NCBI RefSeq assembly: GCF_009649845.1 | Contig: NZ_WJIE01000010.1 | Coordinates: 62,001 to 126,000 of the forward strand | Length of the DNA: 64,000 bases | Direction: 5' to 3' | Source: Polyangium spumosum | GTDB lineage: Bacteria > Myxococcota_A > Polyangia > Polyangiales > Polyangiaceae | Shown here: piece by piece, positions 1 to 64,000 of the stretch | Numbering within the stretch: the first letter of the stretch is position 1 | How the letters are laid out: each line of letters begins with the position of its first letter | Notes under the pieces: model-generated | Databases searched by the model: none | What the model was told of the DNA's origin: nothing | What the model saw: only the letters and a program-made list of their open reading frames with translations | Translations under genes and position numbers: made by a program

Positions 1-2261
1 ACGCTGCGCCGCTTCTGCGCCGCCGCGAGCTGCTCCTCGGCGCGGCGTAGATCCTTCTCCGCCGTCACGAGCGCGATCTCGCTGCCGTGCGCCTCGCTCC
101 GCGCCTTGTCCACGGCTGCCGTCAGCTCCGCGATCCGCTGCCGCTCGGCCGTCTGCGCTTCGAGCAGCCCCGTCACCTGATCGCCGAGCTTCGCCACCAC
201 GTCGTGGAGCTCGCGGATCTCGCGCTTCTGCTCCAGCATGCCCGCGGCCACCGCGTCACCCGCGCCGCCGCTCACGGTTCCATCCGGACGAACCACCGTC
301 CCGTCGAGCGAGACGAGCGTCACCGTCGCGCCCGACGTCGCGAGCCGGATCGCCGCCTCCGCCGTGCGCACGACGACCGCGTCGCCCACGAGCGCCCGCA
401 CGAGCGGCTCGTCCTCCGCGGAGAAGCGCAACATCTCGAAGAGCGGCCCCACCACGTCCTCGCCCGACGGCGAGGCCGAGGCTCCGCCCGCCACGTACCG
501 CGGTCGGGCCGGGACGAGCGTCGCGCGCCCCTGCTTCTTCGCGGCGAGATCCCCGAGCAGCGCGGAGGCGCGCTCGGTGTTCGTCACGACGATCGCCTGC
601 AGTTTGTCCCCGAGCAGCGCGGCGAAGGCGGGGAGCAGCTCCGAAGGCGCCTCGATCCGGTCGGCCACGAGGCCCACGATCGACGGATCCTTCGTCTTGA
701 GCAGGCTCTTCGGCCCGGATCCCACGCCTTCGAGCCGCGCCTGGATCTCCTCGAGCGCCCGCAGGCGGCTGCGCTTCTGGTTGTGCTCGTTCTTCGCCTG
801 CTCGACCTTGCGATCGCTCGCGACCGCCTGCTCTCGGAGCGTCTTCGCCTCGTTCTCGAGCGCGGCTCGCTGCTCGGCCGACGCCTTCTTCTGCTCGGCC
901 ATCTCCGCGACCTGCGTCGCCAGCGCCTCGCGCTTCTTCTCGAGCTCTTCCAGCTCGTAGACCAGCCGCCCGTGCTCGTCGTCGAGCTTCTCGCGGCGGA
1001 TCATCATGTCCGAGAACCGCCGCTCGTAACCCGTCAGCGTCGCCTCGGCCGCCGCGACCTTCGCCGCCGCGTCCGCTGCCAGCTTGCGCAGCCGTGACGC
1101 CTCCTGCTCGGCCTCCTTCTCGCCTGCGCGCACCTCCTCGAGCAGCTCGTGTTCTTCGAGCGCCTCGCGGTTCTCGCGTTGCTCCTCGGCGGCCACGTTC
1201 TCGAGCTGCTTCTCCAGCTCCGCGCGCTCGACCTTGAGGTCCGCGATCGTCTTCTCCAGGTCCTCTTGCTCGATCGTCGCCGCGGCCCTGCGCTCTTCGA
1301 GGTGCTTGAAGCGATCCTTGGCGCGCGCGAGCTCGGCCTGGAACGTGCGCACGTCGTTGTCGGCGGAGAACGCCGCGTTTTGCGCCTTCTCGGCTTGCTC
1401 CTCGGTCTGGTGCGCGGCGAGCCTCTGCACCTCGAGCTCGGCGTCACGCGCGGCGAGCGCCGTGCGCGAGGCGAGGACCTTCTCCGCGTACTCGGCCCGC
1501 GCCGCGGTCTCGCGCTGCCGGAGCACGATGATCTCGAGCAGCTTGTGCGAGGCCTCGTGCAGCATGAGGTCCTCGAGCTCCTTGCGGTACGAGATGTACC
1601 GCTCGGCCTTCGCGGCCTGACGCTTCAACGAGGAGAGGCTGCGCGAGATCTCCGAGACGATGTCGCCGATACGCAGCAGGTTCTGCCGCGTCTGATCCAT
1701 CTTCTGCTCGGCCTGCTTCTTCCGGGCCTTGTACTTCGTGATGCCCGCGGCCTCCTCGATCAGCATGCGCCGATCCTCGGGCCGGGCCGACACGATGAGG
1801 CCGATCTTGCCCTGCTCGATGATCGAGTACGCCTTCGTGCCGACGCCCGTGCCGAGGAAGAGGTCCGTGATGTCCTTCAGGCGGACCTGGGTCTTGTTGA
1901 TCAGGTACTCGCTCGTCCCGTCGCGGTAGAGCCTGCGGGTGACGGCGATCTCGGCGTAGTCCTTGTATTCGAGCGGGAGCTGCTGAGCGAGCTCGGGGTC
2001 GGTGTTGTCGAACGTGAGCGTGACCTCGGCCATGCCGTGTGGCCCGCGCGTCTCCGACCCGTTGAAGATGACGTCGGCCATGCTCCGGCCGCGCAGGTGC
2101 TTCGCGCTCTGCTCGCCCATGCACCAGCGGATCGCGTCGACGATGTTCGACTTGCCGCATCCGTTCGGGCCGACGATGCCCACGACGTCGACGTCGAAAT
2201 GGATCACCGTCCGGTCGACGAACGACTTGAAGCCGGCGATCTCGAGCTTGCGAATGCGCAT
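1..2261 (-). CDS. smc: Chromosome segregation ATPase SMC (C-terminal part outside window)
   Basis: SMC forms the ring that, with ScpA and ScpB, compacts and segregates the nucleoid. I read 753 codons from the ATG at 2261 to the left edge with no stop. The start MRIRKLEIAGFKSF is the usual SMC N-terminus. Walker A GPNGCGKS lies at residues 31-38. A long Glu/Lys/Ala coiled coil follows from about residue 170, then a hinge domain around residues 520-640 ending in a GG turn (PDGTVSGGAGDA), then the returning coiled coil. The C-terminal head with the signature motif and Walker B must lie beyond position 1. The next gene, fmdB, runs away from it. A CATTAT hexamer sits about 45 bp upstream, but no clear -35 was seen. 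Identity is firm; only completeness is unknown. Confidence 0.96.
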   Translation of the reverse strand, partial: MRIRKLEIAGFKSFVDRTVIHFDVDVVGIVGPNGCGKSNIVDAIRWCMGEQSAKHLRGRSMADVIFNGSETRGPHGMAEVTLTFDNTDPELAQQLPLEYKDYAEIAVTRRLYRDGTSEYLINKTQVRLKDITDLFLGTGVGTKAYSIIEQGKIGLIVSARPEDRRMLIEEAAGITKYKARKKQAEQKMDQTRQNLLRIGDIVSEISRSLSSLKRQAAKAERYISYRKELEDLMLHEASHKLLEIIVLRQRETAARAEYAEKVLASRTALAARDAELEVQRLAAHQTEEQAEKAQNAAFSADNDVRTFQAELARAKDRFKHLEERRAAATIEQEDLEKTIADLKVERAELEKQLENVAAEEQRENREALEEHELLEEVRAGEKEAEQEASRLRKLAADAAAKVAAAEATLTGYERRFSDMMIRREKLDDEHGRLVYELEELEKKREALATQVAEMAEQKKASAEQRAALENEAKTLREQAVASDRKVEQAKNEHNQKRSRLRALEEIQARLEGVGSGPKSLLKTKDPSIVGLVADRIEAPSELLPAFAALLGDKLQAIVVTNTERASALLGDLAAKKQGRATLVPARPRYVAGGASASPSGEDVVGPLFEMLRFSAEDEPLVRALVGDAVVVRTAEAAIRLATSGATVTLVSLDGTVVRPDGTVSGGAGDAVAAGMLEQKREIRELHDVVAKLGDQVTGLLEAQTAERQRIAELTAAVDKARSEAHGSEIALVTAEKDLRRAEEQLAAAQKRRS

Positions 2262-2493
2262 TCCGTCGTCCCGGCGCGAGGCTGACGGTCACATGGCGTC
2301 ACATAATGCCACGTACCGCCACGCATCGCGCAGGGCTAGGGTTACACCCGCCGGGGGGGCGCGGCAAGCGCGATAGGGCAGGGGCCGACCCGGTCGTTCG
2401 GGGGCGGCACGTCCCGGTTGTACGGGGAGGGCTCGAAAGGGCTAGCCACCGGCGCCCTGGGTGGCCAGAATGGCCGGCAGTCGGCCCGTCACC

Positions 2494-2522
2494 TTGACAG
2501 GCGCCCAAGGAAGCCGTACCTG
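2494..2522 (+). promoter_or_regulatory. Sigma-70-type promoter of fmdB-like gene
   Basis: A perfect TTGACA (2494-2499) is followed after 17 bp by TACCTG (2517-2522). The start codon of the zinc-ribbon gene lies 26 bp further on, leaving room for a short leader. This is the best -35/-10 match seen near the left end. Confidence 0.6.
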
Positions 2523-2548
2523 CACGGCGAAATCCAGAGGTATTCTTT

Positions 2549-2875
2549 ATGCCTACCTACGAGTACGCCTGCACGTCCTGCACTCACGAGTGGGAAACCG
2601 AGCAGTCGATTCGTGAAGATCCCCTCAAGGAGTGCCCGAGCTGCCACAAGGAAACCGCCCGAAGGCAGATTTCCCGCGGCACCGGCTTCATCCTCAAGGG
2701 AGGCGGCTGGTACGCCGACCTCTACAGCTCGTCCGGCAACAAGGCCGCGGCGAAGTCCGAGACCAGCACGAGCTCCGACAGCAGCAGCTCGTCGTCGTCT
2801 GCGTCGTCGTCTTCGTCTTCGTCCTCGGACAGCTCGTCGAGCACGTCCTCGACGCCCTCGGCAGCCACGCCCTGA
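2549..2875 (+). CDS. FmdB-family zinc ribbon protein with Ser-rich tail
   Basis: This is a small protein of 108 residues. It starts MPTYEYACTSC, the signature opening of the FmdB/CxxC-CxxC regulatory family. Two zinc-binding pairs are visible, C8/C11 and C29/C32. After residue 70 the protein becomes a low-complexity tail made almost wholly of serine, encoded by runs of tcg, tcc and agc codons. FmdB proteins are proposed regulators or RNA-associated zinc ribbons, but their exact function is poorly known. The gene stands alone between divergent smc and pheA and has its own promoter (2494-2522). The Ser tail probably is disordered and may vary in length between strains. Confidence 0.85.
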   Translation: MPTYEYACTSCTHEWETEQSIREDPLKECPSCHKETARRQISRGTGFILKGGGWYADLYSSSGNKAAAKSETSTSSDSSSSSSSASSSSSSSSDSSSSTSSTPSAATP

Positions 2876-2956
2876 TCCGGCCGATCCGGAGGCGCGGCGG
2901 GTCTCCCGTCCCGATCCGTATACGGTAGGGCCGCCCCGGGTCGGTCCGAGGAATGC

Positions 2957-2962
2957 TAGGTT
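2957..2962 (+). promoter_or_regulatory. Extended -10 element directly before pheA start
   Basis: TAGGTT lies 8 nt before the ATG at 2971 and is preceded by TG one base earlier, as in an extended -10. No Shine-Dalgarno sequence is visible. Transcription would start at or next to the ATG, so the message may be leaderless. Confidence 0.4.
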
Positions 2963-2970
2963 GTCGGGGT

Positions 2971-4089
2971 ATGGACGAGAGAAAGCGGCTCGATGAGCTT
3001 CGCGCGCAGCTCGCGGAGATCGATCACCAGATGCTCCGCCAGTTGGAGCGTCGCGCGCGTGTCGCTCAGGACATCATCAAGCTGCGGAGCGGGACTGCTC
3101 GTTTTGCGCCCATCGCAGACGGGCAACACTTGCTCGCTCTCGAACGAGCCGCCGAGCCGCCCCTGCCCGCGAGCGCCGTCCGTCCAGCCTTCGCCGCGAT
3201 CGACGCCGCCTGCCGCGTCTTCGAGGTCGCCCCACGCGTGGTGTTCCTCGGCTCGGAGGGCGGCTTCGGCTGGATGGCCGCGCAAGAGCACTTCGGCCCG
3301 AGCGCCGAGCTCGTCCGCAACGAGACCGTGCTCGGCGCCCTCGACGAGGTCGCCCGCGAGCGCGCCGAGTTCGCGGTCGTGCCGTACGAGTCGCTCGAAG
3401 ACGGCCTGATCTTCCCGACGATCCAGGGCATCGTGGCCGCGGATCTGAAGCTCGTCGGCGAGCACGAGCTCTCGCAGGTCCTGGTCCTCGCCAACGCCAC
3501 CGGCAGCCCGTCCGAGGTCGAGAAGATCCTCGTCACGCCGCACGATCACGCGGCCACCGTGCGGTACCTCGAGTCGAACCATCCACGGACGACCGTGGTC
3601 GACGTGCGCTCGCCGTTCGTCGCGCTCGAGCACGCCCGGGACAACCACGGCACCGCGGCGATCGTCCCGCGTGGCGCCCTCGGGCCCGACGCGCCCGTGC
3701 GCGTGGCGCGCGAGAACATCGGCGATCAGGGCGAGGTGCGCATGCGTTACGGCGTGATCTCGCGCCTGCCGGCGCCGCGCTCGGGCTCCGACGCGACGGC
3801 GTTGCTCTTCGGCGTGCACGACAAACCGGGCGCGCTGCACGAGATCCTCCAGCACTTCAAGGAGCGGAGCTGCAACCTGCGCCGCATCCAGTCGCGCCCG
3901 CTGCCCGGCGAGGGCTGGGAGTACGTGTTTTACGTCGAGGTCTCCGGTCACGTGACCGATCGGAACCTCGTCGCCGCCCTCGAGGGGATCAAGCGAGAGG
4001 CGAAGATGCTCAAGATCGTGGGCTCTTTCCCGCTCGAGCGGCCCATGCCCGCCACGCCCGAGGGAGAGGATCGTCGTCGAACGTCATGA
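2971..4089 (+). CDS. pheA: Prephenate dehydratase-like protein with chorismate mutase and ACT regions
   Basis: The layout of 372 residues is that of a P-protein: an N-terminal chorismate-mutase-like helix (residues 1-80), a prephenate dehydratase domain (about 85-270) and an ACT domain (about 275-355). The family opening is seen as VFLGSEGGFGWMA and the VPYES motif is near canonical. Two expected motifs are altered. The dehydratase Thr-Arg-Phe motif that supplies the catalytic Thr reads Met-Arg-Tyr (258-260). The ACT phenylalanine-binding motif ESRP reads QSRP (307-310), while GAL (287-289) is kept. It may therefore be an altered-specificity, slow or regulatory version of the last common step to phenylpyruvate. 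I chose the ATG at 2971 over 2953 because a -10-like element lies between them. The stop overlaps the next gene by 4 bp. Confidence 0.8.
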   Translation: MDERKRLDELRAQLAEIDHQMLRQLERRARVAQDIIKLRSGTARFAPIADGQHLLALERAAEPPLPASAVRPAFAAIDAACRVFEVAPRVVFLGSEGGFGWMAAQEHFGPSAELVRNETVLGALDEVARERAEFAVVPYESLEDGLIFPTIQGIVAADLKLVGEHELSQVLVLANATGSPSEVEKILVTPHDHAATVRYLESNHPRTTVVDVRSPFVALEHARDNHGTAAIVPRGALGPDAPVRVARENIGDQGEVRMRYGVISRLPAPRSGSDATALLFGVHDKPGALHEILQHFKERSCNLRRIQSRPLPGEGWEYVFYVEVSGHVTDRNLVAALEGIKREAKMLKIVGSFPLERPMPATPEGEDRRRTS

Positions 4090-5135
4090 CCTTTGCGGCT
4101 CCTCGCGCCCGCGCGGCGCGTTTCCTTGCTTGGGCCCTCGGAACCACGCTCCTCGCCCTCGGGCCCTCCGCCTGCGGGGGCGGGGATCAGAACCTCGTCC
4201 TCGTGGGCGGTCGGCAGATCGATCCTGGCGTGATCGACAAGGACCCGATCGCGCTCCTGCCGTCGAACCCCGTGATGCTGGGCTACCTCGACGCGGCGGC
4301 GATGTTCCACTCGAGCCTCGGGCCCGACGTCGGCTCGATCATCACCTCGGTCCTGCCGCTCGGCCCCGAGTCGAACTTCGTGCCGTCGCGCGACGTGACG
4401 AAGATCTACGGCGGGATCTACGCGATGCAGGGCGCCGATTTCTGCGCGGTGATCCAGGGCAATTTCGACGTGGCCTCGATCCAGCGCGCCGCCGAGGCGC
4501 GCGCGAACGTGAGCTCGGGCTTGCCGCTCGTGCGATCACGTTACGCCGACATGGACCTGTACACGGCGGGGAACGTGGGGTTCGTGCTCCTGACGCCGCA
4601 CACGGCGCTGACGGGCAACGAGACAGGGATGCGGCGCGCGCTCGATCGGCTGCGAACGACGGAGATCAAGCGCGCGGTGCCGCCGTGGATGATCGATCTG
4701 CTCCACACGCCGAACGCAGCCTTCGCGCTCGCAGGCGACATCAGCGGGCAGGGGACGGTGGAGGCCGCGACGCAGAAGATGCCGTTCCTGACGGGCCTGC
4801 AGAAGGTGCGGACGATCGGCAATTTCCAGCCGCCAGGCATGAACTTCGCCGGCTCGTTGACGTACGCCGACGCGGCGTCGGCCGCAGCCGGGACGACGAA
4901 CCTCGCCGATCTGCAGAAGCTGACGGGCTTCATGGGGCTCCTGTCATCCCTCGGGCTCATGGGCCCCGTGCCGCAAATGCAGGTGGCGCAGCGGGAGAAC
5001 GACGTCGCGTTCACGATGCCCGTGGACACCTCGTTCGCGCGTTTCCTGCTGGGCATGCTCGGCGACGTCGCGAAGAAGGCGACGACGGGGCAAGCGCCGT
5101 CGAGCGGCTGGGTCTGGCCGTTGCTCTCACACTGA
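4086..5135 (+). CDS. Lipoprotein of unknown function
   Basis: I do not recognise this family. The 349-residue product begins with an Arg-rich n-region, a hydrophobic stretch and a lipobox ending at Cys30 (GPSAC followed by GGG), so it should be a lipoprotein. The mature part is soluble-looking and alpha/beta in character, with no metal or catalytic motif that I can name. Its ATG overlaps the pheA stop (ATGA), so the two genes are translationally coupled. That is probably a matter of operon layout rather than shared function, since one product is cytosolic and the other exported. Confidence 0.7.
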   Translation: MTFAAPRARAARFLAWALGTTLLALGPSACGGGDQNLVLVGGRQIDPGVIDKDPIALLPSNPVMLGYLDAAAMFHSSLGPDVGSIITSVLPLGPESNFVPSRDVTKIYGGIYAMQGADFCAVIQGNFDVASIQRAAEARANVSSGLPLVRSRYADMDLYTAGNVGFVLLTPHTALTGNETGMRRALDRLRTTEIKRAVPPWMIDLLHTPNAAFALAGDISGQGTVEAATQKMPFLTGLQKVRTIGNFQPPGMNFAGSLTYADAASAAAGTTNLADLQKLTGFMGLLSSLGLMGPVPQMQVAQRENDVAFTMPVDTSFARFLLGMLGDVAKKATTGQAPSSGWVWPLLSH

Positions 5136-5152
5136 CGGGCGCCGCGCCGGGA

Positions 5153-6418
5153 TCAGTCCGATGACGACCAGTCCGACGTCGTCGTCGGCTCGGGCTTCCT
5201 GCGTGGTTTTTCCGGCACGGCGGCGTGGATGTTGATCCGGCGCGCGTCGCCCGAGAGCCGCCACGCGAGGATCTGGAACAACCCCAGCGCCGAGAGCCCC
5301 GTCGCGGCCACGAAGGCCACGGCGGCGAGGATCGTGCTCGTCGGGCTTTGCCATGTCGCGAATGCGCCCGGGTAACTCAGGTCCGAGAGCGCGAGCTCCG
5401 TGCCGAGGCCCGAGAGCACACCGAGGCCCACGTACGTGCCTGCGCCCGTCGTCTCCGAGCCCATGAAGCCCACGAGCGCCGCGGCGACCACGAAGATCGC
5501 CACGAACGAGCCGATCGTCGCGAGCTCCGGGGAGAGCGGGGCCACGCGGAGCACCGTCAGGATCAAGAAGGGCAGGGCGCAGACGAAGGCGGCCGCGAGC
5601 AACCAGCGTGCGCCGGCGTAGGCGCGGTAGCGGGCGCGGAAGAGCAGGGCCGCGGGCAAGGCCGTCGCGGCGAGCAGGCGCGCGAAGCCGAGCACGGGCG
5701 CGCCCGCAGCGATGCCCGCGGCGGGGCCGGCGCCGCCGAGGCCCACGACGGCCGCGAGCGTGCCGAGCAGGAGCATGGCCACGGCTCGATGGCGATAGCT
5801 CACGCGGGTGAGCGCGGCTGCGAGCGTCACGCCGCCGAAGAGCAAACAGGAGAGCGCCGCGTTTGTCCCGCCGGGCCGCACGCCCAGGTACGGGAGCGCG
5901 CCGAGCCCCGCGAAGCCGAGGCCCACGGCGGCGCACCAGAACCGCGCGGCCTGGCGCGAGGGCTCGATGGGCGCGAGGTCCTCCATGAGCGCCTCGGACG
6001 CGAGCAGCGGCTTCTGCGGCGTCTCTCGCGGGCGCTCCTCGTTGCGGGGCGTGGGCGGGGACGAGGGCGGCGGGGACGAAGGCGTCGCCGAGGTCGCCGG
6101 GGTGGCCGGCGCGTCCGCGGCGGGCGGGGCGGCCACGCGGGAGACTTCGCTCACGGCGACCCCGTCGGACGAGGCCTCGATGCCCTCTGCGACGGCGGCG
6201 GCGCCGTCCGTGACGGCGGCGGGCTCGCGCGGCTTCGATCGGGGCGCACTGGCAGGTGCCGCCTCGGGGGGCTCGGCTTCGGCGCGGGGGGCGCTTTGCG
6301 GGGGCGCTGTCATGGCTTCGCCAAGGCGGGCCGATGGGGGCGGCTCGGTCGGAGCCGTTCCTGCGGGGACCGTCCTCGACGAGGCCGGGCTGTCCATGTT
6401 CTGCGCTGGAGAGGCCAT
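5153..6418 (-). CDS. Multi-pass membrane protein with Pro/Ala-rich cytoplasmic N-terminus
   Basis: This is a hypothetical integral membrane protein of about 421 residues. The first 150 residues are low complexity, rich in Pro, Ala, Ser and Glu. About eight hydrophobic segments follow from near residue 155 to 400, separated by short loops. The tail is basic and ends in acidic and serine residues. The frame stays open upstream to 6661, but that extension overlaps the end of the amidohydrolase gene, so I used the ATG at 6418. ATGs at 6397 and 6313 are also possible and none has a strong Shine-Dalgarno. It follows the amidohydrolase by 19 bp on the same strand. No transporter signature was recognised. 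Confidence 0.65.
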   Translation of the reverse strand: MASPAQNMDSPASSRTVPAGTAPTEPPPSARLGEAMTAPPQSAPRAEAEPPEAAPASAPRSKPREPAAVTDGAAAVAEGIEASSDGVAVSEVSRVAAPPAADAPATPATSATPSSPPPSSPPTPRNEERPRETPQKPLLASEALMEDLAPIEPSRQAARFWCAAVGLGFAGLGALPYLGVRPGGTNAALSCLLFGGVTLAAALTRVSYRHRAVAMLLLGTLAAVVGLGGAGPAAGIAAGAPVLGFARLLAATALPAALLFRARYRAYAGARWLLAAAFVCALPFLILTVLRVAPLSPELATIGSFVAIFVVAAALVGFMGSETTGAGTYVGLGVLSGLGTELALSDLSYPGAFATWQSPTSTILAAVAFVAATGLSALGLFQILAWRLSGDARRINIHAAVPEKPRRKPEPTTTSDWSSSD

Positions 6419-6437
6419 CTGGATCGCCCGCGGTCGA

Positions 6438-7379
6438 TCAGGTACCGCCCGGAGCATACCCCCGGAGGGCGTCGAGCGTCGTGGGGTTTTCGGCGAAGGC
6501 GAGGCGGGCGACAAGGGTGCGAGCGAATTCTCGCACACTCTGGAAGCCCTGGGGATCCGTCCGTAGCGTGGATTCGTCCATGTAGAGCCGTCGACTGATC
6601 TCGACCTGGATGGCGTGGATGCCGCTCGCTGGGGTCCCGTAGTGGCCCGTCGAGAATCCACCGCGATAGGGGTCGTCGTGGCGCACGGTGTAGCCGCAAG
6701 AACGCGCGTGTCGATCCACCATGTCGATCACGGCGGCCGAGGCGCTCGTCCGTCCGCGGGTGCCGGGGACGATGTCGGCGCGGGCGACGCCGGCGTTTTC
6801 GTGTCCGCGGCGGGGCTGGCTCGGCATCGAGTGGGCGCAGAGCAGGATGGCGAAGCCGAAGCGGGCGCGCTTGCGAGCGAGGAGCTGCTCGAGCACGCGG
6901 TGGTAGGGGCGGTAGACGAGGTCGAGGCGGCGCTCGAGCTCGGCGCGGGGGAGCCTGCGGGCGAGGATGGGCTCGCCGTCCGTGGTGAGGCGCCAGATGA
7001 GGCCGCGTGGCCAGGGCGCGCGGCCTCCGCCGTCGACGGCGTCGAGGTCCACGTCCTGCTCGCCGCGGTTGAGGTCGACCACGTATCGGCTCGCTCGCGC
7101 GTAGATGAGCGTCGCGCCTTCCATGGGCGCGTCCTCGAAGAGGGCGTCGACGTGCAGGTCGGCGTCGCGGGCGATGCTGCGCGCGGGCGCGATGGTGAAC
7201 GAGAGGGTCTCGGCGTCGAGGGAGAGGCCTGCGTGGGGCACCTCGACGACCACCGGGGTCTCGCCCCCTTTGGGTTCGATGACCTCGAACTGCGGATGGG
7301 GCGCGACGCCGACGGCGGAGCGCAGCCCCCACTCTTCGTATCGGGGATCGACCACGGCGAACACTCTTACCCCATCCAT
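6438..7379 (-). CDS. N-formylglutamate amidohydrolase family protein
   Basis: Members of this family hydrolyse N-formyl-L-glutamate, the last step of one histidine degradation route, or related N-acyl amino acids. The 313-residue protein shows VVVEVPHAGLSLD near the N-terminus, YVVDLNRGEQDVD, a central CAHSMPS segment and a C-terminal region with HAIQVEISRRLYM, all typical of the family. The frame is open to 7475, but the ATG at 7379 (MDGVRVFAVVDP) gives the expected N-terminus. No other histidine-utilisation gene is in the window, so the substrate is open. It is divergent from xerD and sits just upstream of a membrane protein gene. Confidence 0.85.
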   Translation of the reverse strand: MDGVRVFAVVDPRYEEWGLRSAVGVAPHPQFEVIEPKGGETPVVVEVPHAGLSLDAETLSFTIAPARSIARDADLHVDALFEDAPMEGATLIYARASRYVVDLNRGEQDVDLDAVDGGGRAPWPRGLIWRLTTDGEPILARRLPRAELERRLDLVYRPYHRVLEQLLARKRARFGFAILLCAHSMPSQPRRGHENAGVARADIVPGTRGRTSASAAVIDMVDRHARSCGYTVRHDDPYRGGFSTGHYGTPASGIHAIQVEISRRLYMDESTLRTDPQGFQSVREFARTLVARLAFAENPTTLDALRGYAPGGT

Positions 7380-7513
7380 CGCCCGGCCGCAGGTGGAGCG
7401 CTCGTCCGGAGCACGGAAGGGCCTCTTGTCTCGGCCGCGCGTCCGCCCCACGTAGCGACCTTCCGTCCGCGCCACCTGCTTGCGGTTTTCTTCGGCGGGG
7501 CTGGCAGGGGCGG

Positions 7514-7519
7514 TAGGCT
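7514..7519 (+). promoter_or_regulatory. -10-like hexamer 6 nt before xerD start
   Basis: TAGGCT ends 6 nt before the GTG at 7526. No Shine-Dalgarno lies between them, so transcription would begin on or beside the start codon. The -35 is not clear. Confidence 0.35.
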
Positions 7520-7525
7520 CGGCGC

Positions 7526-8416
7526 GTGGACCTTCACGCCTGGGTGGATGCGTACCTGGATCACCTGCGTGTCGAGCGCGCGCTCTCGCCCCGCACGCTG
7601 GAGGCGTACGCGCGGGATCTCGGCAAGCTCTGCGCTTTGTGCGAGGGGCAGGGGATCACGTCGCCGGCGGAGCTCGACGCCACGGTTGTCTCGACGTACC
7701 TGGTGGAGCTCGGCAAGCAGGGGCTCGGGGCGCGTTCGGCGACGCGGCACCTCTCGGCGGTGCGTGGGTTCTCCAAGTTCTTGCTGCGGGAGCGGGCGAT
7801 CTCGGCGAACCCGGCGGCGCTCGTCGAGCGGCCCCGGACGAGCCGCAAGCTGCCGAAGGTGCTCTCCGTGGAGGAGATCGAGCGGATCCTGGAGGCGCCG
7901 GATCGAGCTTCGTTTCGAGGCCTGCGCGACCGGGCGATGCTGCACGTGATGTACGCGGCGGGGCTACGCGTGAGTGAGGTCGTGGGCCTCAAGATCGCGG
8001 ACATCGATCGCAAGCAGGGCGTGGTGTTCGCGTTCGGCAAGGGCAACAAGCGGCGGATCGTGCCGCTCGGGGAGCCTGCGCTCGACGCGCTCGATGCGTA
8101 TCTGGCCGTTCGCAAGGATCACCCGCGCGCGGCCATGACGCCCGCGCTTTTCCTGTCGCCGCGGGGCAAACCGCTGACGCGGCAAGGTGTGTGGAAGTTG
8201 CTCGGCGCCTACGCGCGTGGCGTGGGGGTGACGAAGCCGAGCTCGCCGCACAAGTTGCGGCACTCGTTCGCGACGCATCTGCTCGAAGGAGGCGCCGATC
8301 TGCGCAGCGTGCAGGCCCTCCTGGGGCACGCGGACATCACGACGACCGAGATCTACACGCACCTGACGGACGATCACGTGCGCACCGTTTACAAACGGTC
8401 GCATCCTCGTTCCTGA
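7526..8416 (+). CDS. xerD: Site-specific tyrosine recombinase XerD
   Basis: XerC/XerD resolve chromosome dimers at dif near the terminus during division. The 296-residue protein has an N-terminal SAM-like core-binding domain (residues 1-90) and a C-terminal catalytic domain. Visible catalytic features are Arg in AAGLRVSEV, Lys in FGKGNKRR, the HKLRHSFATHLL box, His in LLGHADITTTEIY and the nucleophile Tyr in that same segment. Length and spacing match chromosomal XerD rather than a phage integrase, and no attachment site or phage gene is near. It starts with GTG. The stop is followed at once by a strong hairpin (8417-8443). Confidence 0.95.
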   Translation: MDLHAWVDAYLDHLRVERALSPRTLEAYARDLGKLCALCEGQGITSPAELDATVVSTYLVELGKQGLGARSATRHLSAVRGFSKFLLRERAISANPAALVERPRTSRKLPKVLSVEEIERILEAPDRASFRGLRDRAMLHVMYAAGLRVSEVVGLKIADIDRKQGVVFAFGKGNKRRIVPLGEPALDALDAYLAVRKDHPRAAMTPALFLSPRGKPLTRQGVWKLLGAYARGVGVTKPSSPHKLRHSFATHLLEGGADLRSVQALLGHADITTTEIYTHLTDDHVRTVYKRSHPRS

Positions 8417-8443
8417 TGCATCGACCACATCGTGGTCGATGCA
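8417..8443. terminator. 12-bp perfect hairpin after xerD
   Basis: TGCATCGACCAC (8417-8428) and its exact reverse complement (8432-8443) are separated by 3 nt and begin right after the xerD stop codon. There is no T-run, but the position between convergent genes fits a bidirectional transcription end. Confidence 0.6.
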
Positions 8444-8451
8444 CCAGAGGT

Positions 8452-8495
8452 CCAGGGCTTGCCCTGGTCCAGGTCCAGGGGTGGACAACCCCTGG
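8452..8495. repeat. Two further hairpins between xerD and the Gld operon
   Basis: CCAGGGC-TT-GCCCTGG (8452-8467) and CCAGGGGT-N5-ACCCCTGG (8475-8495) are consecutive perfect stems. With the hairpin at 8417-8443 they make a three-hairpin block in a 124-bp convergent intergenic space. The CCAGGG-based units look like a dispersed palindromic element, although other copies are not recognised in this window. Confidence 0.5.
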
Positions 8496-8540
8496 TCGGG
8501 GTCCGGGGTGAAACGCCGGCGCTACGCTGTAAGCTTGCAG

Positions 8541-9551
8541 CTACTTGAGGATCGAGCCGAGGTCTTGCTCGACCTGCTCTGCCGTCTGCGCGGGGACCTT
8601 CGCGTAGAGGCGCGTGCGCTCGGTGCGCACGAAATAATCCGGTTTGCCTGCGGGATCCGCGGCCGGGACACGCACGAGCTCGAGGAAGCCGAGCGACGAG
8701 CCCGCCGCGTACTCCACGCGGAGCACGTCCTGCTTGCCCGCGGGCTCGTTCATCACGTAGTCCGTCGGCCGCAGCCGATCGAGCTTCGCCATGAAGTTCG
8801 CCGCCGTCTCGTCCTTTTGATCGGCTGCTGCGGGATCTGCCCAGAACCGCTTGCCCTCGGGCCCGCCGCGCACGAGCTTTCGCTTCTTCTCGCCGGCCGA
8901 GAGCTCCGCCGACGAGATCTCGGCCTCCTTGAAGCCGTGCAGCTCCCGCTCCACGAGGCGCGACTCGGCCGTGTCGAGGTCTCGCATGGCGGCGCCGTCG
9001 ATCACGTAGGCCTCGCCCGACTGCGGATCACGCACGTACCTGTCGCCGCCGCCGGGCGTCGTGCCGCCCAGCACGAGCTTGCGCTCGGCGCCGCCGATCG
9101 TGACCGTGAGCGTGCCCTCGGGCTCCGCGAGCCCGAACTCGGCTGCGCGATCGTCCGGGATGCGGCCGAGCGCGCGGATCGCCTTCAGCGGCGCGAGCGC
9201 GTCGACGAGCTTCTGGGCCACGCCCACGCCGACGAACTCGGTCTTCGTCTTGGCGCCGGGCGCGGGCGGCGGCGCGCCTGCGTCGGGGTTCACGGGCGGA
9301 GGGGTCGCCTCGCGCTCGAGCGTCCCGAGGTAATAGGCGCCGAGTTTGTCCGACTTCGTCTCGAGCGAGACCTTGCGGTTCTTGCCCTCGAAGACGACCT
9401 TCACGACGTCGGCGGGCCGGCCGGGCCACACCGTCGCTTCGGTCTGCACGAGCGCCTTCGGCTGCTCGTCGCGGGTCCACACGGCCACCGCGCTGGCCGA
9501 CGCCAGCACGAAGAGCCCCACGTGGACGAAGAGGCCGCGTCCCACGTTCAT
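8541..9551 (-). CDS. DUF4340 domain protein, last gene of Gld-type ABC operon
   Basis: The 336-residue product has one N-terminal membrane anchor (about residues 7-25) and a large periplasmic part with repeated beta-type units (for example FGLAEPEGTLTVTIGG and RYVRDPQSGEAYVIDG). This is the pattern of DUF4340 proteins, which are commonly encoded beside GldA/GldF/GldG-like ABC transporters. The ATG at 9551 overlaps the stop of the GldG-like gene by 4 bp, so it is the fourth member of a tightly coupled operon. It probably forms an extracytoplasmic part of the complex. Transported substrate is unknown. A Pro-rich linker lies near residue 90. Confidence 0.85.
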   Translation of the reverse strand: MNVGRGLFVHVGLFVLASASAVAVWTRDEQPKALVQTEATVWPGRPADVVKVVFEGKNRKVSLETKSDKLGAYYLGTLEREATPPPVNPDAGAPPPAPGAKTKTEFVGVGVAQKLVDALAPLKAIRALGRIPDDRAAEFGLAEPEGTLTVTIGGAERKLVLGGTTPGGGDRYVRDPQSGEAYVIDGAAMRDLDTAESRLVERELHGFKEAEISSAELSAGEKKRKLVRGGPEGKRFWADPAAADQKDETAANFMAKLDRLRPTDYVMNEPAGKQDVLRVEYAAGSSLGFLELVRVPAADPAGKPDYFVRTERTRLYAKVPAQTAEQVEQDLGSILK

Positions 9552-11506
9552 GCCTTCCTCCCGGCCGTGCGGCGCGATCGCCGCGTCACGAGGAGCCCCA
9601 CGCCGAAGAGGAGCGCTGGAGCCCCGATGATCGTCCCGTAGAACCAGAACACGTCCTTCTGCTTCGTGTGCTCGATCCGCACGTCCTCGGGCGTCACGAT
9701 CTCTCCGCTGAAGCTCTCGTCGCCGCCGAGCCAGCGCACCGCGTCCACCACGAAGAGCTGGTTCGTCTCGGCGACGCCGAGCGCGAGGTCGCTGAGCGCG
9801 TCCGCGTCTGCGACCACGAAGGCGCGCATCTCCTGCGGGCCCTTCACCTTCGACTTGTCCGCGCCGTCGCCGATCGGCTTCGTCACCGCGGCGGCGAGGT
9901 TGTGCGTCGTCTTCTTCTCGTCGCCGTCGAGCTCGTAGTTGCCGTTCTTGTCGGCGAACACGCCTCCCGACGAGCGGAGCACGAAGTCCACCTTCGGCTC
10001 GGATCCGGCTTTCTTGTCGAGCGAGCCCGCGACGGGCACGAGCACCACCGCGCGCTGCGAGACGCGGCTGAGCGTCGAGACCGAGGCGTGCGACGAGAAG
10101 CGGTTCGACACGAGGTTCGCCTTGTCCGAGGCGTTGCGGCGCCGCGGCACGAAGAGCTGATCCGTCGTGGCGAGCACCGTCGGATCGAACGAGAGATCCG
10201 CGATCGCGGCGAGCGGGGCGAGGTCGCCCTTCGTCTCTGGATCCAGCGCGAGGAGCAGCTTGCCGCCGCGCGCCGCGTACTTCTCGAGCGAGGTGACCTC
10301 CTCGGGCAAGAACGCCTGCGTCGGGCCGAGCACCACGACGATCGACGCGTCCTCGGGCACCGTGTTGGCGAGGCCCTGCGGCATGCCGAGGTCCTTCACG
10401 ACGTAGTTCTGGCTCTCCAGCAGGCGCCGCAGGATCTTCGCCGTCCGGCCCTCGGCTGCCGCCGCGCCCGCGGCCTCGTTGAGCTCGCCGTGCCCGACCG
10501 TGAAGTAGGCCGTGCGTTGCTCCTTCATCGCCTTGAGGAGGGCCTTCTGGAAGTCGGCGTCGAGCGTCTTCAGCTTCGCCGCCGCCTTGTTCATCTCCTT
10601 GTCGAGCGTGAGCGTCTCGCGCGTCGGCCCGCGCAGGATCACGATCACCGCGTCCTGCGTGACCTTGTTGTCCTTCGCGAGCTGCGGGTGGAGCAGCCGG
10701 TCGTAGAAGCCGTACTTGAAGTTCGGCGCGCTCCTCGCGATGTCCGCGAGGTAACCCTCGACCTCCGTACCCACGTCGTTCAGGGGCGGGAAGAACGCGC
10801 GCACCTCCACGGTGTCCGGCGCGCTCGTCACGATCTTCTTCGTCGACTCGCTGGCCTTCGCCGTGCGGAAGTACGAGAAGTCGGCCTTCACGTCGAGCTC
10901 GCCGGCCGCGTACGTGAACAGCGCCGCGTAGGCCACCGCGAGCGAGAGCGACAGGCCCGCGATGGTCGCCGCGCGCACGCGACGGACCTCCACGCGGGGC
11001 GCGCGCCGCATGGGCGCGAGCGCGATCTCGCCGAAGACGAGCGGCAGGACCGACACGAGGATCAGGACGACCCACGCGACCGTGCTGGCCCCGTCGAAGC
11101 GGGCGCGTTTGTCCGGGGTCGCGTCGAGGATCCCGAGCGCGCGCCTGCCGACCTCGGTGTTCGCCGCGAAATAGATCGCGAGCGCCACGAGCCCGAGCGC
11201 CGAGAAGATCGAGAGCGTGCGCTCGATCTTGCGCCGCTCCGGATCCTTCTCGCCCGACGCGTGTACGAACCGGAGCGCCGTCGCCCCCACGGCGCCGAGC
11301 GCGCCGAGCGCGGAGAACACGAGCCGCGCCGACTCGATGTTGCCGAGCAGCCGCTCGCCGATGAAGACGAGCACGAGCGAGCCCACGAACGCGGGCACGA
11401 GGAAGGGCGCCCAGCCCGGCGCCGCGGCGGGCTTCTCCGCGCTGCCTGCCTTCGCCTCGGGCGCCTTCTCGGCGGCCGGGGCCGCCTCTTTCGGTTTCAG
11501 CGCCAT
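9548..11506 (-). CDS. GldG-like ABC transporter auxiliary subunit
   Basis: This 652-residue membrane protein belongs to the ABC_transp_aux (GldG-like) group. After an Ala/Lys-rich start there are about five transmembrane segments within residues 33-215. A long extracytoplasmic region follows, with the family pattern AFFPPLNDVGTEVEGYL, YFTVGHGEL and IVVVLGPTQAFLPEEV. A last membrane helix near the C-terminus ends in RRSRR. In Bacteroidota GldG works with GldA and GldF in gliding; in other phyla the same set is an ABC exporter of unknown cargo. The start overlaps the permease gene by 10 bp and the end overlaps the DUF4340 gene by 4 bp. Confidence 0.88.
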   Translation of the reverse strand: MALKPKEAAPAAEKAPEAKAGSAEKPAAAPGWAPFLVPAFVGSLVLVFIGERLLGNIESARLVFSALGALGAVGATALRFVHASGEKDPERRKIERTLSIFSALGLVALAIYFAANTEVGRRALGILDATPDKRARFDGASTVAWVVLILVSVLPLVFGEIALAPMRRAPRVEVRRVRAATIAGLSLSLAVAYAALFTYAAGELDVKADFSYFRTAKASESTKKIVTSAPDTVEVRAFFPPLNDVGTEVEGYLADIARSAPNFKYGFYDRLLHPQLAKDNKVTQDAVIVILRGPTRETLTLDKEMNKAAAKLKTLDADFQKALLKAMKEQRTAYFTVGHGELNEAAGAAAAEGRTAKILRRLLESQNYVVKDLGMPQGLANTVPEDASIVVVLGPTQAFLPEEVTSLEKYAARGGKLLLALDPETKGDLAPLAAIADLSFDPTVLATTDQLFVPRRRNASDKANLVSNRFSSHASVSTLSRVSQRAVVLVPVAGSLDKKAGSEPKVDFVLRSSGGVFADKNGNYELDGDEKKTTHNLAAAVTKPIGDGADKSKVKGPQEMRAFVVADADALSDLALGVAETNQLFVVDAVRWLGGDESFSGEIVTPEDVRIEHTKQKDVFWFYGTIIGAPALLFGVGLLVTRRSRRTAGRKA

Positions 11507-12219
11507 CGCCGCGCCTCCAGCGTCTTGGTGGCCGCGAGCAGGAAGAAGTACGTGACGGCCACGTAATAGACCACGTTCTCGAGCTTCAGGACCCCGGTCA
11601 TGAAGGGGAACTGCCGCTGATGGTGCAGCGCGAGCCCGGAGAGCACGCTGTTCACCGGCGGCTCGGTCACCTTCGCGACGAGCCAGAGCGTCACCATCAC
11701 CGCGAGCATGAGCCCGCCGAGGATCGCCGCCATCACCTGGCTACGGCTCACGGCCGAGGTGAACATCCCGATCGAGAGCGCCGCCGAGCCGAGCAGCACG
11801 ATGCCCGCGTAGCCCACGGCCACGTGCCCGAGGCTCACCTTGCCGTTCACGAAGATGAGCAGCGGCATGTACACGCTGATCAGCGTGATGAGCGCGATCA
11901 TCGCGAGCGCCGCGAGGTACTTGCCCACGATGATCTCGATGTCCCGGATCGGCGCCGTGTTGAGCAAGACCAGCGTGCCGCGCTCCCGCTCCCCGGCGAG
12001 CAGCGGGATCGACATGAGCACCGCCACGATCATCGTGACGCCGCTCGCGCCGTTGAAGAACTCGCGCAGCACGTCGGCCGACATGCGCGACCCCGAAAGG
12101 CCGTTCGCGCTGAACCATACGCCCTCGACGAGCAGCGCCGCGGCCCCGATGGCCCAGCCGAGCAGGGATCGGCCGTACGAGCCGATCTCTCTCCCCGCGA
12201 CGAGCAGAGCATTTCTCAT
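11497..12219 (-). CDS. ABC-2 type permease (GldF-like)
   Basis: This 240-residue protein has six hydrophobic segments and no ATP-binding motif. The motif LLAGERERGTLVLLNTAPI is the ABC-2 permease signature found between the second and third helices in NosY, CcmB and GldF-type proteins. Its ATG overlaps the ATPase stop by 4 bp and its end overlaps the GldG-like start by 10 bp, so all four genes should be co-translated. It is the membrane channel of the transporter encoded here. Confidence 0.9.
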   Translation of the reverse strand: MRNALLVAGREIGSYGRSLLGWAIGAAALLVEGVWFSANGLSGSRMSADVLREFFNGASGVTMIVAVLMSIPLLAGERERGTLVLLNTAPIRDIEIIVGKYLAALAMIALITLISVYMPLLIFVNGKVSLGHVAVGYAGIVLLGSAALSIGMFTSAVSRSQVMAAILGGLMLAVMVTLWLVAKVTEPPVNSVLSGLALHHQRQFPFMTGVLKLENVVYYVAVTYFFLLAATKTLEARRWR

Positions 12220-13310
12220 GTCCCGCTCCCGTCCTCTTTCTCTGCCGCGGCGTCCTTCGCCCCGGCATCACCCTCGCCGGCCGAAGCGCGCGCCTTCTTC
12301 GCGCCCTTCTTGCCGGCCCGCCTCTTCCTCGGCGCGGCCTCTGTGCCGTCGCCCTTCGTCTCGGGGCCCGCGAGCTCCAGGAACACCGTCTCGAGCTCCC
12401 GCTCGCCGCGGCGCACCTCGAGCAGCCCGATCCCGGCCGTCACGAGCGCGTGGCACACCGCCTCGCGCGCGTCGCCTCCGGACTCGATCTGGAGCGTGAC
12501 GACGCCCGCGCCCTCCTCCGTCGCGTCGATCACCTCGACCGACACGACGCCCGAGACGGCGCTCGCGGCCTCCTTGGCCTTCTCCTCGTCGCCGCGCACC
12601 GTCACCTCGACGCGCTGGTTCTTGAGGAGCTTCGAGCTGAGCTCGGCCTCGGTGCCGCTCGCGGCGATCTGGCCCTCGCGGATCACGAGGATGCGGTCGC
12701 ACGTCTCGCTGATCTCGCCGAGAATGTGGGAGGACAAAAGGATCGTGTGTTCGCCCTTGAGGCCGCGGAGCAGCTCGCGCATCTCCACGATCTGCACGGG
12801 ATCGAGGCCGCTGATCGGCTCGTCCAGCACGAGCAGCTTCGGCCCGTGCACGATGGCCTGGGCGATGCCGACGCGTTGCTTGTACCCGTGCGACAGGGAC
12901 GCGATGAGCTGGTCCTGCACCTCGGCGAGCCCCGTCGCCTCGAGCACCTCGGGCACGCGTTTGTCCGCGGAGGCCTTCGAGAGGCCCCGCAGGCGCGCGG
13001 CGAAGTGCAGGTAGGCGCGGACCGTCATCTCGCCGTAGAGCGGAGGTGTGTCCGGCAGGTAGCCGATCAGCGACCGCACCTCGTGTGGGCTCTCCACGAC
13101 GTCGAGCCCGTTCACGCGGACGGAGCCCGACGAGGGGAGGAGATCACAGGCGAGGATGCGGAGCGTGGTGGTCTTTCCGGCGCCGTTGAGCCCGAGCAAG
13201 CCCACGATCTCGCCGGCTTCGATGGAGAACGAGAGCGGCCCGACGGCCCTCCTCTCCCCGTAGTACTTGTAGAGGTCGACGATTTCGATCACGGCAAAAG
13301 CCTTCGTCAT
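12216..13310 (-). CDS. ABC transporter ATP-binding protein (GldA-like)
   Basis: This is the ATPase of the Gld-type exporter. Within 364 residues I see Walker A GLNGAGKTT, a Q-loop region, the signature variant SLSHGYKQR, Walker B LLVLDEPISGLDP and a switch His in LLSSHILGE. The last 40 residues form an Ala/Lys/Glu-rich tail absent from most GldA-type ATPases. The frame is open far upstream to 14018, but that stretch is antisense to the alpha-2-macroglobulin gene. The ATG at 13310 gives the normal ATPase N-terminus. It heads the operon, and a TTATAA hexamer lies 30 bp upstream. Confidence 0.92.
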   Translation of the reverse strand: MTKAFAVIEIVDLYKYYGERRAVGPLSFSIEAGEIVGLLGLNGAGKTTTLRILACDLLPSSGSVRVNGLDVVESPHEVRSLIGYLPDTPPLYGEMTVRAYLHFAARLRGLSKASADKRVPEVLEATGLAEVQDQLIASLSHGYKQRVGIAQAIVHGPKLLVLDEPISGLDPVQIVEMRELLRGLKGEHTILLSSHILGEISETCDRILVIREGQIAASGTEAELSSKLLKNQRVEVTVRGDEEKAKEAASAVSGVVSVEVIDATEEGAGVVTLQIESGGDAREAVCHALVTAGIGLLEVRRGERELETVFLELAGPETKGDGTEAAPRKRRAGKKGAKKARASAGEGDAGAKDAAAEKEDGSGT

Positions 13311-13536
13311 GCGTCGCCGTTTCCCCGGCGACGGCGCCCTTATAACAGAAGCTCGGGCCCGTGATTCCCGACCTCGTCGGGATCCGACGCCCCGAAGCGC
13401 CCTCGACCGCCCAGGGCAGCCGCGCCCGGGGGGCGAGCCTCGCCGCTCGGGGGGATCCCTCGGTACGTTCAGCGTTTCCACGCGATCCCGCTCATCGGCC
13501 TTGCCGCCGGGCCGGGCCCGCGAGAAGAGCCGCGCC

Positions 13537-16500
13537 ATGACGGCGCGAGCCATGTTTCCAGGTCCCCGCAACGCTTTCCTCGCGGTCGCCGCGATGGCCC
13601 TCGGCATGGCCTGCATGCAGGGAAGCCGTCCGCCCGAGGTCGCGCCGCGCGGCACGCTCGTGCCCGGCGCGGCAGACGGCGCGACGACCGTCGATACACG
13701 CGGGGCCTTTGGCGTCGTGTTCGGTACGCCGCGCGGCGAGACGATCGACCCGCCCGAGGTGAGCCTCGTCTTCAACCGCCCGATGCGCCCGCTCGAGCTC
13801 GCGGGGGACGAGAGCGCGCCGCCCGCGTCGATCTCGCCCGCCGTGCCCGGACGATGGCAGTGGGTCGGCACGAACGCGCTCTCGTTCGTGCCGGAGAAAC
13901 GGCTGCCGCGCGCCACCGCCTTCGTCGTCAAGGTCCCGGCCGGCACGAAGGCGCTCGACGGTTCCACGCTCGAGAAAAACTTCGAGCTCCGCTTCACGAC
14001 GGCGCGGCCCGAGGTCACGTCGGTCGAGCCTTACGATGGGTCGGATGGCCTGCGGCCCGACGCGAAGTTCACGCTCCGCTTCAACCAGCCCGTCGACGAT
14101 CGCGCGATCGAGCGCGCCGTGTCGGTCATCGTCGCCGAGAAGACGCGCGCGTTCTCCCTGCGTCGCCCCGATCCGCAGAACGAGCAGCTCGTGGAGATCG
14201 TCCCGCGCGCGCCGCTGCCGCTCGAATCGCAGATCTTGCTCGACGTGAAGGGCCTCGCGGGCAAGGAGGGGCCCCTCCCCGCCGCGAAGGAGGAGCGCTT
14301 CACCTTCATGACCTACCTCCCGCTCGCCGTGAAGGAGCTGCCGTGTGATCACGACACGCCGCGCGGCAAGTGCGCGCCCGACGGCGGCGTCGGCATCTAC
14401 CTCACGACGCCGGTCAAGCTCGGCGATCTGAAGAAGGCCGTGCGCTTCGAGCCGAAGATCGCCGTCACGTGGCCCTCGTGGCTCGACGACGATCACACGA
14501 CGAGCGGCGTCACCGTCTACGGCGCGTTTCCCCCGGGGAAAAACGTCAAGGTCATCGTCCAGAAGGGCCTCAAGGACGAGCACGGGCAGACGCTCGGGGC
14601 CGACTACCGCGGCGACGTCGCCTTCGACGATCTCTGGCCCAAGGCCGACATCGGCCTGCGCGGCAGCGTCTTCGAGCCCGCCGCGCGCCGCGAGATCCCG
14701 ATCGACTCCATCAACACGAACGACCTCGAGCTCGTCGTCGCCCCGCTCTCACCCGCGGACGCGATCCGCCTGCAGGACGATCCGTACGGCGCGGGCCGCG
14801 CGCCCTCGTACAAAGACATCCTCGCTTTGCCCGGCGCGAAGGTCTCGAAGCTCGCCGCGAACGCGCCGCTCAACAAGCCTTCGCGGCACGCCGTGAAGAC
14901 CGAGGAGGCGCTCGGCGGCAAGGACGCGCGTGGCGCGATCGCGCTCGGCATCCGCTACACGGGCTGGCCCGGATCGAACCACCAGCGCGTCGTGACGAAC
15001 ACCGCGATCGCCAAGGTTAGCGATCTCGCGGTGAGCGGCAAACTCTCGGCGCGTGGCTCGCTCCTGTGGATCAGCCGCCTCTCGTCGGCCGCTCCGGTCA
15101 AGGGCGCCGAGGTCTCGATCCAGACGCCCGGCGAGGCGCCGATCGGCCCGCTCCGCTCCGACGACAGCGGCTTCATCACGCTGCCGAAGGAGGTCTGGTC
15201 CCGCGGGAGCTCGGCCGCGGACAGGTCCGTCATCGTCATCAAGGACGGCAACGATTGGACCTACAAGCATCTGACGGACACGCTCGACAGCTGGCGCTTC
15301 GACATGCAGGTCGATCCGGGGCCGGACCGGCCGTTCGGCCTCATGTTCACCGATCGCGGCATCTACCGGCCCGGCGACACGGTCCACATCAAGGGCATCT
15401 TCCGCAAAGAGGGCAACCCAGGCACCGTCACGCCCGCGGGCCTGCCCGTGGAGATCAGGGTCGAGGGCCCCGACGGCGACGAGATCTCCTCGCGCACCGA
15501 GACGCTCTCGCCCTTCGGCACCACGTCGATCGACGTCGCCGTTCCACGCGCGGGGAGGCTCGGGACGTACTCGATCCGCGCCACGGTGCAGGAAGGGAAC
15601 CCGGGCTGGGCCGACGTGAGCTCCGACTTCGAGGTCGCCGAGTACCGCCCGGCCGAGTTCGCGGTCTCGGTCGAGAGCGACAAACCGAGCTACGTGCGCG
15701 GCGACAAGGCGAAGTGGATCGCGCGCGGCGATTACCTCTACGGCGCGCCCATGGCCGGCGCGGATGCGCGCGTCGTCGTCACGCGCGGCGAGGCCACGTT
15801 CCGCCCGCCGAACACCGATGGTTTCACCGTCGACGAGGACACGTTCCACGCGGACTTCACCGATCGATCCACGCGAGAAGGCGAGATCCACAGCCGCACG
15901 GACAAACTCGACGGCAAGGGCACGCTCCCGATCGAGGCCACGCTCGCGCTCCCGGGCCAGCGCGGACCCGAGCGCGTCACGGCCGAGGCCGAGGTAAACG
16001 ACGTCTCGCGCCAGTACATCGCGGGCAGCACCACGGCCATCGTGCACCCGGCCGAGTTCTATGTCGCGCTGCGCACGGGGGCCGACCTCTTCGTCGACGC
16101 GGGCAAACCTGTCAGCCCCGAGGTCTTCGCCGTCGATCCCAGGGGCGCGCGTGTCGCGGGTGTCCCCATCAAGCTCGAGCTCGTGTCGCGCACGTGGAGC
16201 GTCGCGAAACAAGCGACCTCCGGCGGCCTCGCGCACACCGTGGCCGAGCCCGTCGATCGTGTCGTCGAGAGCTGCACGGTCACGACCACCAGCGGCGACA
16301 AACCTGCCTCGTGCAAGCTCACGCCGGCCGCGTCGGGCTACCACATCGTCCACGCGACCGCGGTCGACGCGCGGAAGAACCCGGTCGGCGCCGCGGATCC
16401 GCTCTACGTCTTCGGCGGCGCGAGCGGGGGCGGCTTCGGCGACAGCGACAGGCTCGTCGTCGAGCTCGTCGCCGACAAGGAGAGCTACGAGGTCGGCGAC

Positions 16501-19269
16501 AAGGCGCGCTTCCTCGTGAAGTCGCCGTTCGCCGCCGCCGAGGCGCTCGTCACCGTCGAGCGCGCCGGCATCCTCTCGCAGCGTCGCGTGAAGCTCGGCG
16601 GCGCGATGCCGACGATCGAGATCCCGGTCACCGAGGATCTGCGCCCGAACGCGTTCGTCTCGGTCCTGCTCGTCCGTGGTCGCACCAAGCCCGCGCCGAC
16701 GAGCCCGAAGGATCCCGACGTCGGCGCGCCCGCGTTCCGCATGGGGTACGCGCCGCTGCTCGTGAACCCCGAGAAGCGCAGGTTGAAGATCGCGATCACG
16801 CCGAGCAAGACGGAGGCGCGGCCTGGCGAGAACGTCGAGGTCGACGTCCTGGTGCGTGATCACGCGGGCAAAGCAGCGCGCGCCGAGGTCACGTTTTACG
16901 CGGTCGACGAGGGCGTGCTCTCGCTCGTCGGGTACAAGACGCCCGATCCGATCGAGGTCTTCGGCGCCCCGCGCCCGCTGCGCGTCACCTCGCTCGAGGT
17001 CCGCGCCGCGCTCGCTCGTGTCTTCCGGCCGTACGGGGATCTCGGCGCGGACAAGGGCCTCGACGGCGGCGACGGCGGCGGCGGCACCTCGGTGCGGCGC
17101 GACTTCCGCGCGAGCGCCACGTTCGTCCCCGCGATCGTCACGGACGACTCCGGCCGCGCGAAGGTAAAATTCCGGCTGCCGGACACGCTCACGACGTACC
17201 GGCTCATGGCCGTCACCGCGGCCGAGGACGATCGGTTCGGCTTCGCCGAGAACCGCGTGGTCGCGAGCCGCCCGCTCATGGCGCGTCCCGCGCTGCCGCG
17301 TTTCCTCCGCGCCGGCGACAGCCTCGACGCCTCCGTCGTCGTGAGCTCGAAGGGCATCGGCAAGACCACGGCCACGGTGGAGATCAAGCTCGACGGGCTC
17401 ACGCTCTCCGGCGACGCGAAGCGCTCGATCGACCTCGCGGCGGGCGCGCCTGTCGAGGTCCGCTTCCCGCTCACGGCGCCGAAGGCTGGCAAGGCCAAGA
17501 TCGGCTTCGTCGTGCGCGCGACCGAGAGCGGCAAGGCGCTCGAGGATGCCGTCGAGGTCGAGCGCGAGGTGAAGGTCCCGCTCTCGCCCGAGGCCGTGGC
17601 GCTCTACGGCGACACCACCTCGGAGAGCGCCGAGAAGCTCGGGGATCTCTCGGCGATCCGCGACGACACGGGCGGGCTCGAGCTCAGCATGGCCTCGACC
17701 GCGCTCGTGGGCCTCGGCGGCGGCGTCGAGCAGCTCGTCGACTATCCGTACGGCTGCACCGAGCAGCTCGTGAGCAAGCTCGTGCCGCTGCTGCCGCTCC
17801 GCGATCTCGCGGTCGACTTCAAGATCCCGCTGCCGAAGAACACGGACGCGATCATCGGCGTCACGGTGGCCGAGATCCTGAAGCACCAGCGCGGCGACGG
17901 CGGCTTCGGCATGTGGGTGGGCTCGGATCGCTCGAACCTCTGGGCCAGCACCTACGCGCTCTGGGGCCTCGGCGAGGCCAAGCGCCGCAAGGTCGACATC
18001 CCCCCGTCGGTGATCGACGCGGCCGCGCGGCACGTCCACGACGCGCTCGACGAGCTCGACGACGTGTTCGCACGCGCCACGGCGCCCTTCATCCTCGACG
18101 TGCTCGCCGAGAACCGCCACCCCGACACCGGCCGCACGACGCGCCTCTTCGAGGAGCGCAAGACGCTGCCGCTCTTCTCGCAGGCCTTCCTCCTGCACGC
18201 CATGGTCGCGGGCAAGCACGATCGCGCGAGCATCGAAGCGCTCGCGAACGAGCTCGAGGGCTCGCTCCGGCTCGACGCGAACGTCGCGCGCGCCACGACG
18301 AACCTCGGCGACAAGTACGCCGTGCTCATGGACTCCGATACGCGCACGACGGCGCTCGTCCTCCGCGCCCTGCTCGCGGCCCGGCCGGACCACCCGATCG
18401 CCGCGCGCCTCGCCATGGGCCTGCTCGCCGATCGCAAGGGCGGCGCCTGGCGCAACACGCAGGAGACCGCCTGGTCGCTCGTCGCGCTCGACGCGTACCG
18501 CAAGGCGCAGGAGAAGACCACGCCCGACTTCGTGGCGCACGTCTTCCTCGGCCAGGCCGAGATCGCGACGCCCGCCTTCCGCGGCCGCGACGTCACCCAG
18601 GCCCGGCTCAGCCTGCCCGCCGAGCGCCTCACCTCGGCCGGCGGCAGCGTCCTCTCCTTCGACCTCGACGGCTCGGGCCGCCTCTTCTACGAGGCGCGCC
18701 TGCGCTACGCCCGCAAGGAGCTCCCGAAGACGCCGCTCGATCGTGGCTTCTTCGTCGAGAAGACCCTGCGCGCCGTGAAGCCCGAAGAGCTCGCCGGCTT
18801 GCTCGCCGCGCCGCCTGGCAAAGGCGCGACCTCGTTCCCCGGCGGCCAGCTCGTCCTCGGCGAGATCGTCGTCGTCACCCCGTCGCCGCGTGACTACGTC
18901 GTCGTCGACGATCCGCTCCCGGCTGGCTTCGAGCCTGTCGACGCGCGCCTCGCCACCACGGCGAGCGCGGCGAACCTCGACGAGGACGAGGGTGATCCGG
19001 AGGACGCCTTCTACGAGGAGGGTGGCTACGACGCCGTCGCCACGGGCCGCGCGTTCCTCTCCAGCCGTTACCTGCGCGAGCTCCGCGACGATCGTGTCCT
19101 TTTCATGATCGACCGCATGCCGGCCGGCATGTATCGCTATCGTTACCTCGCGCGCGCCACCTCGATCGGCTCGTTCGTCCTTCCGCCTGCGCGCGCCGAG
19201 GAGATGTACGCGCCCGAGGTGTTCGGAAGGACCGCCGCCGGCACGATCACGGTGACCGCCACCAAGTGA
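13537..19269 (+). CDS. Bacterial alpha-2-macroglobulin lipoprotein with thioester
   Basis: Bacterial alpha-2-macroglobulins trap attacking proteases in the periplasm through a reactive thioester. The predicted product has 1910 residues, in the range of the long (YfhM-type) family. A signal peptide with Cys near residue 27 suggests a lipoprotein. The thioester motif GCTEQ is present, with Cys1407 and Gln1410, so it is of the active type. Other family landmarks are the macroglobulin beta domains (GIYRPGDTVHIKG, FYAVDEGVLSLVGY), the RLPDTLTTYRLMAVT segment before the complement-like domain, and a C-terminal receptor-type domain. The start could also be 13552. It overlaps pbpC by 4 bp (GTGA), the same pairing known from proteobacteria, where cell-wall repair and protease trapping are linked. 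Confidence 0.93.
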   Translation: MTARAMFPGPRNAFLAVAAMALGMACMQGSRPPEVAPRGTLVPGAADGATTVDTRGAFGVVFGTPRGETIDPPEVSLVFNRPMRPLELAGDESAPPASISPAVPGRWQWVGTNALSFVPEKRLPRATAFVVKVPAGTKALDGSTLEKNFELRFTTARPEVTSVEPYDGSDGLRPDAKFTLRFNQPVDDRAIERAVSVIVAEKTRAFSLRRPDPQNEQLVEIVPRAPLPLESQILLDVKGLAGKEGPLPAAKEERFTFMTYLPLAVKELPCDHDTPRGKCAPDGGVGIYLTTPVKLGDLKKAVRFEPKIAVTWPSWLDDDHTTSGVTVYGAFPPGKNVKVIVQKGLKDEHGQTLGADYRGDVAFDDLWPKADIGLRGSVFEPAARREIPIDSINTNDLELVVAPLSPADAIRLQDDPYGAGRAPSYKDILALPGAKVSKLAANAPLNKPSRHAVKTEEALGGKDARGAIALGIRYTGWPGSNHQRVVTNTAIAKVSDLAVSGKLSARGSLLWISRLSSAAPVKGAEVSIQTPGEAPIGPLRSDDSGFITLPKEVWSRGSSAADRSVIVIKDGNDWTYKHLTDTLDSWRFDMQVDPGPDRPFGLMFTDRGIYRPGDTVHIKGIFRKEGNPGTVTPAGLPVEIRVEGPDGDEISSRTETLSPFGTTSIDVAVPRAGRLGTYSIRATVQEGNPGWADVSSDFEVAEYRPAEFAVSVESDKPSYVRGDKAKWIARGDYLYGAPMAGADARVVVTRGEATFRPPNTDGFTVDEDTFHADFTDRSTREGEIHSRTDKLDGKGTLPIEATLALPGQRGPERVTAEAEVNDVSRQYIAGSTTAIVHPAEFYVALRTGADLFVDAGKPVSPEVFAVDPRGARVAGVPIKLELVSRTWSVAKQATSGGLAHTVAEPVDRVVESCTVTTTSGDKPASCKLTPAASGYHIVHATAVDARKNPVGAADPLYVFGGASGGGFGDSDRLVVELVADKESYEVGDKARFLVKSPFAAAEALVTVERAGILSQRRVKLGGAMPTIEIPVTEDLRPNAFVSVLLVRGRTKPAPTSPKDPDVGAPAFRMGYAPLLVNPEKRRLKIAITPSKTEARPGENVEVDVLVRDHAGKAARAEVTFYAVDEGVLSLVGYKTPDPIEVFGAPRPLRVTSLEVRAALARVFRPYGDLGADKGLDGGDGGGGTSVRRDFRASATFVPAIVTDDSGRAKVKFRLPDTLTTYRLMAVTAAEDDRFGFAENRVVASRPLMARPALPRFLRAGDSLDASVVVSSKGIGKTTATVEIKLDGLTLSGDAKRSIDLAAGAPVEVRFPLTAPKAGKAKIGFVVRATESGKALEDAVEVEREVKVPLSPEAVALYGDTTSESAEKLGDLSAIRDDTGGLELSMASTALVGLGGGVEQLVDYPYGCTEQLVSKLVPLLPLRDLAVDFKIPLPKNTDAIIGVTVAEILKHQRGDGGFGMWVGSDRSNLWASTYALWGLGEAKRRKVDIPPSVIDAAARHVHDALDELDDVFARATAPFILDVLAENRHPDTGRTTRLFEERKTLPLFSQAFLLHAMVAGKHDRASIEALANELEGSLRLDANVARATTNLGDKYAVLMDSDTRTTALVLRALLAARPDHPIAARLAMGLLADRKGGAWRNTQETAWSLVALDAYRKAQEKTTPDFVAHVFLGQAEIATPAFRGRDVTQARLSLPAERLTSAGGSVLSFDLDGSGRLFYEARLRYARKELPKTPLDRGFFVEKTLRAVKPEELAGLLAAPPGKGATSFPGGQLVLGEIVVVTPSPRDYVVVDDPLPAGFEPVDARLATTASAANLDEDEGDPEDAFYEEGGYDAVATGRAFLSSRYLRELRDDRVLFMIDRMPAGMYRYRYLARATSIGSFVLPPARAEEMYAPEVFGRTAAGTITVTATK

Positions 19270-21707
19270 CCCGCTCTCGCCTCGTTCGTCAGCTCCTCCG
19301 GTGGCTCGTCCCTCGTGGCCGCCGCCGCCGGATCGAGCTCGCGCTCGTGGTCGTCTTCTCGCCCGTCCTCTGCCTCGGCCTCGCCGCCGCGCTCACGCCG
19401 CTCCCGCCCGAGCTCCGCGCGGACGACCTCGCGGCGACGGATCCTTCCACCGTCTTCCTCGATCGCCACGGCGTGGTCCTTTGCGAGGTCCGCGCCAGGG
19501 ACGGCACCCGCGCGCGCCCCGTGCGCCTCGCCGACATCGACCCTCGTGTCGTCCGCGCCGTCCTCGCGGCCGAGGACAAGCGCTTCTCCTTGCATCCCGG
19601 CGTCGATCCGATCGCGATCACGCGCGCCGTGGGACAAGCCTTGTTCTCCCGCCGCATCGTCTCCGGCGGCTCGACCCTCACGCAGCAGCTCGCGCGTAAC
19701 CTCGTCCCGCGCCCGCGCACGGTCGTGGGAAAACTCCGCGAGATGGCGCTCGCGCTCCGGATCGAAGCTTCGCTCTCGAAGCCGCGGATCCTCGAGGCGT
19801 ACCTGAACCGCGTCGCGTTTGGCCCTGCCTTGCGTGGCGTCGAGGCCGCGAGCCGCTTCTACTTCGACAAGTCCACCCGTGATCTCTCCCTCGCCGAGGC
19901 CGCCGCGCTCGCCAGCCTGCCGCGTGGACCCACGCTCTACGATCCTCGCCGCGGCACCGAGCTCCTGAAGCGCCGCCGTGATCGTGTCCTCGAGCGCATG
20001 CGCGCCGCGCGCCTCGCCGAGAGCGACGACGTCGATCGTGCCCTCGGCGAGCCCCTCGTCCTCGCCCCGCGTGGCAGCGGCCTCGGCATCCCGCATCTGC
20101 GTCAGGCGCTGCTCGCGGGAGGGAAGGGGATCGGTACGGACGGGCTCGCTGGCAAGGCCGCCATCGTCACGACCACCCTCGATCGTGGCCTCCAGCGCGA
20201 GATCGAGATCCTCGCCGTGCAAACGATCGAGCGCCTCGCGGCGCGCAACGTCACTGCCGCGTCCGTCGTCGTCCTCGACAACGAGACCGGCGAGATCCTC
20301 GCCTACGTCGGCTCACCCGACATCGAGAACGCCGCCCGCCTCGGCCACAACGACGGCGTCCTCGCCCGGCGCCAGCCTGGCTCCACGTTAAAACCCTTCG
20401 TCTACGGCCTCGGCATGGAGATCGGTGGCTTCACCGCCGCCACGATCCTCCCCGACGTCGACACGCATTTCCCCACGCCCGACGGCGACTACCACCCGAA
20501 CAACTACGACGGCCGCTTCCACGGCCCCGTCCGCGTCCGCGAGGCCCTCGCGAGCTCCTTCAACGTCCCTGCCGTCATCGCCGCCTCCCGCGTCGGACCC
20601 GAGCGCCTCCTCGCGCGCCTGCGCGACCTCGGCTTCGCCTCCCTCGACCGCAGCGCGCGCGACTATGGCCTCGCCCTCGCGCTCGGCGACGGCGAGGTCC
20701 GCTTGCTCGAGCTCGCCGCCGCCTACGCCACCCTCGCGCGGGGTGGCCTCTCCGTGGCCCCGCGCGCCGTCCGCGAGGCCCGTGTTGCCTCCGGCGAGCT
20801 CCTCCCCATCGCCGCGCCGCCGCCGCGCCGCGTCCTCGATCGCCGCGCCTCCTACGTCCTCACGCACATCCTCGCCGATCGGCATGCGCGCCTCGCCACG
20901 TTCGGCGAGAACAGCGTCCTCGAGCTCCCGTTCCCGGTCGCCGCGAAGACCGGCACCTCCAAGGGCTTCCGTGACAACGTCACCGTCGGCTTCACGCCTT
21001 CGGTCACCGTCGCCGTCTGGGTCGGCAACTTCGACGGCTCGCCCATGAGCGGCGTCAGCGGCGTGACCGGCGCCGGCCCGCTCTTCCACGACGCCATGCT
21101 CGCGGCTTCATGCTTGTACCCCGAGCGCGACTTCGAGCGACCCGAAGGCCTCGTCGACGTCGACATCTGCCCCCTCTCCGGCGCTCGCCCTGGCCCGGAC
21201 TGCCCTCATCGCAAGAGCGAGCTCGTCCCGCGTGGAACGTCCCTCGCGACCTGCGACATGCACGAGCGTGTCCGCGTCGATCGCAGAAACGGCCTGCGCG
21301 CCGGCCCCGCCTGCGCCGACGCTGCCGTCGACATCCGCGTCTTCGAGCGTTACCCGCCCGAGCTCACCGCGTGGGCCGACAACGCGGGCCGCCCCGTCGC
21401 GCCCCGCGCCGCTTCTCCCTTCTGCCCCGACGATCGCCAGTCCGAAACGCCCGCCCGCCTCCGCATCGCCTTCCCCCCCGACGGCGCGCGGTTCGTGCGT
21501 GACGGCGCCCTCGCCGCGGAGGAGGCCATCCGCGTCCGCGTCGACGTGCCCTCCGAGGCGCGTGTCGTGCGCCTCCTCGTGGATGGCCGTGGGTTCGTCC
21601 TGAAGCCCCCCTTCGAACGCACCGTCCCGCTCGTCCCGGGTGATCACACCCTCGTCGTCGAGGCCGACGGCGTCTCCTCCGCGCCCGTCACGTATTCGGT
21701 GCGGTGA
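19266..21707 (+). CDS. pbpC: Penicillin-binding protein 1C
   Basis: PBP1C is a bifunctional peptidoglycan enzyme. The 813-residue protein has an N-terminal membrane anchor, a GT51 glycosyltransferase domain with the catalytic Glu in AAEDKRFSLHPGVD, and a transpeptidase domain with Ser373-x-x-Lys376, Ser431-x-Asn433 and Lys561-Thr-Gly. The C-terminal 100 residues are the BiPBP_C domain typical of PBP1C and not of PBP1A. Translation starts at GTG overlapping the alpha-2-macroglobulin stop. The last 20 bp overlap the end of the convergent MscS gene. Confidence 0.95.
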   Translation: MTRSRLVRQLLRWLVPRGRRRRIELALVVVFSPVLCLGLAAALTPLPPELRADDLAATDPSTVFLDRHGVVLCEVRARDGTRARPVRLADIDPRVVRAVLAAEDKRFSLHPGVDPIAITRAVGQALFSRRIVSGGSTLTQQLARNLVPRPRTVVGKLREMALALRIEASLSKPRILEAYLNRVAFGPALRGVEAASRFYFDKSTRDLSLAEAAALASLPRGPTLYDPRRGTELLKRRRDRVLERMRAARLAESDDVDRALGEPLVLAPRGSGLGIPHLRQALLAGGKGIGTDGLAGKAAIVTTTLDRGLQREIEILAVQTIERLAARNVTAASVVVLDNETGEILAYVGSPDIENAARLGHNDGVLARRQPGSTLKPFVYGLGMEIGGFTAATILPDVDTHFPTPDGDYHPNNYDGRFHGPVRVREALASSFNVPAVIAASRVGPERLLARLRDLGFASLDRSARDYGLALALGDGEVRLLELAAAYATLARGGLSVAPRAVREARVASGELLPIAAPPPRRVLDRRASYVLTHILADRHARLATFGENSVLELPFPVAAKTGTSKGFRDNVTVGFTPSVTVAVWVGNFDGSPMSGVSGVTGAGPLFHDAMLAASCLYPERDFERPEGLVDVDICPLSGARPGPDCPHRKSELVPRGTSLATCDMHERVRVDRRNGLRAGPACADAAVDIRVFERYPPELTAWADNAGRPVAPRAASPFCPDDRQSETPARLRIAFPPDGARFVRDGALAAEEAIRVRVDVPSEARVVRLLVDGRGFVLKPPFERTVPLVPGDHTLVVEADGVSSAPVTYSVR

Positions 21708-22866
21708 GCGGCGGCGGCGGCAGCGACTTCGGCTCGCCGCGTGTCCCTCGTTCGCCCGCCTTCTCCAGGCGCGCGGCCGCCTCGCCGAAGTCGCCCTCGA
21801 TCCGCATCCGCGGCAGATACCGCCCTCCTTCGAGCTCCTGCAGCCGCTTCACCAGCCGCTCGCGCACCCGGCACCGCAGATCCCAGAGCTTGTCCGCGTT
21901 CGCCGCGGACACCAGCGCCCGGAGCTGCAACGTCGTCGCCTGCGCGTCCGTCACCAGGAGCCCGGCGACCCGCCCGTCCCAGTCCGGATCCTCCTCGCAC
22001 ACCCGCTTCACCTCCTCGCGCAGCACCTCGATCGGCACCGTGTAGTCCGCGTGGAAGAAGATCGTCCCCATGAGCTCCGGTGATCCTCGTGTCCAGTTCT
22101 GGAACGGCTTCTCCAGGAGCTGACCGATCGGCAGCACCAGCCGCCGTTGATCCCAGATCCGCACCACCACGAACGTCAACGTGATCTCCTCGATCGTGCC
22201 CCACTCGCCCTCGATGATCACCACGTCCCCGATCCGCACCGGCTGCGCGATCGAGATCTGCAGCCCCGCGAGCAGGGTCGCGATCGACTTCTGCGCCGCG
22301 AACCCCAGCATCACGCCGGCGATGCCCGCCGACGCGAGCAGCGACACGCCCACCTGCCGCACGATCTCGAACTGCAAGAGCACGAGCGACGCGGCCACCA
22401 GCATCAGCAGCACGCTCAGCACACGCCGGAGCATCAGCAGACGCGTCCGCGCCGCGCGCGCCGCCGCCGGATCACCCGCTTGCGCCTCGTACCGCTCCGC
22501 CATGACGCTCGTGCCCACGTAGAGCGCGCGCTCCGCGGACCACGCCGCGCCGATCACCAGGAGCGAGCTCAGGACCCGCGCGATCCCCTCCTCCGTCTGC
22601 GCCCCCAGATCCAGCGCCGCCAGCGCCCCCCGCTCGAACAGCACCGCGCCCACGAGGCGCGCCGGCGCGCGTATCCGCTCCACGAGCAGGTTGTCCCAGT
22701 CGGCCTCCGTGGTCTTCGCGATCCGCGCGAGCAACCGGAGCAAGATCGAGCTCACGACGAAGCCCAACCCCGGCGCCACGAGCAGGAGCACCCACTCCCC
22801 GATGGCGAGCCCGAAATACGAATCTCCGCGCAACGTCTGGAGCAATCGCGCCCCGAATTCCTGCAT
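21688..22866 (-). CDS. MscS-family mechanosensitive ion channel
   Basis: These channels open on hypo-osmotic shock to release solutes. The 392-residue protein has about four to five hydrophobic segments in the first 190 residues. The pore-lining helix and beta domain follow, seen as GFAAQKSIATLLAGLQ and QPVRIGDVVIIEGEWGTIEEI, which match the MscS core. A soluble C-terminal vestibule domain and a charged tail complete it. It is longer than E. coli MscS because of extra N-terminal helices. The gene is convergent with pbpC, with 20 bp shared, and divergent from the ClC gene. Confidence 0.92.
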   Translation of the reverse strand: MQEFGARLLQTLRGDSYFGLAIGEWVLLLVAPGLGFVVSSILLRLLARIAKTTEADWDNLLVERIRAPARLVGAVLFERGALAALDLGAQTEEGIARVLSSLLVIGAAWSAERALYVGTSVMAERYEAQAGDPAAARAARTRLLMLRRVLSVLLMLVAASLVLLQFEIVRQVGVSLLASAGIAGVMLGFAAQKSIATLLAGLQISIAQPVRIGDVVIIEGEWGTIEEITLTFVVVRIWDQRRLVLPIGQLLEKPFQNWTRGSPELMGTIFFHADYTVPIEVLREEVKRVCEEDPDWDGRVAGLLVTDAQATTLQLRALVSAANADKLWDLRCRVRERLVKRLQELEGGRYLPRMRIEGDFGEAAARLEKAGERGTRGEPKSLPPPPLTAPNT

Positions 22867-23005
22867 CCCTCACTCCCTCCGATGGCTCGCCGCTCCTCAC
22901 GCGCCGAGCAAAAGCGTGCTTCCCGAAATTCGTTGGTATACAAATGAATTGGCACGCCGCACCGAGCTCCGCAAGCCGCGGATCGATCACGCGCGCCGCA
23001 CATCC

Positions 23006-24463
23006 ATGGGAGACCTCTTCAAGCGACTCGATCACGAGCAGCGGGCTCTGCACGACTCCTGGGACGACGTCGTGCGTGTCCTCTTCGTCGTGTCCATGAT
23101 GTCCGCCGCCGTCTGGTCGCTCTGCTCGGCCCTCCGCTTCGTCGTCCACGCCGGCTCCGACTGGCTCGTGCATCACGTCGCCGGCGCGCCTTCGCCCTGG
23201 GCCTGGGCTGTCCTCCTCGGCGTGCTCGTCGTGGGCGGGCTCGCGCGTGGCGCGCTCCTTCGCCGCCCCGGCTGGGACGAGACCGCCGGGGACGGCATGG
23301 ACGTCGCCCTCGCCAACTACCACTCCACCTACGATCACGCGGGGGACGACCCTCGACCGCGCTTCGAACGCCCTGCCTTTGGCCTCGCCCTCCGCAAGGC
23401 CGCCGCCACCGCCCTCACGCTCGCCACGGGGGGCTCGGGTGGCCTCGAGGCGCCCGTCGTCGTCATCGGCGAGGCCGTCGGCGCCGGCTGGGCCCGTGTC
23501 TTCCGTGTCCGCTCCGAGCACGAGCTCCGCACCTACCAGCTCGCCGGCATCGCCGCCGCCGTCACCACGCTGCTCGGCGCCCCCTTCGCGGGCGCCCTCT
23601 TCGCGATCGAGTTCTGCTACGGCGATCGCATCATCTACCGCAAGTTCGCGTACGCCCTGCTCGCCGGCCTCGTCGCGTACACCTTGAACCAGCGCTTCAT
23701 CGGCCTCGAGCCCATCTTCTCCGCGCCGCCCCACGCCCGCAGCCACACCCTCGCCGAGTACGGCATCACCGCGCTCGTCGCCATCACCGTCAGCGCCCCC
23801 GTCGCGCTCGCCTTTGGCCGCCTCATGGCCAAGACCGCCGACCTCGTCGGCAAGGTGAGCCTCGTCTTTCGTGGCGCCGTCGGCGCCCTCGGCACCGGCC
23901 TCGTCGCGCTCCTCCTCTCCGTCGCCGCGGGCATCCCGGCGCACCACGTCCTCGGCATGGGCGAACACACCCTCGCCGAGCTCCTGCGCCCCGGCGCGAC
24001 GTTCCCCATCCACGTCCTCCTCCTCGCGGCGATGGGCAAGATGATCACCACCGGGCTCACCATCCGCTCGGGTGGCTCCGCGGGCATGCTCATCCCCTCC
24101 ATGTTCCTCGGCGGCGTCTCCGGCGCGCTCATGGGCGAGGTCCTCCGCCGCACCGGCGTCTTGCCCGAGCTCGACCTCGCCTTGCTCGTCGTCGTCGGCA
24201 TCGCCTCTGCGCTCGTCGCGGTCATCGGCGTCCCGCTCGCCGCGATCGCGCTCGTCCTCGAGGTCTTCGGCGCGGCGTATGGCCCGCCCGCGCTCCTCTC
24301 GTGTGGCGTCACGTACGTGCTCACGCTGCGCATCCGCGTCTACGGCAACCAGCGCATGTCGCCGGATCCGGACGCGGACGAGACGGGCTTCGCGGACGCC
24401 GGCGAGGCAGCGGACGCCGGCGCCGCGGCGGGGATGGAGGGCAGACCGGAAGGTGAGCCCTAG
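23006..24463 (+). CDS. ClC-family chloride channel or antiporter
   Basis: This 485-residue protein has about ten hydrophobic segments. Conserved ClC sites are recognisable: GSGGLEAP around residues 140-147, equivalent to the gating-glutamate loop (GxEGP) with Glu kept but the following Gly replaced by Ala, and GGSAGMLIPSMFLGG near residue 355. The frame extends upstream without a good start, and the ATG at 23006 (MGDLFKRLDHEQ) is the first one that begins a typical cytoplasmic N-terminus. No regulatory CBS domains follow. The final TAG shares the CTAG palindrome with the stop of the convergent OPT gene. Whether it is a channel or a proton antiporter cannot be told from sequence. Confidence 0.9.
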   Translation: MGDLFKRLDHEQRALHDSWDDVVRVLFVVSMMSAAVWSLCSALRFVVHAGSDWLVHHVAGAPSPWAWAVLLGVLVVGGLARGALLRRPGWDETAGDGMDVALANYHSTYDHAGDDPRPRFERPAFGLALRKAAATALTLATGGSGGLEAPVVVIGEAVGAGWARVFRVRSEHELRTYQLAGIAAAVTTLLGAPFAGALFAIEFCYGDRIIYRKFAYALLAGLVAYTLNQRFIGLEPIFSAPPHARSHTLAEYGITALVAITVSAPVALAFGRLMAKTADLVGKVSLVFRGAVGALGTGLVALLLSVAAGIPAHHVLGMGEHTLAELLRPGATFPIHVLLLAAMGKMITTGLTIRSGGSAGMLIPSMFLGGVSGALMGEVLRRTGVLPELDLALLVVVGIASALVAVIGVPLAAIALVLEVFGAAYGPPALLSCGVTYVLTLRIRVYGNQRMSPDPDADETGFADAGEAADAGAAAGMEGRPEGEP

Positions 24464-26493
24464 ACGAGCACGAAATTGTTCAGCGTCGCCACGATCACGC
24501 CGATGATGCTCTCGCCTGCGATGAGGCCCGACGCGATCGGCACGACCATCTCCTCGGCCTTCTTGTTCATCTTGCCCCCGGCGTACGCGAGCAGCGCGCC
24601 GAGGAACATCGCCAGCGGGTAATAAAACGGCAGGATGAACCCGAGCCCGATCCCCGTCGGCGACGGCAGGTACTTCTTGTACTTCGGGAGCAGCTTCTCC
24701 AGCGCGACCAGCGCCGCGCCCACCACGAGCCCCACCGCGATACACGTCCGCGCCATCGGGTGCAGGTTGTCGATGCCCAGGATGAAGACCTCGGCGACCG
24801 CCTTCCACTGCTGCGCCGCCGGCGCCGGGAACGCGGGGTTGTCCCCCGTCAGCGCCTCCGCCGTCGGGATCAGCATGTAGAAGCCCACCACCGTCGCGAT
24901 CGTCCCCGGCAGGATCCCCATCATCTGCGCGACGAACTGCCGCCGCGGGTTCGCCCCGAGCAGGTAGCCCGACTTCAGATCGTTCAAGAGATCCGCGCTC
25001 GCGCTCGCCGAGCCCGCCGTGATCCCGGCCGTCATCAGGTTCGCCGTCGCGCTCTGCGGGATCAGCACGCCGTAGATGAGCTGCATGATCTTGCCCATCG
25101 CGCCCGTCGGCGTGATGTCCGTCTCGCCCGTCGCGCGGCACGCCACGAGCGAGAGCACGAACGTCAGCCCCACCGCGAGCAGCCCGAGGTGCAGCGGCAC
25201 CCCGAAGAACTTCCACGCGATCCCCACGACGCCCACGGTCGCGACGCTCCCGCCGATGGCGAACCAGCGCATCGGCACCTCGACCCCGGCCTTCGACGTC
25301 CCCGCGTCCCCCGCGACCTTCCCGAAGCTCTGGAACGCCCGGACGATCGTCCTCCACTGCATCACGAACGACAGCAGCCCCGACGCCACCAGCATCGGCG
25401 CGCCGATCCAGAGCCCGATGTCCTTCCAGGCCGTCTGCGGCTTCGCCGCCGCCGTCACCACCTGCCCGAGCTGGTTCGTCCACTGCGCTTCCATCGCGAT
25501 CGGCGTCACGACGATCGCGAGCACGAGCCCGCCCACCACCATCGAGATCGTCGCCCGCAGCCCCACGAGCGCGCCTGCCGCGACCAGCGCCACGCCGTGA
25601 TCCAGCTTGATGTTGAACGCGGAGAGCGCGTACGCCTTGCCCCCCGCCGTGATCTTGGGCAGCCAGTCGAAGATCGCCGACGCCCCCGGCAAGAGCGCCG
25701 CCCGTGTCACCACGCCCGCCGCGTCCACCGACTTGATGATGTTCAGGTCCTTGAGCAGCGGGATCATCCCCGCCACGGCCGCCGACGCCATCAGCGCGCG
25801 GCCCTTCTCGAGCGCGCTCGTGCCCTGGCTGTAGAGGCTCTGCAGGGTCACGGCCGCCGCGGTCCCCGACGGGAAGCGCAGCCGCTCCTGGTTGATCATG
25901 TTCCGCTTCATCGGGATGGCGATCACCGTCCCGAGCAACGCGAGCGCCACCGTCCAGGCCGCGAGCACCGGCCAGGGCATGTGCGTGCCCTTCGGGTTGC
26001 TCGGCGAGACGCTCAGCATGAGCAGGGCCGGGATCGCCGAGACCATCGTGCCGCCCGTCGAGTACCCCGCGGACGACGCGGTCGACTGCATGCAGTTGTT
26101 CTCGAGGATCGTCATCGGCGACTTCGCGATCCCGGCGCGCTGCAGGGCGCCCCAGATCGAGAAGGACAGGATGCACGCGGTGATCGCGACGCCGAGGTGC
26201 CAGCCCGTCTTCAGGCCGACATAGAGGTTCGTGAACGCGAGCAAGAACCCGAGCGCCGCGCCCATGCCGACGGCGCGAGGCGTGAGCTGCGCGGCCCTGT
26301 CGCCCCGGTACGCCTTGGCATACCAGGTGTCCTCGTCCATCTCGCCGACCGCCTCCGGCGCGATCTCGAGCGGCTTTCCGTGCTCGATCTCCTCCGCCGT
26401 CCTCGGCGCTCGCTGAAAGAGCGGCCCCTCACCTTCGGCCAACGCCGCGGGGCGCGGCTCCTCTGCGGGCGTCCCGATCTCGCCTTCGCTCAT
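24460..26493 (-). CDS. OPT-family oligopeptide transporter
   Basis: This is a 677-residue inner-membrane protein with about 14-16 hydrophobic segments after a 70-residue acidic cytoplasmic start. The segments GAALGFLLAFTNLYVGLKTGW and NNCMQSTASSAGYSTGG are hallmark OPT-family sequences, as is the loop with DLKSGYLLGANPRRQF. Bacterial members take up oligopeptides or metal chelates; specificity cannot be read here. It lies 39 bp downstream of the FemAB-like gene on the same strand and ends tail to tail with the ClC gene. Confidence 0.93.
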   Translation of the reverse strand: MSEGEIGTPAEEPRPAALAEGEGPLFQRAPRTAEEIEHGKPLEIAPEAVGEMDEDTWYAKAYRGDRAAQLTPRAVGMGAALGFLLAFTNLYVGLKTGWHLGVAITACILSFSIWGALQRAGIAKSPMTILENNCMQSTASSAGYSTGGTMVSAIPALLMLSVSPSNPKGTHMPWPVLAAWTVALALLGTVIAIPMKRNMINQERLRFPSGTAAAVTLQSLYSQGTSALEKGRALMASAAVAGMIPLLKDLNIIKSVDAAGVVTRAALLPGASAIFDWLPKITAGGKAYALSAFNIKLDHGVALVAAGALVGLRATISMVVGGLVLAIVVTPIAMEAQWTNQLGQVVTAAAKPQTAWKDIGLWIGAPMLVASGLLSFVMQWRTIVRAFQSFGKVAGDAGTSKAGVEVPMRWFAIGGSVATVGVVGIAWKFFGVPLHLGLLAVGLTFVLSLVACRATGETDITPTGAMGKIMQLIYGVLIPQSATANLMTAGITAGSASASADLLNDLKSGYLLGANPRRQFVAQMMGILPGTIATVVGFYMLIPTAEALTGDNPAFPAPAAQQWKAVAEVFILGIDNLHPMARTCIAVGLVVGAALVALEKLLPKYKKYLPSPTGIGLGFILPFYYPLAMFLGALLAYAGGKMNKKAEEMVVPIASGLIAGESIIGVIVATLNNFVLV

Positions 26494-26532
26494 GATCGCC
26501 TCATAGCATGGAGGCGGGGTGAACTGGTCTGC

Positions 26533-27663
26533 CTACCGGAACGCCACCTCTGGATTCGCCGCCTCTCTGGCGAGGGCCACCCGCTCCCGGGCGAGGTAAT
26601 CCCGGATCGCGGCGTCGAGCCTGGGATCGGCGACGTGGTGCACGCTGCGCGTGATCGTGGGTTCGAACCCCCGGCTCATCTTGTGTTCTCCCCCCGCGCC
26701 CGGCTCGAACCGCCCGATCTTCCGCAGAATGCATTGCTCGATCGAGTGATAGAAGCAAACATTGAAATGGAGGAAAGGCCGCTCCTCGGAGGCGCCCCAG
26801 TACCTCCCGTAAAGCGCGTCCTTCCCGGCGAAGTTGAACGCCCCGGCGATGGGCCTCTTGCCCTCCCGAGCGAGCACGACCTCGACCCCGTCCCCGAGCG
26901 CCGGCACGATCTCCTCGAAAAACGCGCGATTCAAGTACCGGCGCCCCCAGGTGAACTTGTCGACCGTGGCCGTGTAATACCCGAACATCGCGTCCACGAG
27001 CTCGGGCGTGATCTCGCGCCCCCGCAGCGTGGTGATCTCGATCCCCTGCGCGGCCATCTCGCGCCGCTCGCGCCGCCACTGATTGCGCCGCTTCGACGAG
27101 AACCGCGCGAGGTAATCGTCATACGTGACATACCCGGCGTTTTTCCAGTGAAATTGCAGCCCATACCGCTCGGCGAGCCCGAACCCCGCGAGCGCCTCGG
27201 CCTGCTCGTCGGTCGGAAAGAGGACATGCGCGCTGGAGATCTCCATCCGCGCCACGAGCTGCCGCAGCCCCTCGGCCACAGCCGCCGCGACCCGCGCGAA
27301 CTCCGCCCCCTCGGCCACGAGGACCCGCGGCGCCGTCGCAGGCGTGAACGGGACCGCGACGACGAGCTTGGGAAAATACTCGATCCCCGCCCGATGCGCC
27401 GCGCCCGCCCAGGCATGATCAAAGACGAACTCCCCCTCGCTGTTCCCCTTGAGGAAAGCCGGCACCGCCGCCACCATCCGCTCGCCCTCATGCAGCGTGA
27501 GGTAGTGGGGGAGCCAGCCCGAGCGAGGTTCGACGCACCCCGTCCGCTCGAGGACGTCAAAAAACGCCCAGCGCAAGAAGGGAGCCTCGGAGACGCCGCC
27601 AAGGGCATCCCAAGCCGCCTCGGGTACGTCACGGATGGTCGGATGGACGCGGAGTTCGAACAC
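26533..27663 (-). CDS. FemAB-like GNAT-family acyltransferase (DUF482)
   Basis: The product, about 376 residues, matches the peptidoglycan biosynthesis/recognition FemAB-like GNAT group. It starts FELRVHPTIRDVPEAAWDAL, as expected for DUF482. Later landmarks are the segment SSAHVLFPTDEQAEAL, YLARFSSKRRNQWRRER, GAFNFAGKDALYGRYWGA and HFNVCFYHSIEQCI. The frame is open to 27789, but that would overlap the divergent Uma2 gene, so I chose the GTG at 27663, which gives the family N-terminus. Substrate is unknown. It is 39 bp upstream of the OPT transporter and may be co-transcribed with it. Confidence 0.85.
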   Translation of the reverse strand: MFELRVHPTIRDVPEAAWDALGGVSEAPFLRWAFFDVLERTGCVEPRSGWLPHYLTLHEGERMVAAVPAFLKGNSEGEFVFDHAWAGAAHRAGIEYFPKLVVAVPFTPATAPRVLVAEGAEFARVAAAVAEGLRQLVARMEISSAHVLFPTDEQAEALAGFGLAERYGLQFHWKNAGYVTYDDYLARFSSKRRNQWRRERREMAAQGIEITTLRGREITPELVDAMFGYYTATVDKFTWGRRYLNRAFFEEIVPALGDGVEVVLAREGKRPIAGAFNFAGKDALYGRYWGASEERPFLHFNVCFYHSIEQCILRKIGRFEPGAGGEHKMSRGFEPTITRSVHHVADPRLDAAIRDYLARERVALAREAANPEVAFR

Positions 27664-27742
27664 AGGGTCCAGGTATCGTCGGCGGGAGCGGGGAGGTTGG
27701 CAAGGGGCATGGCCGTTGCGCGCGCCCGCTGCCCCGGGCAAG

Positions 27743-28390
27743 ATGGCTCGCATGGGCGACCCCGCGCGAAAGATCAAGCCGCCTGTCAAGCCTGCGACGC
27801 TGGAGGATCTGCTGGCGATCCCCGCGGAGGAGCGCCGTCACGAGATCATCGACGGCGAGCTCGTCCCGAAGGAAGCGTCGAGCCCGCGGCATGGCCTGGG
27901 CCAAGTCAGCATGAGCGGACAGCTCTGGAGCGTCTTCGGAGGTCCACCAGGGCGCCGGGGCCCGGGCGGCTGGTGGATCCTCTCGGAGGTCGAAGTCCTC
28001 TTCGCCCCGGATCAGCTCTACCGCCCCGACATCTCCGGCTGGCGTCGTGAACGGTTGCCCCGGCTGCCCGACACCTGGCCCATGACGTTGCGCCCCGACT
28101 GGGTCTGCGAGATCCTCTCCCCGAGCAACACCACGAACGACACGGTCAAGAAGCGCCGCACCTACCACCGTTATCAGGTCCCCCATTACTGGATCCTCGA
28201 TCCGATGCGCGGCGAGCTCACGGTCTACCGCTGGGCGGACGGCGGGTATCTGGTCGTCGCCGAGGCCACGCGCGGCGAGCGTATCCGCGCCGAACCTTTC
28301 GACGCCGTCGAGCTCGATGTGGATGAATTGCTCGGGTACGGGGAGGAAGCCGAAGAGGAGACGCCGCCCGCGGGCGAGCCCGAGCCCTGA
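27743..28390 (+). CDS. Uma2-family PD-(D/E)XK nuclease-fold protein
   Basis: This protein of about 215 residues has the Uma2 (DUF820) pattern: a start region PATLEDLLAIPAEERRHEIID, RPDISGW, WVCEILSPSN and a Tyr/Trp-rich end HYWILDPMRGELTVYRW. The Asp of RPD and the Glu of CEILS correspond to the nuclease-fold metal-binding residues. Uma2 proteins are abundant in myxobacteria and cyanobacteria and are suspected to be mobile, but their biological function is unproven. The start may be 27743 or 27752. It is divergent from the FemAB-like gene with about 80 bp between starts. Confidence 0.85.
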   Translation: MARMGDPARKIKPPVKPATLEDLLAIPAEERRHEIIDGELVPKEASSPRHGLGQVSMSGQLWSVFGGPPGRRGPGGWWILSEVEVLFAPDQLYRPDISGWRRERLPRLPDTWPMTLRPDWVCEILSPSNTTNDTVKKRRTYHRYQVPHYWILDPMRGELTVYRWADGGYLVVAEATRGERIRAEPFDAVELDVDELLGYGEEAEEETPPAGEPEP

Positions 28391-28402
28391 GGGCGCGGCG
28401 CC

Positions 28403-28432
28403 TTGACAATGGCCGCCGCGCCCCCGTAGCCT
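28403..28432 (+). promoter_or_regulatory. Sigma-70-type promoter
   Basis: TTGACA (28403-28408), an 18-bp spacer and TAGCCT (28427-28432) precede the gene at 28458. A GGAGG Shine-Dalgarno at 28447-28451 sits 6 nt before its ATG. Confidence 0.6.
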
Positions 28433-28457
28433 GCGCCGCGACATACGGAGGAACCCC

Positions 28458-29195
28458 ATGGCTGCACCGAGCTTCGCCCACGTCCCCGAGGAGGGGTTCA
28501 AATCCTTCGCGCAGGAGCTCTCGCAGGGAGCGTGGGCGCTCATCGATACCAAGCCTTACGCGGGGCCCGGCGACACAAAAGCGAAATCGCTCGGCGACGC
28601 GCCGCTCCTCGTGACGTGCAAGCTCCGGCTCACGTGGGTCATCGCCGAGCTCGTCTCGGCCCGAGGCGGCGCGGACAGCGCGCAAGCCGCGGACGACGCC
28701 TGGGACAGCGCGCAGCGCCGCGGCCAGAGCCTCCTCCACGCCGCGACGCTCGACCCGAGCCCCGACCGGCGCGCCGCGGCGACGCGCCTCCAGAAGGCGC
28801 TCATGAAAGGTACGGGCACGGCCCAGACGAAGCTGCGTTATCAGCAGGAGGTCGATTACGGCCGCACGCAGCTCTCGCTCGCGAACGAGCCCCAGAATGC
28901 AGCCGACATCGATCTGCTCGGCCTCGGCGGCTGGCTCGTGGAGGTCGAGCAGGCGACGGAGTCGCTCGCCGAGGCGATCGGCTACGAGCAAGGCACGGGC
29001 CGCCGGCCGTTCCAGCGCAGGCGCGCGGCGCTCTCCGCGTGCTCGACGAACTTCGTGGTCGTGGAGAATGAGCTCGCCTGGGCGCTCCGCCACGGAGACG
29101 AGGCCGACCACAAGCGCGTGAGCGCGCTCCTCGAATCGCTGCACGGCCTCGCGAGGCGATACCCGCCGCCCGCCCCGGCGAAGCCCGAGGCATAG
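28458..29195 (+). CDS. Hypothetical cytoplasmic helical protein
   Basis: I do not recognise this 245-residue protein. It has no signal peptide or membrane segment. The sequence is mostly helical and rich in Ala, Glu, Arg and Leu, and includes repeated Trp residues (LRLTWVIAEL, GLGGWLVEVEQ, ENELAWALRHG). A good promoter and Shine-Dalgarno and normal codon use show that it is a real gene. It is monocistronic, with about 370 bp of non-coding DNA behind it. Confidence 0.75.
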   Translation: MAAPSFAHVPEEGFKSFAQELSQGAWALIDTKPYAGPGDTKAKSLGDAPLLVTCKLRLTWVIAELVSARGGADSAQAADDAWDSAQRRGQSLLHAATLDPSPDRRAAATRLQKALMKGTGTAQTKLRYQQEVDYGRTQLSLANEPQNAADIDLLGLGGWLVEVEQATESLAEAIGYEQGTGRRPFQRRRAALSACSTNFVVVENELAWALRHGDEADHKRVSALLESLHGLARRYPPPAPAKPEA

Positions 29196-29563
29196 CAGCG
29201 TCAGGTCCCATCGGCGCTTCGGCGCGGAAGCGGCGCGCCGGATGGAGCGCGGCGGAGGGGGGCGCCGTTCGGCGTCGGCGACGGTCGGGGGCGCCCGTCC
29301 GGTCGAGCGCCGCTTTCACGGATCATCGCTCGGCGGCGCGTGGATCTCGGCCGTCGTCGCTCCCCGGCATCGCCGCCGGGGGCCGTCACCGATGCCGGGG
29401 AGCGGTGATCCGGCCCGGCGGCGGTGCGGCGTGGCGGCGCCGCGGCGGAGCGCCGATGCCAGGTCGGGCTGCCGGCGCGGAGCGGCGCGGGCGGGGGGCG
29501 GTGAAGCTCCCTGCGTCGGTCTCCGTCGTTGTTCGGCCGAGTCACGTGTGATTCGATACTGCC
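29196..29563. other. Non-coding GC-rich stretch before toxin-like gene
   Basis: No supported gene was found in these 368 bp. The stretch is rich in CGG/CCG repeats and holds one large perfect inverted repeat (29359-29403). A weak GATACT hexamer near 29553 could be the -10 of the downstream lipoprotein gene. Confidence 0.5.
29359..29403. repeat. 14-bp perfect inverted repeat
   Basis: GCTCCCCGGCATCG (29359-29372) is repeated exactly as its reverse complement at 29390-29403, with a 17-nt loop. There is no T-run. It could end transcription of the upstream gene or act on the toxin-like gene that starts 160 bp later. Confidence 0.55.
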
Positions 29564-30550
29564 ATGCGAGCCATGGGGAGACGCCGCTTCGTTGTGCTGG
29601 GCGTGCTGGGATGGGTATTCGGTGGGGCATGGATGACGGGCGCGTGCGACGGGTCGAGCGGGCGCTTTCCCCCTCTCGACGTGAAGCCCCCCGACACGTC
29701 GACCGAGACGCCGGAGCAATGCCCGGACACCCTCGAATATCCGTGCAAACGTTACCACATCCCACTCGTGGGAAATCCGAGCACGGACGTGGCGCTGCGC
29801 GCCAAGTACATCGCGGCGTTTGGCTCGGCCTGCTACACGTCCGAGCCGAGCGTGTTCGGAGACAGCACGTTCAACTGCTTTTACAAAACCATCGACAAAG
29901 CATGCAAAGACGCAGCGCTCATCGGCGAGGTGTCGGGCAATGCGCCGTATGACAAGGGCTATACGTGTCAGCCCGTCGCTGGCACGGATGACTACACGCT
30001 GCAGATCGGCCCGGATGTCGCGAACAGCCTGCCGGTACGGTACAGGGACGCGCCGAGGCAGACGCCGCTGGTCGTGGTCGACGGGGTGCCGGTGGAGGTG
30101 AGCGGGCCGTATCGGGACTTGGTCGATCCGGTAGAGGTCGCGCCGGGGTATGAGTTTGACGGCAACAGCGGCATTGGCGACGGCGATGGCGGTTCCCTCG
30201 AGCAGAGGGAGTGGGTCCTCGCGGTCAACCGCAAAAAGAACAAGGGCGAGATTCGTTCCGATCTCGCGGGCTTCAAGTTTCCTTGTAAGAAGGGCGAGCC
30301 AGCGATATGCACCGAGCCGGACTTCCTCGAAGATCCAGACGCCGAAGAAAGGTCGCCTTTTTTTGCGGATACGGTCGCACAGGTGCACCACGTCGTGCCC
30401 AGGAAGGACAAGCGCTGTTGCCCCTGGGGCACGAACTCGTACGAGAATGCGGCGGTCATCTCGGCGAAGCTCAACCGGCATTTCACGAACAACGACCCGC
30501 CGGCGGAGGAGGTGAAGAGGCTCAACGACGCGGCGGCGTACACGCCGTGA
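29564..30550 (+). CDS. Lipoprotein with C-terminal HNH-type nuclease motif (candidate SitA-like toxin)
   Basis: The 328-residue product begins with a basic n-region, a hydrophobic core and a lipobox ending at the Cys of TGAC (Cys28), so it should be an exported lipoprotein. The middle has several Cys residues (29704-30300) that could form disulfides. The last third resembles HNH nucleases. EWVLAVNRKKNKGEIRSDLAG looks like the strand and turn before the catalytic core; the core is AQVHHVVPR with His275-His276, then GTNSYEN with Asn295, and LNRH with His306. Known myxobacterial SitA toxins are lipoproteins with variable C-terminal toxin domains followed by an immunity gene, which is exactly this layout. 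Nuclease activity and transfer are inferences. The start could also be the ATG at 29573. Confidence 0.7.
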   Translation: MRAMGRRRFVVLGVLGWVFGGAWMTGACDGSSGRFPPLDVKPPDTSTETPEQCPDTLEYPCKRYHIPLVGNPSTDVALRAKYIAAFGSACYTSEPSVFGDSTFNCFYKTIDKACKDAALIGEVSGNAPYDKGYTCQPVAGTDDYTLQIGPDVANSLPVRYRDAPRQTPLVVVDGVPVEVSGPYRDLVDPVEVAPGYEFDGNSGIGDGDGGSLEQREWVLAVNRKKNKGEIRSDLAGFKFPCKKGEPAICTEPDFLEDPDAEERSPFFADTVAQVHHVVPRKDKRCCPWGTNSYENAAVISAKLNRHFTNNDPPAEEVKRLNDAAAYTP

Positions 30551-30603
30551 TGCCGCGAGCGCACGTTTGTCACGACCACGTGGACGCCGAGAGCAACGTG
30601 GCG

Positions 30604-30611
30604 TAAGGAGG
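30604..30611 (+). promoter_or_regulatory. Strong Shine-Dalgarno fixing a GTG start
   Basis: TAAGGAGG lies 4 nt before the GTG at 30616. It decides the start of the duplicated protein and predicts high expression relative to the lipoprotein gene, as expected for an immunity factor. Confidence 0.65.
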
Positions 30612-30615
30612 CAAG

Positions 30616-32184
30616 GTGATCGAGTGGAATCATCGGTACGGAAACCTCGACTTCGACCGAGGCGCCATCGTGCGCGCCGCGTTGCGCGCCTACGTCGAGG
30701 CCATCTTCGGGAGCGGCGCGCTCAAACGCGTGTCGTTCGCAGCCTGCGCCTACGCGGGATGGACGGGGGACCTCGAGCGGGGCGCTTTCCGTGACGACGA
30801 CGGATGCGGAAACTATAACGTCGTGGCGTGGACCGAAGCGGGCATCGTCGGCCTCGCGTACGAGCTCGGGTGGGGTCCGATCGAGCAGCTCGATCTTTCG
30901 CCCTCTGCGGTGACCGGGGGCCCGGACGACGTGCGCGGGGCGGTGCCAGGGCTTCCCGAGGCCCTGGAGCCCGCCCTCGTGATGGCCACCGGCATGCTCG
31001 GAGTGGGACCCGAGCATGGACAGAGGGATGCCGGCGTGGGCTTCTGGCTCCACGGCGATCGCGCCGGCGGCACGTTCTTCGACGATCCGACATCGCCGGG
31101 CGCCAAGGGCCTGGCCATGTGGGGCTTGCTCCGAGGCGGTCGGCTCCTGCCGCCGATCTATCTTTCCACTCATCCAAGTAACAGCGCGGCCCTGGCGGAG
31201 TGCGACCGCAAAGATGCCCCCATCCACGCGCTCCTCGACGCCGTGGTCGATCGGAGGCTGAAAGGCCCCACCGAATTCACGCCCGCCGAGCTCGAGGCGC
31301 TCCGGGTCCCAGCGTCCGACCCGACGCGCCACCTTGGCGCCCAGCGTTTGCTTCAGAAGGTCGGCATCACCTGGCCCGGCTCGCCCGAGATCCCCGATCT
31401 GCCGCGGCAACGACGTCGGAACCCTTTTTTTCCCAACCCCCCGACGACGACGGTGCGCCCCCGTCGCGGCGTCGACCAAGGCACCCTCGTGCGCGCCGCA
31501 TTGCGGGCCTACGTCGAAAACGTCCTCGCTCGGCTCGACCCGCTCGATCGCCATCCCTTCGCGGCCTCCTTCGTCCCGCGCTGGACCGGGGACCTCGAGC
31601 AGGGCGCCTTCCGGAATGGCGACGCAGGCGGGGGCTACGAGGTCATTGCCTGGAGCGACGCGGGCGTCGTCGGCCTCGCGTACGAGCTCGGTTATGGCCC
31701 GATCGAACACCTCGAGCTCCCGATCGACGCGGTGAAAGGCGGCCCGGACGACGTGCGCGTGGCATTGCCGGAGCTCCCCGCCGAGCTCGCGTCCACGCTC
31801 GAAATGGCCACCTGCCTGCTCGATGTGGGAGCGCATGGAGAGAAGCTCGCGAGCGTGGGCTTTTGGCTTCGTGGCGCAGAGGTCGGCGGCTCGTTTCACG
31901 ACACCTACATCATGAAGGGCGCGGAGCGGCTGCGCGCGTGGCACTCCCTCCAAGGGGGACGGCTGCGGCGGTGGTATCAAGGCTCGTACGTGGCGGACCT
32001 CGGCCGCACGAAAGCCGCGCCCATCCAGGCGCTCGTGGACGCAGTGACCACCCGCGCCCTCGCCGGCCCCACGGAGCTCTCGCCGGACGAGCTCGCGACG
32101 CTGCTTCCCACCCCGCCCGATCCCGCGCGATTGCTCGAAGCGCGACGTTTGCTTCAGCAGGTCGGCGTCACCTGGCCCGGCTAG
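30616..32184 (+). CDS. Protein of two homologous halves, candidate immunity protein
   Basis: I do not recognise this 522-residue family. It has no signal peptide. It is an internal duplication: residues 15-255 and 288-522 are clearly homologous. Paired landmarks are VRAALRAYVE in both halves, WTGDLERGAFR / WTGDLEQGAFR, GIVGLAYELGWGPIE / GVVGLAYELGYGPIE, and the closing GITWPG / GVTWPG. An Arg/Pro-rich linker joins the halves. The gene starts 65 bp after the nuclease-like lipoprotein, on the same strand, with a very strong Shine-Dalgarno. A cytosolic partner right behind an exported nuclease is best explained as its immunity protein. The two halves may neutralise two toxin molecules or variants. 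Confidence 0.65.
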   Translation: MIEWNHRYGNLDFDRGAIVRAALRAYVEAIFGSGALKRVSFAACAYAGWTGDLERGAFRDDDGCGNYNVVAWTEAGIVGLAYELGWGPIEQLDLSPSAVTGGPDDVRGAVPGLPEALEPALVMATGMLGVGPEHGQRDAGVGFWLHGDRAGGTFFDDPTSPGAKGLAMWGLLRGGRLLPPIYLSTHPSNSAALAECDRKDAPIHALLDAVVDRRLKGPTEFTPAELEALRVPASDPTRHLGAQRLLQKVGITWPGSPEIPDLPRQRRRNPFFPNPPTTTVRPRRGVDQGTLVRAALRAYVENVLARLDPLDRHPFAASFVPRWTGDLEQGAFRNGDAGGGYEVIAWSDAGVVGLAYELGYGPIEHLELPIDAVKGGPDDVRVALPELPAELASTLEMATCLLDVGAHGEKLASVGFWLRGAEVGGSFHDTYIMKGAERLRAWHSLQGGRLRRWYQGSYVADLGRTKAAPIQALVDAVTTRALAGPTELSPDELATLLPTPPDPARLLEARRLLQQVGVTWPG

Positions 32185-32368
32185 CCCGCGCTCCCCGTTT
32201 CGCCGCGGCCAAGCAGCTCCTGGCCCCTTTCAGGCGGCGAATGCGTGTCACGCGCCCATGACACCGAGCGGCGCCCAGCGTCGCGCGCCCATCACACCTG
32301 TCACGCCGCCGTGTCGCCCGCTCCGCGGCGAATTCGCCGGAATGCGCGAACTCGTGCGCCTGCGACGC

Positions 32369-32385
32369 TGGCACGGGCCGTGCCA
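32369..32385. promoter_or_regulatory. Dyad upstream of secreted hydrolase gene
   Basis: TGGCACGG and CCGTGCCA form an 8-bp dyad around one central base, ending 50 bp before the hydrolase ATG. This could be an operator. No regulator gene is adjacent. Confidence 0.35.
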
Positions 32386-32435
32386 ATACGCGGCGCCTAC
32401 GGACGACCCACGCGAGGGGGCAGGGAGAACTTCTC

Positions 32436-34007
32436 ATGAACATTCGTGCTTCTTACCTTGGCAGGTTCGCTCTTGTCGCATCCGCGCTCCTCTTGCCCGT
32501 GGGCTGCGTGGCCGAAATGGAGGAAGGCGAGGGCGTGCTGGAGGTCGACGACGAGGTCGTCGCGGAGGCGGAGCAATCGCTGACGCCGGGGGATCCTTCG
32601 GACGACACCACGCTCTCGAGCACCTGCTCCTGGACCATCACCTGCGGCGGCGTGACGGGGAAGATGCGCTGGGGCAAGGACGGCGCGAGCTGCTGGTCCA
32701 ATGCGCCGTCGAACATGCCGCTCGTGATGATCCTGCACGGCAATGAATACGGATACGACGAGTACGGGTACCTCCAGGCGCACCTCGCGCGGAATGGCTT
32801 CGTGAGCGCGAGCATCGACGTGGTGGCGCCGGCGCCGGATGGCAAGTACAGCCCCGACGCGACGACACACACGCAGACGGCGCAGGCCGCGATCGATTAC
32901 CTGCGCAGCACCTGCTTCCAGGACGACTTCGTCGACAACTTCACCGTGGCGAACCCCGTGGACAAGCAGCACTTCGGCGTCGTCGGCCATAGCCGCGGCG
33001 GGGAGACCGCACGTTACGTCGCCTCGCTCCTCGCGAGCGCGAGCGATTTCGACGTCCGCGCGGTCGTGGCGATGGCCCCGACGCGCCACACCTCGCAGGA
33101 CATCTGGGGCACGCAGGCCGAGGGGTATCTCCTGCTGCACGGATCGAGTGATCAGGACGTCGGCGTCCTCCCCGGCTTCGGCGCCCACGACCAGGCAGGG
33201 CACAACGACTGGAGCACGCCCACCGGGTTCGACCTCTTCCGGAGCATGAAGTTCTTCGCGGGCGGCACGCACGGCAGTTTTTCGGACGCCGGGACCAGCG
33301 CGGCGCAACGCAATACGACGCAGGGCTACGTGCACGCCTATCTGCGCGCGCACCTGAAATCGGATTGGGGTTATTACGAGGACTACATCCGCGGCGACGC
33401 CGTGCCCGGCACCTACGCGAACAGCGTGTTCAGCCAGTACAGCGACCCCACCGCCCGCCGCGTCATCGACAACGCGGAGCGCGCCAGCCTCTCGCCGAGC
33501 ACCATCGCAGATACGGTGACCACGTCCGGCATCGGATCGATCACGCTGGAGGATGGAAGCCTCACGCTCGGCACGCCGCACGACACGAAGCTGCTCGTCA
33601 TCTCCCCGAACGGCTCGAACGCCTTCGTCCGCTGGGCGATCCCGTCGGGCAAGCGCGACGAGACGAGCTTCAAGTACCTGAGCTTCCGGCTCGGGCAGCT
33701 CTCGGGCGCGACGGGGACCGACATCCAGATCGGCCTGACCAACAGCGGGGTCAAGACGTGGGTGAGCCTGAGCGATTACGCCGCGATCCCTCAGCCGCGC
33801 TCCATGTGCGTCCACGGGCTCGCCGGGGCCACCTGCGCGGACATCCGGACCCTCGCCCACATGCAGACGTTCCGCATCCCGCTCTGGGACTTCCCCGCGG
33901 TCAACGACGTGACGTCCGTGGAGATCAAGTTCAACGGCACGACCGGCAATGACCGCTCGTTCCTCCTCGACAGCGTGGAGTTCTCCGAGTTCGTCATCAT
34001 TCAATGA
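32436..34007 (+). CDS. Secreted alpha/beta hydrolase lipoprotein with C-terminal beta domain
   Basis: The 523-residue protein has a signal peptide with lipobox LPVGC (Cys24) and an acidic linker. The catalytic domain (about residues 60-320) is a chlorophyllase/PAF-acetylhydrolase-like alpha/beta hydrolase. PLVMILHGNEYG gives the oxyanion strand, GHSRGGE holds nucleophile Ser186, GSSDQDV holds the acid (Asp239 or Asp241), and GGTHGSF holds His279. The remaining 190 residues look like an added beta-sandwich, perhaps for substrate binding. A GGGAG Shine-Dalgarno precedes the ATG. The substrate is likely an ester or polyester outside the cell; it cannot be named. The nearest upstream gene ends 250 bp away. 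Confidence 0.8.
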   Translation: MNIRASYLGRFALVASALLLPVGCVAEMEEGEGVLEVDDEVVAEAEQSLTPGDPSDDTTLSSTCSWTITCGGVTGKMRWGKDGASCWSNAPSNMPLVMILHGNEYGYDEYGYLQAHLARNGFVSASIDVVAPAPDGKYSPDATTHTQTAQAAIDYLRSTCFQDDFVDNFTVANPVDKQHFGVVGHSRGGETARYVASLLASASDFDVRAVVAMAPTRHTSQDIWGTQAEGYLLLHGSSDQDVGVLPGFGAHDQAGHNDWSTPTGFDLFRSMKFFAGGTHGSFSDAGTSAAQRNTTQGYVHAYLRAHLKSDWGYYEDYIRGDAVPGTYANSVFSQYSDPTARRVIDNAERASLSPSTIADTVTTSGIGSITLEDGSLTLGTPHDTKLLVISPNGSNAFVRWAIPSGKRDETSFKYLSFRLGQLSGATGTDIQIGLTNSGVKTWVSLSDYAAIPQPRSMCVHGLAGATCADIRTLAHMQTFRIPLWDFPAVNDVTSVEIKFNGTTGNDRSFLLDSVEFSEFVIIQ

Positions 34008-34070
34008 GCAGGCGGTAGCACCTCGGCGGGCAGGGGAGCGGGGCGTAGGTCGGGCCCCGCGCCCCCCGTC

Positions 34071-34171
34071 CATTCTCCGTGCCCCTACTACGCCGCCGAG
34101 GAGCCCGCGCGGCGGCTCTCCACGCACGGCATCTCCGCGCTCTCCGAGCACGACGCCTGGCAGCTCTCGCC
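34071..34171 (+). pseudogene. Fragment duplicating the M18 aminopeptidase gene
   Basis: These 101 bp align without gaps to 35411-35511 inside the intact aminopeptidase gene, with 8 mismatches (about 92% identity). They still encode a peptide reading HSPCPYYAAEE where the intact gene reads HSPSPYHAAEE, through to EHDAWQLSP. Nothing on either side matches, so this is a remnant left by duplication or insertion. It reads in frame, without a stop, toward the next lipoprotein gene but has no start codon. The rest of 34008-34307 shows no gene. Confidence 0.85.
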
Positions 34172-34307
34172 ATCGGCCCAGGTGCGTGTGCCCGCGAAGG
34201 TTTGGGGGTCAGGGTCCGTTCGAAATTTGGACCATGACCATCGCCTGTGGGATGAGGGCCGCGTCCGGCAGGTATCCAACGTATGCCGGAGGAAGGTGTT
34301 GTACATC

Positions 34308-35201
34308 ATGAAAAGTGCGCGTTTCGTCGGGCTTCTCGTCGCCACATTCCTGGGCTTCCAAGCCGTGACCGGTCTCACTGGTTGCGTGGGTGGGGCGGAG
34401 CCGAGCGAGGAGATGCCCGCAGGATCGGCGGTCGAGCAGGCGCTCGAGGGCACGGTGCTCATCGAGGTTGGCCGCACATCTCCCGAGATGGACCTCCTCA
34501 TCGTTCGCGCGAACCACGAGGTCTCGATCGAGCTCGCCATCGAGGGCGCGGCGACGTTCGCCGATGGCTCCACGTATCAGTCGATCGTGGCCGGACCTGG
34601 CGACGTCGTGCGCCTCCCGGCCATCCAGGCGTCGGATACGGCCGATGAGAGCTTCATCCAGGTGAAGCTCGACGGGATCGAGCAGGAGCGGCAACGTATC
34701 GCCGTGCTACCCGAGGGCGGCATCCAGAAGATGAAGGACGCCTTCGCCGAGATGCCGGGCGCGATTCTCAGCGTCGGGGAAGGCTTCGCCGTCGTCGACG
34801 AGGGCTTCGTTGCCTCCGAAGCGAGCGCGGTCGGCTCCTCCGTTGGGGTCATGTTCGTCGACGAGGACCAGACGGTCCCGCTCGGCCTTTGCATTCGCGA
34901 AGCCTGGGGGCCCGGCAAGGTGAAGTGGAGCTTCAGCAACCCCTCCGGGTCCGGGTACTCGTCGAAGCCTGAATCGTCGAACAACCTCGTGTGGGCGGCG
35001 GCTCCCGAGCAGGCCACGGACGGCATTTACCGGAGGAGCTGGGGTTGCGGAAACGCCTACAAGATTCCCGACTCCTGCACCGCGACTGTGAACTCCAGCG
35101 GCAGCATTTCGTATTGCTGCAACCTGGCCATGCAGCAGCTCGGTCACGTGTGCCAGTGGGTCAACCCCGGCGCGATCGGCTGGCCGAACTGCCCTCTCTG
35201 A
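34308..35201 (+). CDS. Cys-rich lipoprotein of unknown function
   Basis: I do not recognise this 297-residue protein. MKSARFVGLLVATFLGFQ opens a signal peptide that ends in the lipobox GLTGC. The middle is a beta-rich domain of about 150 residues. The last 100 residues hold seven Cys (including an adjacent pair in SYCCNLAM) and several Trp, suggesting a disulfide-stabilised secreted domain. GGAGGAAGG lies about 12 nt before the ATG. The frame is open further upstream into the aminopeptidase remnant, but the signal peptide fixes the start at 34308. Expression context: upstream is a broken duplication, downstream a hairpin (35238-35258). Confidence 0.7.
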   Translation: MKSARFVGLLVATFLGFQAVTGLTGCVGGAEPSEEMPAGSAVEQALEGTVLIEVGRTSPEMDLLIVRANHEVSIELAIEGAATFADGSTYQSIVAGPGDVVRLPAIQASDTADESFIQVKLDGIEQERQRIAVLPEGGIQKMKDAFAEMPGAILSVGEGFAVVDEGFVASEASAVGSSVGVMFVDEDQTVPLGLCIREAWGPGKVKWSFSNPSGSGYSSKPESSNNLVWAAAPEQATDGIYRRSWGCGNAYKIPDSCTATVNSSGSISYCCNLAMQQLGHVCQWVNPGAIGWPNCPL

Positions 35202-35237
35202 GCGACCAGCGGCGTGGTCAGTTCGCGGCTGACTGAT

Positions 35238-35258
35238 GGATCTCCCGCGGGGAGATCC
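35238..35258. terminator. 9-bp hairpin after Cys-rich lipoprotein gene
   Basis: GGATCTCCC and GGGAGATCC form a perfect stem around GCG, 37 bp after the stop codon. No T-run follows. Confidence 0.45.
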
Positions 35259-35301
35259 AGGGGCGAGGGAGGATGGCGAGCGCGCGAGAGCTTTCGCCTG
35301 C

Positions 35302-35307
35302 TACCAT
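35302..35307 (+). promoter_or_regulatory. Extended -10 element before aminopeptidase start
   Basis: TGC-TACCAT ends 10 nt before the ATG at 35318, with no Shine-Dalgarno in between. This pattern again suggests a leaderless or near-leaderless message. Confidence 0.35.
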
Positions 35308-35317
35308 CCACCCGCCC

Positions 35318-36649
35318 ATGACCACGACCGACACCGTCCAGCAAGCCAGCGAGAGCGACCTCCGCGCCCAGGGCCTCGCCGCGGCCCGCGATCTCTGCGC
35401 GTTCCTCGACCATTCTCCGAGCCCGTACCACGCCGCCGAAGAGGCCGCGCGGCGGCTCGCCGCGCACGGCTTCTCCGCGCTCTCCGAGCACGACGCCTGG
35501 CAGCTCTCGCCCGGCGATCGCCGCTATTTCATGCGCGCCGGCTCGATCGTCGCCTTCGTCGTCGGCGACGAGCACCCCGCGATCGCGGGCTTCCGCCTCC
35601 TCGGCGCGCATACCGACTCGCCCAACCTGCGCGTCAAGCCCAACGCCGACCTCTCGCGCTCCGGCTACCAGGAGCTCGGCGTCGAGGTCTACGGCGGCGT
35701 GTTGCTCTCGACCTGGCTCGACCGCGACCTCTCCCTCGCCGGCCGCGTCTTCTGCCAGCGCAAGGGCGAGCGGCCCGCCGCGCGCCTGCTCGACCTCGGC
35801 CGCGCCGTCGCCCGCGTGCCGAACCTCGCGATTCACCTCAATCGCGGCGTCAACAAGGATGGGCTCGTCCTCAACGAGCAGAAGCACATGATCCCGGTCG
35901 TCGGCCTCGGCGCGGCCCCCGACGTGCGCGCCCTGATCGCCCGTGAGCTCGACGAGCGGCCCGACGCGATCCTGGGCTACGACCTCTGCCTCTACGACAC
36001 GGCCAAGGCCGCGATCGCCGGCCTCGGGCAGGAGTTCGTCCTCTCGGCGCGCCTCGACAACCTCGCGAGTTGCCATGCGGGCACGGCCGCGCTCGTCGCC
36101 GAGTCGGGCCGCGGCGCCTCGACCCGTATGCTCGTCCTCTACGACCACGAGGAGTGCGGCAGCCGCAGCGCCGCGGGCGCCGCCGGCACGGTCGTCAAGG
36201 ACACGATCGCGCGGATCCTGGAGGCGTATCCGAGGAGCGAGCCGCAGGGCTTGCAGCGGGCGCTCGCGCGCTCGTTCCTCGTCAGCGCGGACATGTCGCA
36301 CGCGCTGCACCCCAATTACGCCGACCAGCACGAGCCGCAGCACCAGCCCATGCTGAACAAGGGCCTCGTCATCAAATCGAACGCCAATCAGTCGTACGCG
36401 ACGGACGGCGGCACGGCGGCGATCTTCGAGGAGCTCTGCCGCGACGTCGGTTATCCCGCGCAGAGGTTCGTGGTCCGCACGGACCTGCCTTGCGGCAGCA
36501 CGATCGGCCCGATCACGGCCGCCGCGCTGGGGATCGCCACGGTCGACGTCGGCGCCCCGATGCTCAGCATGCACTCGTGCCGCGAGATGTGCGGGACCCT
36601 CGACGTGTACTGGTCCGTGGAGACGTATCGGCGGTTTTTGCGGGGGTAG
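35318..36649 (+). CDS. M18-family aminopeptidase
   Basis: M18 enzymes are cytosolic zinc aminopeptidases that prefer acidic or neutral N-terminal residues. The 443-residue protein opens with the family pattern FLDHSPSPYHAAEEAARRL. Metal and catalytic residues are visible in GAHTDSPNLR, SARLDNLASCHAG, YDHEECGSRSAAGA and near the C-terminus in SMHSCREMCG; ADMSHALHPNYAD is also diagnostic. I chose the ATG at 35318 because the earlier ATG at 35273 has its GGGAGG directly touching it, too close to function. A 101-bp duplicate of codons 32-65 lies 1.3 kb upstream (34071-34171). Confidence 0.92.
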   Translation: MTTTDTVQQASESDLRAQGLAAARDLCAFLDHSPSPYHAAEEAARRLAAHGFSALSEHDAWQLSPGDRRYFMRAGSIVAFVVGDEHPAIAGFRLLGAHTDSPNLRVKPNADLSRSGYQELGVEVYGGVLLSTWLDRDLSLAGRVFCQRKGERPAARLLDLGRAVARVPNLAIHLNRGVNKDGLVLNEQKHMIPVVGLGAAPDVRALIARELDERPDAILGYDLCLYDTAKAAIAGLGQEFVLSARLDNLASCHAGTAALVAESGRGASTRMLVLYDHEECGSRSAAGAAGTVVKDTIARILEAYPRSEPQGLQRALARSFLVSADMSHALHPNYADQHEPQHQPMLNKGLVIKSNANQSYATDGGTAAIFEELCRDVGYPAQRFVVRTDLPCGSTIGPITAAALGIATVDVGAPMLSMHSCREMCGTLDVYWSVETYRRFLRG

Positions 36650-36752
36650 GGGAGGAAGATTGGCCCGGCGACGAACCTGGGCGACTCGGCGACAAACGCC
36701 TCTCGCGTTGGTCGGGTGTACCTGCTAGGCTCCGCCTCGAAGGAGCACCCGC

Positions 36753-36983
36753 ATGCCGCCCGAACTGCAACGGCTCGCTGACGAGATCCTCTCCTTGCCC
36801 GCCCCCGCGAGGGCCGAGCTCGTGCGTTGCATCCTCGTGAGCCTGAGCCGCTCCGAGAGTGAAACGATCAAGCAGACCTGGGCGAAGATAGCGGAGGAGC
36901 GCTGTCGTCAGATCGACGCGGGCGAGGTCGAGCTCCTCGATGGTGAGGACGTCCTCCGCGAGCTCCGCGCGCACGTCCGGTGA
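36753..36983 (+). CDS. Addiction-module antitoxin component
   Basis: This 76-residue protein fits the putative addiction module component family (PF09720-like). It is short and helical, with MPPELQRLADEILSLPAPAR at the start and a Glu/Asp-rich end. It overlaps the following ParE-type toxin by 4 bp (GTGA), the usual antitoxin-first order. An extended -10 TGC-TAGGCT lies about 20 bp before an AAGGAG Shine-Dalgarno. It likely binds and neutralises the toxin and may repress the pair. Confidence 0.85.
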   Translation: MPPELQRLADEILSLPAPARAELVRCILVSLSRSESETIKQTWAKIAEERCRQIDAGEVELLDGEDVLRELRAHVR

Positions 36984-37270
36984 AGCGATGGTTCTTCCAC
37001 CCCGCGGCTCGCAAGGAGCTGCGGGTGGCGATCGCGTTTTACGAGGTGCGTCGCGAGGGCCTCGGTGAGGAGTTCCTCGACGAAGTCGAGGCGACCATCC
37101 GTCGCATCTGCGACATGCCCGCGACCTGGCCCAAGCTCTCCGAGCACGTGCGACGGGCCCAGACGCGACGGTTCCCTTACGGCATCCTTTACCGCGAGCT
37201 CCGCCAGCGGATCGAGATCATCGCGGTGTTGCACCTCCACCGTCACCCGGACACCTGGATGGGCCGCTGA
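36980..37270 (+). CDS. RelE/ParE-family toxin
   Basis: The 96-residue protein shows the RelE/ParE fold pattern: FHPAARKELRVAIAFYE at the N-terminus, GEEFLDEVEATIRRI in the helical hairpin and the beta strands RRFPYGILYRE and IEIIAVLHLHRHP at the end. The C-terminal HLHRHPDTW form is common in ParE-like toxins paired with PF09720 antitoxins. Whether it inhibits gyrase or cuts mRNA cannot be told. It starts with GTG overlapping the antitoxin stop. The copy looks intact. Confidence 0.88.
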   Translation: MKRWFFHPAARKELRVAIAFYEVRREGLGEEFLDEVEATIRRICDMPATWPKLSEHVRRAQTRRFPYGILYRELRQRIEIIAVLHLHRHPDTWMGR

Positions 37271-37323
37271 GCAGCCTCGCCCCGCATTTTCGCTGCCCTG
37301 GACGGCTGGAAATGCGCTAGAGA

Positions 37324-37341
37324 GTGTCGAAACTTCGACAC
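37324..37341. promoter_or_regulatory. Perfect palindrome, probable operator of desaturase gene
   Basis: GTGTCGAA-AC-TTCGACAC is an 18-bp perfect dyad (8-bp arms, 2-bp centre) centred 42 bp before the desaturase ATG. Its size and symmetry suit a TetR- or FadR-type dimer, and desaturase genes are often controlled by such fatty-acid-sensing repressors. The regulator is not next to it. Confidence 0.6.
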
Positions 37342-37374
37342 CTGTGGGCTGAGCTGCCCGTCGGATGAACTTCC

Positions 37375-38310
37375 ATGCTTCGTTACCGAGCCGACATTCG
37401 GACGTTGTGCTTCGTGGCGATCTACTTTGGGCTCGTCGCCGTGCAGTGGGTATTCTCGCCGACTGCGCTTTGGCTTGTGATCCCGCTCGTCGCGTTGACG
37501 TGTGTGTTCTCGTTCCTCGGCGCCGTGGCCACGCACAACACCGTGCATTGCCCCGTGTTCAAGCAGCGCTGGGCGAACCGGGCTTTCCAGGTCGTGCTGA
37601 CGTTGACCTACGGTCACCCCGTCAGCGCCTTCGTGCCCGGCCATAACCTGAGCCACCACAAGCACACGCAGACGCGGAGGGACGTGATGCGCACGACGAA
37701 GGTGCGCCATCGCTGGAACCTGCTGAACGGCCTGCTCTTCATGCCGACCGTGGGCAAGGACGTCTTCCTCGCCGACATGCGGTACTTCAAGGCCATGTAC
37801 CGCCAGAACCCGCCCTGGTTCCGGCAGATGATCCTCGAGGCCACGGTCTTCCTCGGCACGATGGGCGTCCTCCTCGCGCTCGATTGGAAGAAGTTCCTGC
37901 TTTATGTCCTCGTACCCCACCAGTATGCGGCCTGGGGCATCATCTCGATGAATTACCTCCAGCACGACGGCTGCGACCAGGACAGCGAATACAACCATTC
38001 GCGGAACTTCCTCGGCAAGTTCGTCAATTTCCTGGCCTACAACAACGGCTACCACACGATCCACCACATGGAGCCGGGCCTGCACTGGAGCCTCTTGCCC
38101 GCGGAGCACGCGAGGCGTATCGCGCCGTTCATCCACCCGAACCTCGATCAACGCTCGATGCTCGTGTACCTGTGGCGGACCTTCGTCTGGCCCGCCAGGC
38201 GGCGAACTTATGATGGAAAACCCGTCGAGATACCGGCCGAGGGCCCCGACGAGGAGTGGATTCCGCCGCCCCGCGAGGTCCGGCACGACCTCGGCGCGAT
38301 CGCCATGTAG
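37375..38310 (+). CDS. Membrane fatty acid desaturase
   Basis: This 311-residue di-iron desaturase or hydroxylase-type membrane enzyme introduces double bonds into acyl chains. The three His boxes are present: HNTVH (residues 54-58), HNLSHHKHT and YHTIHHMEPGLHW. Four to five hydrophobic segments lie at the N-terminus and in the middle. The C-terminus is basic, then acidic. A perfect 18-bp palindrome precedes it, so it is probably regulated alone. It follows the toxin-antitoxin pair by about 100 bp. Related hydroxylases and carotene-type enzymes share these boxes, so the exact substrate is open. Confidence 0.88.
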   Translation: MLRYRADIRTLCFVAIYFGLVAVQWVFSPTALWLVIPLVALTCVFSFLGAVATHNTVHCPVFKQRWANRAFQVVLTLTYGHPVSAFVPGHNLSHHKHTQTRRDVMRTTKVRHRWNLLNGLLFMPTVGKDVFLADMRYFKAMYRQNPPWFRQMILEATVFLGTMGVLLALDWKKFLLYVLVPHQYAAWGIISMNYLQHDGCDQDSEYNHSRNFLGKFVNFLAYNNGYHTIHHMEPGLHWSLLPAEHARRIAPFIHPNLDQRSMLVYLWRTFVWPARRRTYDGKPVEIPAEGPDEEWIPPPREVRHDLGAIAM

Positions 38311-38329
38311 CGTCCAGAGTCCGCTCGGG

Positions 38330-38335
38330 TAGCAT
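38330..38335 (+). promoter_or_regulatory. -10-like hexamer 6 nt before M1 peptidase start
   Basis: TAGCAT ends 6 nt before the ATG at 38342, and there is no Shine-Dalgarno. It fits the same leaderless pattern as xerD and pheA. Confidence 0.35.
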
Positions 38336-38341
38336 GGCGAC

Positions 38342-40807
38342 ATGCGCCCCTTTGGCCTCGCTTTCCTTTCGACCCTCACCATCCCCCTCCTCACCACGGG
38401 CTGCGGCAGCTCGCCGCTCGAGGAGGCGACCCGCGACTACGACGTCACGCGATACGAGCTCGAGGGCGCGTTCGATTGGAGCACGCGCAAGCTCGACGCG
38501 ACCGTCGCCGTCACGCTCACCCTCACCGAAGACGCGCCCGCGATCACGCTCGACAGCCGCGTCGCCGTGAAGGCCGTGCGTATCGTCGGCGCCGAGGATC
38601 CCGAATACGAGGTCGACCCCGAGGCCGGCGTCCTCGCCGTCTCCCTCGAGGACGCGCCGAGCGCGGCGCGCGGGCAGACGCTCGTCATCGAAATCGATTA
38701 CCAGGCCAGCACGAGCGACAACCTGTACGCCGTGCAGAAGCGGCTCGGCGATCCCGTCCTCCCCCGCGCCCTCTACACGGACTCCGAGCCGCTCGGCGCG
38801 TCGTCGTGGATGCCCTGCAACGACGCGCCGACCGATCGCGCGCTCTTCTCGGTCTCCCTGAAGATCCCGGCAGCGGAGCAGCTCATCGCCAATGGCAGGC
38901 TCGTGCTCGACATCGTGGACGGGCCGGACGCGCACGTCGTGAAATACGAGACGGCCTGGACGCTGCCGACCTATCAAATGGCGTTCGCCGTGAGCCAGTT
39001 CGAGGTGACCAAGGCGCAGACGAAGACGGGTCTGCCCGTCGAGGTCTGGTCTCGCCTCGGCCTGCCGGGCAGCCACGCCGAGATGGCGAAGGCGCTCGCG
39101 GGGATGATCGATCACCTGACGCCGCTCGTCGGCGCATATCCCTTCGAGCGATATGCCCTCGTGCTCCTGCCCGCGTTCCCCGTGGGCGGCATGGAGAACG
39201 CGAGCATCTCGTTCCAGCGCGAGACGAGCAGCACGGAGCCCGGGATCCACGGCGATTATTACCTCGCCGCGCACGAGCTCGCGCATCAATGGTTCGGCGA
39301 CCTCGTCACGGTGGAGGCCTGGGACGACATCTGGATCAAGGAGGGAATGGCGAACCTGCTCGAATACGAGGTCGGGCGCGTGTTCACGGACGCGAGCGGG
39401 CAGGGGACGCTGCACGGCGACCATTTCCACGGGGAGGACGGCGTACCCATCCGCGACCCGAGGCTCGCGCCGGCCGACAAATACACGTCGGGCCCGTACA
39501 GCCGCGCGGCCTGGTTGCACACGCAGATCCGGAGCCTGCTCGGCGATGAGGCCTATTTCGAGTCGGTGCGCGGGATCCTGAAGAAACACAGGTTCGGCGC
39601 GGTCGGGACGGACGCGTTCGTGGGCGCATTCGCCGAGGCGCTCGGGCCGGAGGCGACGACGCGGGTGCGTCGCGCGATCGACGCGAAGGTGATGCCGCGG
39701 ATCGAGCTCCGGGCGGCGCCGGACGCGGCGTTCGAGGTGGTCGTCGAGGACCCGGACGTCGCGCTCGTCGCGCCCCTGGTCGTGCGCTGGTACGGGGCGG
39801 ATGGGTCGGCCGAGGAGGTGTCGCTCCGGCGCGGCGAGGTGGCGACGATCCCAACCGCGGCGACGGAGGTTTTGCTCGTCGTGGATCCCGACGACGTGCA
39901 CCCGGAGCTCGAGGTCGCGGGGGAGGACACGCTCGTCGAGGCATGGACGCGGGCGCGGGCGCCGCTCTCGGCGGACGCGAGGGCCGTGTTCGCGGGGCTC
40001 GGCGGCGCCGCGCAGGTGAGCGGGCTCCGGGCCGCGGAGGCGTCGGGGGCCGCGATGGTCACGCCGGCGGAGGTCGAGGGGCTCGTGAGCGGGCTCCACG
40101 CGGACGGGGCGAAGGCGCTCGCCCTGCGGCTCGGCTGCGGGATCGCGGCGAGCGCCGAGGATCCCGCGGAGCAAGAGGCCTGGAAGGGCGTCCTTTCGCC
40201 GATGCTGGAGGTCGGTCCGCCGTCGTTCGGGCTCGGGTGGATCTCCGCGGGCGTCGGCGCGTGTAACGACGTCGCGCCGCCGGAGGAGCTCTTCGCCGCG
40301 GAGTGGCCAAAGCTCGAAGCGGGCCTGATGGGCGAGGAGATGGCGTTCACGCGGCTTTTGTACCTCGGAGCGTGGCAGCTCTCGGAGGATCACGAGCTCG
40401 CCACGTTCGGCGCGGTGGCCTCGAAGGCGACGTCGCTGCGGGCGCGGCGGATCGCGCTGGATCACCTGGCGCGGCGCGCGCCCGGCGTGACGAACCCGTC
40501 GTGGGTGGACTTTTACCTCGGGCTCTTGCGCGAGACGCGGACGTCGGAGACGTTGCCGTCGATGATGGGCGCGGCCTCGTGGGTGGTCTTCAACACGGGG
40601 ATCGGGCGGGACGAGTTCATCACGGAGCTCGGCGAGATCCTGCACGAAGAAGCGACGCGGCCGGCGCACGCGCGGGCGGTCTGCATCGGCGTGCGGCTCC
40701 TCGGGGACGCCCCCGGGGCGAGGGACACGTTCCTCGCCGGCCTCGCCGACGCGCCGCTGTCGGAGGCCGCGCGAAAGCTCGTGAAAAATCCCGAGGCGTG
40801 TTTCTGA
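38342..40807 (+). CDS. M1-family metallo-aminopeptidase lipoprotein
   Basis: This 821-residue zinc aminopeptidase has a signal peptide with lipobox LTTGC (Cys21), so it acts at the cell envelope. The exopeptidase motif GGMEN spans residues 282-286. The zinc site is H311-E-L-A-H315 with the third ligand Glu334 in IKEGMAN. An N-terminal beta domain (30-230), the thermolysin-like catalytic domain (230-460), a small beta domain and a helical C-terminal domain follow the M1 order. The C-terminal part is unusually rich in Ala and Glu. It probably trims peptides made by secreted proteases during predation or feeding. Confidence 0.93.
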   Translation: MRPFGLAFLSTLTIPLLTTGCGSSPLEEATRDYDVTRYELEGAFDWSTRKLDATVAVTLTLTEDAPAITLDSRVAVKAVRIVGAEDPEYEVDPEAGVLAVSLEDAPSAARGQTLVIEIDYQASTSDNLYAVQKRLGDPVLPRALYTDSEPLGASSWMPCNDAPTDRALFSVSLKIPAAEQLIANGRLVLDIVDGPDAHVVKYETAWTLPTYQMAFAVSQFEVTKAQTKTGLPVEVWSRLGLPGSHAEMAKALAGMIDHLTPLVGAYPFERYALVLLPAFPVGGMENASISFQRETSSTEPGIHGDYYLAAHELAHQWFGDLVTVEAWDDIWIKEGMANLLEYEVGRVFTDASGQGTLHGDHFHGEDGVPIRDPRLAPADKYTSGPYSRAAWLHTQIRSLLGDEAYFESVRGILKKHRFGAVGTDAFVGAFAEALGPEATTRVRRAIDAKVMPRIELRAAPDAAFEVVVEDPDVALVAPLVVRWYGADGSAEEVSLRRGEVATIPTAATEVLLVVDPDDVHPELEVAGEDTLVEAWTRARAPLSADARAVFAGLGGAAQVSGLRAAEASGAAMVTPAEVEGLVSGLHADGAKALALRLGCGIAASAEDPAEQEAWKGVLSPMLEVGPPSFGLGWISAGVGACNDVAPPEELFAAEWPKLEAGLMGEEMAFTRLLYLGAWQLSEDHELATFGAVASKATSLRARRIALDHLARRAPGVTNPSWVDFYLGLLRETRTSETLPSMMGAASWVVFNTGIGRDEFITELGEILHEEATRPAHARAVCIGVRLLGDAPGARDTFLAGLADAPLSEAARKLVKNPEACF

Positions 40808-41551
40808 TCAGAGCTCGATCCGCTCGCCCTCCCGCGCGCACGGGATGGGCGAGTGAGCCGGGTCGTGAAAATCCGGGTAATGAATGAGCCGCATGCGGCG
40901 CTTCACGGCGTCCGGGAGCCCCACGAGCGAGGCGAGCGGGGTGTGGACGCCGAGGTTCGTCTCGTGGAAAAAGAGGTCGGCACAGGCGAGCCAGTCGACG
41001 AGCGTGGGGTCGAAGGCCGTGTCGGCGCTGTAGCCGAACGACAGGCCGCCCGCGGAGAACCTGAGCGCCGCCGTGGGGATGTGGTGGATCGTCGGCCGCC
41101 ATTCGAGGTCGAGATCGCCGATGGGGTTTTTCCCGGGTCCGAGCGGGACGACGTTCGCATAATCGTCGAGCGTGAGCGACGAGCGGGTCCCGTCGGCCGC
41201 CATGAGGGTATCCATGCCGCCCCGGAGCCGCGTCTCCCAGAGCCCCGCGAGCACATCCGGGCTCGCGTGGAGCGTGATCCGCTTGCCCGTGACGAAGCGC
41301 TGGAAGAAGAGGAGCTGCTCGAGCCCCCCCACGTGATCGCCGTGCAAATGCGTGATGATCACGCGATCGACGTCGGCGAGCCCCACGGGCGGGCCGCCAC
41401 GCGCGCCGAGGTCGCCGAGCGCCCGCCCGAGCGCGGGAGGCGCGTCGACGAGGATACGCGTCGAGCCGGCCTCGACGAGGAAGCAGGCATTGAAATAACG
41501 CGTGGTGAAGGCGTCCCCCACGCCGACGACACGCACGACGAGCGAGCTCAT
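40808..41551 (-). CDS. MBL-fold metallohydrolase (RNase Z-like)
   Basis: The 247-residue protein has the metallo-beta-lactamase fold. The motif T-H68-L-H70-G-D72-H73 provides metal ligands, and a later His (HHIP), an Asp in SADTAFD and a His in LIHYPDFH complete the set. The N-terminal start VVRVVGVGDAFTTRYFN is RNase Z/arylsulfatase-like. It lacks the long exosite arm of RNase Z, so a general phosphodiesterase or esterase is likelier than a tRNA-processing enzyme. GGGAGG lies 6 nt before the ATG. It is convergent with the M1 peptidase gene, with no spacer between stops. Confidence 0.85.
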   Translation of the reverse strand: MSSLVVRVVGVGDAFTTRYFNACFLVEAGSTRILVDAPPALGRALGDLGARGGPPVGLADVDRVIITHLHGDHVGGLEQLLFFQRFVTGKRITLHASPDVLAGLWETRLRGGMDTLMAADGTRSSLTLDDYANVVPLGPGKNPIGDLDLEWRPTIHHIPTAALRFSAGGLSFGYSADTAFDPTLVDWLACADLFFHETNLGVHTPLASLVGLPDAVKRRMRLIHYPDFHDPAHSPIPCAREGERIEL

Positions 41552-41764
41552 GACGGCCTCCCGTCGTGCGGCGTCGATTCTGATTTTTTCGGGGTTCGGG
41601 GCGTAGGGCGCCTCGGGCGACCCGGAGCCCCGAGCGGTGAGGGGTGAGACATGGCCATGGCGCGCCCCGATGGTGCCCCATCCGGGCGAGCAGAGCCAGC
41701 GGCCTCCACCTCGGGCCACGCGAGGGGAGCGACGAGCGCCGCTCCCCCTGCATGTGAGCCGCGG

Positions 41765-42244
41765 TCAATGCGTGCCGCGCGCCTCACCACCCTTGCGCCC
41801 AATCTGAGCCATGTGGGCCCGATCGCTCGACACGGCCTCGCCGCCCTTGCGGCCGATCTGCGCCATGTGCTCGCGGTCCTGGCTCACGCGCTCGCCGCCC
41901 TTGCGGCCGATCTCGGCCATGTGCTTGCGGTTCTGGCTCACGACCTCGCCGCCCTTCTTGCCGGCCTGGCGCGCCTCGTCGGGCGTGAATTCGTGGGCCG
42001 TGCCCTTCTCGTGCGCGGCCTTGCCGCCCTTGCTCGCGATGGCGCGCTGCTTGTCGCGCTCCATGGCCGCGAAGCCGCGCTGCGAGGCAGGCTTGCGCTC
42101 GGTCGTCGGCGCGAGGTCGCTCGAGGAGACCGGCGCCTCCTCGTCTGCGGAACGAGCCTGAGACGCCTCCGCCTGCTTCATTTCCTCCGCCTCGCCGGTC
42201 CTCGCGGTCTCGTGCTGGTCCTTCTCGATCATTTGCCCCTCCAT
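41765..42244 (-). CDS. KGG-repeat stress protein (GsiB-like)
   Basis: This 159-residue hydrophilic protein has Lys-Gly-Gly repeats: a first KGGKAAHEKG, then KKGGEVVS, RKGGERVS, RKGGEAVS and RKGGEARGTH. The last three come from 54-bp tandem repeats (41790-41951) that encode 18-residue units with HMAQIGRKGG-type cores. KGG/GsiB proteins accumulate in desiccation, heat or stationary phase and are thought to protect macromolecules. The N-terminal 60 residues are Glu/Ala/Ser-rich and disordered. The start is 42244, or 42232, where GGAGGGG lies just upstream of the second ATG. Confidence 0.88.
   Translation of the reverse strand: MEGQMIEKDQHETARTGEAEEMKQAEASQARSADEEAPVSSSDLAPTTERKPASQRGFAAMERDKQRAIASKGGKAAHEKGTAHEFTPDEARQAGKKGGEVVSQNRKHMAEIGRKGGERVSQDREHMAQIGRKGGEAVSSDRAHMAQIGRKGGEARGTH
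41790..41951 (-). repeat. Three 54-bp tandem repeats coding KGG units
   Basis: Three in-frame copies begin at 41790, 41844 and 41898, each 54 bp long, and differ mainly at third positions and in the loop residues. They explain the repeat number of the KGG protein and could change by recombination. Confidence 0.85.
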
Positions 42245-43107
42245 GTTGACACCCCGCTCGATGCTCCAGCCGGGCGCCGTGTTGCTTCGCGGATTGCTGT
42301 TGGGCCGCGCGAAATGACGTCAAGCCGCGCTCGGTAGCGCGTGTTCCCGTTGCAATGAGAAAGGGTCCTGGATCGAGCGCTGCCGTGCTCGCCAGCTCGA
42401 ACCGAGGACACGCTCGAAGCGCCCCGACGAACGGCGGAGCTCGACCGTGGGTTTTTCTCGTAATCGGGCCGGACAGACGACTTCATCGGGTTTGGCAGAG
42501 CCTCCCTGCGCGCTCGGTCGCTCGCCCGCCTCCCGGCGAGCGGGCGATCTCTCGCAGCCTGGCTGGGTCTGTCCCGTCCTTACCCGAGCGGTCGCACGAT
42601 GGCGCGCGGGCAAGGAGGTGCACACCCCTCCGGCGTATACGCTCGCCAATCAAAGAAGAGACCACGCGGCTTCGCCGCGATGGACGCTCCCCAATCAAGC
42701 GGACGCGACGGCAATCTTCGATGCACGAGCCCGCTCATCGGCTTGCGATACCGCGTACAGAGCGGTTGTCCCGCCACGCCCCGTCGCGCGGGGTTTTGCG
42801 CTGCAAACAGGCGCGATACGCCAAACCCGCCCCGCATTGCGCCGCTCGAGCCGGGTTTTTCGGCGATTCACGGTACGGTGATGGCCTTACCCAGACGAAC
42901 GGCGTCGACGAAGGTCTGTGGGCCAGAGCGAGGGTGTGGAGAGCCGTGAGGTTTCATCGGACGTCGAAGGTTGTTCTTCGCGGACGCGCCCGCTCCGCCT
43001 TCGGCGCAAGGACGCCCGCGCTTCGCCCCGTGGACGCTCGCCCTCGGCGTGGTGCGTTGTCGCCCGAGCTGCGCCGATGTCGGGCAAGGGAGGAGCGCCC
43101 CCGCGCG
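42245..43107. other. Unassigned 860-bp region with lower GC
   Basis: No open frame here resembles a known protein on either strand, and codon use is not like the neighbours. The stretch is less GC-rich than the rest and contains scattered short palindromes such as CGCGGC-TTC-GCCGCG. It borders an IS630-type transposase remnant, so it may be decayed mobile DNA. It must also hold the promoter of the KGG gene at its left end. Confidence 0.5.
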
Positions 43108-43551
43108 TCAGCGAGGGGATGGGCCCGTGGCGACGCCAAACGCGCGCAGGACGCGGTCGACGGTGGAGCGGCTGAGCCCGGTGGCCCTGGCCAAGGTGCG
43201 TCGGGACCAGCCACGCGCGCCCGCGGGCGTGGGCTCGCGGGTCCGGCGGAGAAGCTCGTTGATGCTTGCGTCCGTGATGCGTCGAGGGGCGCCCCGGCGT
43301 GGTCGGTCCTCGAGGCCTTGAAGCCGGTCGCGGACGAACCGGTCGAGCCAGCGCATGACGACCCGACGGCCGACGCCGACGTGCGTCGCGACGTACGCGA
43401 CGTCATGGCCCTCGGCTCGAGCGAGCACAATCTTCGCACGCAGCGCCTGCCTGTGTTCGTGCGTGTCCTTCTCGGTCGGGGCGCGGGCGCGCGCTTCGAG
43501 GACCAGGCGTTCGTCGGGGGTCATCTCCACCTTCGGGGTCGTTCGTCCCAT
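43108..43551 (-). mobile_element. IS630-type transposase remnant (N-terminal DNA-binding part only)
   Basis: The 147-residue frame matches the N-terminal half of IS630-family transposases. A helix-turn-helix lies around ALRAKIVLARAEGHDVAYVA and VGRRVVMRWLDRFV, then the linker LQGLEDRPRRGAPRRITD, a second winged helix with SRSTVDRVLRAFG, and a stop where the DDE catalytic domain should begin. Downstream DNA on this strand shows no Asp/Glu catalytic motif. It is either a truncated, dead copy or a domesticated DNA-binding protein. Clear terminal inverted repeats were not seen. Confidence 0.8.
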
Positions 43552-43637
43552 CGAAGGTGAACATGTGCGCAGCCTGGCTGCGTTCTCAGTTTTTGTTCAG
43601 GCGACCAAGCGGAGCCGCGAGAGGCCGGCGGGCGAGG

Positions 43638-44678
43638 TCAGAAGGTGCCGCGCAGGCCGGCGCTGCCGATGCCGATCCAGGGCTCGACGCTCGCCTGGGC
43701 GGGCGGGGTCGGCTTGGGGGCCTTGGGCGCGGTCAAGAGGAGAACGACGCCCGCGGCGATGCCGACGCCGCCCACGACGAACCCGACGTTCGCGAGCGTG
43801 GACTGGGTGTCGATGCTGTTGCGGTAGTCCACGTACTTCTGGGGGTACTCGGGGACGTCTTTGCGCAGGTCTCGGCAAGGATCACCGGCGGCGGCTTGAT
43901 CCCGGCAGAACGCCTTCATGTCCGACGTCGCCGTGAGGAAGCCGATGCCGGTGGCGATGCCGAGGACGCCGAAGGCGCCGCCGACGCCGAGGCTGACGTA
44001 CCCGAGGATCCGTTGCGTGGAGCCCGGGGCCTTCTTCGGCGTGTCGCCGCCGGGAGGCGTGACGACGCCGCCTCCGAGCTCGGCGCCGGTCTTGGGCTTC
44101 AGCTCGAGCACGGCGCGGGCGGCTTCTTTCTCGTCGACCTTGAGGTCCAGGGCGGCCGAGGACGCCGGGGTGTCGGCCTCGACGCGGTGCACGCCGGGGT
44201 TCAGCGGGGTCTTCACGCCGATGAGCGCGCGCGGGAAGATCTTGCCGTCGAGCATGACCGTCGCGGCCTCCGCGCCGGCCCCCGTGACGGTGAGCTCGAT
44301 CGTGGGGATACGCGGGGTGAGCGCCGCGAGCTCCTTCCCGGCCGTCTCCTGCGCGTCGCGGAACGCGTCGGGGGCCTTGTCGTCGAGCTGCAGGATCGTG
44401 ATGGATCGGTACTTCTCCGCGGCCTCGACGAGCCGGCCGAGCTTCTCCAGCGTCCGCGCCGCGAGCAGCTTGACCGTCGGCGCGTTCACGAGCGCGTCGG
44501 CGCGTTCGAACTTGACGAGCGCGTCGGCGTATTTGCCTTGATCGTAGAGCGCGAAACCCTCATCAGCGAGCGCGCGGGCGGCGATACGCACCTGATCGTC
44601 GAGCGGCTGTGCCCCCACGGGCGAGGCGCAGAGCACTGCGCTCACGAGCAGCGAGCCGATCCACTTCGACAACCGCAT
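43638..44678 (-). CDS. TPR-like/PEGA-like exported membrane protein, kinase operon
   Basis: This 346-residue protein has a signal peptide (MRLSKWIGSLLVSAVLCA, cut after GA), a helical TPR-like domain (about residues 30-120: LYDQGKYADALVKFERA, ERYSI-type repeats), a beta domain with PGVHRVEADTP that resembles PEGA, a Pro-rich linker and two hydrophobic segments near the end. It follows the Ser/Thr kinase gene by 52 bp on the same strand. The protein coded at 61589-62641 has the same build. In myxobacteria such proteins often accompany kinases; the exact role is unknown. GAGG lies 6 nt before the ATG at 44678. Confidence 0.75.
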   Translation of the reverse strand: MRLSKWIGSLLVSAVLCASPVGAQPLDDQVRIAARALADEGFALYDQGKYADALVKFERADALVNAPTVKLLAARTLEKLGRLVEAAEKYRSITILQLDDKAPDAFRDAQETAGKELAALTPRIPTIELTVTGAGAEAATVMLDGKIFPRALIGVKTPLNPGVHRVEADTPASSAALDLKVDEKEAARAVLELKPKTGAELGGGVVTPPGGDTPKKAPGSTQRILGYVSLGVGGAFGVLGIATGIGFLTATSDMKAFCRDQAAAGDPCRDLRKDVPEYPQKYVDYRNSIDTQSTLANVGFVVGGVGIAAGVVLLLTAPKAPKPTPPAQASVEPWIGIGSAGLRGTF

Positions 44679-44730
44679 CGTTTTCCTCACGCTCCTTGGA
44701 TCCGTCCGCGAACGGGACCGCCCGCGTCCG

Positions 44731-46164
44731 TCATATCCCCCAGTCCGGCTTCTTCTTGGTCGTACCGGACTTTTTGTTCGTCGTCCCGCCCTTGTTGATC
44801 GGGTAACGCGTGGTCGCCGTCGGAGCCGCCGTCGCGCTGGGCGTCGGCGGGCTCTCCGTGGCCGCCGCGGTGGGCTCGCTCGTGGGCGGCGTGATCGGAT
44901 CTGCCGAGGCCGTCGTCGGCGCGGCGACCGTCTCGCTCGGCGGCGGCGCGGCCGGGGAGGCCGTGGGCGGCGACGCCGAAGGGTCCGTCGCCTCCGTCGT
45001 CGTCGGCGGGCCACCCGTCGAGGTGAGCAACACGGCGACGGTCACGCCGCCGATGAGCACGGCCACGGCGGCGCCCGCGAGCACGGCGGGGCGCAGCTTC
45101 TTTTGCGCGGGCGCGGCCGGCGCCACGGCCGAGACGAGGCCGCGGTGGGTCATCGTCGTCGGATCCGGCGTGCTCGTCTTGGCGAACGCCGAGGGCTCGG
45201 GGCCGGGGCTCGACACGCGCGCCTGCGGCATGACGATGTTCGGCAGCGACGGGTTCGTCGTCTTGAAGTTCCAGATGCCCGACTGATCCGGGCAGAGGAT
45301 CCAGCGCAGCGACTCGGCGAGCTCCTTCGCGGTCTGGAAACGCTCGTTCGGCTCGCGCGCGCAGGCCTTGGCGAACCACGCGTCGAAGCCCTCGGGGATG
45401 GGCGCGACCGCGGACGGCACGGGCAAGGGGCGCGCGCAGATCTGCACGATGAGGTCGCCGAGCGCCTCGCTGTCGAAGGGACGCTTGCCGGTCACGCACT
45501 CGTAGGCGATGACGCCGAGCGCCCAGAGATCGGCGCGTTGATCGATCGTCTTGTTCCCGAGCGCCTGCTCGGGGCTCATGTAGCAGGGCGTGCCGACGAC
45601 CGATCCGGTGCGCGTGGCGACGCCGCCCTGGCTGCCGAGCACGCCGCCCTGGATCGACTTGGCGATGCCGAAGTCGAGGACCTTCGCGATTTCCTCGTCG
45701 TCGTTGCGGACGAGGAAGACGTTGCTCGGCTTGAGATCGCGGTGGACGATGCCGGCCTCGTGCGCCTTGCCGACGGCGCGCGCGATGTGCGTGATGATCG
45801 TCGTGGTCATCAGCGGCGGGAGCACCGGCATGCGCTCGAGGCGCTGCTCGAGCGTCTCGCCCTCGAGCAGCTCCATCGCAATGTACGGCAGTGCCCCGTC
45901 GTAGCCGTGATCCTGGACCTGCACGACGTGCGGCGTGCGCAGCGCGGCCGCGGCCTTCGCCTCGCGGAAGAAGCGCTGGACGATCTCGCTATTTTCGTTC
46001 GCGCCGCTCGCTCCGAGCAGCTCGACGTCGATCAGCTTGATGGCCACGGGCGCGCCGAGCGTCATGTGCTCCGCGCGCCACACCTCGCCCATCGCTCCCT
46101 TGCCGAGGAGGTCGATGAGGCGATATTTCCCGGCGATCACGGCTCCGGGGCCCAAGCTACTCAT
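44731..46164 (-). CDS. PknB-type Ser/Thr protein kinase with one membrane anchor
   Basis: A eukaryotic-like kinase of 477 residues. The catalytic domain (14-290) has the glycine loop GKGAMGEV (21-28), VAIK with Lys43, HRD (141-143) in HRDLKPSN, DFG (164-166) and GTPCYMSPEQA. A Pro/Ser-rich linker is followed by a transmembrane segment near residues 360-385 (LRPAVLAGAAVAVLIGGV), then an outer region of Ala/Thr/Pro repeats and a basic end. There are no PASTA domains. It leads a likely operon with the TPR-like gene at 43638-44678. Signal input probably comes through the extracytoplasmic Thr/Pro tail or partner protein. Confidence 0.93.
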   Translation of the reverse strand: MSSLGPGAVIAGKYRLIDLLGKGAMGEVWRAEHMTLGAPVAIKLIDVELLGASGANENSEIVQRFFREAKAAAALRTPHVVQVQDHGYDGALPYIAMELLEGETLEQRLERMPVLPPLMTTTIITHIARAVGKAHEAGIVHRDLKPSNVFLVRNDDEEIAKVLDFGIAKSIQGGVLGSQGGVATRTGSVVGTPCYMSPEQALGNKTIDQRADLWALGVIAYECVTGKRPFDSEALGDLIVQICARPLPVPSAVAPIPEGFDAWFAKACAREPNERFQTAKELAESLRWILCPDQSGIWNFKTTNPSLPNIVMPQARVSSPGPEPSAFAKTSTPDPTTMTHRGLVSAVAPAAPAQKKLRPAVLAGAAVAVLIGGVTVAVLLTSTGGPPTTTEATDPSASPPTASPAAPPPSETVAAPTTASADPITPPTSEPTAAATESPPTPSATAAPTATTRYPINKGGTTNKKSGTTKKKPDWGI

Positions 46165-46304
46165 GCTCGTATCAGCTTACTCCAAGTCGTGCCGAGCTTG
46201 GAAGGATCGTGCGTGCGGGAAAAGTACGACGGGCCCGTGTGTGTTCACGCGCGCGACCCGCGGGTTCACGCGTCGTTCGGGCCCATCTGCGATCTTCTTC
46301 ACTA

Positions 46305-47393
46305 TCAGCCCGATTGCTTCGCGAAATCCTTCATGAAGTTCACGAGCACCTCGACCGACGCGAGCTCGACGGCGTTGTAGAGCGAGACCCGGATGCCGCC
46401 GGTGACGCGATGGCCGGCGAGGCCGACCATGCCCTGCTTGGCCGCCTCGGCGACGAACCGCTTCTCCAGATCCTCGGTGGGGAGCCGGAAGACGACGTTC
46501 ATCACGCTGCGGCTCTCGCGCTCGACCGGTGCGCGGTAAAACCCCGAGAGCTCGTCGAGCGTGGTGTAGAGCAGGCCCGCCTTGGCCCGGTTTTTCCGCT
46601 CGACCTCCGCCAGACCGCCCTGCTCCTTGGCGATCGCGAGGACGTTGCGCACGAGGTAAATCGCGAACGTCGGAGGCGTGTTGTAGAGCGAGTTGTTCTC
46701 GGCGTGCGTCCGGTACTGGAAAATCTTGGGGATGTCCTTGCGGCCACGCTCGACGAGATCCTTGCGCGCGACGACGACCGTGACCCCCGAAGGGCCGATG
46801 TTCTTCTGCGCGCCGGCGTAAATCAGCGCGTACCGCCGGACGTCGATGGGGCGCCAGAGGAAGTCGCTCGACATGTCCGCGACGAGAGGGACAGCGCCGG
46901 TCTCGGGGACGTCGTGCCACTGCGTGCCGAAGAGCGTGTTGTTCGTCGTGATGTGCACGTAGGCCGCGTTCGCATCGAGCGAGAGCTCGCTCTGCTTCGG
47001 GATACGCGCGAAGCGCTTGCCCTCGGCCGTCGACGCGGCCACGCGGACCGCGCCGACCCGCCCCGCCTCCTCGTACGCCTTCTCGGACCAGCCCCCCGTG
47101 AGGACGTAATCGGCGCTCTTGTCGGCAGGCAGGAGGTTCAGCGGCACCATCGCGAACTGGTGGCTCGCCCCGCCCTGGAGGAAGAGCACGTGGTAGTCGT
47201 CGGGGATCGAGAGCAGCTCGCGCAGGAGCGAGAGGGCCTCGTTGTGCACGCCCTCGAACGCCTTGCCGCGGTGGCTGTGCTCGATGATCGACATGCCCGT
47301 GCCCTCGAAATCGAGCAGCTCGCGCTGAGCGCGCTCGAGCGCGGCGAGGGGGAGCGCGGCCGGTCCAGCGTTGAAGTTGTGCACGCGAGCCAT
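46305..47393 (-). CDS. serC: Phosphoserine aminotransferase
   Basis: SerC converts 3-phosphohydroxypyruvate and glutamate to phosphoserine in serine synthesis, and also acts in pyridoxal phosphate synthesis. The 362-residue protein begins with [15 protein letters not shown], has [16 protein letters not shown], the PLP lysine Lys197 in [12 protein letters not shown] and the C-terminal [16 protein letters not shown], all diagnostic. A GAGGAG Shine-Dalgarno precedes the ATG at 47393. It is divergent from the PLP-dependent deaminase-family gene. No serA or serB is in the window. Confidence 0.96.
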
Positions 47394-47509
47394 CGTCGGG
47401 TCTCCTCTGCGAAGAGGCGCGCGAAAGGCGACGCGCCTCGTGGCGCGACCGTATAGCACGAGGGCACAGGTGGCGGAGCCGCGCGCGTGGTGCTCTACTC
47501 GAACCGGCC

Positions 47510-48625
47510 ATGAAGAACGACGCGGCAGCCGGGACGACGCCGGGCGCGCGCGCGGACGGGCCCCGCGAGCCGCGCCTCTTCGCCGAGTACCCCGCCCTCG
47601 CGCGCAGCGTGCCCTGGCTGCCGCTGCTCGCGGGGCCCACGCCGGTCGAGCGCTGCAAGGCGATCACGAGCTACCTCGGGCGCGACGACGTCTGGATGAA
47701 GCGGGACGATCTCGCGTCGCCGCTCTTCGGCGGCAACAAGGTCCGGCGCTTCGAGCACATCCTGGCCGACGCGAAGGAGCGCGGCGCGCGCGAGATCCTC
47801 ACGGTCGGAGGCCTCGCCTCGACGCAGGTGAGCGCGACGATCCTGTTCGGCCGTGCGCTTGGCTTCGAGGTAACGAGTGTGCTCTTCGATCAGCCCGTCA
47901 CCTCGTTCACGCGCCGCTCGATCCTCCTGCAAGCGTCGGCCGGCGGGCGCTCGATCCACGGCGGCGGGTATACGCGGACGGCGATCCTCACGGCGCGGGA
48001 GCTCGCGCGGGCGCGGAAGGCGTACTTCGTGCCGCCCGGCGCGTCCGGGCCGATGGCGAACCTCGGCTACGTCGGCGCCGCGTTCGAACTCGCCGATCAG
48101 GTCGAGCGGGGCGAGATGCCGCGGCCGGACGTCATCGTCCTGCCCGCGGGCAGCGGCGGCACGGCGGCGGCGCTCTCGCTCGGGATGATGCTGCTCGGCT
48201 GGCCGACGACGGTGGTCGCCGCGCGGATCACCGAGCGCGTGGCCTGCAACCGCGTGACGCTCCGGCTGCTCGTCGAGGCCACGGCGCAGAAGCTCGCGCG
48301 TCACGCGGGATCACGCGTGCTCCGGCGAAACCTGCCGCCACCGCGCTTCGAGGTCGACCACGGCGTCGCGGGCCGCGGCTACGGGCACCCGACGCCCGAG
48401 GCGATCGAGGCGGCGCCCGAGGTGACGCGGTTGATCGGCGCGCCGGGCGAGATCACGTACAGCGGCAAGGCGCTCGTGGGCCTGCGCCGCGCGTGCGTGG
48501 CGTTTCCGGGCAAGACGATCCTCTTGTGGAACACGCTCTCGGCCACGTGGCCCGAGCCCTCGATCGGGCCGGAGGCGCTGCCTCCGGCCTTTCGACGGTT
48601 CTTCGAGGGGGACGTGCCGATCTAG
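47510..48625 (+). CDS. PLP-dependent ACC deaminase/D-cysteine desulfhydrase family protein
   Basis: The 371-residue enzyme is a fold-type II PLP protein. [17 protein letters not shown] and LFGGNKVRR with the PLP lysine Lys77 are typical of the ACC deaminase/D-cysteine desulfhydrase group, as is [12 protein letters not shown] for the phosphate-binding loop. The family QSNH motif next to the substrate is here Ala-Ser104-Thr-Gln: Ser is kept, but the Asn-His pair is replaced. Substrate may therefore differ from D-cysteine. It is not part of a recognisable pathway cluster. Its stop shares a CTAG palindrome with the convergent lipoprotein gene. Confidence 0.85.
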
Positions 48626-50184
48626 GGCGCGAGAGGCGGCGGGTAGGGCGGGCCGAAGTTCTGCTCGGCGATGTCGTCGTAGGTCAAGAGCGGCGTCTTC
48701 GCGGCCTCGTCCGAGTAGAGCGGCTTGACCACGCAGCCACGCGTGCCGCACTGGTTGACCTCGCGGAAGGCCACGTCCGCGACCATCCAGAAGCGGTTGC
48801 CGCCGGGCAAGTTCTGGCCGTCGACCGGGGTGAACGTGATCGGCGACTCGGGATCGTAGTAGCCCTTCGGGCCGAGCTCGGCGGCGAGCGAGCCGTCGCA
48901 GTAGACCTTGATCGTCGGGTGCACGTCGTACATCTTCCCGTCGCTGCTGTAGTAGTGCACGCCGACCCGGAACCACTGGTTCTTCGGGGGGAAGTCGACG
49001 TTGATGTTCTCGGGCGCGCAGAAATCGGCGTCGTCCGGGTTCGTCTCGAGCGGGTCGCAGCCCCTGTTGTCGAGGTCGAGCCGCGGGTTGTGGCAGCCCT
49101 GGCCGAGCTGCTGCCATAGGATGCCCACGCCGCGCGGCGCGAAGTAGCAGGTGTTCTTCTCGAAGACCGGGTCGAGGTACCAGGCGACGGGATTCGGCGG
49201 CGTCGCGTTCGCGGGGAACCACTGCGGCGCGTTCAAAGAGGCGGGCGGATCGAAGTCGCTGAACACGCAGTTCGACCACGTACAAACTTGCGACTTGCCC
49301 AGGACGGCCCAGGGCTGCGTGTTGTTCGGCTCGTGCAGGTGCAGATCGAGGTCCACGCCGTCGTCGCCGAGGTCGTGCTCCCACTCGAGCTCGACGCGTA
49401 GGCCCGGCGCGCCGACGATGAGCGGATAGGTGCACATGCCCGTCCCGCCGCCGGGCAGGCCCTTCTTGTACGTCACGGTGTACTCGCCCGACTGCAGCGG
49501 CTTGAAGTCGTCCGAGCTCGCGCCGCCGACGGCAGGGCAGGGGCTCACGCCCTCGGGGCAAGTGACGGTCCAGGTCTCGGAGCCCGGCACCGCGTCGGCG
49601 CTGAAGTTCCCCGTGCCCTCCTTGAGGCCCACGTTGACGAAGGGCGCCGTCTGCATCGGGTGGCAGGCGTTCGTGTCGTTCAGGAAGCAACCCTCGGTCG
49701 CGTGTACGCCGCCTTTGCAGCTCGACCAGGACCCGTTCTCGCTGCACTTCATGGTGCCGTCGAAGCAGCCCGGCGTGCCGCGATAGGACGGATCCCCCTT
49801 GAAGCACGGATTCGCTTGGCCCGCGGCGCAGGGGCAAGCCTCGTCGACCTCGCCGTCGCAGTCGTCGTCGGTGCCGAGGTGGTCGGGGTCGCAGAGCTCC
49901 GTGGGCCCACATTTCGTGCCGCAAGGGTTGACCACGACGTCGGGCGGCGCATCGGCTCCGCCGTCGTCGGTGGGGATGAAGAGCCCACCTTCGCCGCCCA
50001 TCCCGCTCGAGCTGGTCGGCGACTCGGTCGTGCCGCCGGAGCCGCCCTCGCCGCCGGAGCCGCCTTTGCCCGGTTCGAAGTTGTTGCCGGGGGACGTCGC
50101 CGAGCAGCCGGCGGCGATGGCCGCGCCAGCGGCGAAGCCCGCGAGCACGTAAACGAGCGGTTTCAAGGAGCGGCGACGGCGCAT
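48622..50184 (-). CDS. Large MopE-like lipoprotein
   Basis: A 520-residue surface lipoprotein. The lipobox (IAAGC, Cys27) is followed by a Gly/Ser/Glu-rich spacer (SGGEGGSGG) and an acidic linker. Next is a Cys/Asp-rich module with DDDCDGEVDEACPC that resembles MopE-type metal-binding motifs frequent in myxobacteria. The remaining 400 residues form beta-rich domains with many Cys and Trp, and the pattern of LEWEHDLGDDGVDLDLHLH suggests Ca-binding loops. Function is unknown. GGAGG sits 7 nt before the ATG. Confidence 0.8.
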   Translation of the reverse strand: MRRRRSLKPLVYVLAGFAAGAAIAAGCSATSPGNNFEPGKGGSGGEGGSGGTTESPTSSSGMGGEGGLFIPTDDGGADAPPDVVVNPCGTKCGPTELCDPDHLGTDDDCDGEVDEACPCAAGQANPCFKGDPSYRGTPGCFDGTMKCSENGSWSSCKGGVHATEGCFLNDTNACHPMQTAPFVNVGLKEGTGNFSADAVPGSETWTVTCPEGVSPCPAVGGASSDDFKPLQSGEYTVTYKKGLPGGGTGMCTYPLIVGAPGLRVELEWEHDLGDDGVDLDLHLHEPNNTQPWAVLGKSQVCTWSNCVFSDFDPPASLNAPQWFPANATPPNPVAWYLDPVFEKNTCYFAPRGVGILWQQLGQGCHNPRLDLDNRGCDPLETNPDDADFCAPENINVDFPPKNQWFRVGVHYYSSDGKMYDVHPTIKVYCDGSLAAELGPKGYYDPESPITFTPVDGQNLPGGNRFWMVADVAFREVNQCGTRGCVVKPLYSDEAAKTPLLTYDDIAEQNFGPPYPPPLAP

Positions 50185-50316
50185 GGAAATCCTCCCGCCC
50201 CGGCTGGGGCGTGATGGCGGAACGAAAAGAAGGACACGTGAGGTAAGGGCGCGGCGAGCCGGTTTCCCGGGGCGCGCGCTGCGCTCGAGTGTAACGCGGC
50301 GCGAGACGTCGAGCCG

Positions 50317-50940
50317 CTATTTGGCGCGCAGGCTCTCGACGAACTTCTCGAACGCGGGCTTCGCGGCGGTGACCGTCTTCTCGGGGCCCGTCAGTTTGAA
50401 GAACGTCAACGCGCCCTCGGTCTCCACGATGGCGCCGAGCAGCGCCCATTTCGGCTTCGACGAGGCCGGCGCGGCGCCCGGCATGCCCATGCCGCCCGAG
50501 AACGTGCCGTGGATCTCCACGACGGTCACCGAGAGCTCACCGATCTTGCGATCTTGCCGGGACGTCGTGTCGTCCTTTCCACGCTCGAACTGGCCGGACC
50601 AGCGGTTGACGTTCTGATCGATCGTGCCGCCGGCCTGCATGACGCTCATCTCGGCGTCCTCGGTGTCCCCCTCGGCGCGCGGGATCTTGAAGGTCGCCAT
50701 GCGCATCTTGCTCGGGTGATCGACCTTCTCCCAGCCCGCGGGGACGTCGTAGGCGACGTCCTTCGGGCCTTTGGGGCGCGAGGGCGCCGCGCCCGGGTTC
50801 GTGTTGCCTGCGGGAGGCGCGGCGGCGTGCGGGTTCTGTGGCGGCGCGTTGCTCGGGGGGGGCTCGGGCGTCTTTTCGCACGCGGTGAGGGCGACGATTG
50901 CGCCGAGCGTGAGCAGTGGAGCGAGGAGCCTTTGGCGCAT
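50317..50940 (-). CDS. Lipoprotein, unknown function
   Basis: A 207-residue lipoprotein. MRQRLLAPLLTLGAIVALTAC is a clear signal with lipobox LTAC (Cys21). A Pro/Ala/Asn-rich linker of 40 residues leads to a compact alpha/beta domain with VPAGWEKVDHPSKMRMATF and, at the end, VTAAKPAFEKFVESLRAK. This pattern resembles small domains found in secreted protein families that bind hydrophobic ligands, but no family name can be given. It lies 5 bp behind the acyl-CoA dehydrogenase stop on the same strand. Confidence 0.75.
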   Translation of the reverse strand: MRQRLLAPLLTLGAIVALTACEKTPEPPPSNAPPQNPHAAAPPAGNTNPGAAPSRPKGPKDVAYDVPAGWEKVDHPSKMRMATFKIPRAEGDTEDAEMSVMQAGGTIDQNVNRWSGQFERGKDDTTSRQDRKIGELSVTVVEIHGTFSGGMGMPGAAPASSKPKWALLGAIVETEGALTFFKLTGPEKTVTAAKPAFEKFVESLRAK

Positions 50941-50945
50941 GGTGG

Positions 50946-52097
50946 CTAGTAACCCTCCGTCTTGCAGATGATCTCGTTCATGATCTCGCGCGTCCCCCCG
51001 CCGATCGGGTAGAGCCGCGCATCGCGGTAGAGCCGCTCGACGAGCGTCTCGCGCATGTAGCCGTGGCCGCCGAAGATCTGCACGGCCTCGTCGCAGACGA
51101 ACGAACACATGTCCGTCGCGGTGTTCTTCGCCATCGCGGCGAGGCCCGTGACCATGTCGCCGCGCAGATGACGCGCGACGACGTCGTTCATGAGCGCGCG
51201 CGCCGCCGCGATCCGCGTCGCCATGTCCGCGAGCTTGTGGCGCAGGACCTGGAAGCCCATGATCGGCTTGCCGAAGGCGCGGCGCTCGCGCGCATATCGC
51301 ACGGCCTCGTCGTACGCGAGCGAGGCGATCGCCACGCAGTTGGCCACGAGCAGCAGGCGCTCGACGGCGAAGTTCGTCATGATCGGGATGAAGCCGGCGT
51401 TCTCCTCGCCGATGAGGTTCGCCCGCGGCACGCGGCAGCCGTCGAAGACGAGCTCCGCCGTGTCCGAGGCCCACCAGCCCATCTTCGCGAGCTTCTTCCC
51501 CACGGAAAAACCAGGCGTCCCACGCTCGATCACGAGCAACGAGACCCCGGCGTGCCCTTCACCGCCGGTGCGCACGGCCGTCGTCACGAGGTCCGCGCGG
51601 CAGCCCGAGGTGATGAACGTCTTCGCGCCCGTGACGACGTAGTGATCACCGTCCAGCACGGCGCGCGTCGAGAGCGAGGCGACGTCGCTGCCGCCGCCGG
51701 GCTCGGTGATCGCGAGCGCGGCGATCTTCTCGCCGGCGAGCACGGGCGGTAAATAACGCTTCTTTTGATCCTCGGTGCCGAAGTTCAGGATCGGCGGCAG
51801 CGCGATCGCGTGGCTGCCCAGGCCCACCGCCGTGCCCACGGACGTGCCGCCCGTGATGAACTCCTCGGTCGCGGCGATGATGTGCGAGAGATCCCCGCCG
51901 GATCCGCCGTACGCCTCGGGGTAACCGATGCCGAGCATGCCCGCGCGGCCGGCCTTCTCGTAGAGCTCGCGCGGGAACTCGTTCGCCTCCTCCCAGGCGT
52001 GGGCGAAGGGCGCGATCTCGCGGCGCGCGAAGCGACGAATCTCGTCCCGCAGCCGGGCGTGCTCGGGGGTCTCGTGGAGCGAAGGCAGGGATGTCAC
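50946..52097 (-). CDS. Acyl-CoA dehydrogenase (LCAD/isovaleryl-type active site)
   Basis: A 383-residue flavoenzyme for alpha,beta-dehydrogenation of acyl-CoA. Family landmarks are AITEPGGGSDVASL, ERRAFGKPIMGFQVL, QIFGGHGYM and YRDARLYPIGGGTREI. In short/medium-chain enzymes the catalytic Glu sits before GT in the last motif; here that place is Gly. A Glu is instead found in NFAVERLLL (Glu246), the position used by isovaleryl-CoA and long-chain dehydrogenases. The start is GTG at 52097. It is followed 5 bp later by a lipoprotein gene, which is an odd partner. Confidence 0.93.
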   Translation of the reverse strand: MTSLPSLHETPEHARLRDEIRRFARREIAPFAHAWEEANEFPRELYEKAGRAGMLGIGYPEAYGGSGGDLSHIIAATEEFITGGTSVGTAVGLGSHAIALPPILNFGTEDQKKRYLPPVLAGEKIAALAITEPGGGSDVASLSTRAVLDGDHYVVTGAKTFITSGCRADLVTTAVRTGGEGHAGVSLLVIERGTPGFSVGKKLAKMGWWASDTAELVFDGCRVPRANLIGEENAGFIPIMTNFAVERLLLVANCVAIASLAYDEAVRYARERRAFGKPIMGFQVLRHKLADMATRIAAARALMNDVVARHLRGDMVTGLAAMAKNTATDMCSFVCDEAVQIFGGHGYMRETLVERLYRDARLYPIGGGTREIMNEIICKTEGY

Positions 52098-52231
52098 GGT
52101 GCGCGGTCCGTTCCGGGCGAAGAGCTCACGACGAGCGAGCTCGTGCCTGACGCATGCGGATGTCGCGGGGCGGAGGGCGTGGTGTCGGGCGAGGTTTTTT
52201 CAGGCTCCAGACCGGAGCCTCGTCAACCGCC

Positions 52232-52414
52232 TCAACCACCTCCGCCGGGCGCAGGGGCCGCCGCAGCGCCGGGCTGCCCGGCGGGCGCCGCCGGAGCGGG
52301 CGGGGGAGCCGCAGCCGCGACGGGCTCGGCTTTGATCGTGATCTCGTCGGGCCGCGTCAGCGACGAGCAGGCCGTCGCCGAGAGCGAGAGGATCACGACC
52401 GCGAAGGTCGTCAT
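52232..52414 (-). CDS. Small Ala/Pro-rich lipoprotein
   Basis: A 60-residue peptide with a convincing signal: MTTFAVVILSLSATAC, lipobox TAC, then SSLTRPDEITIKAEP and an Ala/Pro/Gly tail. The GTG at 52432 is an alternative start. It lies 134 bp upstream of, and on the same strand as, the acyl-CoA dehydrogenase gene, and is divergent from the gene at 52513. Low complexity limits confidence that it is expressed. Confidence 0.55.
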   Translation of the reverse strand: MTTFAVVILSLSATACSSLTRPDEITIKAEPVAAAAPPPAPAAPAGQPGAAAAPAPGGGG

Positions 52415-52512
52415 GAAGTGTCGGGAGAGCACGCGAGGAAGTTACCACCCGACGGGCCTCGGGATCCATCCCCTGCCGCGCCGCGCCCCGCTCGTGCTAC
52501 CAAGGGAAGCGC

Positions 52513-53724
52513 ATGGATCCCGCGTTTCGCCGCTCCTTCAACGCCGCCTTCGGACCCGACACGTATGCGGACTACCTCGCGCGCCTCGAGCGCCGGGTAG
52601 GCTCGAAAATCCCCTTCCGCGTGGCCGAGACGCCGCTCTTCTTGCCCGAGGGGCTCCGGAGCTACCTGGCGAAATCCGCCACCGAGATCGTGCAGCAGAT
52701 CTCGCGGCCGCAGGTGATCGAGACGATGAAGCGCGCGATCCCCGCGCACCTCGACGCGCCGGGGATGGACCACCTGCCGAACTGCGTGCAGGTGGACTTC
52801 GCGATCGTGCGCGGGCCGAGCGGAGAGCTCGAGGGTCGCGTGGTCGAGCTGCAGGCGTTCCCTTCGCTCTACGCGCTGATGGTGCTGCAGAGCGAGGTCG
52901 TGGCCGACGTGATGCGCGTGATGCCGGGGCTCGATCGCAAGTGGTCGATCTTCTTCGGCGGCCTCGATCGCGACGGCTTCGTGGCGCGCCTGCGCAAGGC
53001 CGTGGTCGCGAGCGAGGATCCGGCGAACGTCGTCCTGCTCGACATCGACCCGCCGAACCAGAAGACCTACCCCGACTTCCTCGCGACGAAGGAGCTCATC
53101 GGCGTCGACTCGGTCTGCCCGACGACGCTCGTGCGCGAGGGGCGCAGGCTCTTCCGCAAGGTGAACGGCAAGCTCATGCAGGTGCGCCGCATCTACAACC
53201 GCGTGGTCTTCGACGAGCTCGAGGCGCGCAAGATCGAGCTGCCTTTCCGCTACACCGACGACCTCGACATCACCTGGTGCTCGCACCCGAACTGGTACTG
53301 GACGTGGTCGAAGTACACGCTGCCGTACATCGATCACCCGGCCGTGCCCCGCGCCCGCTACCTCTCGGATCTCACGGAGATCCCGCACGATCTCGAGCGT
53401 TACGTGCTGAAGCCGCTCTTCTCGTTCGCGGGCTCGGGCGTGAAGGTGGATCCGACGAAGGAGGACATCGACGCGATCCCGGCGTCGGATCGGCACGGCT
53501 GGATCTTGCAGGAGAAGATCAACTACGAGCCGGCGCTCCCGATGCCCGACGGATCGGGCGTGAAGGGCGAGGTGCGGATGATGTTTTTACGCGCGCCCGA
53601 CGAGCCCATGCCCGAGCTCGTGCTCAACCTGGTGCGCCTCTCGCGCGGAAAAATGCTCGGCGTCGATCAGAACAAGGATCTCACCTGGGTCGGCGGCACG
53701 GTCGGGCTCTGGCCGGTCGACTGA
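52513..53724 (+). CDS. Conserved hypothetical, possible ATP-grasp protein
   Basis: A 403-residue cytosolic protein. I cannot assign a function. RYVLKPLFSFAGSGVKVDPT followed by WILQEKINYEPALP looks like an ATP-grasp phosphate-loop strand and the adjacent nucleotide-binding strand; GEVRMMFLRA may be the metal-binding part. The N-terminal half has conserved-looking Trp, Tyr and Asp residues (DHLPNCVQVDFAIV, VVELQAFPSLYALMVLQSE). Circularly arranged ATP-grasp amide ligases have similar spacing. It stands alone between a tiny lipoprotein gene and the rhomboid gene, with which it is convergent (6 bp between stops). Confidence 0.6.
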   Translation: MDPAFRRSFNAAFGPDTYADYLARLERRVGSKIPFRVAETPLFLPEGLRSYLAKSATEIVQQISRPQVIETMKRAIPAHLDAPGMDHLPNCVQVDFAIVRGPSGELEGRVVELQAFPSLYALMVLQSEVVADVMRVMPGLDRKWSIFFGGLDRDGFVARLRKAVVASEDPANVVLLDIDPPNQKTYPDFLATKELIGVDSVCPTTLVREGRRLFRKVNGKLMQVRRIYNRVVFDELEARKIELPFRYTDDLDITWCSHPNWYWTWSKYTLPYIDHPAVPRARYLSDLTEIPHDLERYVLKPLFSFAGSGVKVDPTKEDIDAIPASDRHGWILQEKINYEPALPMPDGSGVKGEVRMMFLRAPDEPMPELVLNLVRLSRGKMLGVDQNKDLTWVGGTVGLWPVD

Positions 53725-53730
53725 TCCGGT

Positions 53731-54747
53731 TCAGAACGGCCAGACGAGCCGATACGGCAAGGCCAAACGCCACGCGCCGAGGACGAGCGCCGCCGTGGTC
53801 CCGAGCAGCGCGACCTGCAGCCACGGCCTGGGCGACGGGCGCGTGTTGCGCAGGACGAGCGCCGCGCCGAGCCCCACGACGACGCCCGCGACAAACCCGA
53901 AAAAATGCGCGCCGAGATCCGATTGCGGGTTCGCGCCGAGCGCCCCGAGCAGCGCGAGCCCGCCGACGATCGGCGCCGCGATCTCCTGCAGCGTCCGCTT
54001 CTGCCCCGCCGCGTGATGCCGATCGAGCGCGAGCTGCGTGGCCGCGAGCAAGCCGATCGCGCCGAACACCGCCGTCGAAGCGCCGATCGATCGATGCACG
54101 TCGCTCGAGAGCGCGTGATACGCGACCGCGTTCGCCACGTTGCCCAGCGTGCCCGCCGCGAGGATCGCGAGCGCCGCGCCGCCCGGGCCGAGCCTGCGTT
54201 GCACCGCCGATGCGAAGATCGAGCCCGAGATGACGTTGCCGATCACGTGGGACGAGTCCGCGTGCAGCGTGAGCGCCGTGAGCGCGCGCCACGGCTCCGC
54301 GCCGAGGATGAGGTCGCTCTCGGCGCGACCCCGCTGGAACCAGAGCGAGTTCTGCGCGACAGGGCCCGTCACCAGGAAAAACAGGGCGAGCGCGACGAAG
54401 AGGAGCGGCGCGATGATCGAGGGCGCGTGCCGCGGGCGCTCGCGCACCTTCTGCGGCGGCCAATCCCGATTCTCGGCTTCGTACCGATCGATCGAGCTCG
54501 ACGCGAGGTCGTAATCCTCGTCCCGCACGACGAGGACCCAGCCGCGGAACGTCCAGCGCATCATGTGCCAGAGCGACATCGACTGCAGGACGAGCGACCA
54601 ATCCCGCGCCTTGCGCTCGGTCACCGGGCCAATCGCCGTGAGACCCGGGAGCGGATCGACCGGCGCGAGCCCGTCGGGCGGCGATGGGAGGAACTGGCCA
54701 TGGGCCTGGGCAGCGCTCGCGCCTGAATGGTCGTCGTTGTCGTTCAC
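53731..54747 (-). CDS. Rhomboid-family intramembrane serine protease
   Basis: Rhomboids cut substrates inside the membrane. The 338-residue protein has a 140-residue cytoplasmic N-terminus, then about six to seven helices. The catalytic dyad is Ser224 in GASTAVFG and His281 in GAHFFGF; HVIGN gives the conserved His and Asn of the oxyanion region. The frame is open upstream to 55230 but overlaps apaG on the other strand, so I used the GTG at 54747 (start VNDNDDHSG). Its start is only 24 bp from that of apaG, so their promoters must overlap. Confidence 0.9.
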   Translation of the reverse strand: MNDNDDHSGASAAQAHGQFLPSPPDGLAPVDPLPGLTAIGPVTERKARDWSLVLQSMSLWHMMRWTFRGWVLVVRDEDYDLASSSIDRYEAENRDWPPQKVRERPRHAPSIIAPLLFVALALFFLVTGPVAQNSLWFQRGRAESDLILGAEPWRALTALTLHADSSHVIGNVISGSIFASAVQRRLGPGGAALAILAAGTLGNVANAVAYHALSSDVHRSIGASTAVFGAIGLLAATQLALDRHHAAGQKRTLQEIAAPIVGGLALLGALGANPQSDLGAHFFGFVAGVVVGLGAALVLRNTRPSPRPWLQVALLGTTAALVLGAWRLALPYRLVWPF

Positions 54748-54771
54748 GGTTCGGGGAACGTGCGAACGGGC

Positions 54772-55242
54772 ATGAGCGCTGTCAACACGGCCGGGCTTTC
54801 CGTCACCTCCGAAAGTCCCCTTGTGGTCAGGGCGGGTGCGTGGCAGGGCAGGAACGTGTCCACCGCCATCACGAACGGAATCCGCGTCAACGTCACGACC
54901 GTGTACGTGCCGTCGCAATCCATGCCGAGCGCGAGGCGTTACGTGTTCGCATACACGATACGCATCTCGAACGAGGGGACCGAGACGGCCCAGCTCCGCA
55001 CGCGCCACTGGATCATCACCGACGGCAACGGGAAGGTCGAGGAGGTGCGGGGGCCCGGCGTCGTCGGGCAGCAGCCGATCCTCCGGCCGGGAGAACATTT
55101 CGAGTACACGAGCGGCTGCGTGCTGGAGACGCCGCGCGGCTCGATGCGCGGCACCTACCAGATGTACCCCACGAGCGGCGGGCCCGCGTTCGACGCCGAG
55201 ATCGCGCCGTTCACGCTCGCCATGCCGCACTCGCTGAACTGA
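54772..55242 (+). CDS. apaG: ApaG domain protein
   Basis: ApaG is a small fibronectin-like domain protein implicated in phosphate or divalent-ion related stress; biochemical function is unsettled. The diagnostic block RHWIITDGNGKVEEVRG, VVGQQPILRPGEHFEYTSG and GSMRGTYQM is perfect. The 156-residue protein has a 25-residue N-terminal extension over the usual 125-130; the ATG at 54772 is the first good start (MSAVNTAG). It lies divergent from the rhomboid gene and ends in a hairpin shared with clpA. Confidence 0.93.
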   Translation: MSAVNTAGLSVTSESPLVVRAGAWQGRNVSTAITNGIRVNVTTVYVPSQSMPSARRYVFAYTIRISNEGTETAQLRTRHWIITDGNGKVEEVRGPGVVGQQPILRPGEHFEYTSGCVLETPRGSMRGTYQMYPTSGGPAFDAEIAPFTLAMPHSLN

Positions 55243-55246
55243 AAAC

Positions 55247-55286
55247 GAGAGCGGGAGCTCCTCCCGTGGGAAGGGCTCCCGCTTCG
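55247..55286. terminator. Bidirectional hairpin between apaG and clpA
   Basis: AGCGGGAGC (55250-55258) pairs with GCTCCCGCT (55275-55283) in the 62-bp gap between convergent apaG and clpA. The flanks are A-rich on the left and TTCG on the right. It probably ends both transcripts. Confidence 0.6.
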
Positions 55287-55304
55287 TGTGCGCCTCACGC
55301 GTGC

Positions 55305-57635
<2,331 letters not shown>

Positions 57636-57640
57636 GGTTC

Positions 57641-57964
57641 CTACTCGGGTTCGGCCGAAAGCCGGAGGGGCATGCCGTGTTGCCGCGCGAAGCTCTGCAC
57701 CTGGGTGACCTTCGTCTCGGCGACGTCCTTCGTGTAGACGCCCGCGACGCCGCTGCCCTTGTGATGCACGCTGAGCATGATGTGCGTCGCTTCCGTGTCG
57801 GTCTTGTGGAAGAACTTCACGAGCACGAGCACGACGAATTCCATCGTCGTGTAGTTGTCGTTGTGGAGGACGACCTTGTAGCGGCGGACCTTCTCGACCT
57901 TGCGCTTCTTCTGGGTCGCGAGATCGCCTTCCTGGTCCTCTCGTTCACGCGGATCGTTCGCCAT
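57641..57964 (-). CDS. clpS: ClpS adaptor
   Basis: ClpS binds N-end-rule substrates and hands them to ClpA. The 107-residue protein has the hallmark YKVVLHNDNYTTMEFVV, the TEATHIMLSVHHKGSGVAGVY middle and the end VTQVQSFARQHGMPLRL. A Glu/Lys-rich N-terminal 25 residues precede the core. The partner clpA follows after 5 bp. An extended -10 element (57984-57992) lies upstream. Confidence 0.97.
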   Translation of the reverse strand: MANDPREREDQEGDLATQKKRKVEKVRRYKVVLHNDNYTTMEFVVLVLVKFFHKTDTEATHIMLSVHHKGSGVAGVYTKDVAETKVTQVQSFARQHGMPLRLSAEPE

Positions 57965-57983
57965 GGGTCTGTGGGGGCCGAAC

Positions 57984-57992
57984 AGAATAGCA
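57984..57992 (-). promoter_or_regulatory. Extended -10 promoter of clpS-clpA
   Basis: On the minus strand TG-C-TATTCT ends 19 nt before the clpS ATG. No clear -35 was seen, as is common with extended -10 promoters. Confidence 0.45.
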
Positions 57993-58066
57993 AGCCAGGG
58001 CCCGGCGCGCCGGTGGTCGCGCGCCGTTAAAAGATACGCTCGGGGCGGGCAGCGAGCAGGGAGGCG

Positions 58067-60625
<2,559 letters not shown>

Positions 60626-60634
60626 CGGGCGCGC

Positions 60635-60640
60635 ATCATA
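60635..60640 (-). promoter_or_regulatory. TATGAT hexamer 9 nt before glgP start
   Basis: On the minus strand TATGAT is a near-perfect -10 element ending 9 nt before the ATG at 60625. It again places the transcription start on or near the start codon. Confidence 0.45.
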
Positions 60641-60669
60641 GCGAACCTCTCGCGGAGCGCCGCAGGAGC

Positions 60670-60698
60670 TTGTCCCCCGGCGGCCTGGCTGTGATAGA
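60670..60698 (+). promoter_or_regulatory. Candidate promoter of Cys-rich lipoprotein gene
   Basis: TTGTCC, a 17-bp spacer and GATAGA with a TG one base upstream (extended -10). A GAGAGGA Shine-Dalgarno follows close to the ATG at 60740. Confidence 0.4.
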
Positions 60699-60739
60699 CG
60701 ACCCAAGGGCCCGCGATCGCGCGCGGCGAGAGAGGAATC

Positions 60740-61471
60740 ATGAGGAAAACGCGTGGGGCGAAGGTGGGTGGAGCGCTGCTCGGCGGGGCGATGGTGGCGT
60801 TGCTCCTCGGTCTCGGTGCGACCGGCTGCGGCTTCCTGAAGCAGGAACAGGAAGAAGCCGAAAAAAAAGCGTTTGGTGCGGCCTGCGCGAAGGACGCGGA
60901 CTGCGCGTCGCAGAAGTGCGCGGCCACGGGCAGCATCTGCACCAAGAGCTGCACGTACGACAAGGACTGCGGCGACGGGCTCGTTTGTCGGTCGAAGGAC
61001 GGCGCATCGGATCGCGAGTGCAGCAAGCCCGCGGGCTCGAAGGTCGGCACGAGCTGCGCGGCCGCGAGCGAGTGTGATCACGGCTATTGCCTGAAGAAGG
61101 CCGACGCGCCGAACGAGCCGGGGTTCTGCTCGGCGACCTGCCAGGGCCCCGGCGAGTGCCCCGACGGCCACAAGCTCTGCGACACGCTCACGGCCAGCGA
61201 CACGACGAAGCTCTGCCTCCTCGGCGACGACCGGATCCCGATCGGAGAGCGGCCGCAGTTCACGGCGCCGCCGACGACGACCGCGAAGGCCCCCGCGACG
61301 GCGACCGCGACCGCCACGACGTCCGCGACCGCGGCGCCCACGGCGACGGCGACGACGGCGCCCACGGCGGCGCCCACGGCAGCGCCCACGGCCGAGCCCA
61401 CCGCGACGCCTTCGGCGACGACCACGGGGCGACCGAAGATCAAGCTCGACCTCGGGAAAACGAAAAAGTGA
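60740..61471 (+). CDS. Cys-rich lipoprotein with Ala/Thr/Pro stalk
   Basis: A 243-residue lipoprotein (lipobox GATGC, Cys30). The mature N-terminal half has a dozen Cys in the spaced pattern C-x5-C-x4-C-x7-C (for example ACAKDADCASQKCAATGSIC), which resembles the Dickkopf-type Cys-rich modules frequent in myxobacterial surface proteins. The second half is a flexible stalk of repeated Thr-Ala-Pro, ending KLDLGKTKK. The DNA of the stalk is a degenerate repeat (61290-61420). It is the first gene of a three-gene surface cluster. Confidence 0.8.
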   Translation: MRKTRGAKVGGALLGGAMVALLLGLGATGCGFLKQEQEEAEKKAFGAACAKDADCASQKCAATGSICTKSCTYDKDCGDGLVCRSKDGASDRECSKPAGSKVGTSCAAASECDHGYCLKKADAPNEPGFCSATCQGPGECPDGHKLCDTLTASDTTKLCLLGDDRIPIGERPQFTAPPTTTAKAPATATATATTSATAAPTATATTAPTAAPTAAPTAEPTATPSATTTGRPKIKLDLGKTKK

Positions 61472-61588
61472 CGTTCGGAGCGCCGGGCGCTCGTGTCCGG
61501 CGCGCGGGAGTTCCGGGGCGCGCGGGGGTCGGGTAGTATCGAAGCGCGCGCGGCCTCGCGAGGCCGCGGGCACGGGGAGCAGAGGTCG

Positions 61589-62641
61589 ATGAACAAGTCT
61601 CAGCGAAGGTCGCGTCCCGCGGCGCGCGTGGCGATGATGGCCGGTGCCGCGGCGATCGCGCTCTTGTCGCGAGGTGACGCGTTCGCGCAGTCGAAGGAGG
61701 AGCTCGACAAAGCGCGCGCGCTCTTCCGCGAGGGGCTCGCGCTCAGCGCGGCGAACAACTGCGCCGGCGCCCTCGTGAAGTTCAAGGCCGTCGCCTCCGT
61801 GAAGATGACCCCGCAGGTCGCCTTCAACATCGCCGAGTGCGAGGAGAAGCTCGGCAAGCTGCTCTCGGCGCTCGGGAACTACAGGCTCGCGGCGAGCGCG
61901 GCCGCGGGCGACAAGAAGGCCGCGGACGTCGCGGCGGCGTCCGGGCCGAGGATCACCGCGATCGAGGAGCGCCTGCCGAAGCTCACGATCGCGCGCGGCA
62001 AGGGCGCGGAGGCGGCCATCATCGAGCTCGACGGCACCGAGCTCGGCGCCACGCAGATCGGCGTGGAGATGCCCGTCGATCCCGGCCCGCACTACATCGT
62101 GGCGAAGCTCGGCAACCGCGAGATCTGGAAGGACTCGATCAACATCCCCGAGCGCGATACGAAGACCGTGGAGGTCGCGGTCGAGGACGAGCCCGCGACG
62201 ACGGACGGAGAGCCGAAGGACGACAAGCCTCCGCCGCCTCCACCGCCGCCGCCGCCGCCCCCGAGCGGGCCGAGCATCCCGGGGATCGTGCTCACGGGCG
62301 TCGGGGTCGTGGGGATCGGCGCGGGGCTCGGGCTCTTCTTCGGGCCTCGGCAGTCGACGATCGACGAGCTCGAGGATCTCTGCGGCGGCGACACGTCGTG
62401 CCCGCCGTCGGCCAAGGAGACCGCGGATCGAGGGCGCATGTTCACGGGGATCGCGCAGGCCGCGGTGGGCGTCGGGGCCGCGAGCTTGATCACGGGCGTG
62501 ATCCTTCTCGCGACGAGCGGCTCGAAAAAATCTTCTTCGTCGGCGCAAACGGCTTCGGCGGAGGCCGAACGAGGCGCGCGGTTCATCGGCGCCGCGCCCG
62601 GCGCGACGCTCGGCGGCGTGAGCCTCGTGGGGAGGTTCTGA
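61589..62641 (+). CDS. TPR-like exported membrane protein (relative of the 43638-44678 product)
   Basis: A 350-residue protein with a signal peptide (cleavage after AFA), a TPR-like helical domain (LFREGLALSAANNCAGALVKF, VAFNIAECEEKLGKL), a PEGA-like beta region with MPVDPGPHYIVAKLG, a run of 12 prolines, and two hydrophobic segments (IVLTGVGVVGIGAGLGLFFG and a second near residue 300). It has the same order as the gene linked to the kinase at 44 kb, so the two are paralogues. GGGGAGCAGAGG precedes the ATG at 61589. The stop shares one base with the next start. Confidence 0.78.
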   Translation: MNKSQRRSRPAARVAMMAGAAAIALLSRGDAFAQSKEELDKARALFREGLALSAANNCAGALVKFKAVASVKMTPQVAFNIAECEEKLGKLLSALGNYRLAASAAAGDKKAADVAAASGPRITAIEERLPKLTIARGKGAEAAIIELDGTELGATQIGVEMPVDPGPHYIVAKLGNREIWKDSINIPERDTKTVEVAVEDEPATTDGEPKDDKPPPPPPPPPPPPSGPSIPGIVLTGVGVVGIGAGLGLFFGPRQSTIDELEDLCGGDTSCPPSAKETADRGRMFTGIAQAAVGVGAASLITGVILLATSGSKKSSSSAQTASAEAERGARFIGAAPGATLGGVSLVGRF

Positions 62642-63858
62642 TGGCACCGCGAACAGGTTCGTCCGTGCGTCTCGCTTCGTGGCTCGTGCTCGCGGGGCTC
62701 GGCGTCGCCGGGATGCCGGCCGCGTGCCTCTATCCGGAGTACACGTTCGACGAGCCCGAGCCCTCGGGCAGCGCGAGCGGCCCCGGCGGGCAGGGCGGTC
62801 AAGGCGGCCAGGGCGGACAAGGTCCGGGAGGACAGGGGCCGGGAGGGCAAGGCGGCCAGGGCGGGCAGGGGGGTTCGCCCGGCGGCGAGTCGTGCCTCAA
62901 CGGCATCGACGATGACGGTGATTCGCTCGTCGATTGCGCGGACGACGATTGCACCGCGGGGTACGTGTGTGTCCCGTCCGTGCCTTTTGGCTGGAGCGGC
63001 TTCGCTGCGCTCTACGAGGGGCTGCCCGCGCAGGCGCCCGCGTGCCCGAGCGCGTTCCCCTCGATCACGCCCTTCGAGGGCAAGAACACGCTCACCACGC
63101 CGACCCACACCTGCTCGGCGTGCTCGTGCGGCGCGCCGACGGGACAGACGTGTGATTTGCCGGATGAGATCACCATCCAGAACAAGGCCTGCGGCACGAC
63201 GCCGACGGTCACGGGCAAGCTCACCGTTCCCACGAACTGGAACGGCGCGTGCCACGGCCCCGACGGTTATCAGGCAGGACAAACCTGCGACAACGGACCG
63301 TGTAACGTCTCCGTCACGAGCGCGAAGCCCACGGTGACGGGTGGGATGTGCGCGCCGAGCGGCGGAGCGCCGACGCTCCCGCCGGTCGCGTGGGCCATCC
63401 AGGGGAAAGCGTGCGGTGATGCGTCCCTCGGCGGCGGGTGTGGCATGGGCATGGTGTGCCAGCCCAAGACGCAGCAGCCCTTCCTGCCGGGCCTGTGTGT
63501 CTACAAGGGCGGTGACAACACCTGCCCCGCGGGCGACTTCACCGAGAAGCACCTGTTCTTCGAAGACGCGGACGACGCGCGTACGTGCAGCCCGTGCACG
63601 TGCGGCGCGCCGAGCGGGTCGACGTGCGACGCGACCCTCACGATCTACGGCGATCAGTTGTTGAACACGTGCAACACGCTGATCACGACGTTCACCGCGG
63701 GGAACTGCGCCAATGTGTCGGGCAACCCTTCGCTCGTCGGTCGCCAGGCCACGACCACGGCGCCCACCGGCGGCGCCTGCGCCGTCTCGGGGGGCGGCCA
63801 GCCGACGGGCGCGATCACGCCCTCGAACGCCACCACGTTCTGCTGCATCGCCCCCTGA
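62641..63858 (+). CDS. MopE-like lipoprotein with Gly-Gly-Gln spacer
   Basis: A 405-residue surface lipoprotein. The lipobox PAAC (Cys29) is followed by a collagen-like GGQ repeat of about 35 residues and CLNGIDDDGDSLVDCADDDC, the canonical MopE-type motif. The rest holds two copies of a Cys-rich module (CSACSCGAPTGQTCD and CSPCTCGAPSGSTCD) with Thr-rich beta strands. Function is unknown; metal binding is plausible. The ATG overlaps the preceding stop by one base, so it is co-translated with the TPR-like gene. Confidence 0.8.
   Translation: MAPRTGSSVRLASWLVLAGLGVAGMPAACLYPEYTFDEPEPSGSASGPGGQGGQGGQGGQGPGGQGPGGQGGQGGQGGSPGGESCLNGIDDDGDSLVDCADDDCTAGYVCVPSVPFGWSGFAALYEGLPAQAPACPSAFPSITPFEGKNTLTTPTHTCSACSCGAPTGQTCDLPDEITIQNKACGTTPTVTGKLTVPTNWNGACHGPDGYQAGQTCDNGPCNVSVTSAKPTVTGGMCAPSGGAPTLPPVAWAIQGKACGDASLGGGCGMGMVCQPKTQQPFLPGLCVYKGGDNTCPAGDFTEKHLFFEDADDARTCSPCTCGAPSGSTCDATLTIYGDQLLNTCNTLITTFTAGNCANVSGNPSLVGRQATTTAPTGGACAVSGGGQPTGAITPSNATTFCCIAP
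62779..62880 (+). repeat. GGQ-coding minisatellite
   Basis: Nine-base-type repeats (GGC GGN CAG/CAA) code Gly-Gly-Gln with occasional Gly-Pro. Copy number may vary. Confidence 0.8.
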
Positions 63859-63876
63859 TCGACCGGTTCGAATGAA

Positions 63877-63921
63877 CGAAGCCGGATCCGAGCGTGTTTG
63901 GCGCTTCGGATCCGGCCTTCG
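63877..63921. terminator. Strong bidirectional hairpin
   Basis: GCCGGATCCGAGCG (63881-63894) pairs with CGCTTCGGATCCGGC (63902-63916) with one bulged base. Outer CGAA/TTCG bases extend the stem after one more unpaired C, and the loop is 7 nt. It lies between the MopE-like gene and the convergent gene at the right edge. Confidence 0.7.
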
Positions 63922-63950
63922 TGTGCCCGGCCTTCTCGCGAGCGAGCCGC

Positions 63951-64000
63951 TTACTTCTTCTTCGGCGCGGGCGCGGCCGGCTTGCCTGCCGCGGCCGGCT
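63951..64000 (-). CDS. C-terminal end of a convergent gene
   Basis: Only the last 15 codons and the TAA (63951-63953) are inside the window. The tail is Ala/Pro/Lys-rich (KPAAPAPKKK), as in many DNA-binding or disordered C-termini. The product cannot be identified. Confidence 0.5.
   Translation of the reverse strand, partial: PAAAGKPAAPAPKKK

Follow-up and report, generated by a model that had tools for sequence, protein, structure and literature searches.

A decayed fragment of an M18 aminopeptidase gene upstream of the intact gene in Polyangium spumosum

Results and Discussion

A partial copy of the M18 gene lies upstream of the intact gene

The window (the whole stretch of 64,000 nucleotides analysed here, C10:62001-126000 of a surveyed genome of 10.76 Mb in 61 contigs) contains a 101-bp copy of an internal piece of an M18 aminopeptidase gene. 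The fragment lies 1.34 kb upstream of the matching block in the intact gene and in the same orientation. It is no gene, because its frame has no ATG, GTG or TTG before the GTG at 34182, which is already to the right of the fragment. We regard it, by a modest preponderance of the sequence evidence, as a non-functional M18 relic that arose in this lineage by a local tandem duplication whose extra copy was later mostly deleted. The features concerned are as follows (positions are those of the window).

34071 to 34171, plus strand: core block of the fragment, corresponding to M18 codons 32-64 in decayed form, 93/101 identical, with five private replacement changes
35411 to 35511, plus strand: block inside the intact M18 gene matching the fragment, from repeat search and alignment
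35318 to 36649, plus strand: intact M18 aminopeptidase gene (PF02127, E 1.5e-130; listed ORF 35273-36649)
34311 to 35201, plus strand: lipoprotein-type gene between both copies, lipobox read by eye, assigned to no known family
32436 to 34007, plus strand: alpha/beta hydrolase gene (PF07224, PF00561), left of the fragment
34207 to 34239, no strand assigned: imperfect 11-bp inverted repeat right of the fragment and before the lipoprotein gene, a single genomic copy

The gapless match of 34071-34171 to 35411-35511 at 93 of 101 positions, as given in the initial annotation, was reproduced exactly by ungapped comparison. BLAST returned a slightly longer block, 34058-34171 against 35398-35511 (114 bp, 89.5% identity, E 1.8e-39), and the repeat search gave the same block; the left extension of the core, 34058-34070, is weak. 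Homology beyond 34058-34171 was unsupported in either direction by shuffles and random window segments, in keeping with the flanks having been described as non-matching. The left flank 34008-34057 is borderline at best, its score being equalled by 58 shuffles and 209 random segments out of 1000 each; for 34008-34070 the counts were 277 and 281 per 1000, and for the right flank 775 and 913 per 1000. When the 303-bp spacer 34008-34310 was searched against the whole genome, only itself and the M18 gene were found at E<=0.001 (40 of 156 first-look candidates scored). An assembly fault is an unlikely source of the repeat, since the two copies have 8 mismatches in 101 bases.

Coding state of the fragment

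The fragment frame is open, contains no indels and runs on into the frame of the lipoprotein gene (397 codons from stop to stop); an open frame carries little weight here because the genome is G+C-rich. The two copies had been said to encode the same peptide. This is true of the frame and not of the residues: 6 of 33 codons change meaning, and of the 8 base differences only 2 are synonymous. The fragment has the properties of a pseudogene fragment, that is, significant similarity to an intact gene of the same genome, a length (33 of the 443 M18 codons) from which the M18 product cannot be encoded, and changes without a silent bias, the last judged from five of five private changes, a small number and a plain count rather than a formal rate test.

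Comparison with other Polyangium genomes

The genus set comprised the window genome and those of P. fumosum DSM 14668 (G002), Polyangium sp. y55x31 (G003), 15x6 (G005), 6x1 (G001) and a further Polyangium (G004), with one genome per species; among these six there was no strain closer than these relatives. The M18 gene was matched in all six, and a separate fragment beside it was found in the window's genome alone (spacer search, 40 candidates scored per genome). A more sensitive search with the fragment at the locus of the five relatives gave the M18 gene as the sole match (in y55x31, 5.5 kb upstream of M18 were covered). In four relatives the spacer had one weak match elsewhere (53-61 bp, 79%, E 2.8e-4 to 9.9e-4); these are not further M18 copies, because their surroundings have no M18 protein similarity at E<=0.1. 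Neither a relative carrying the fragment nor a longer conserved gene containing it was found, and the initial description of a broken duplicate, or duplication scar, is upheld by its absence beside M18 in five of five other genomes and by private changes that are all replacements.

Among the fragment, its own M18 gene and the five relatives, 24 of the 101 columns are variable. The fragment differs from its own M18 at 8 positions, from P. fumosum at 12 and from the other relatives at 14, 14, 15 and 18. At 34076, 34127, 34130 and 34167 it agrees with its own M18 against all five relatives. The shared base is derived by both outgroups at 34167, and at 34076 it is seen nowhere else, the outgroups having a third base; the fragment's base recurs in the outgroup Byssovorax at 34127 and 34130, so these two agreements may be old. 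Five changes are found in the fragment only (34080, 34089, 34104, 34122 and 34131), all at codon position 1 and all replacing the amino acid. FastTree joined the fragment to its own M18 with a support of 0.81. The numbers are small, and the fragment was most likely copied from the M18 gene of its own lineage and has drifted without coding constraint, because its own M18 is the closest sequence and the five private changes are all replacements. At 34085, 34100 and 34119 its own M18 differs from the fragment and the relatives split between the two at each site, so the copy carries no date; dating it as midway since the species split, which relied on these three sites, was dropped.

Neighbouring genes

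The M18 gene probably starts at ATG 35318, where the proteins of the relatives align, and DNA similarity to the relatives begins at 35290-35294. The lipoprotein gene, correctly placed between the copies in the initial annotation, encodes 296 residues with 8 Cys. Its product had no Pfam family at E<=5 and no NCBIfam family at E<=0.1, and the best solved structure was at E 0.067. An orthologue (68% amino acid identity) occupies the same place in P. fumosum, without the fragment. This was the only match among the five other Polyangium genomes, and also the only one among 29 other genomes in one draw; a second draw gave a distant match (30%, E 3e-5) in one of 59 other genomes of the family. For the hydrolase there was no match in the five other Polyangium genomes at E<=0.001, and distant matches (33% and 36%) occurred in two other genomes of the family among 30 searched. 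The hairpin at 34207-34239 was considered as a mobile-element end and rejected, since its sequence occurred just once in the genome even when up to 3 mismatches were allowed.

Downstream of M18, at 36753-37270, a small antitoxin-like gene (PF09720) overlaps a 96-aa gene that has no Pfam match and that we take to resemble a RelE/ParE toxin. The antitoxin-like gene is found downstream of M18 in four of the five relatives (the P. fumosum contig ends there), and in y55x31 the 96-aa gene is matched only in part.

The region upstream of M18 differs between genomes

The fragment lies in a region whose gene content varies within the genus.

28382 to 35289, no strand assigned: slot of variable content, about 6.9 kb, with a conserved block on each side, from the edges of the relatives' DNA matches

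The slot borders were defined by DNA matches over 150 bp. On the left, matches end at 27707-28381 in four relatives (the y55x31 contig ends short), and all five genomes that extend this far have a FemAB-like gene (PF04339 in the window) as the last conserved gene. On the right, matches begin at 35290-35294 in five relatives, 24-28 bp before the M18 start. Between these borders, and apart from the lipoprotein gene of P. fumosum, there is no long DNA match at the same place in the relatives, and the slot gene sets differ across the six Polyangium genomes. Besides the hydrolase and lipoprotein genes, the window's slot contains genes of 245 aa (with a weak DUF6261 match, below the cut-off), 328 aa and 522 aa, the last composed of two similar halves. 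The slot of P. fumosum contains the lipoprotein orthologue and two long genes; that of G004 has the same two long genes, one with an eCIS core domain (PF13699), and no lipoprotein match. The slots of 6x1, 15x6 and y55x31 have in common another gene. The 15x6 slot also has a full-length gene with a shortened second copy beside it on the same strand (L058:1481-2131 and 1789-3717); the shortened copy is 75% identical to the full gene over 109 aa and 45% over 95 aa at opposite ends, with the middle missing. Its frame is still open, so it is no proof of decay.

At 29564-32184 in the window, the 328-aa gene has a lipoprotein-like start, a His-containing C-terminus and no Pfam match, and is followed by the 522-aa gene. 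The C-terminus presumably resembles an HNH-type nuclease. The halves of the 522-aa gene are 69% identical in DNA, and each genome of the genus has between 1 and 12 matches to the gene. From their sequences the two look like a polymorphic toxin and immunity pair.

One tentative reading, which we put forward as a doubtful one, is that the slot may be a genus-wide cargo slot in which local duplication and deletion on a small scale, and not an integrase or transposon, repeatedly rebuild the content; the fragment would then be one footprint.

Local repeats and an interspersed element

A repeat survey was made over 884 kb (the window and 41 other stretches), in which the joined stretches of each contig were compared with themselves by BLAST and pairs of at least 60 bp and at least 80% identity within 10 kb were kept. 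It gave 27 repeat pairs, the fragment and M18 included, some of which belong to an interspersed repeat. In 8 of the 17 classified direct pairs, again including the fragment and M18, one copy overlaps a predicted gene and the other lies outside (seven loci); genes were predicted by a simple rule of G+C by codon position, and some overlaps are partial. Local partial repeats are thus not rare in this genome. The GC-rich left flank of the fragment was rejected as an interspersed repeat, since none of the 15 profile hits obtained over the 884 kb (E<=10) fell there.

The survey also encountered an intergenic element of about 310 bp, at L071:19249-19570 (G000:C10:225249-225570), C10 143430-143741 and C1 152007-152327, and the window has a single isolated end near 8445-8528 on the minus strand. 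At least 72-86 matching pieces per genome are found in all six Polyangium genomes (40 scored of 134-449 candidates in each), and the copies likely far exceed this count. Folded as DNA, the element forms a single long hairpin with branches (z -8.7). Four aligned copies show inverted ends and conserved inner parts, and the one copy scanned reached no Rfam gathering score. The element could represent a miniature mobile element or a family of structured RNAs. In P. fumosum, two direct copies of an interspersed-element end (L054 84-170 and 7311-7396; 88 bp, 89%) flank the slot and M18, and are possible recombination points.

Origin of the fragment

We favour, somewhat above even chance, a local tandem duplication by illegitimate recombination, which would have begun upstream of the lipoprotein gene and ended within M18 near codon 65. 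The right end of the fragment (34171/34172) would then be the duplication junction. A later deletion would have spared only these 101 bp of the extra copy, taking away the first copy of the lipoprotein gene together with roughly the first 30 codons of M18. Such a tandem duplication with deletion gives the orientation, distance and position of the fragment, and the shortened second gene copy in the 15x6 slot and the similar local repeats elsewhere in the genome support it. Against it, two events are needed and the flanks show no record of the supposedly deleted part.

A one-step templated patch, in which a break between the hydrolase and lipoprotein segments was repaired with about 101-114 bp of M18 as filler, is the strongest competitor and still an unlikely one. 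It accounts for the data as well with a single event, fewer than duplication plus deletion, and it fits a piece from the interior of M18 whose flanks show no supported homology on either side. The hydrolase is without a match in the relatives, and therefore a new join was probably made here. On the other hand, 101-114 bp is long for filler DNA, and the 15x6 slot shows a tandem copy of another gene.

The initial annotation proposed that the lipoprotein gene had arrived with, or by way of, the copied M18 piece. The gene does lie exactly between the copies and is matched in just one of the five other Polyangium genomes, yet we consider such an insertion improbable. The P. fumosum orthologue sits in the same slot with the fragment absent, and the block is internal to M18 without touching the right slot border. 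The right copy starts at codon 27-32, 104-121 bp inside the border at 35290-35294 rather than abutting it. These 104-121 bp between border and block are single-copy, which disfavours a target duplication of the simple kind made where an insert joins its site. An empty site, predicted to have the hydrolase directly beside M18, was seen in none of the five relatives, as the hydrolase is unmatched in all of them at E<=0.001; other genes stand there where the slot was covered (5.5 kb upstream in y55x31).

That the fragment has a function, as a leader peptide, a regulatory segment of the lipoprotein gene or an N-terminal extension of its product, is very improbable. Its frame is open and continuous with the lipoprotein gene, but the first in-frame start, at 34182, lies to its right, the private changes all replace residues, it is absent in P. 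fumosum despite the lipoprotein gene there, and 28000-37500 has no Rfam match at gathering score. A promoter and terminator scan of 33900-35400 found none, which says little because shuffles also yield about none. Integration of a site-specific element at M18 that displaces a fragment, as happens at tRNA genes, was set aside, no integrase or transposase family being present in 19 proteins from the region and two relatives' slots (part of the slot genes; 7 of the 19 without any family), and plasmid origin of 34008-35320 was dismissed, this segment having no plasmid match.

Significance and comparison with known systems

If the fragment is a relic of duplication and deletion, it is expected to do nothing. 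It is then one more partial-duplication relic, an ordinary genomic scar of little importance in itself, and annotators are warned that there is no gene to call here. Its use is that of a footprint: seen alongside gene sets that vary at this one place across six genomes, it points to a reshaped slot in these soil myxobacteria of the genus Polyangium. A literature search found no report on this locus.

Bacterial genomes carry pseudogene fragments from partial local duplication. The fragment is like these in being a short collinear piece on the same strand, within less than 2 kb of the adjacent intact gene, and in carrying replacement changes. It differs in that it is very short (101 bp) and gene-internal, with the rest of any duplicate gone, so that the route to it is inferred. 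For an engineered, selected duplication, illegitimate recombination at microhomologies has been described as a source of tandem duplication (PMC11111574). A local duplication between short matches would produce the geometry of the fragment.
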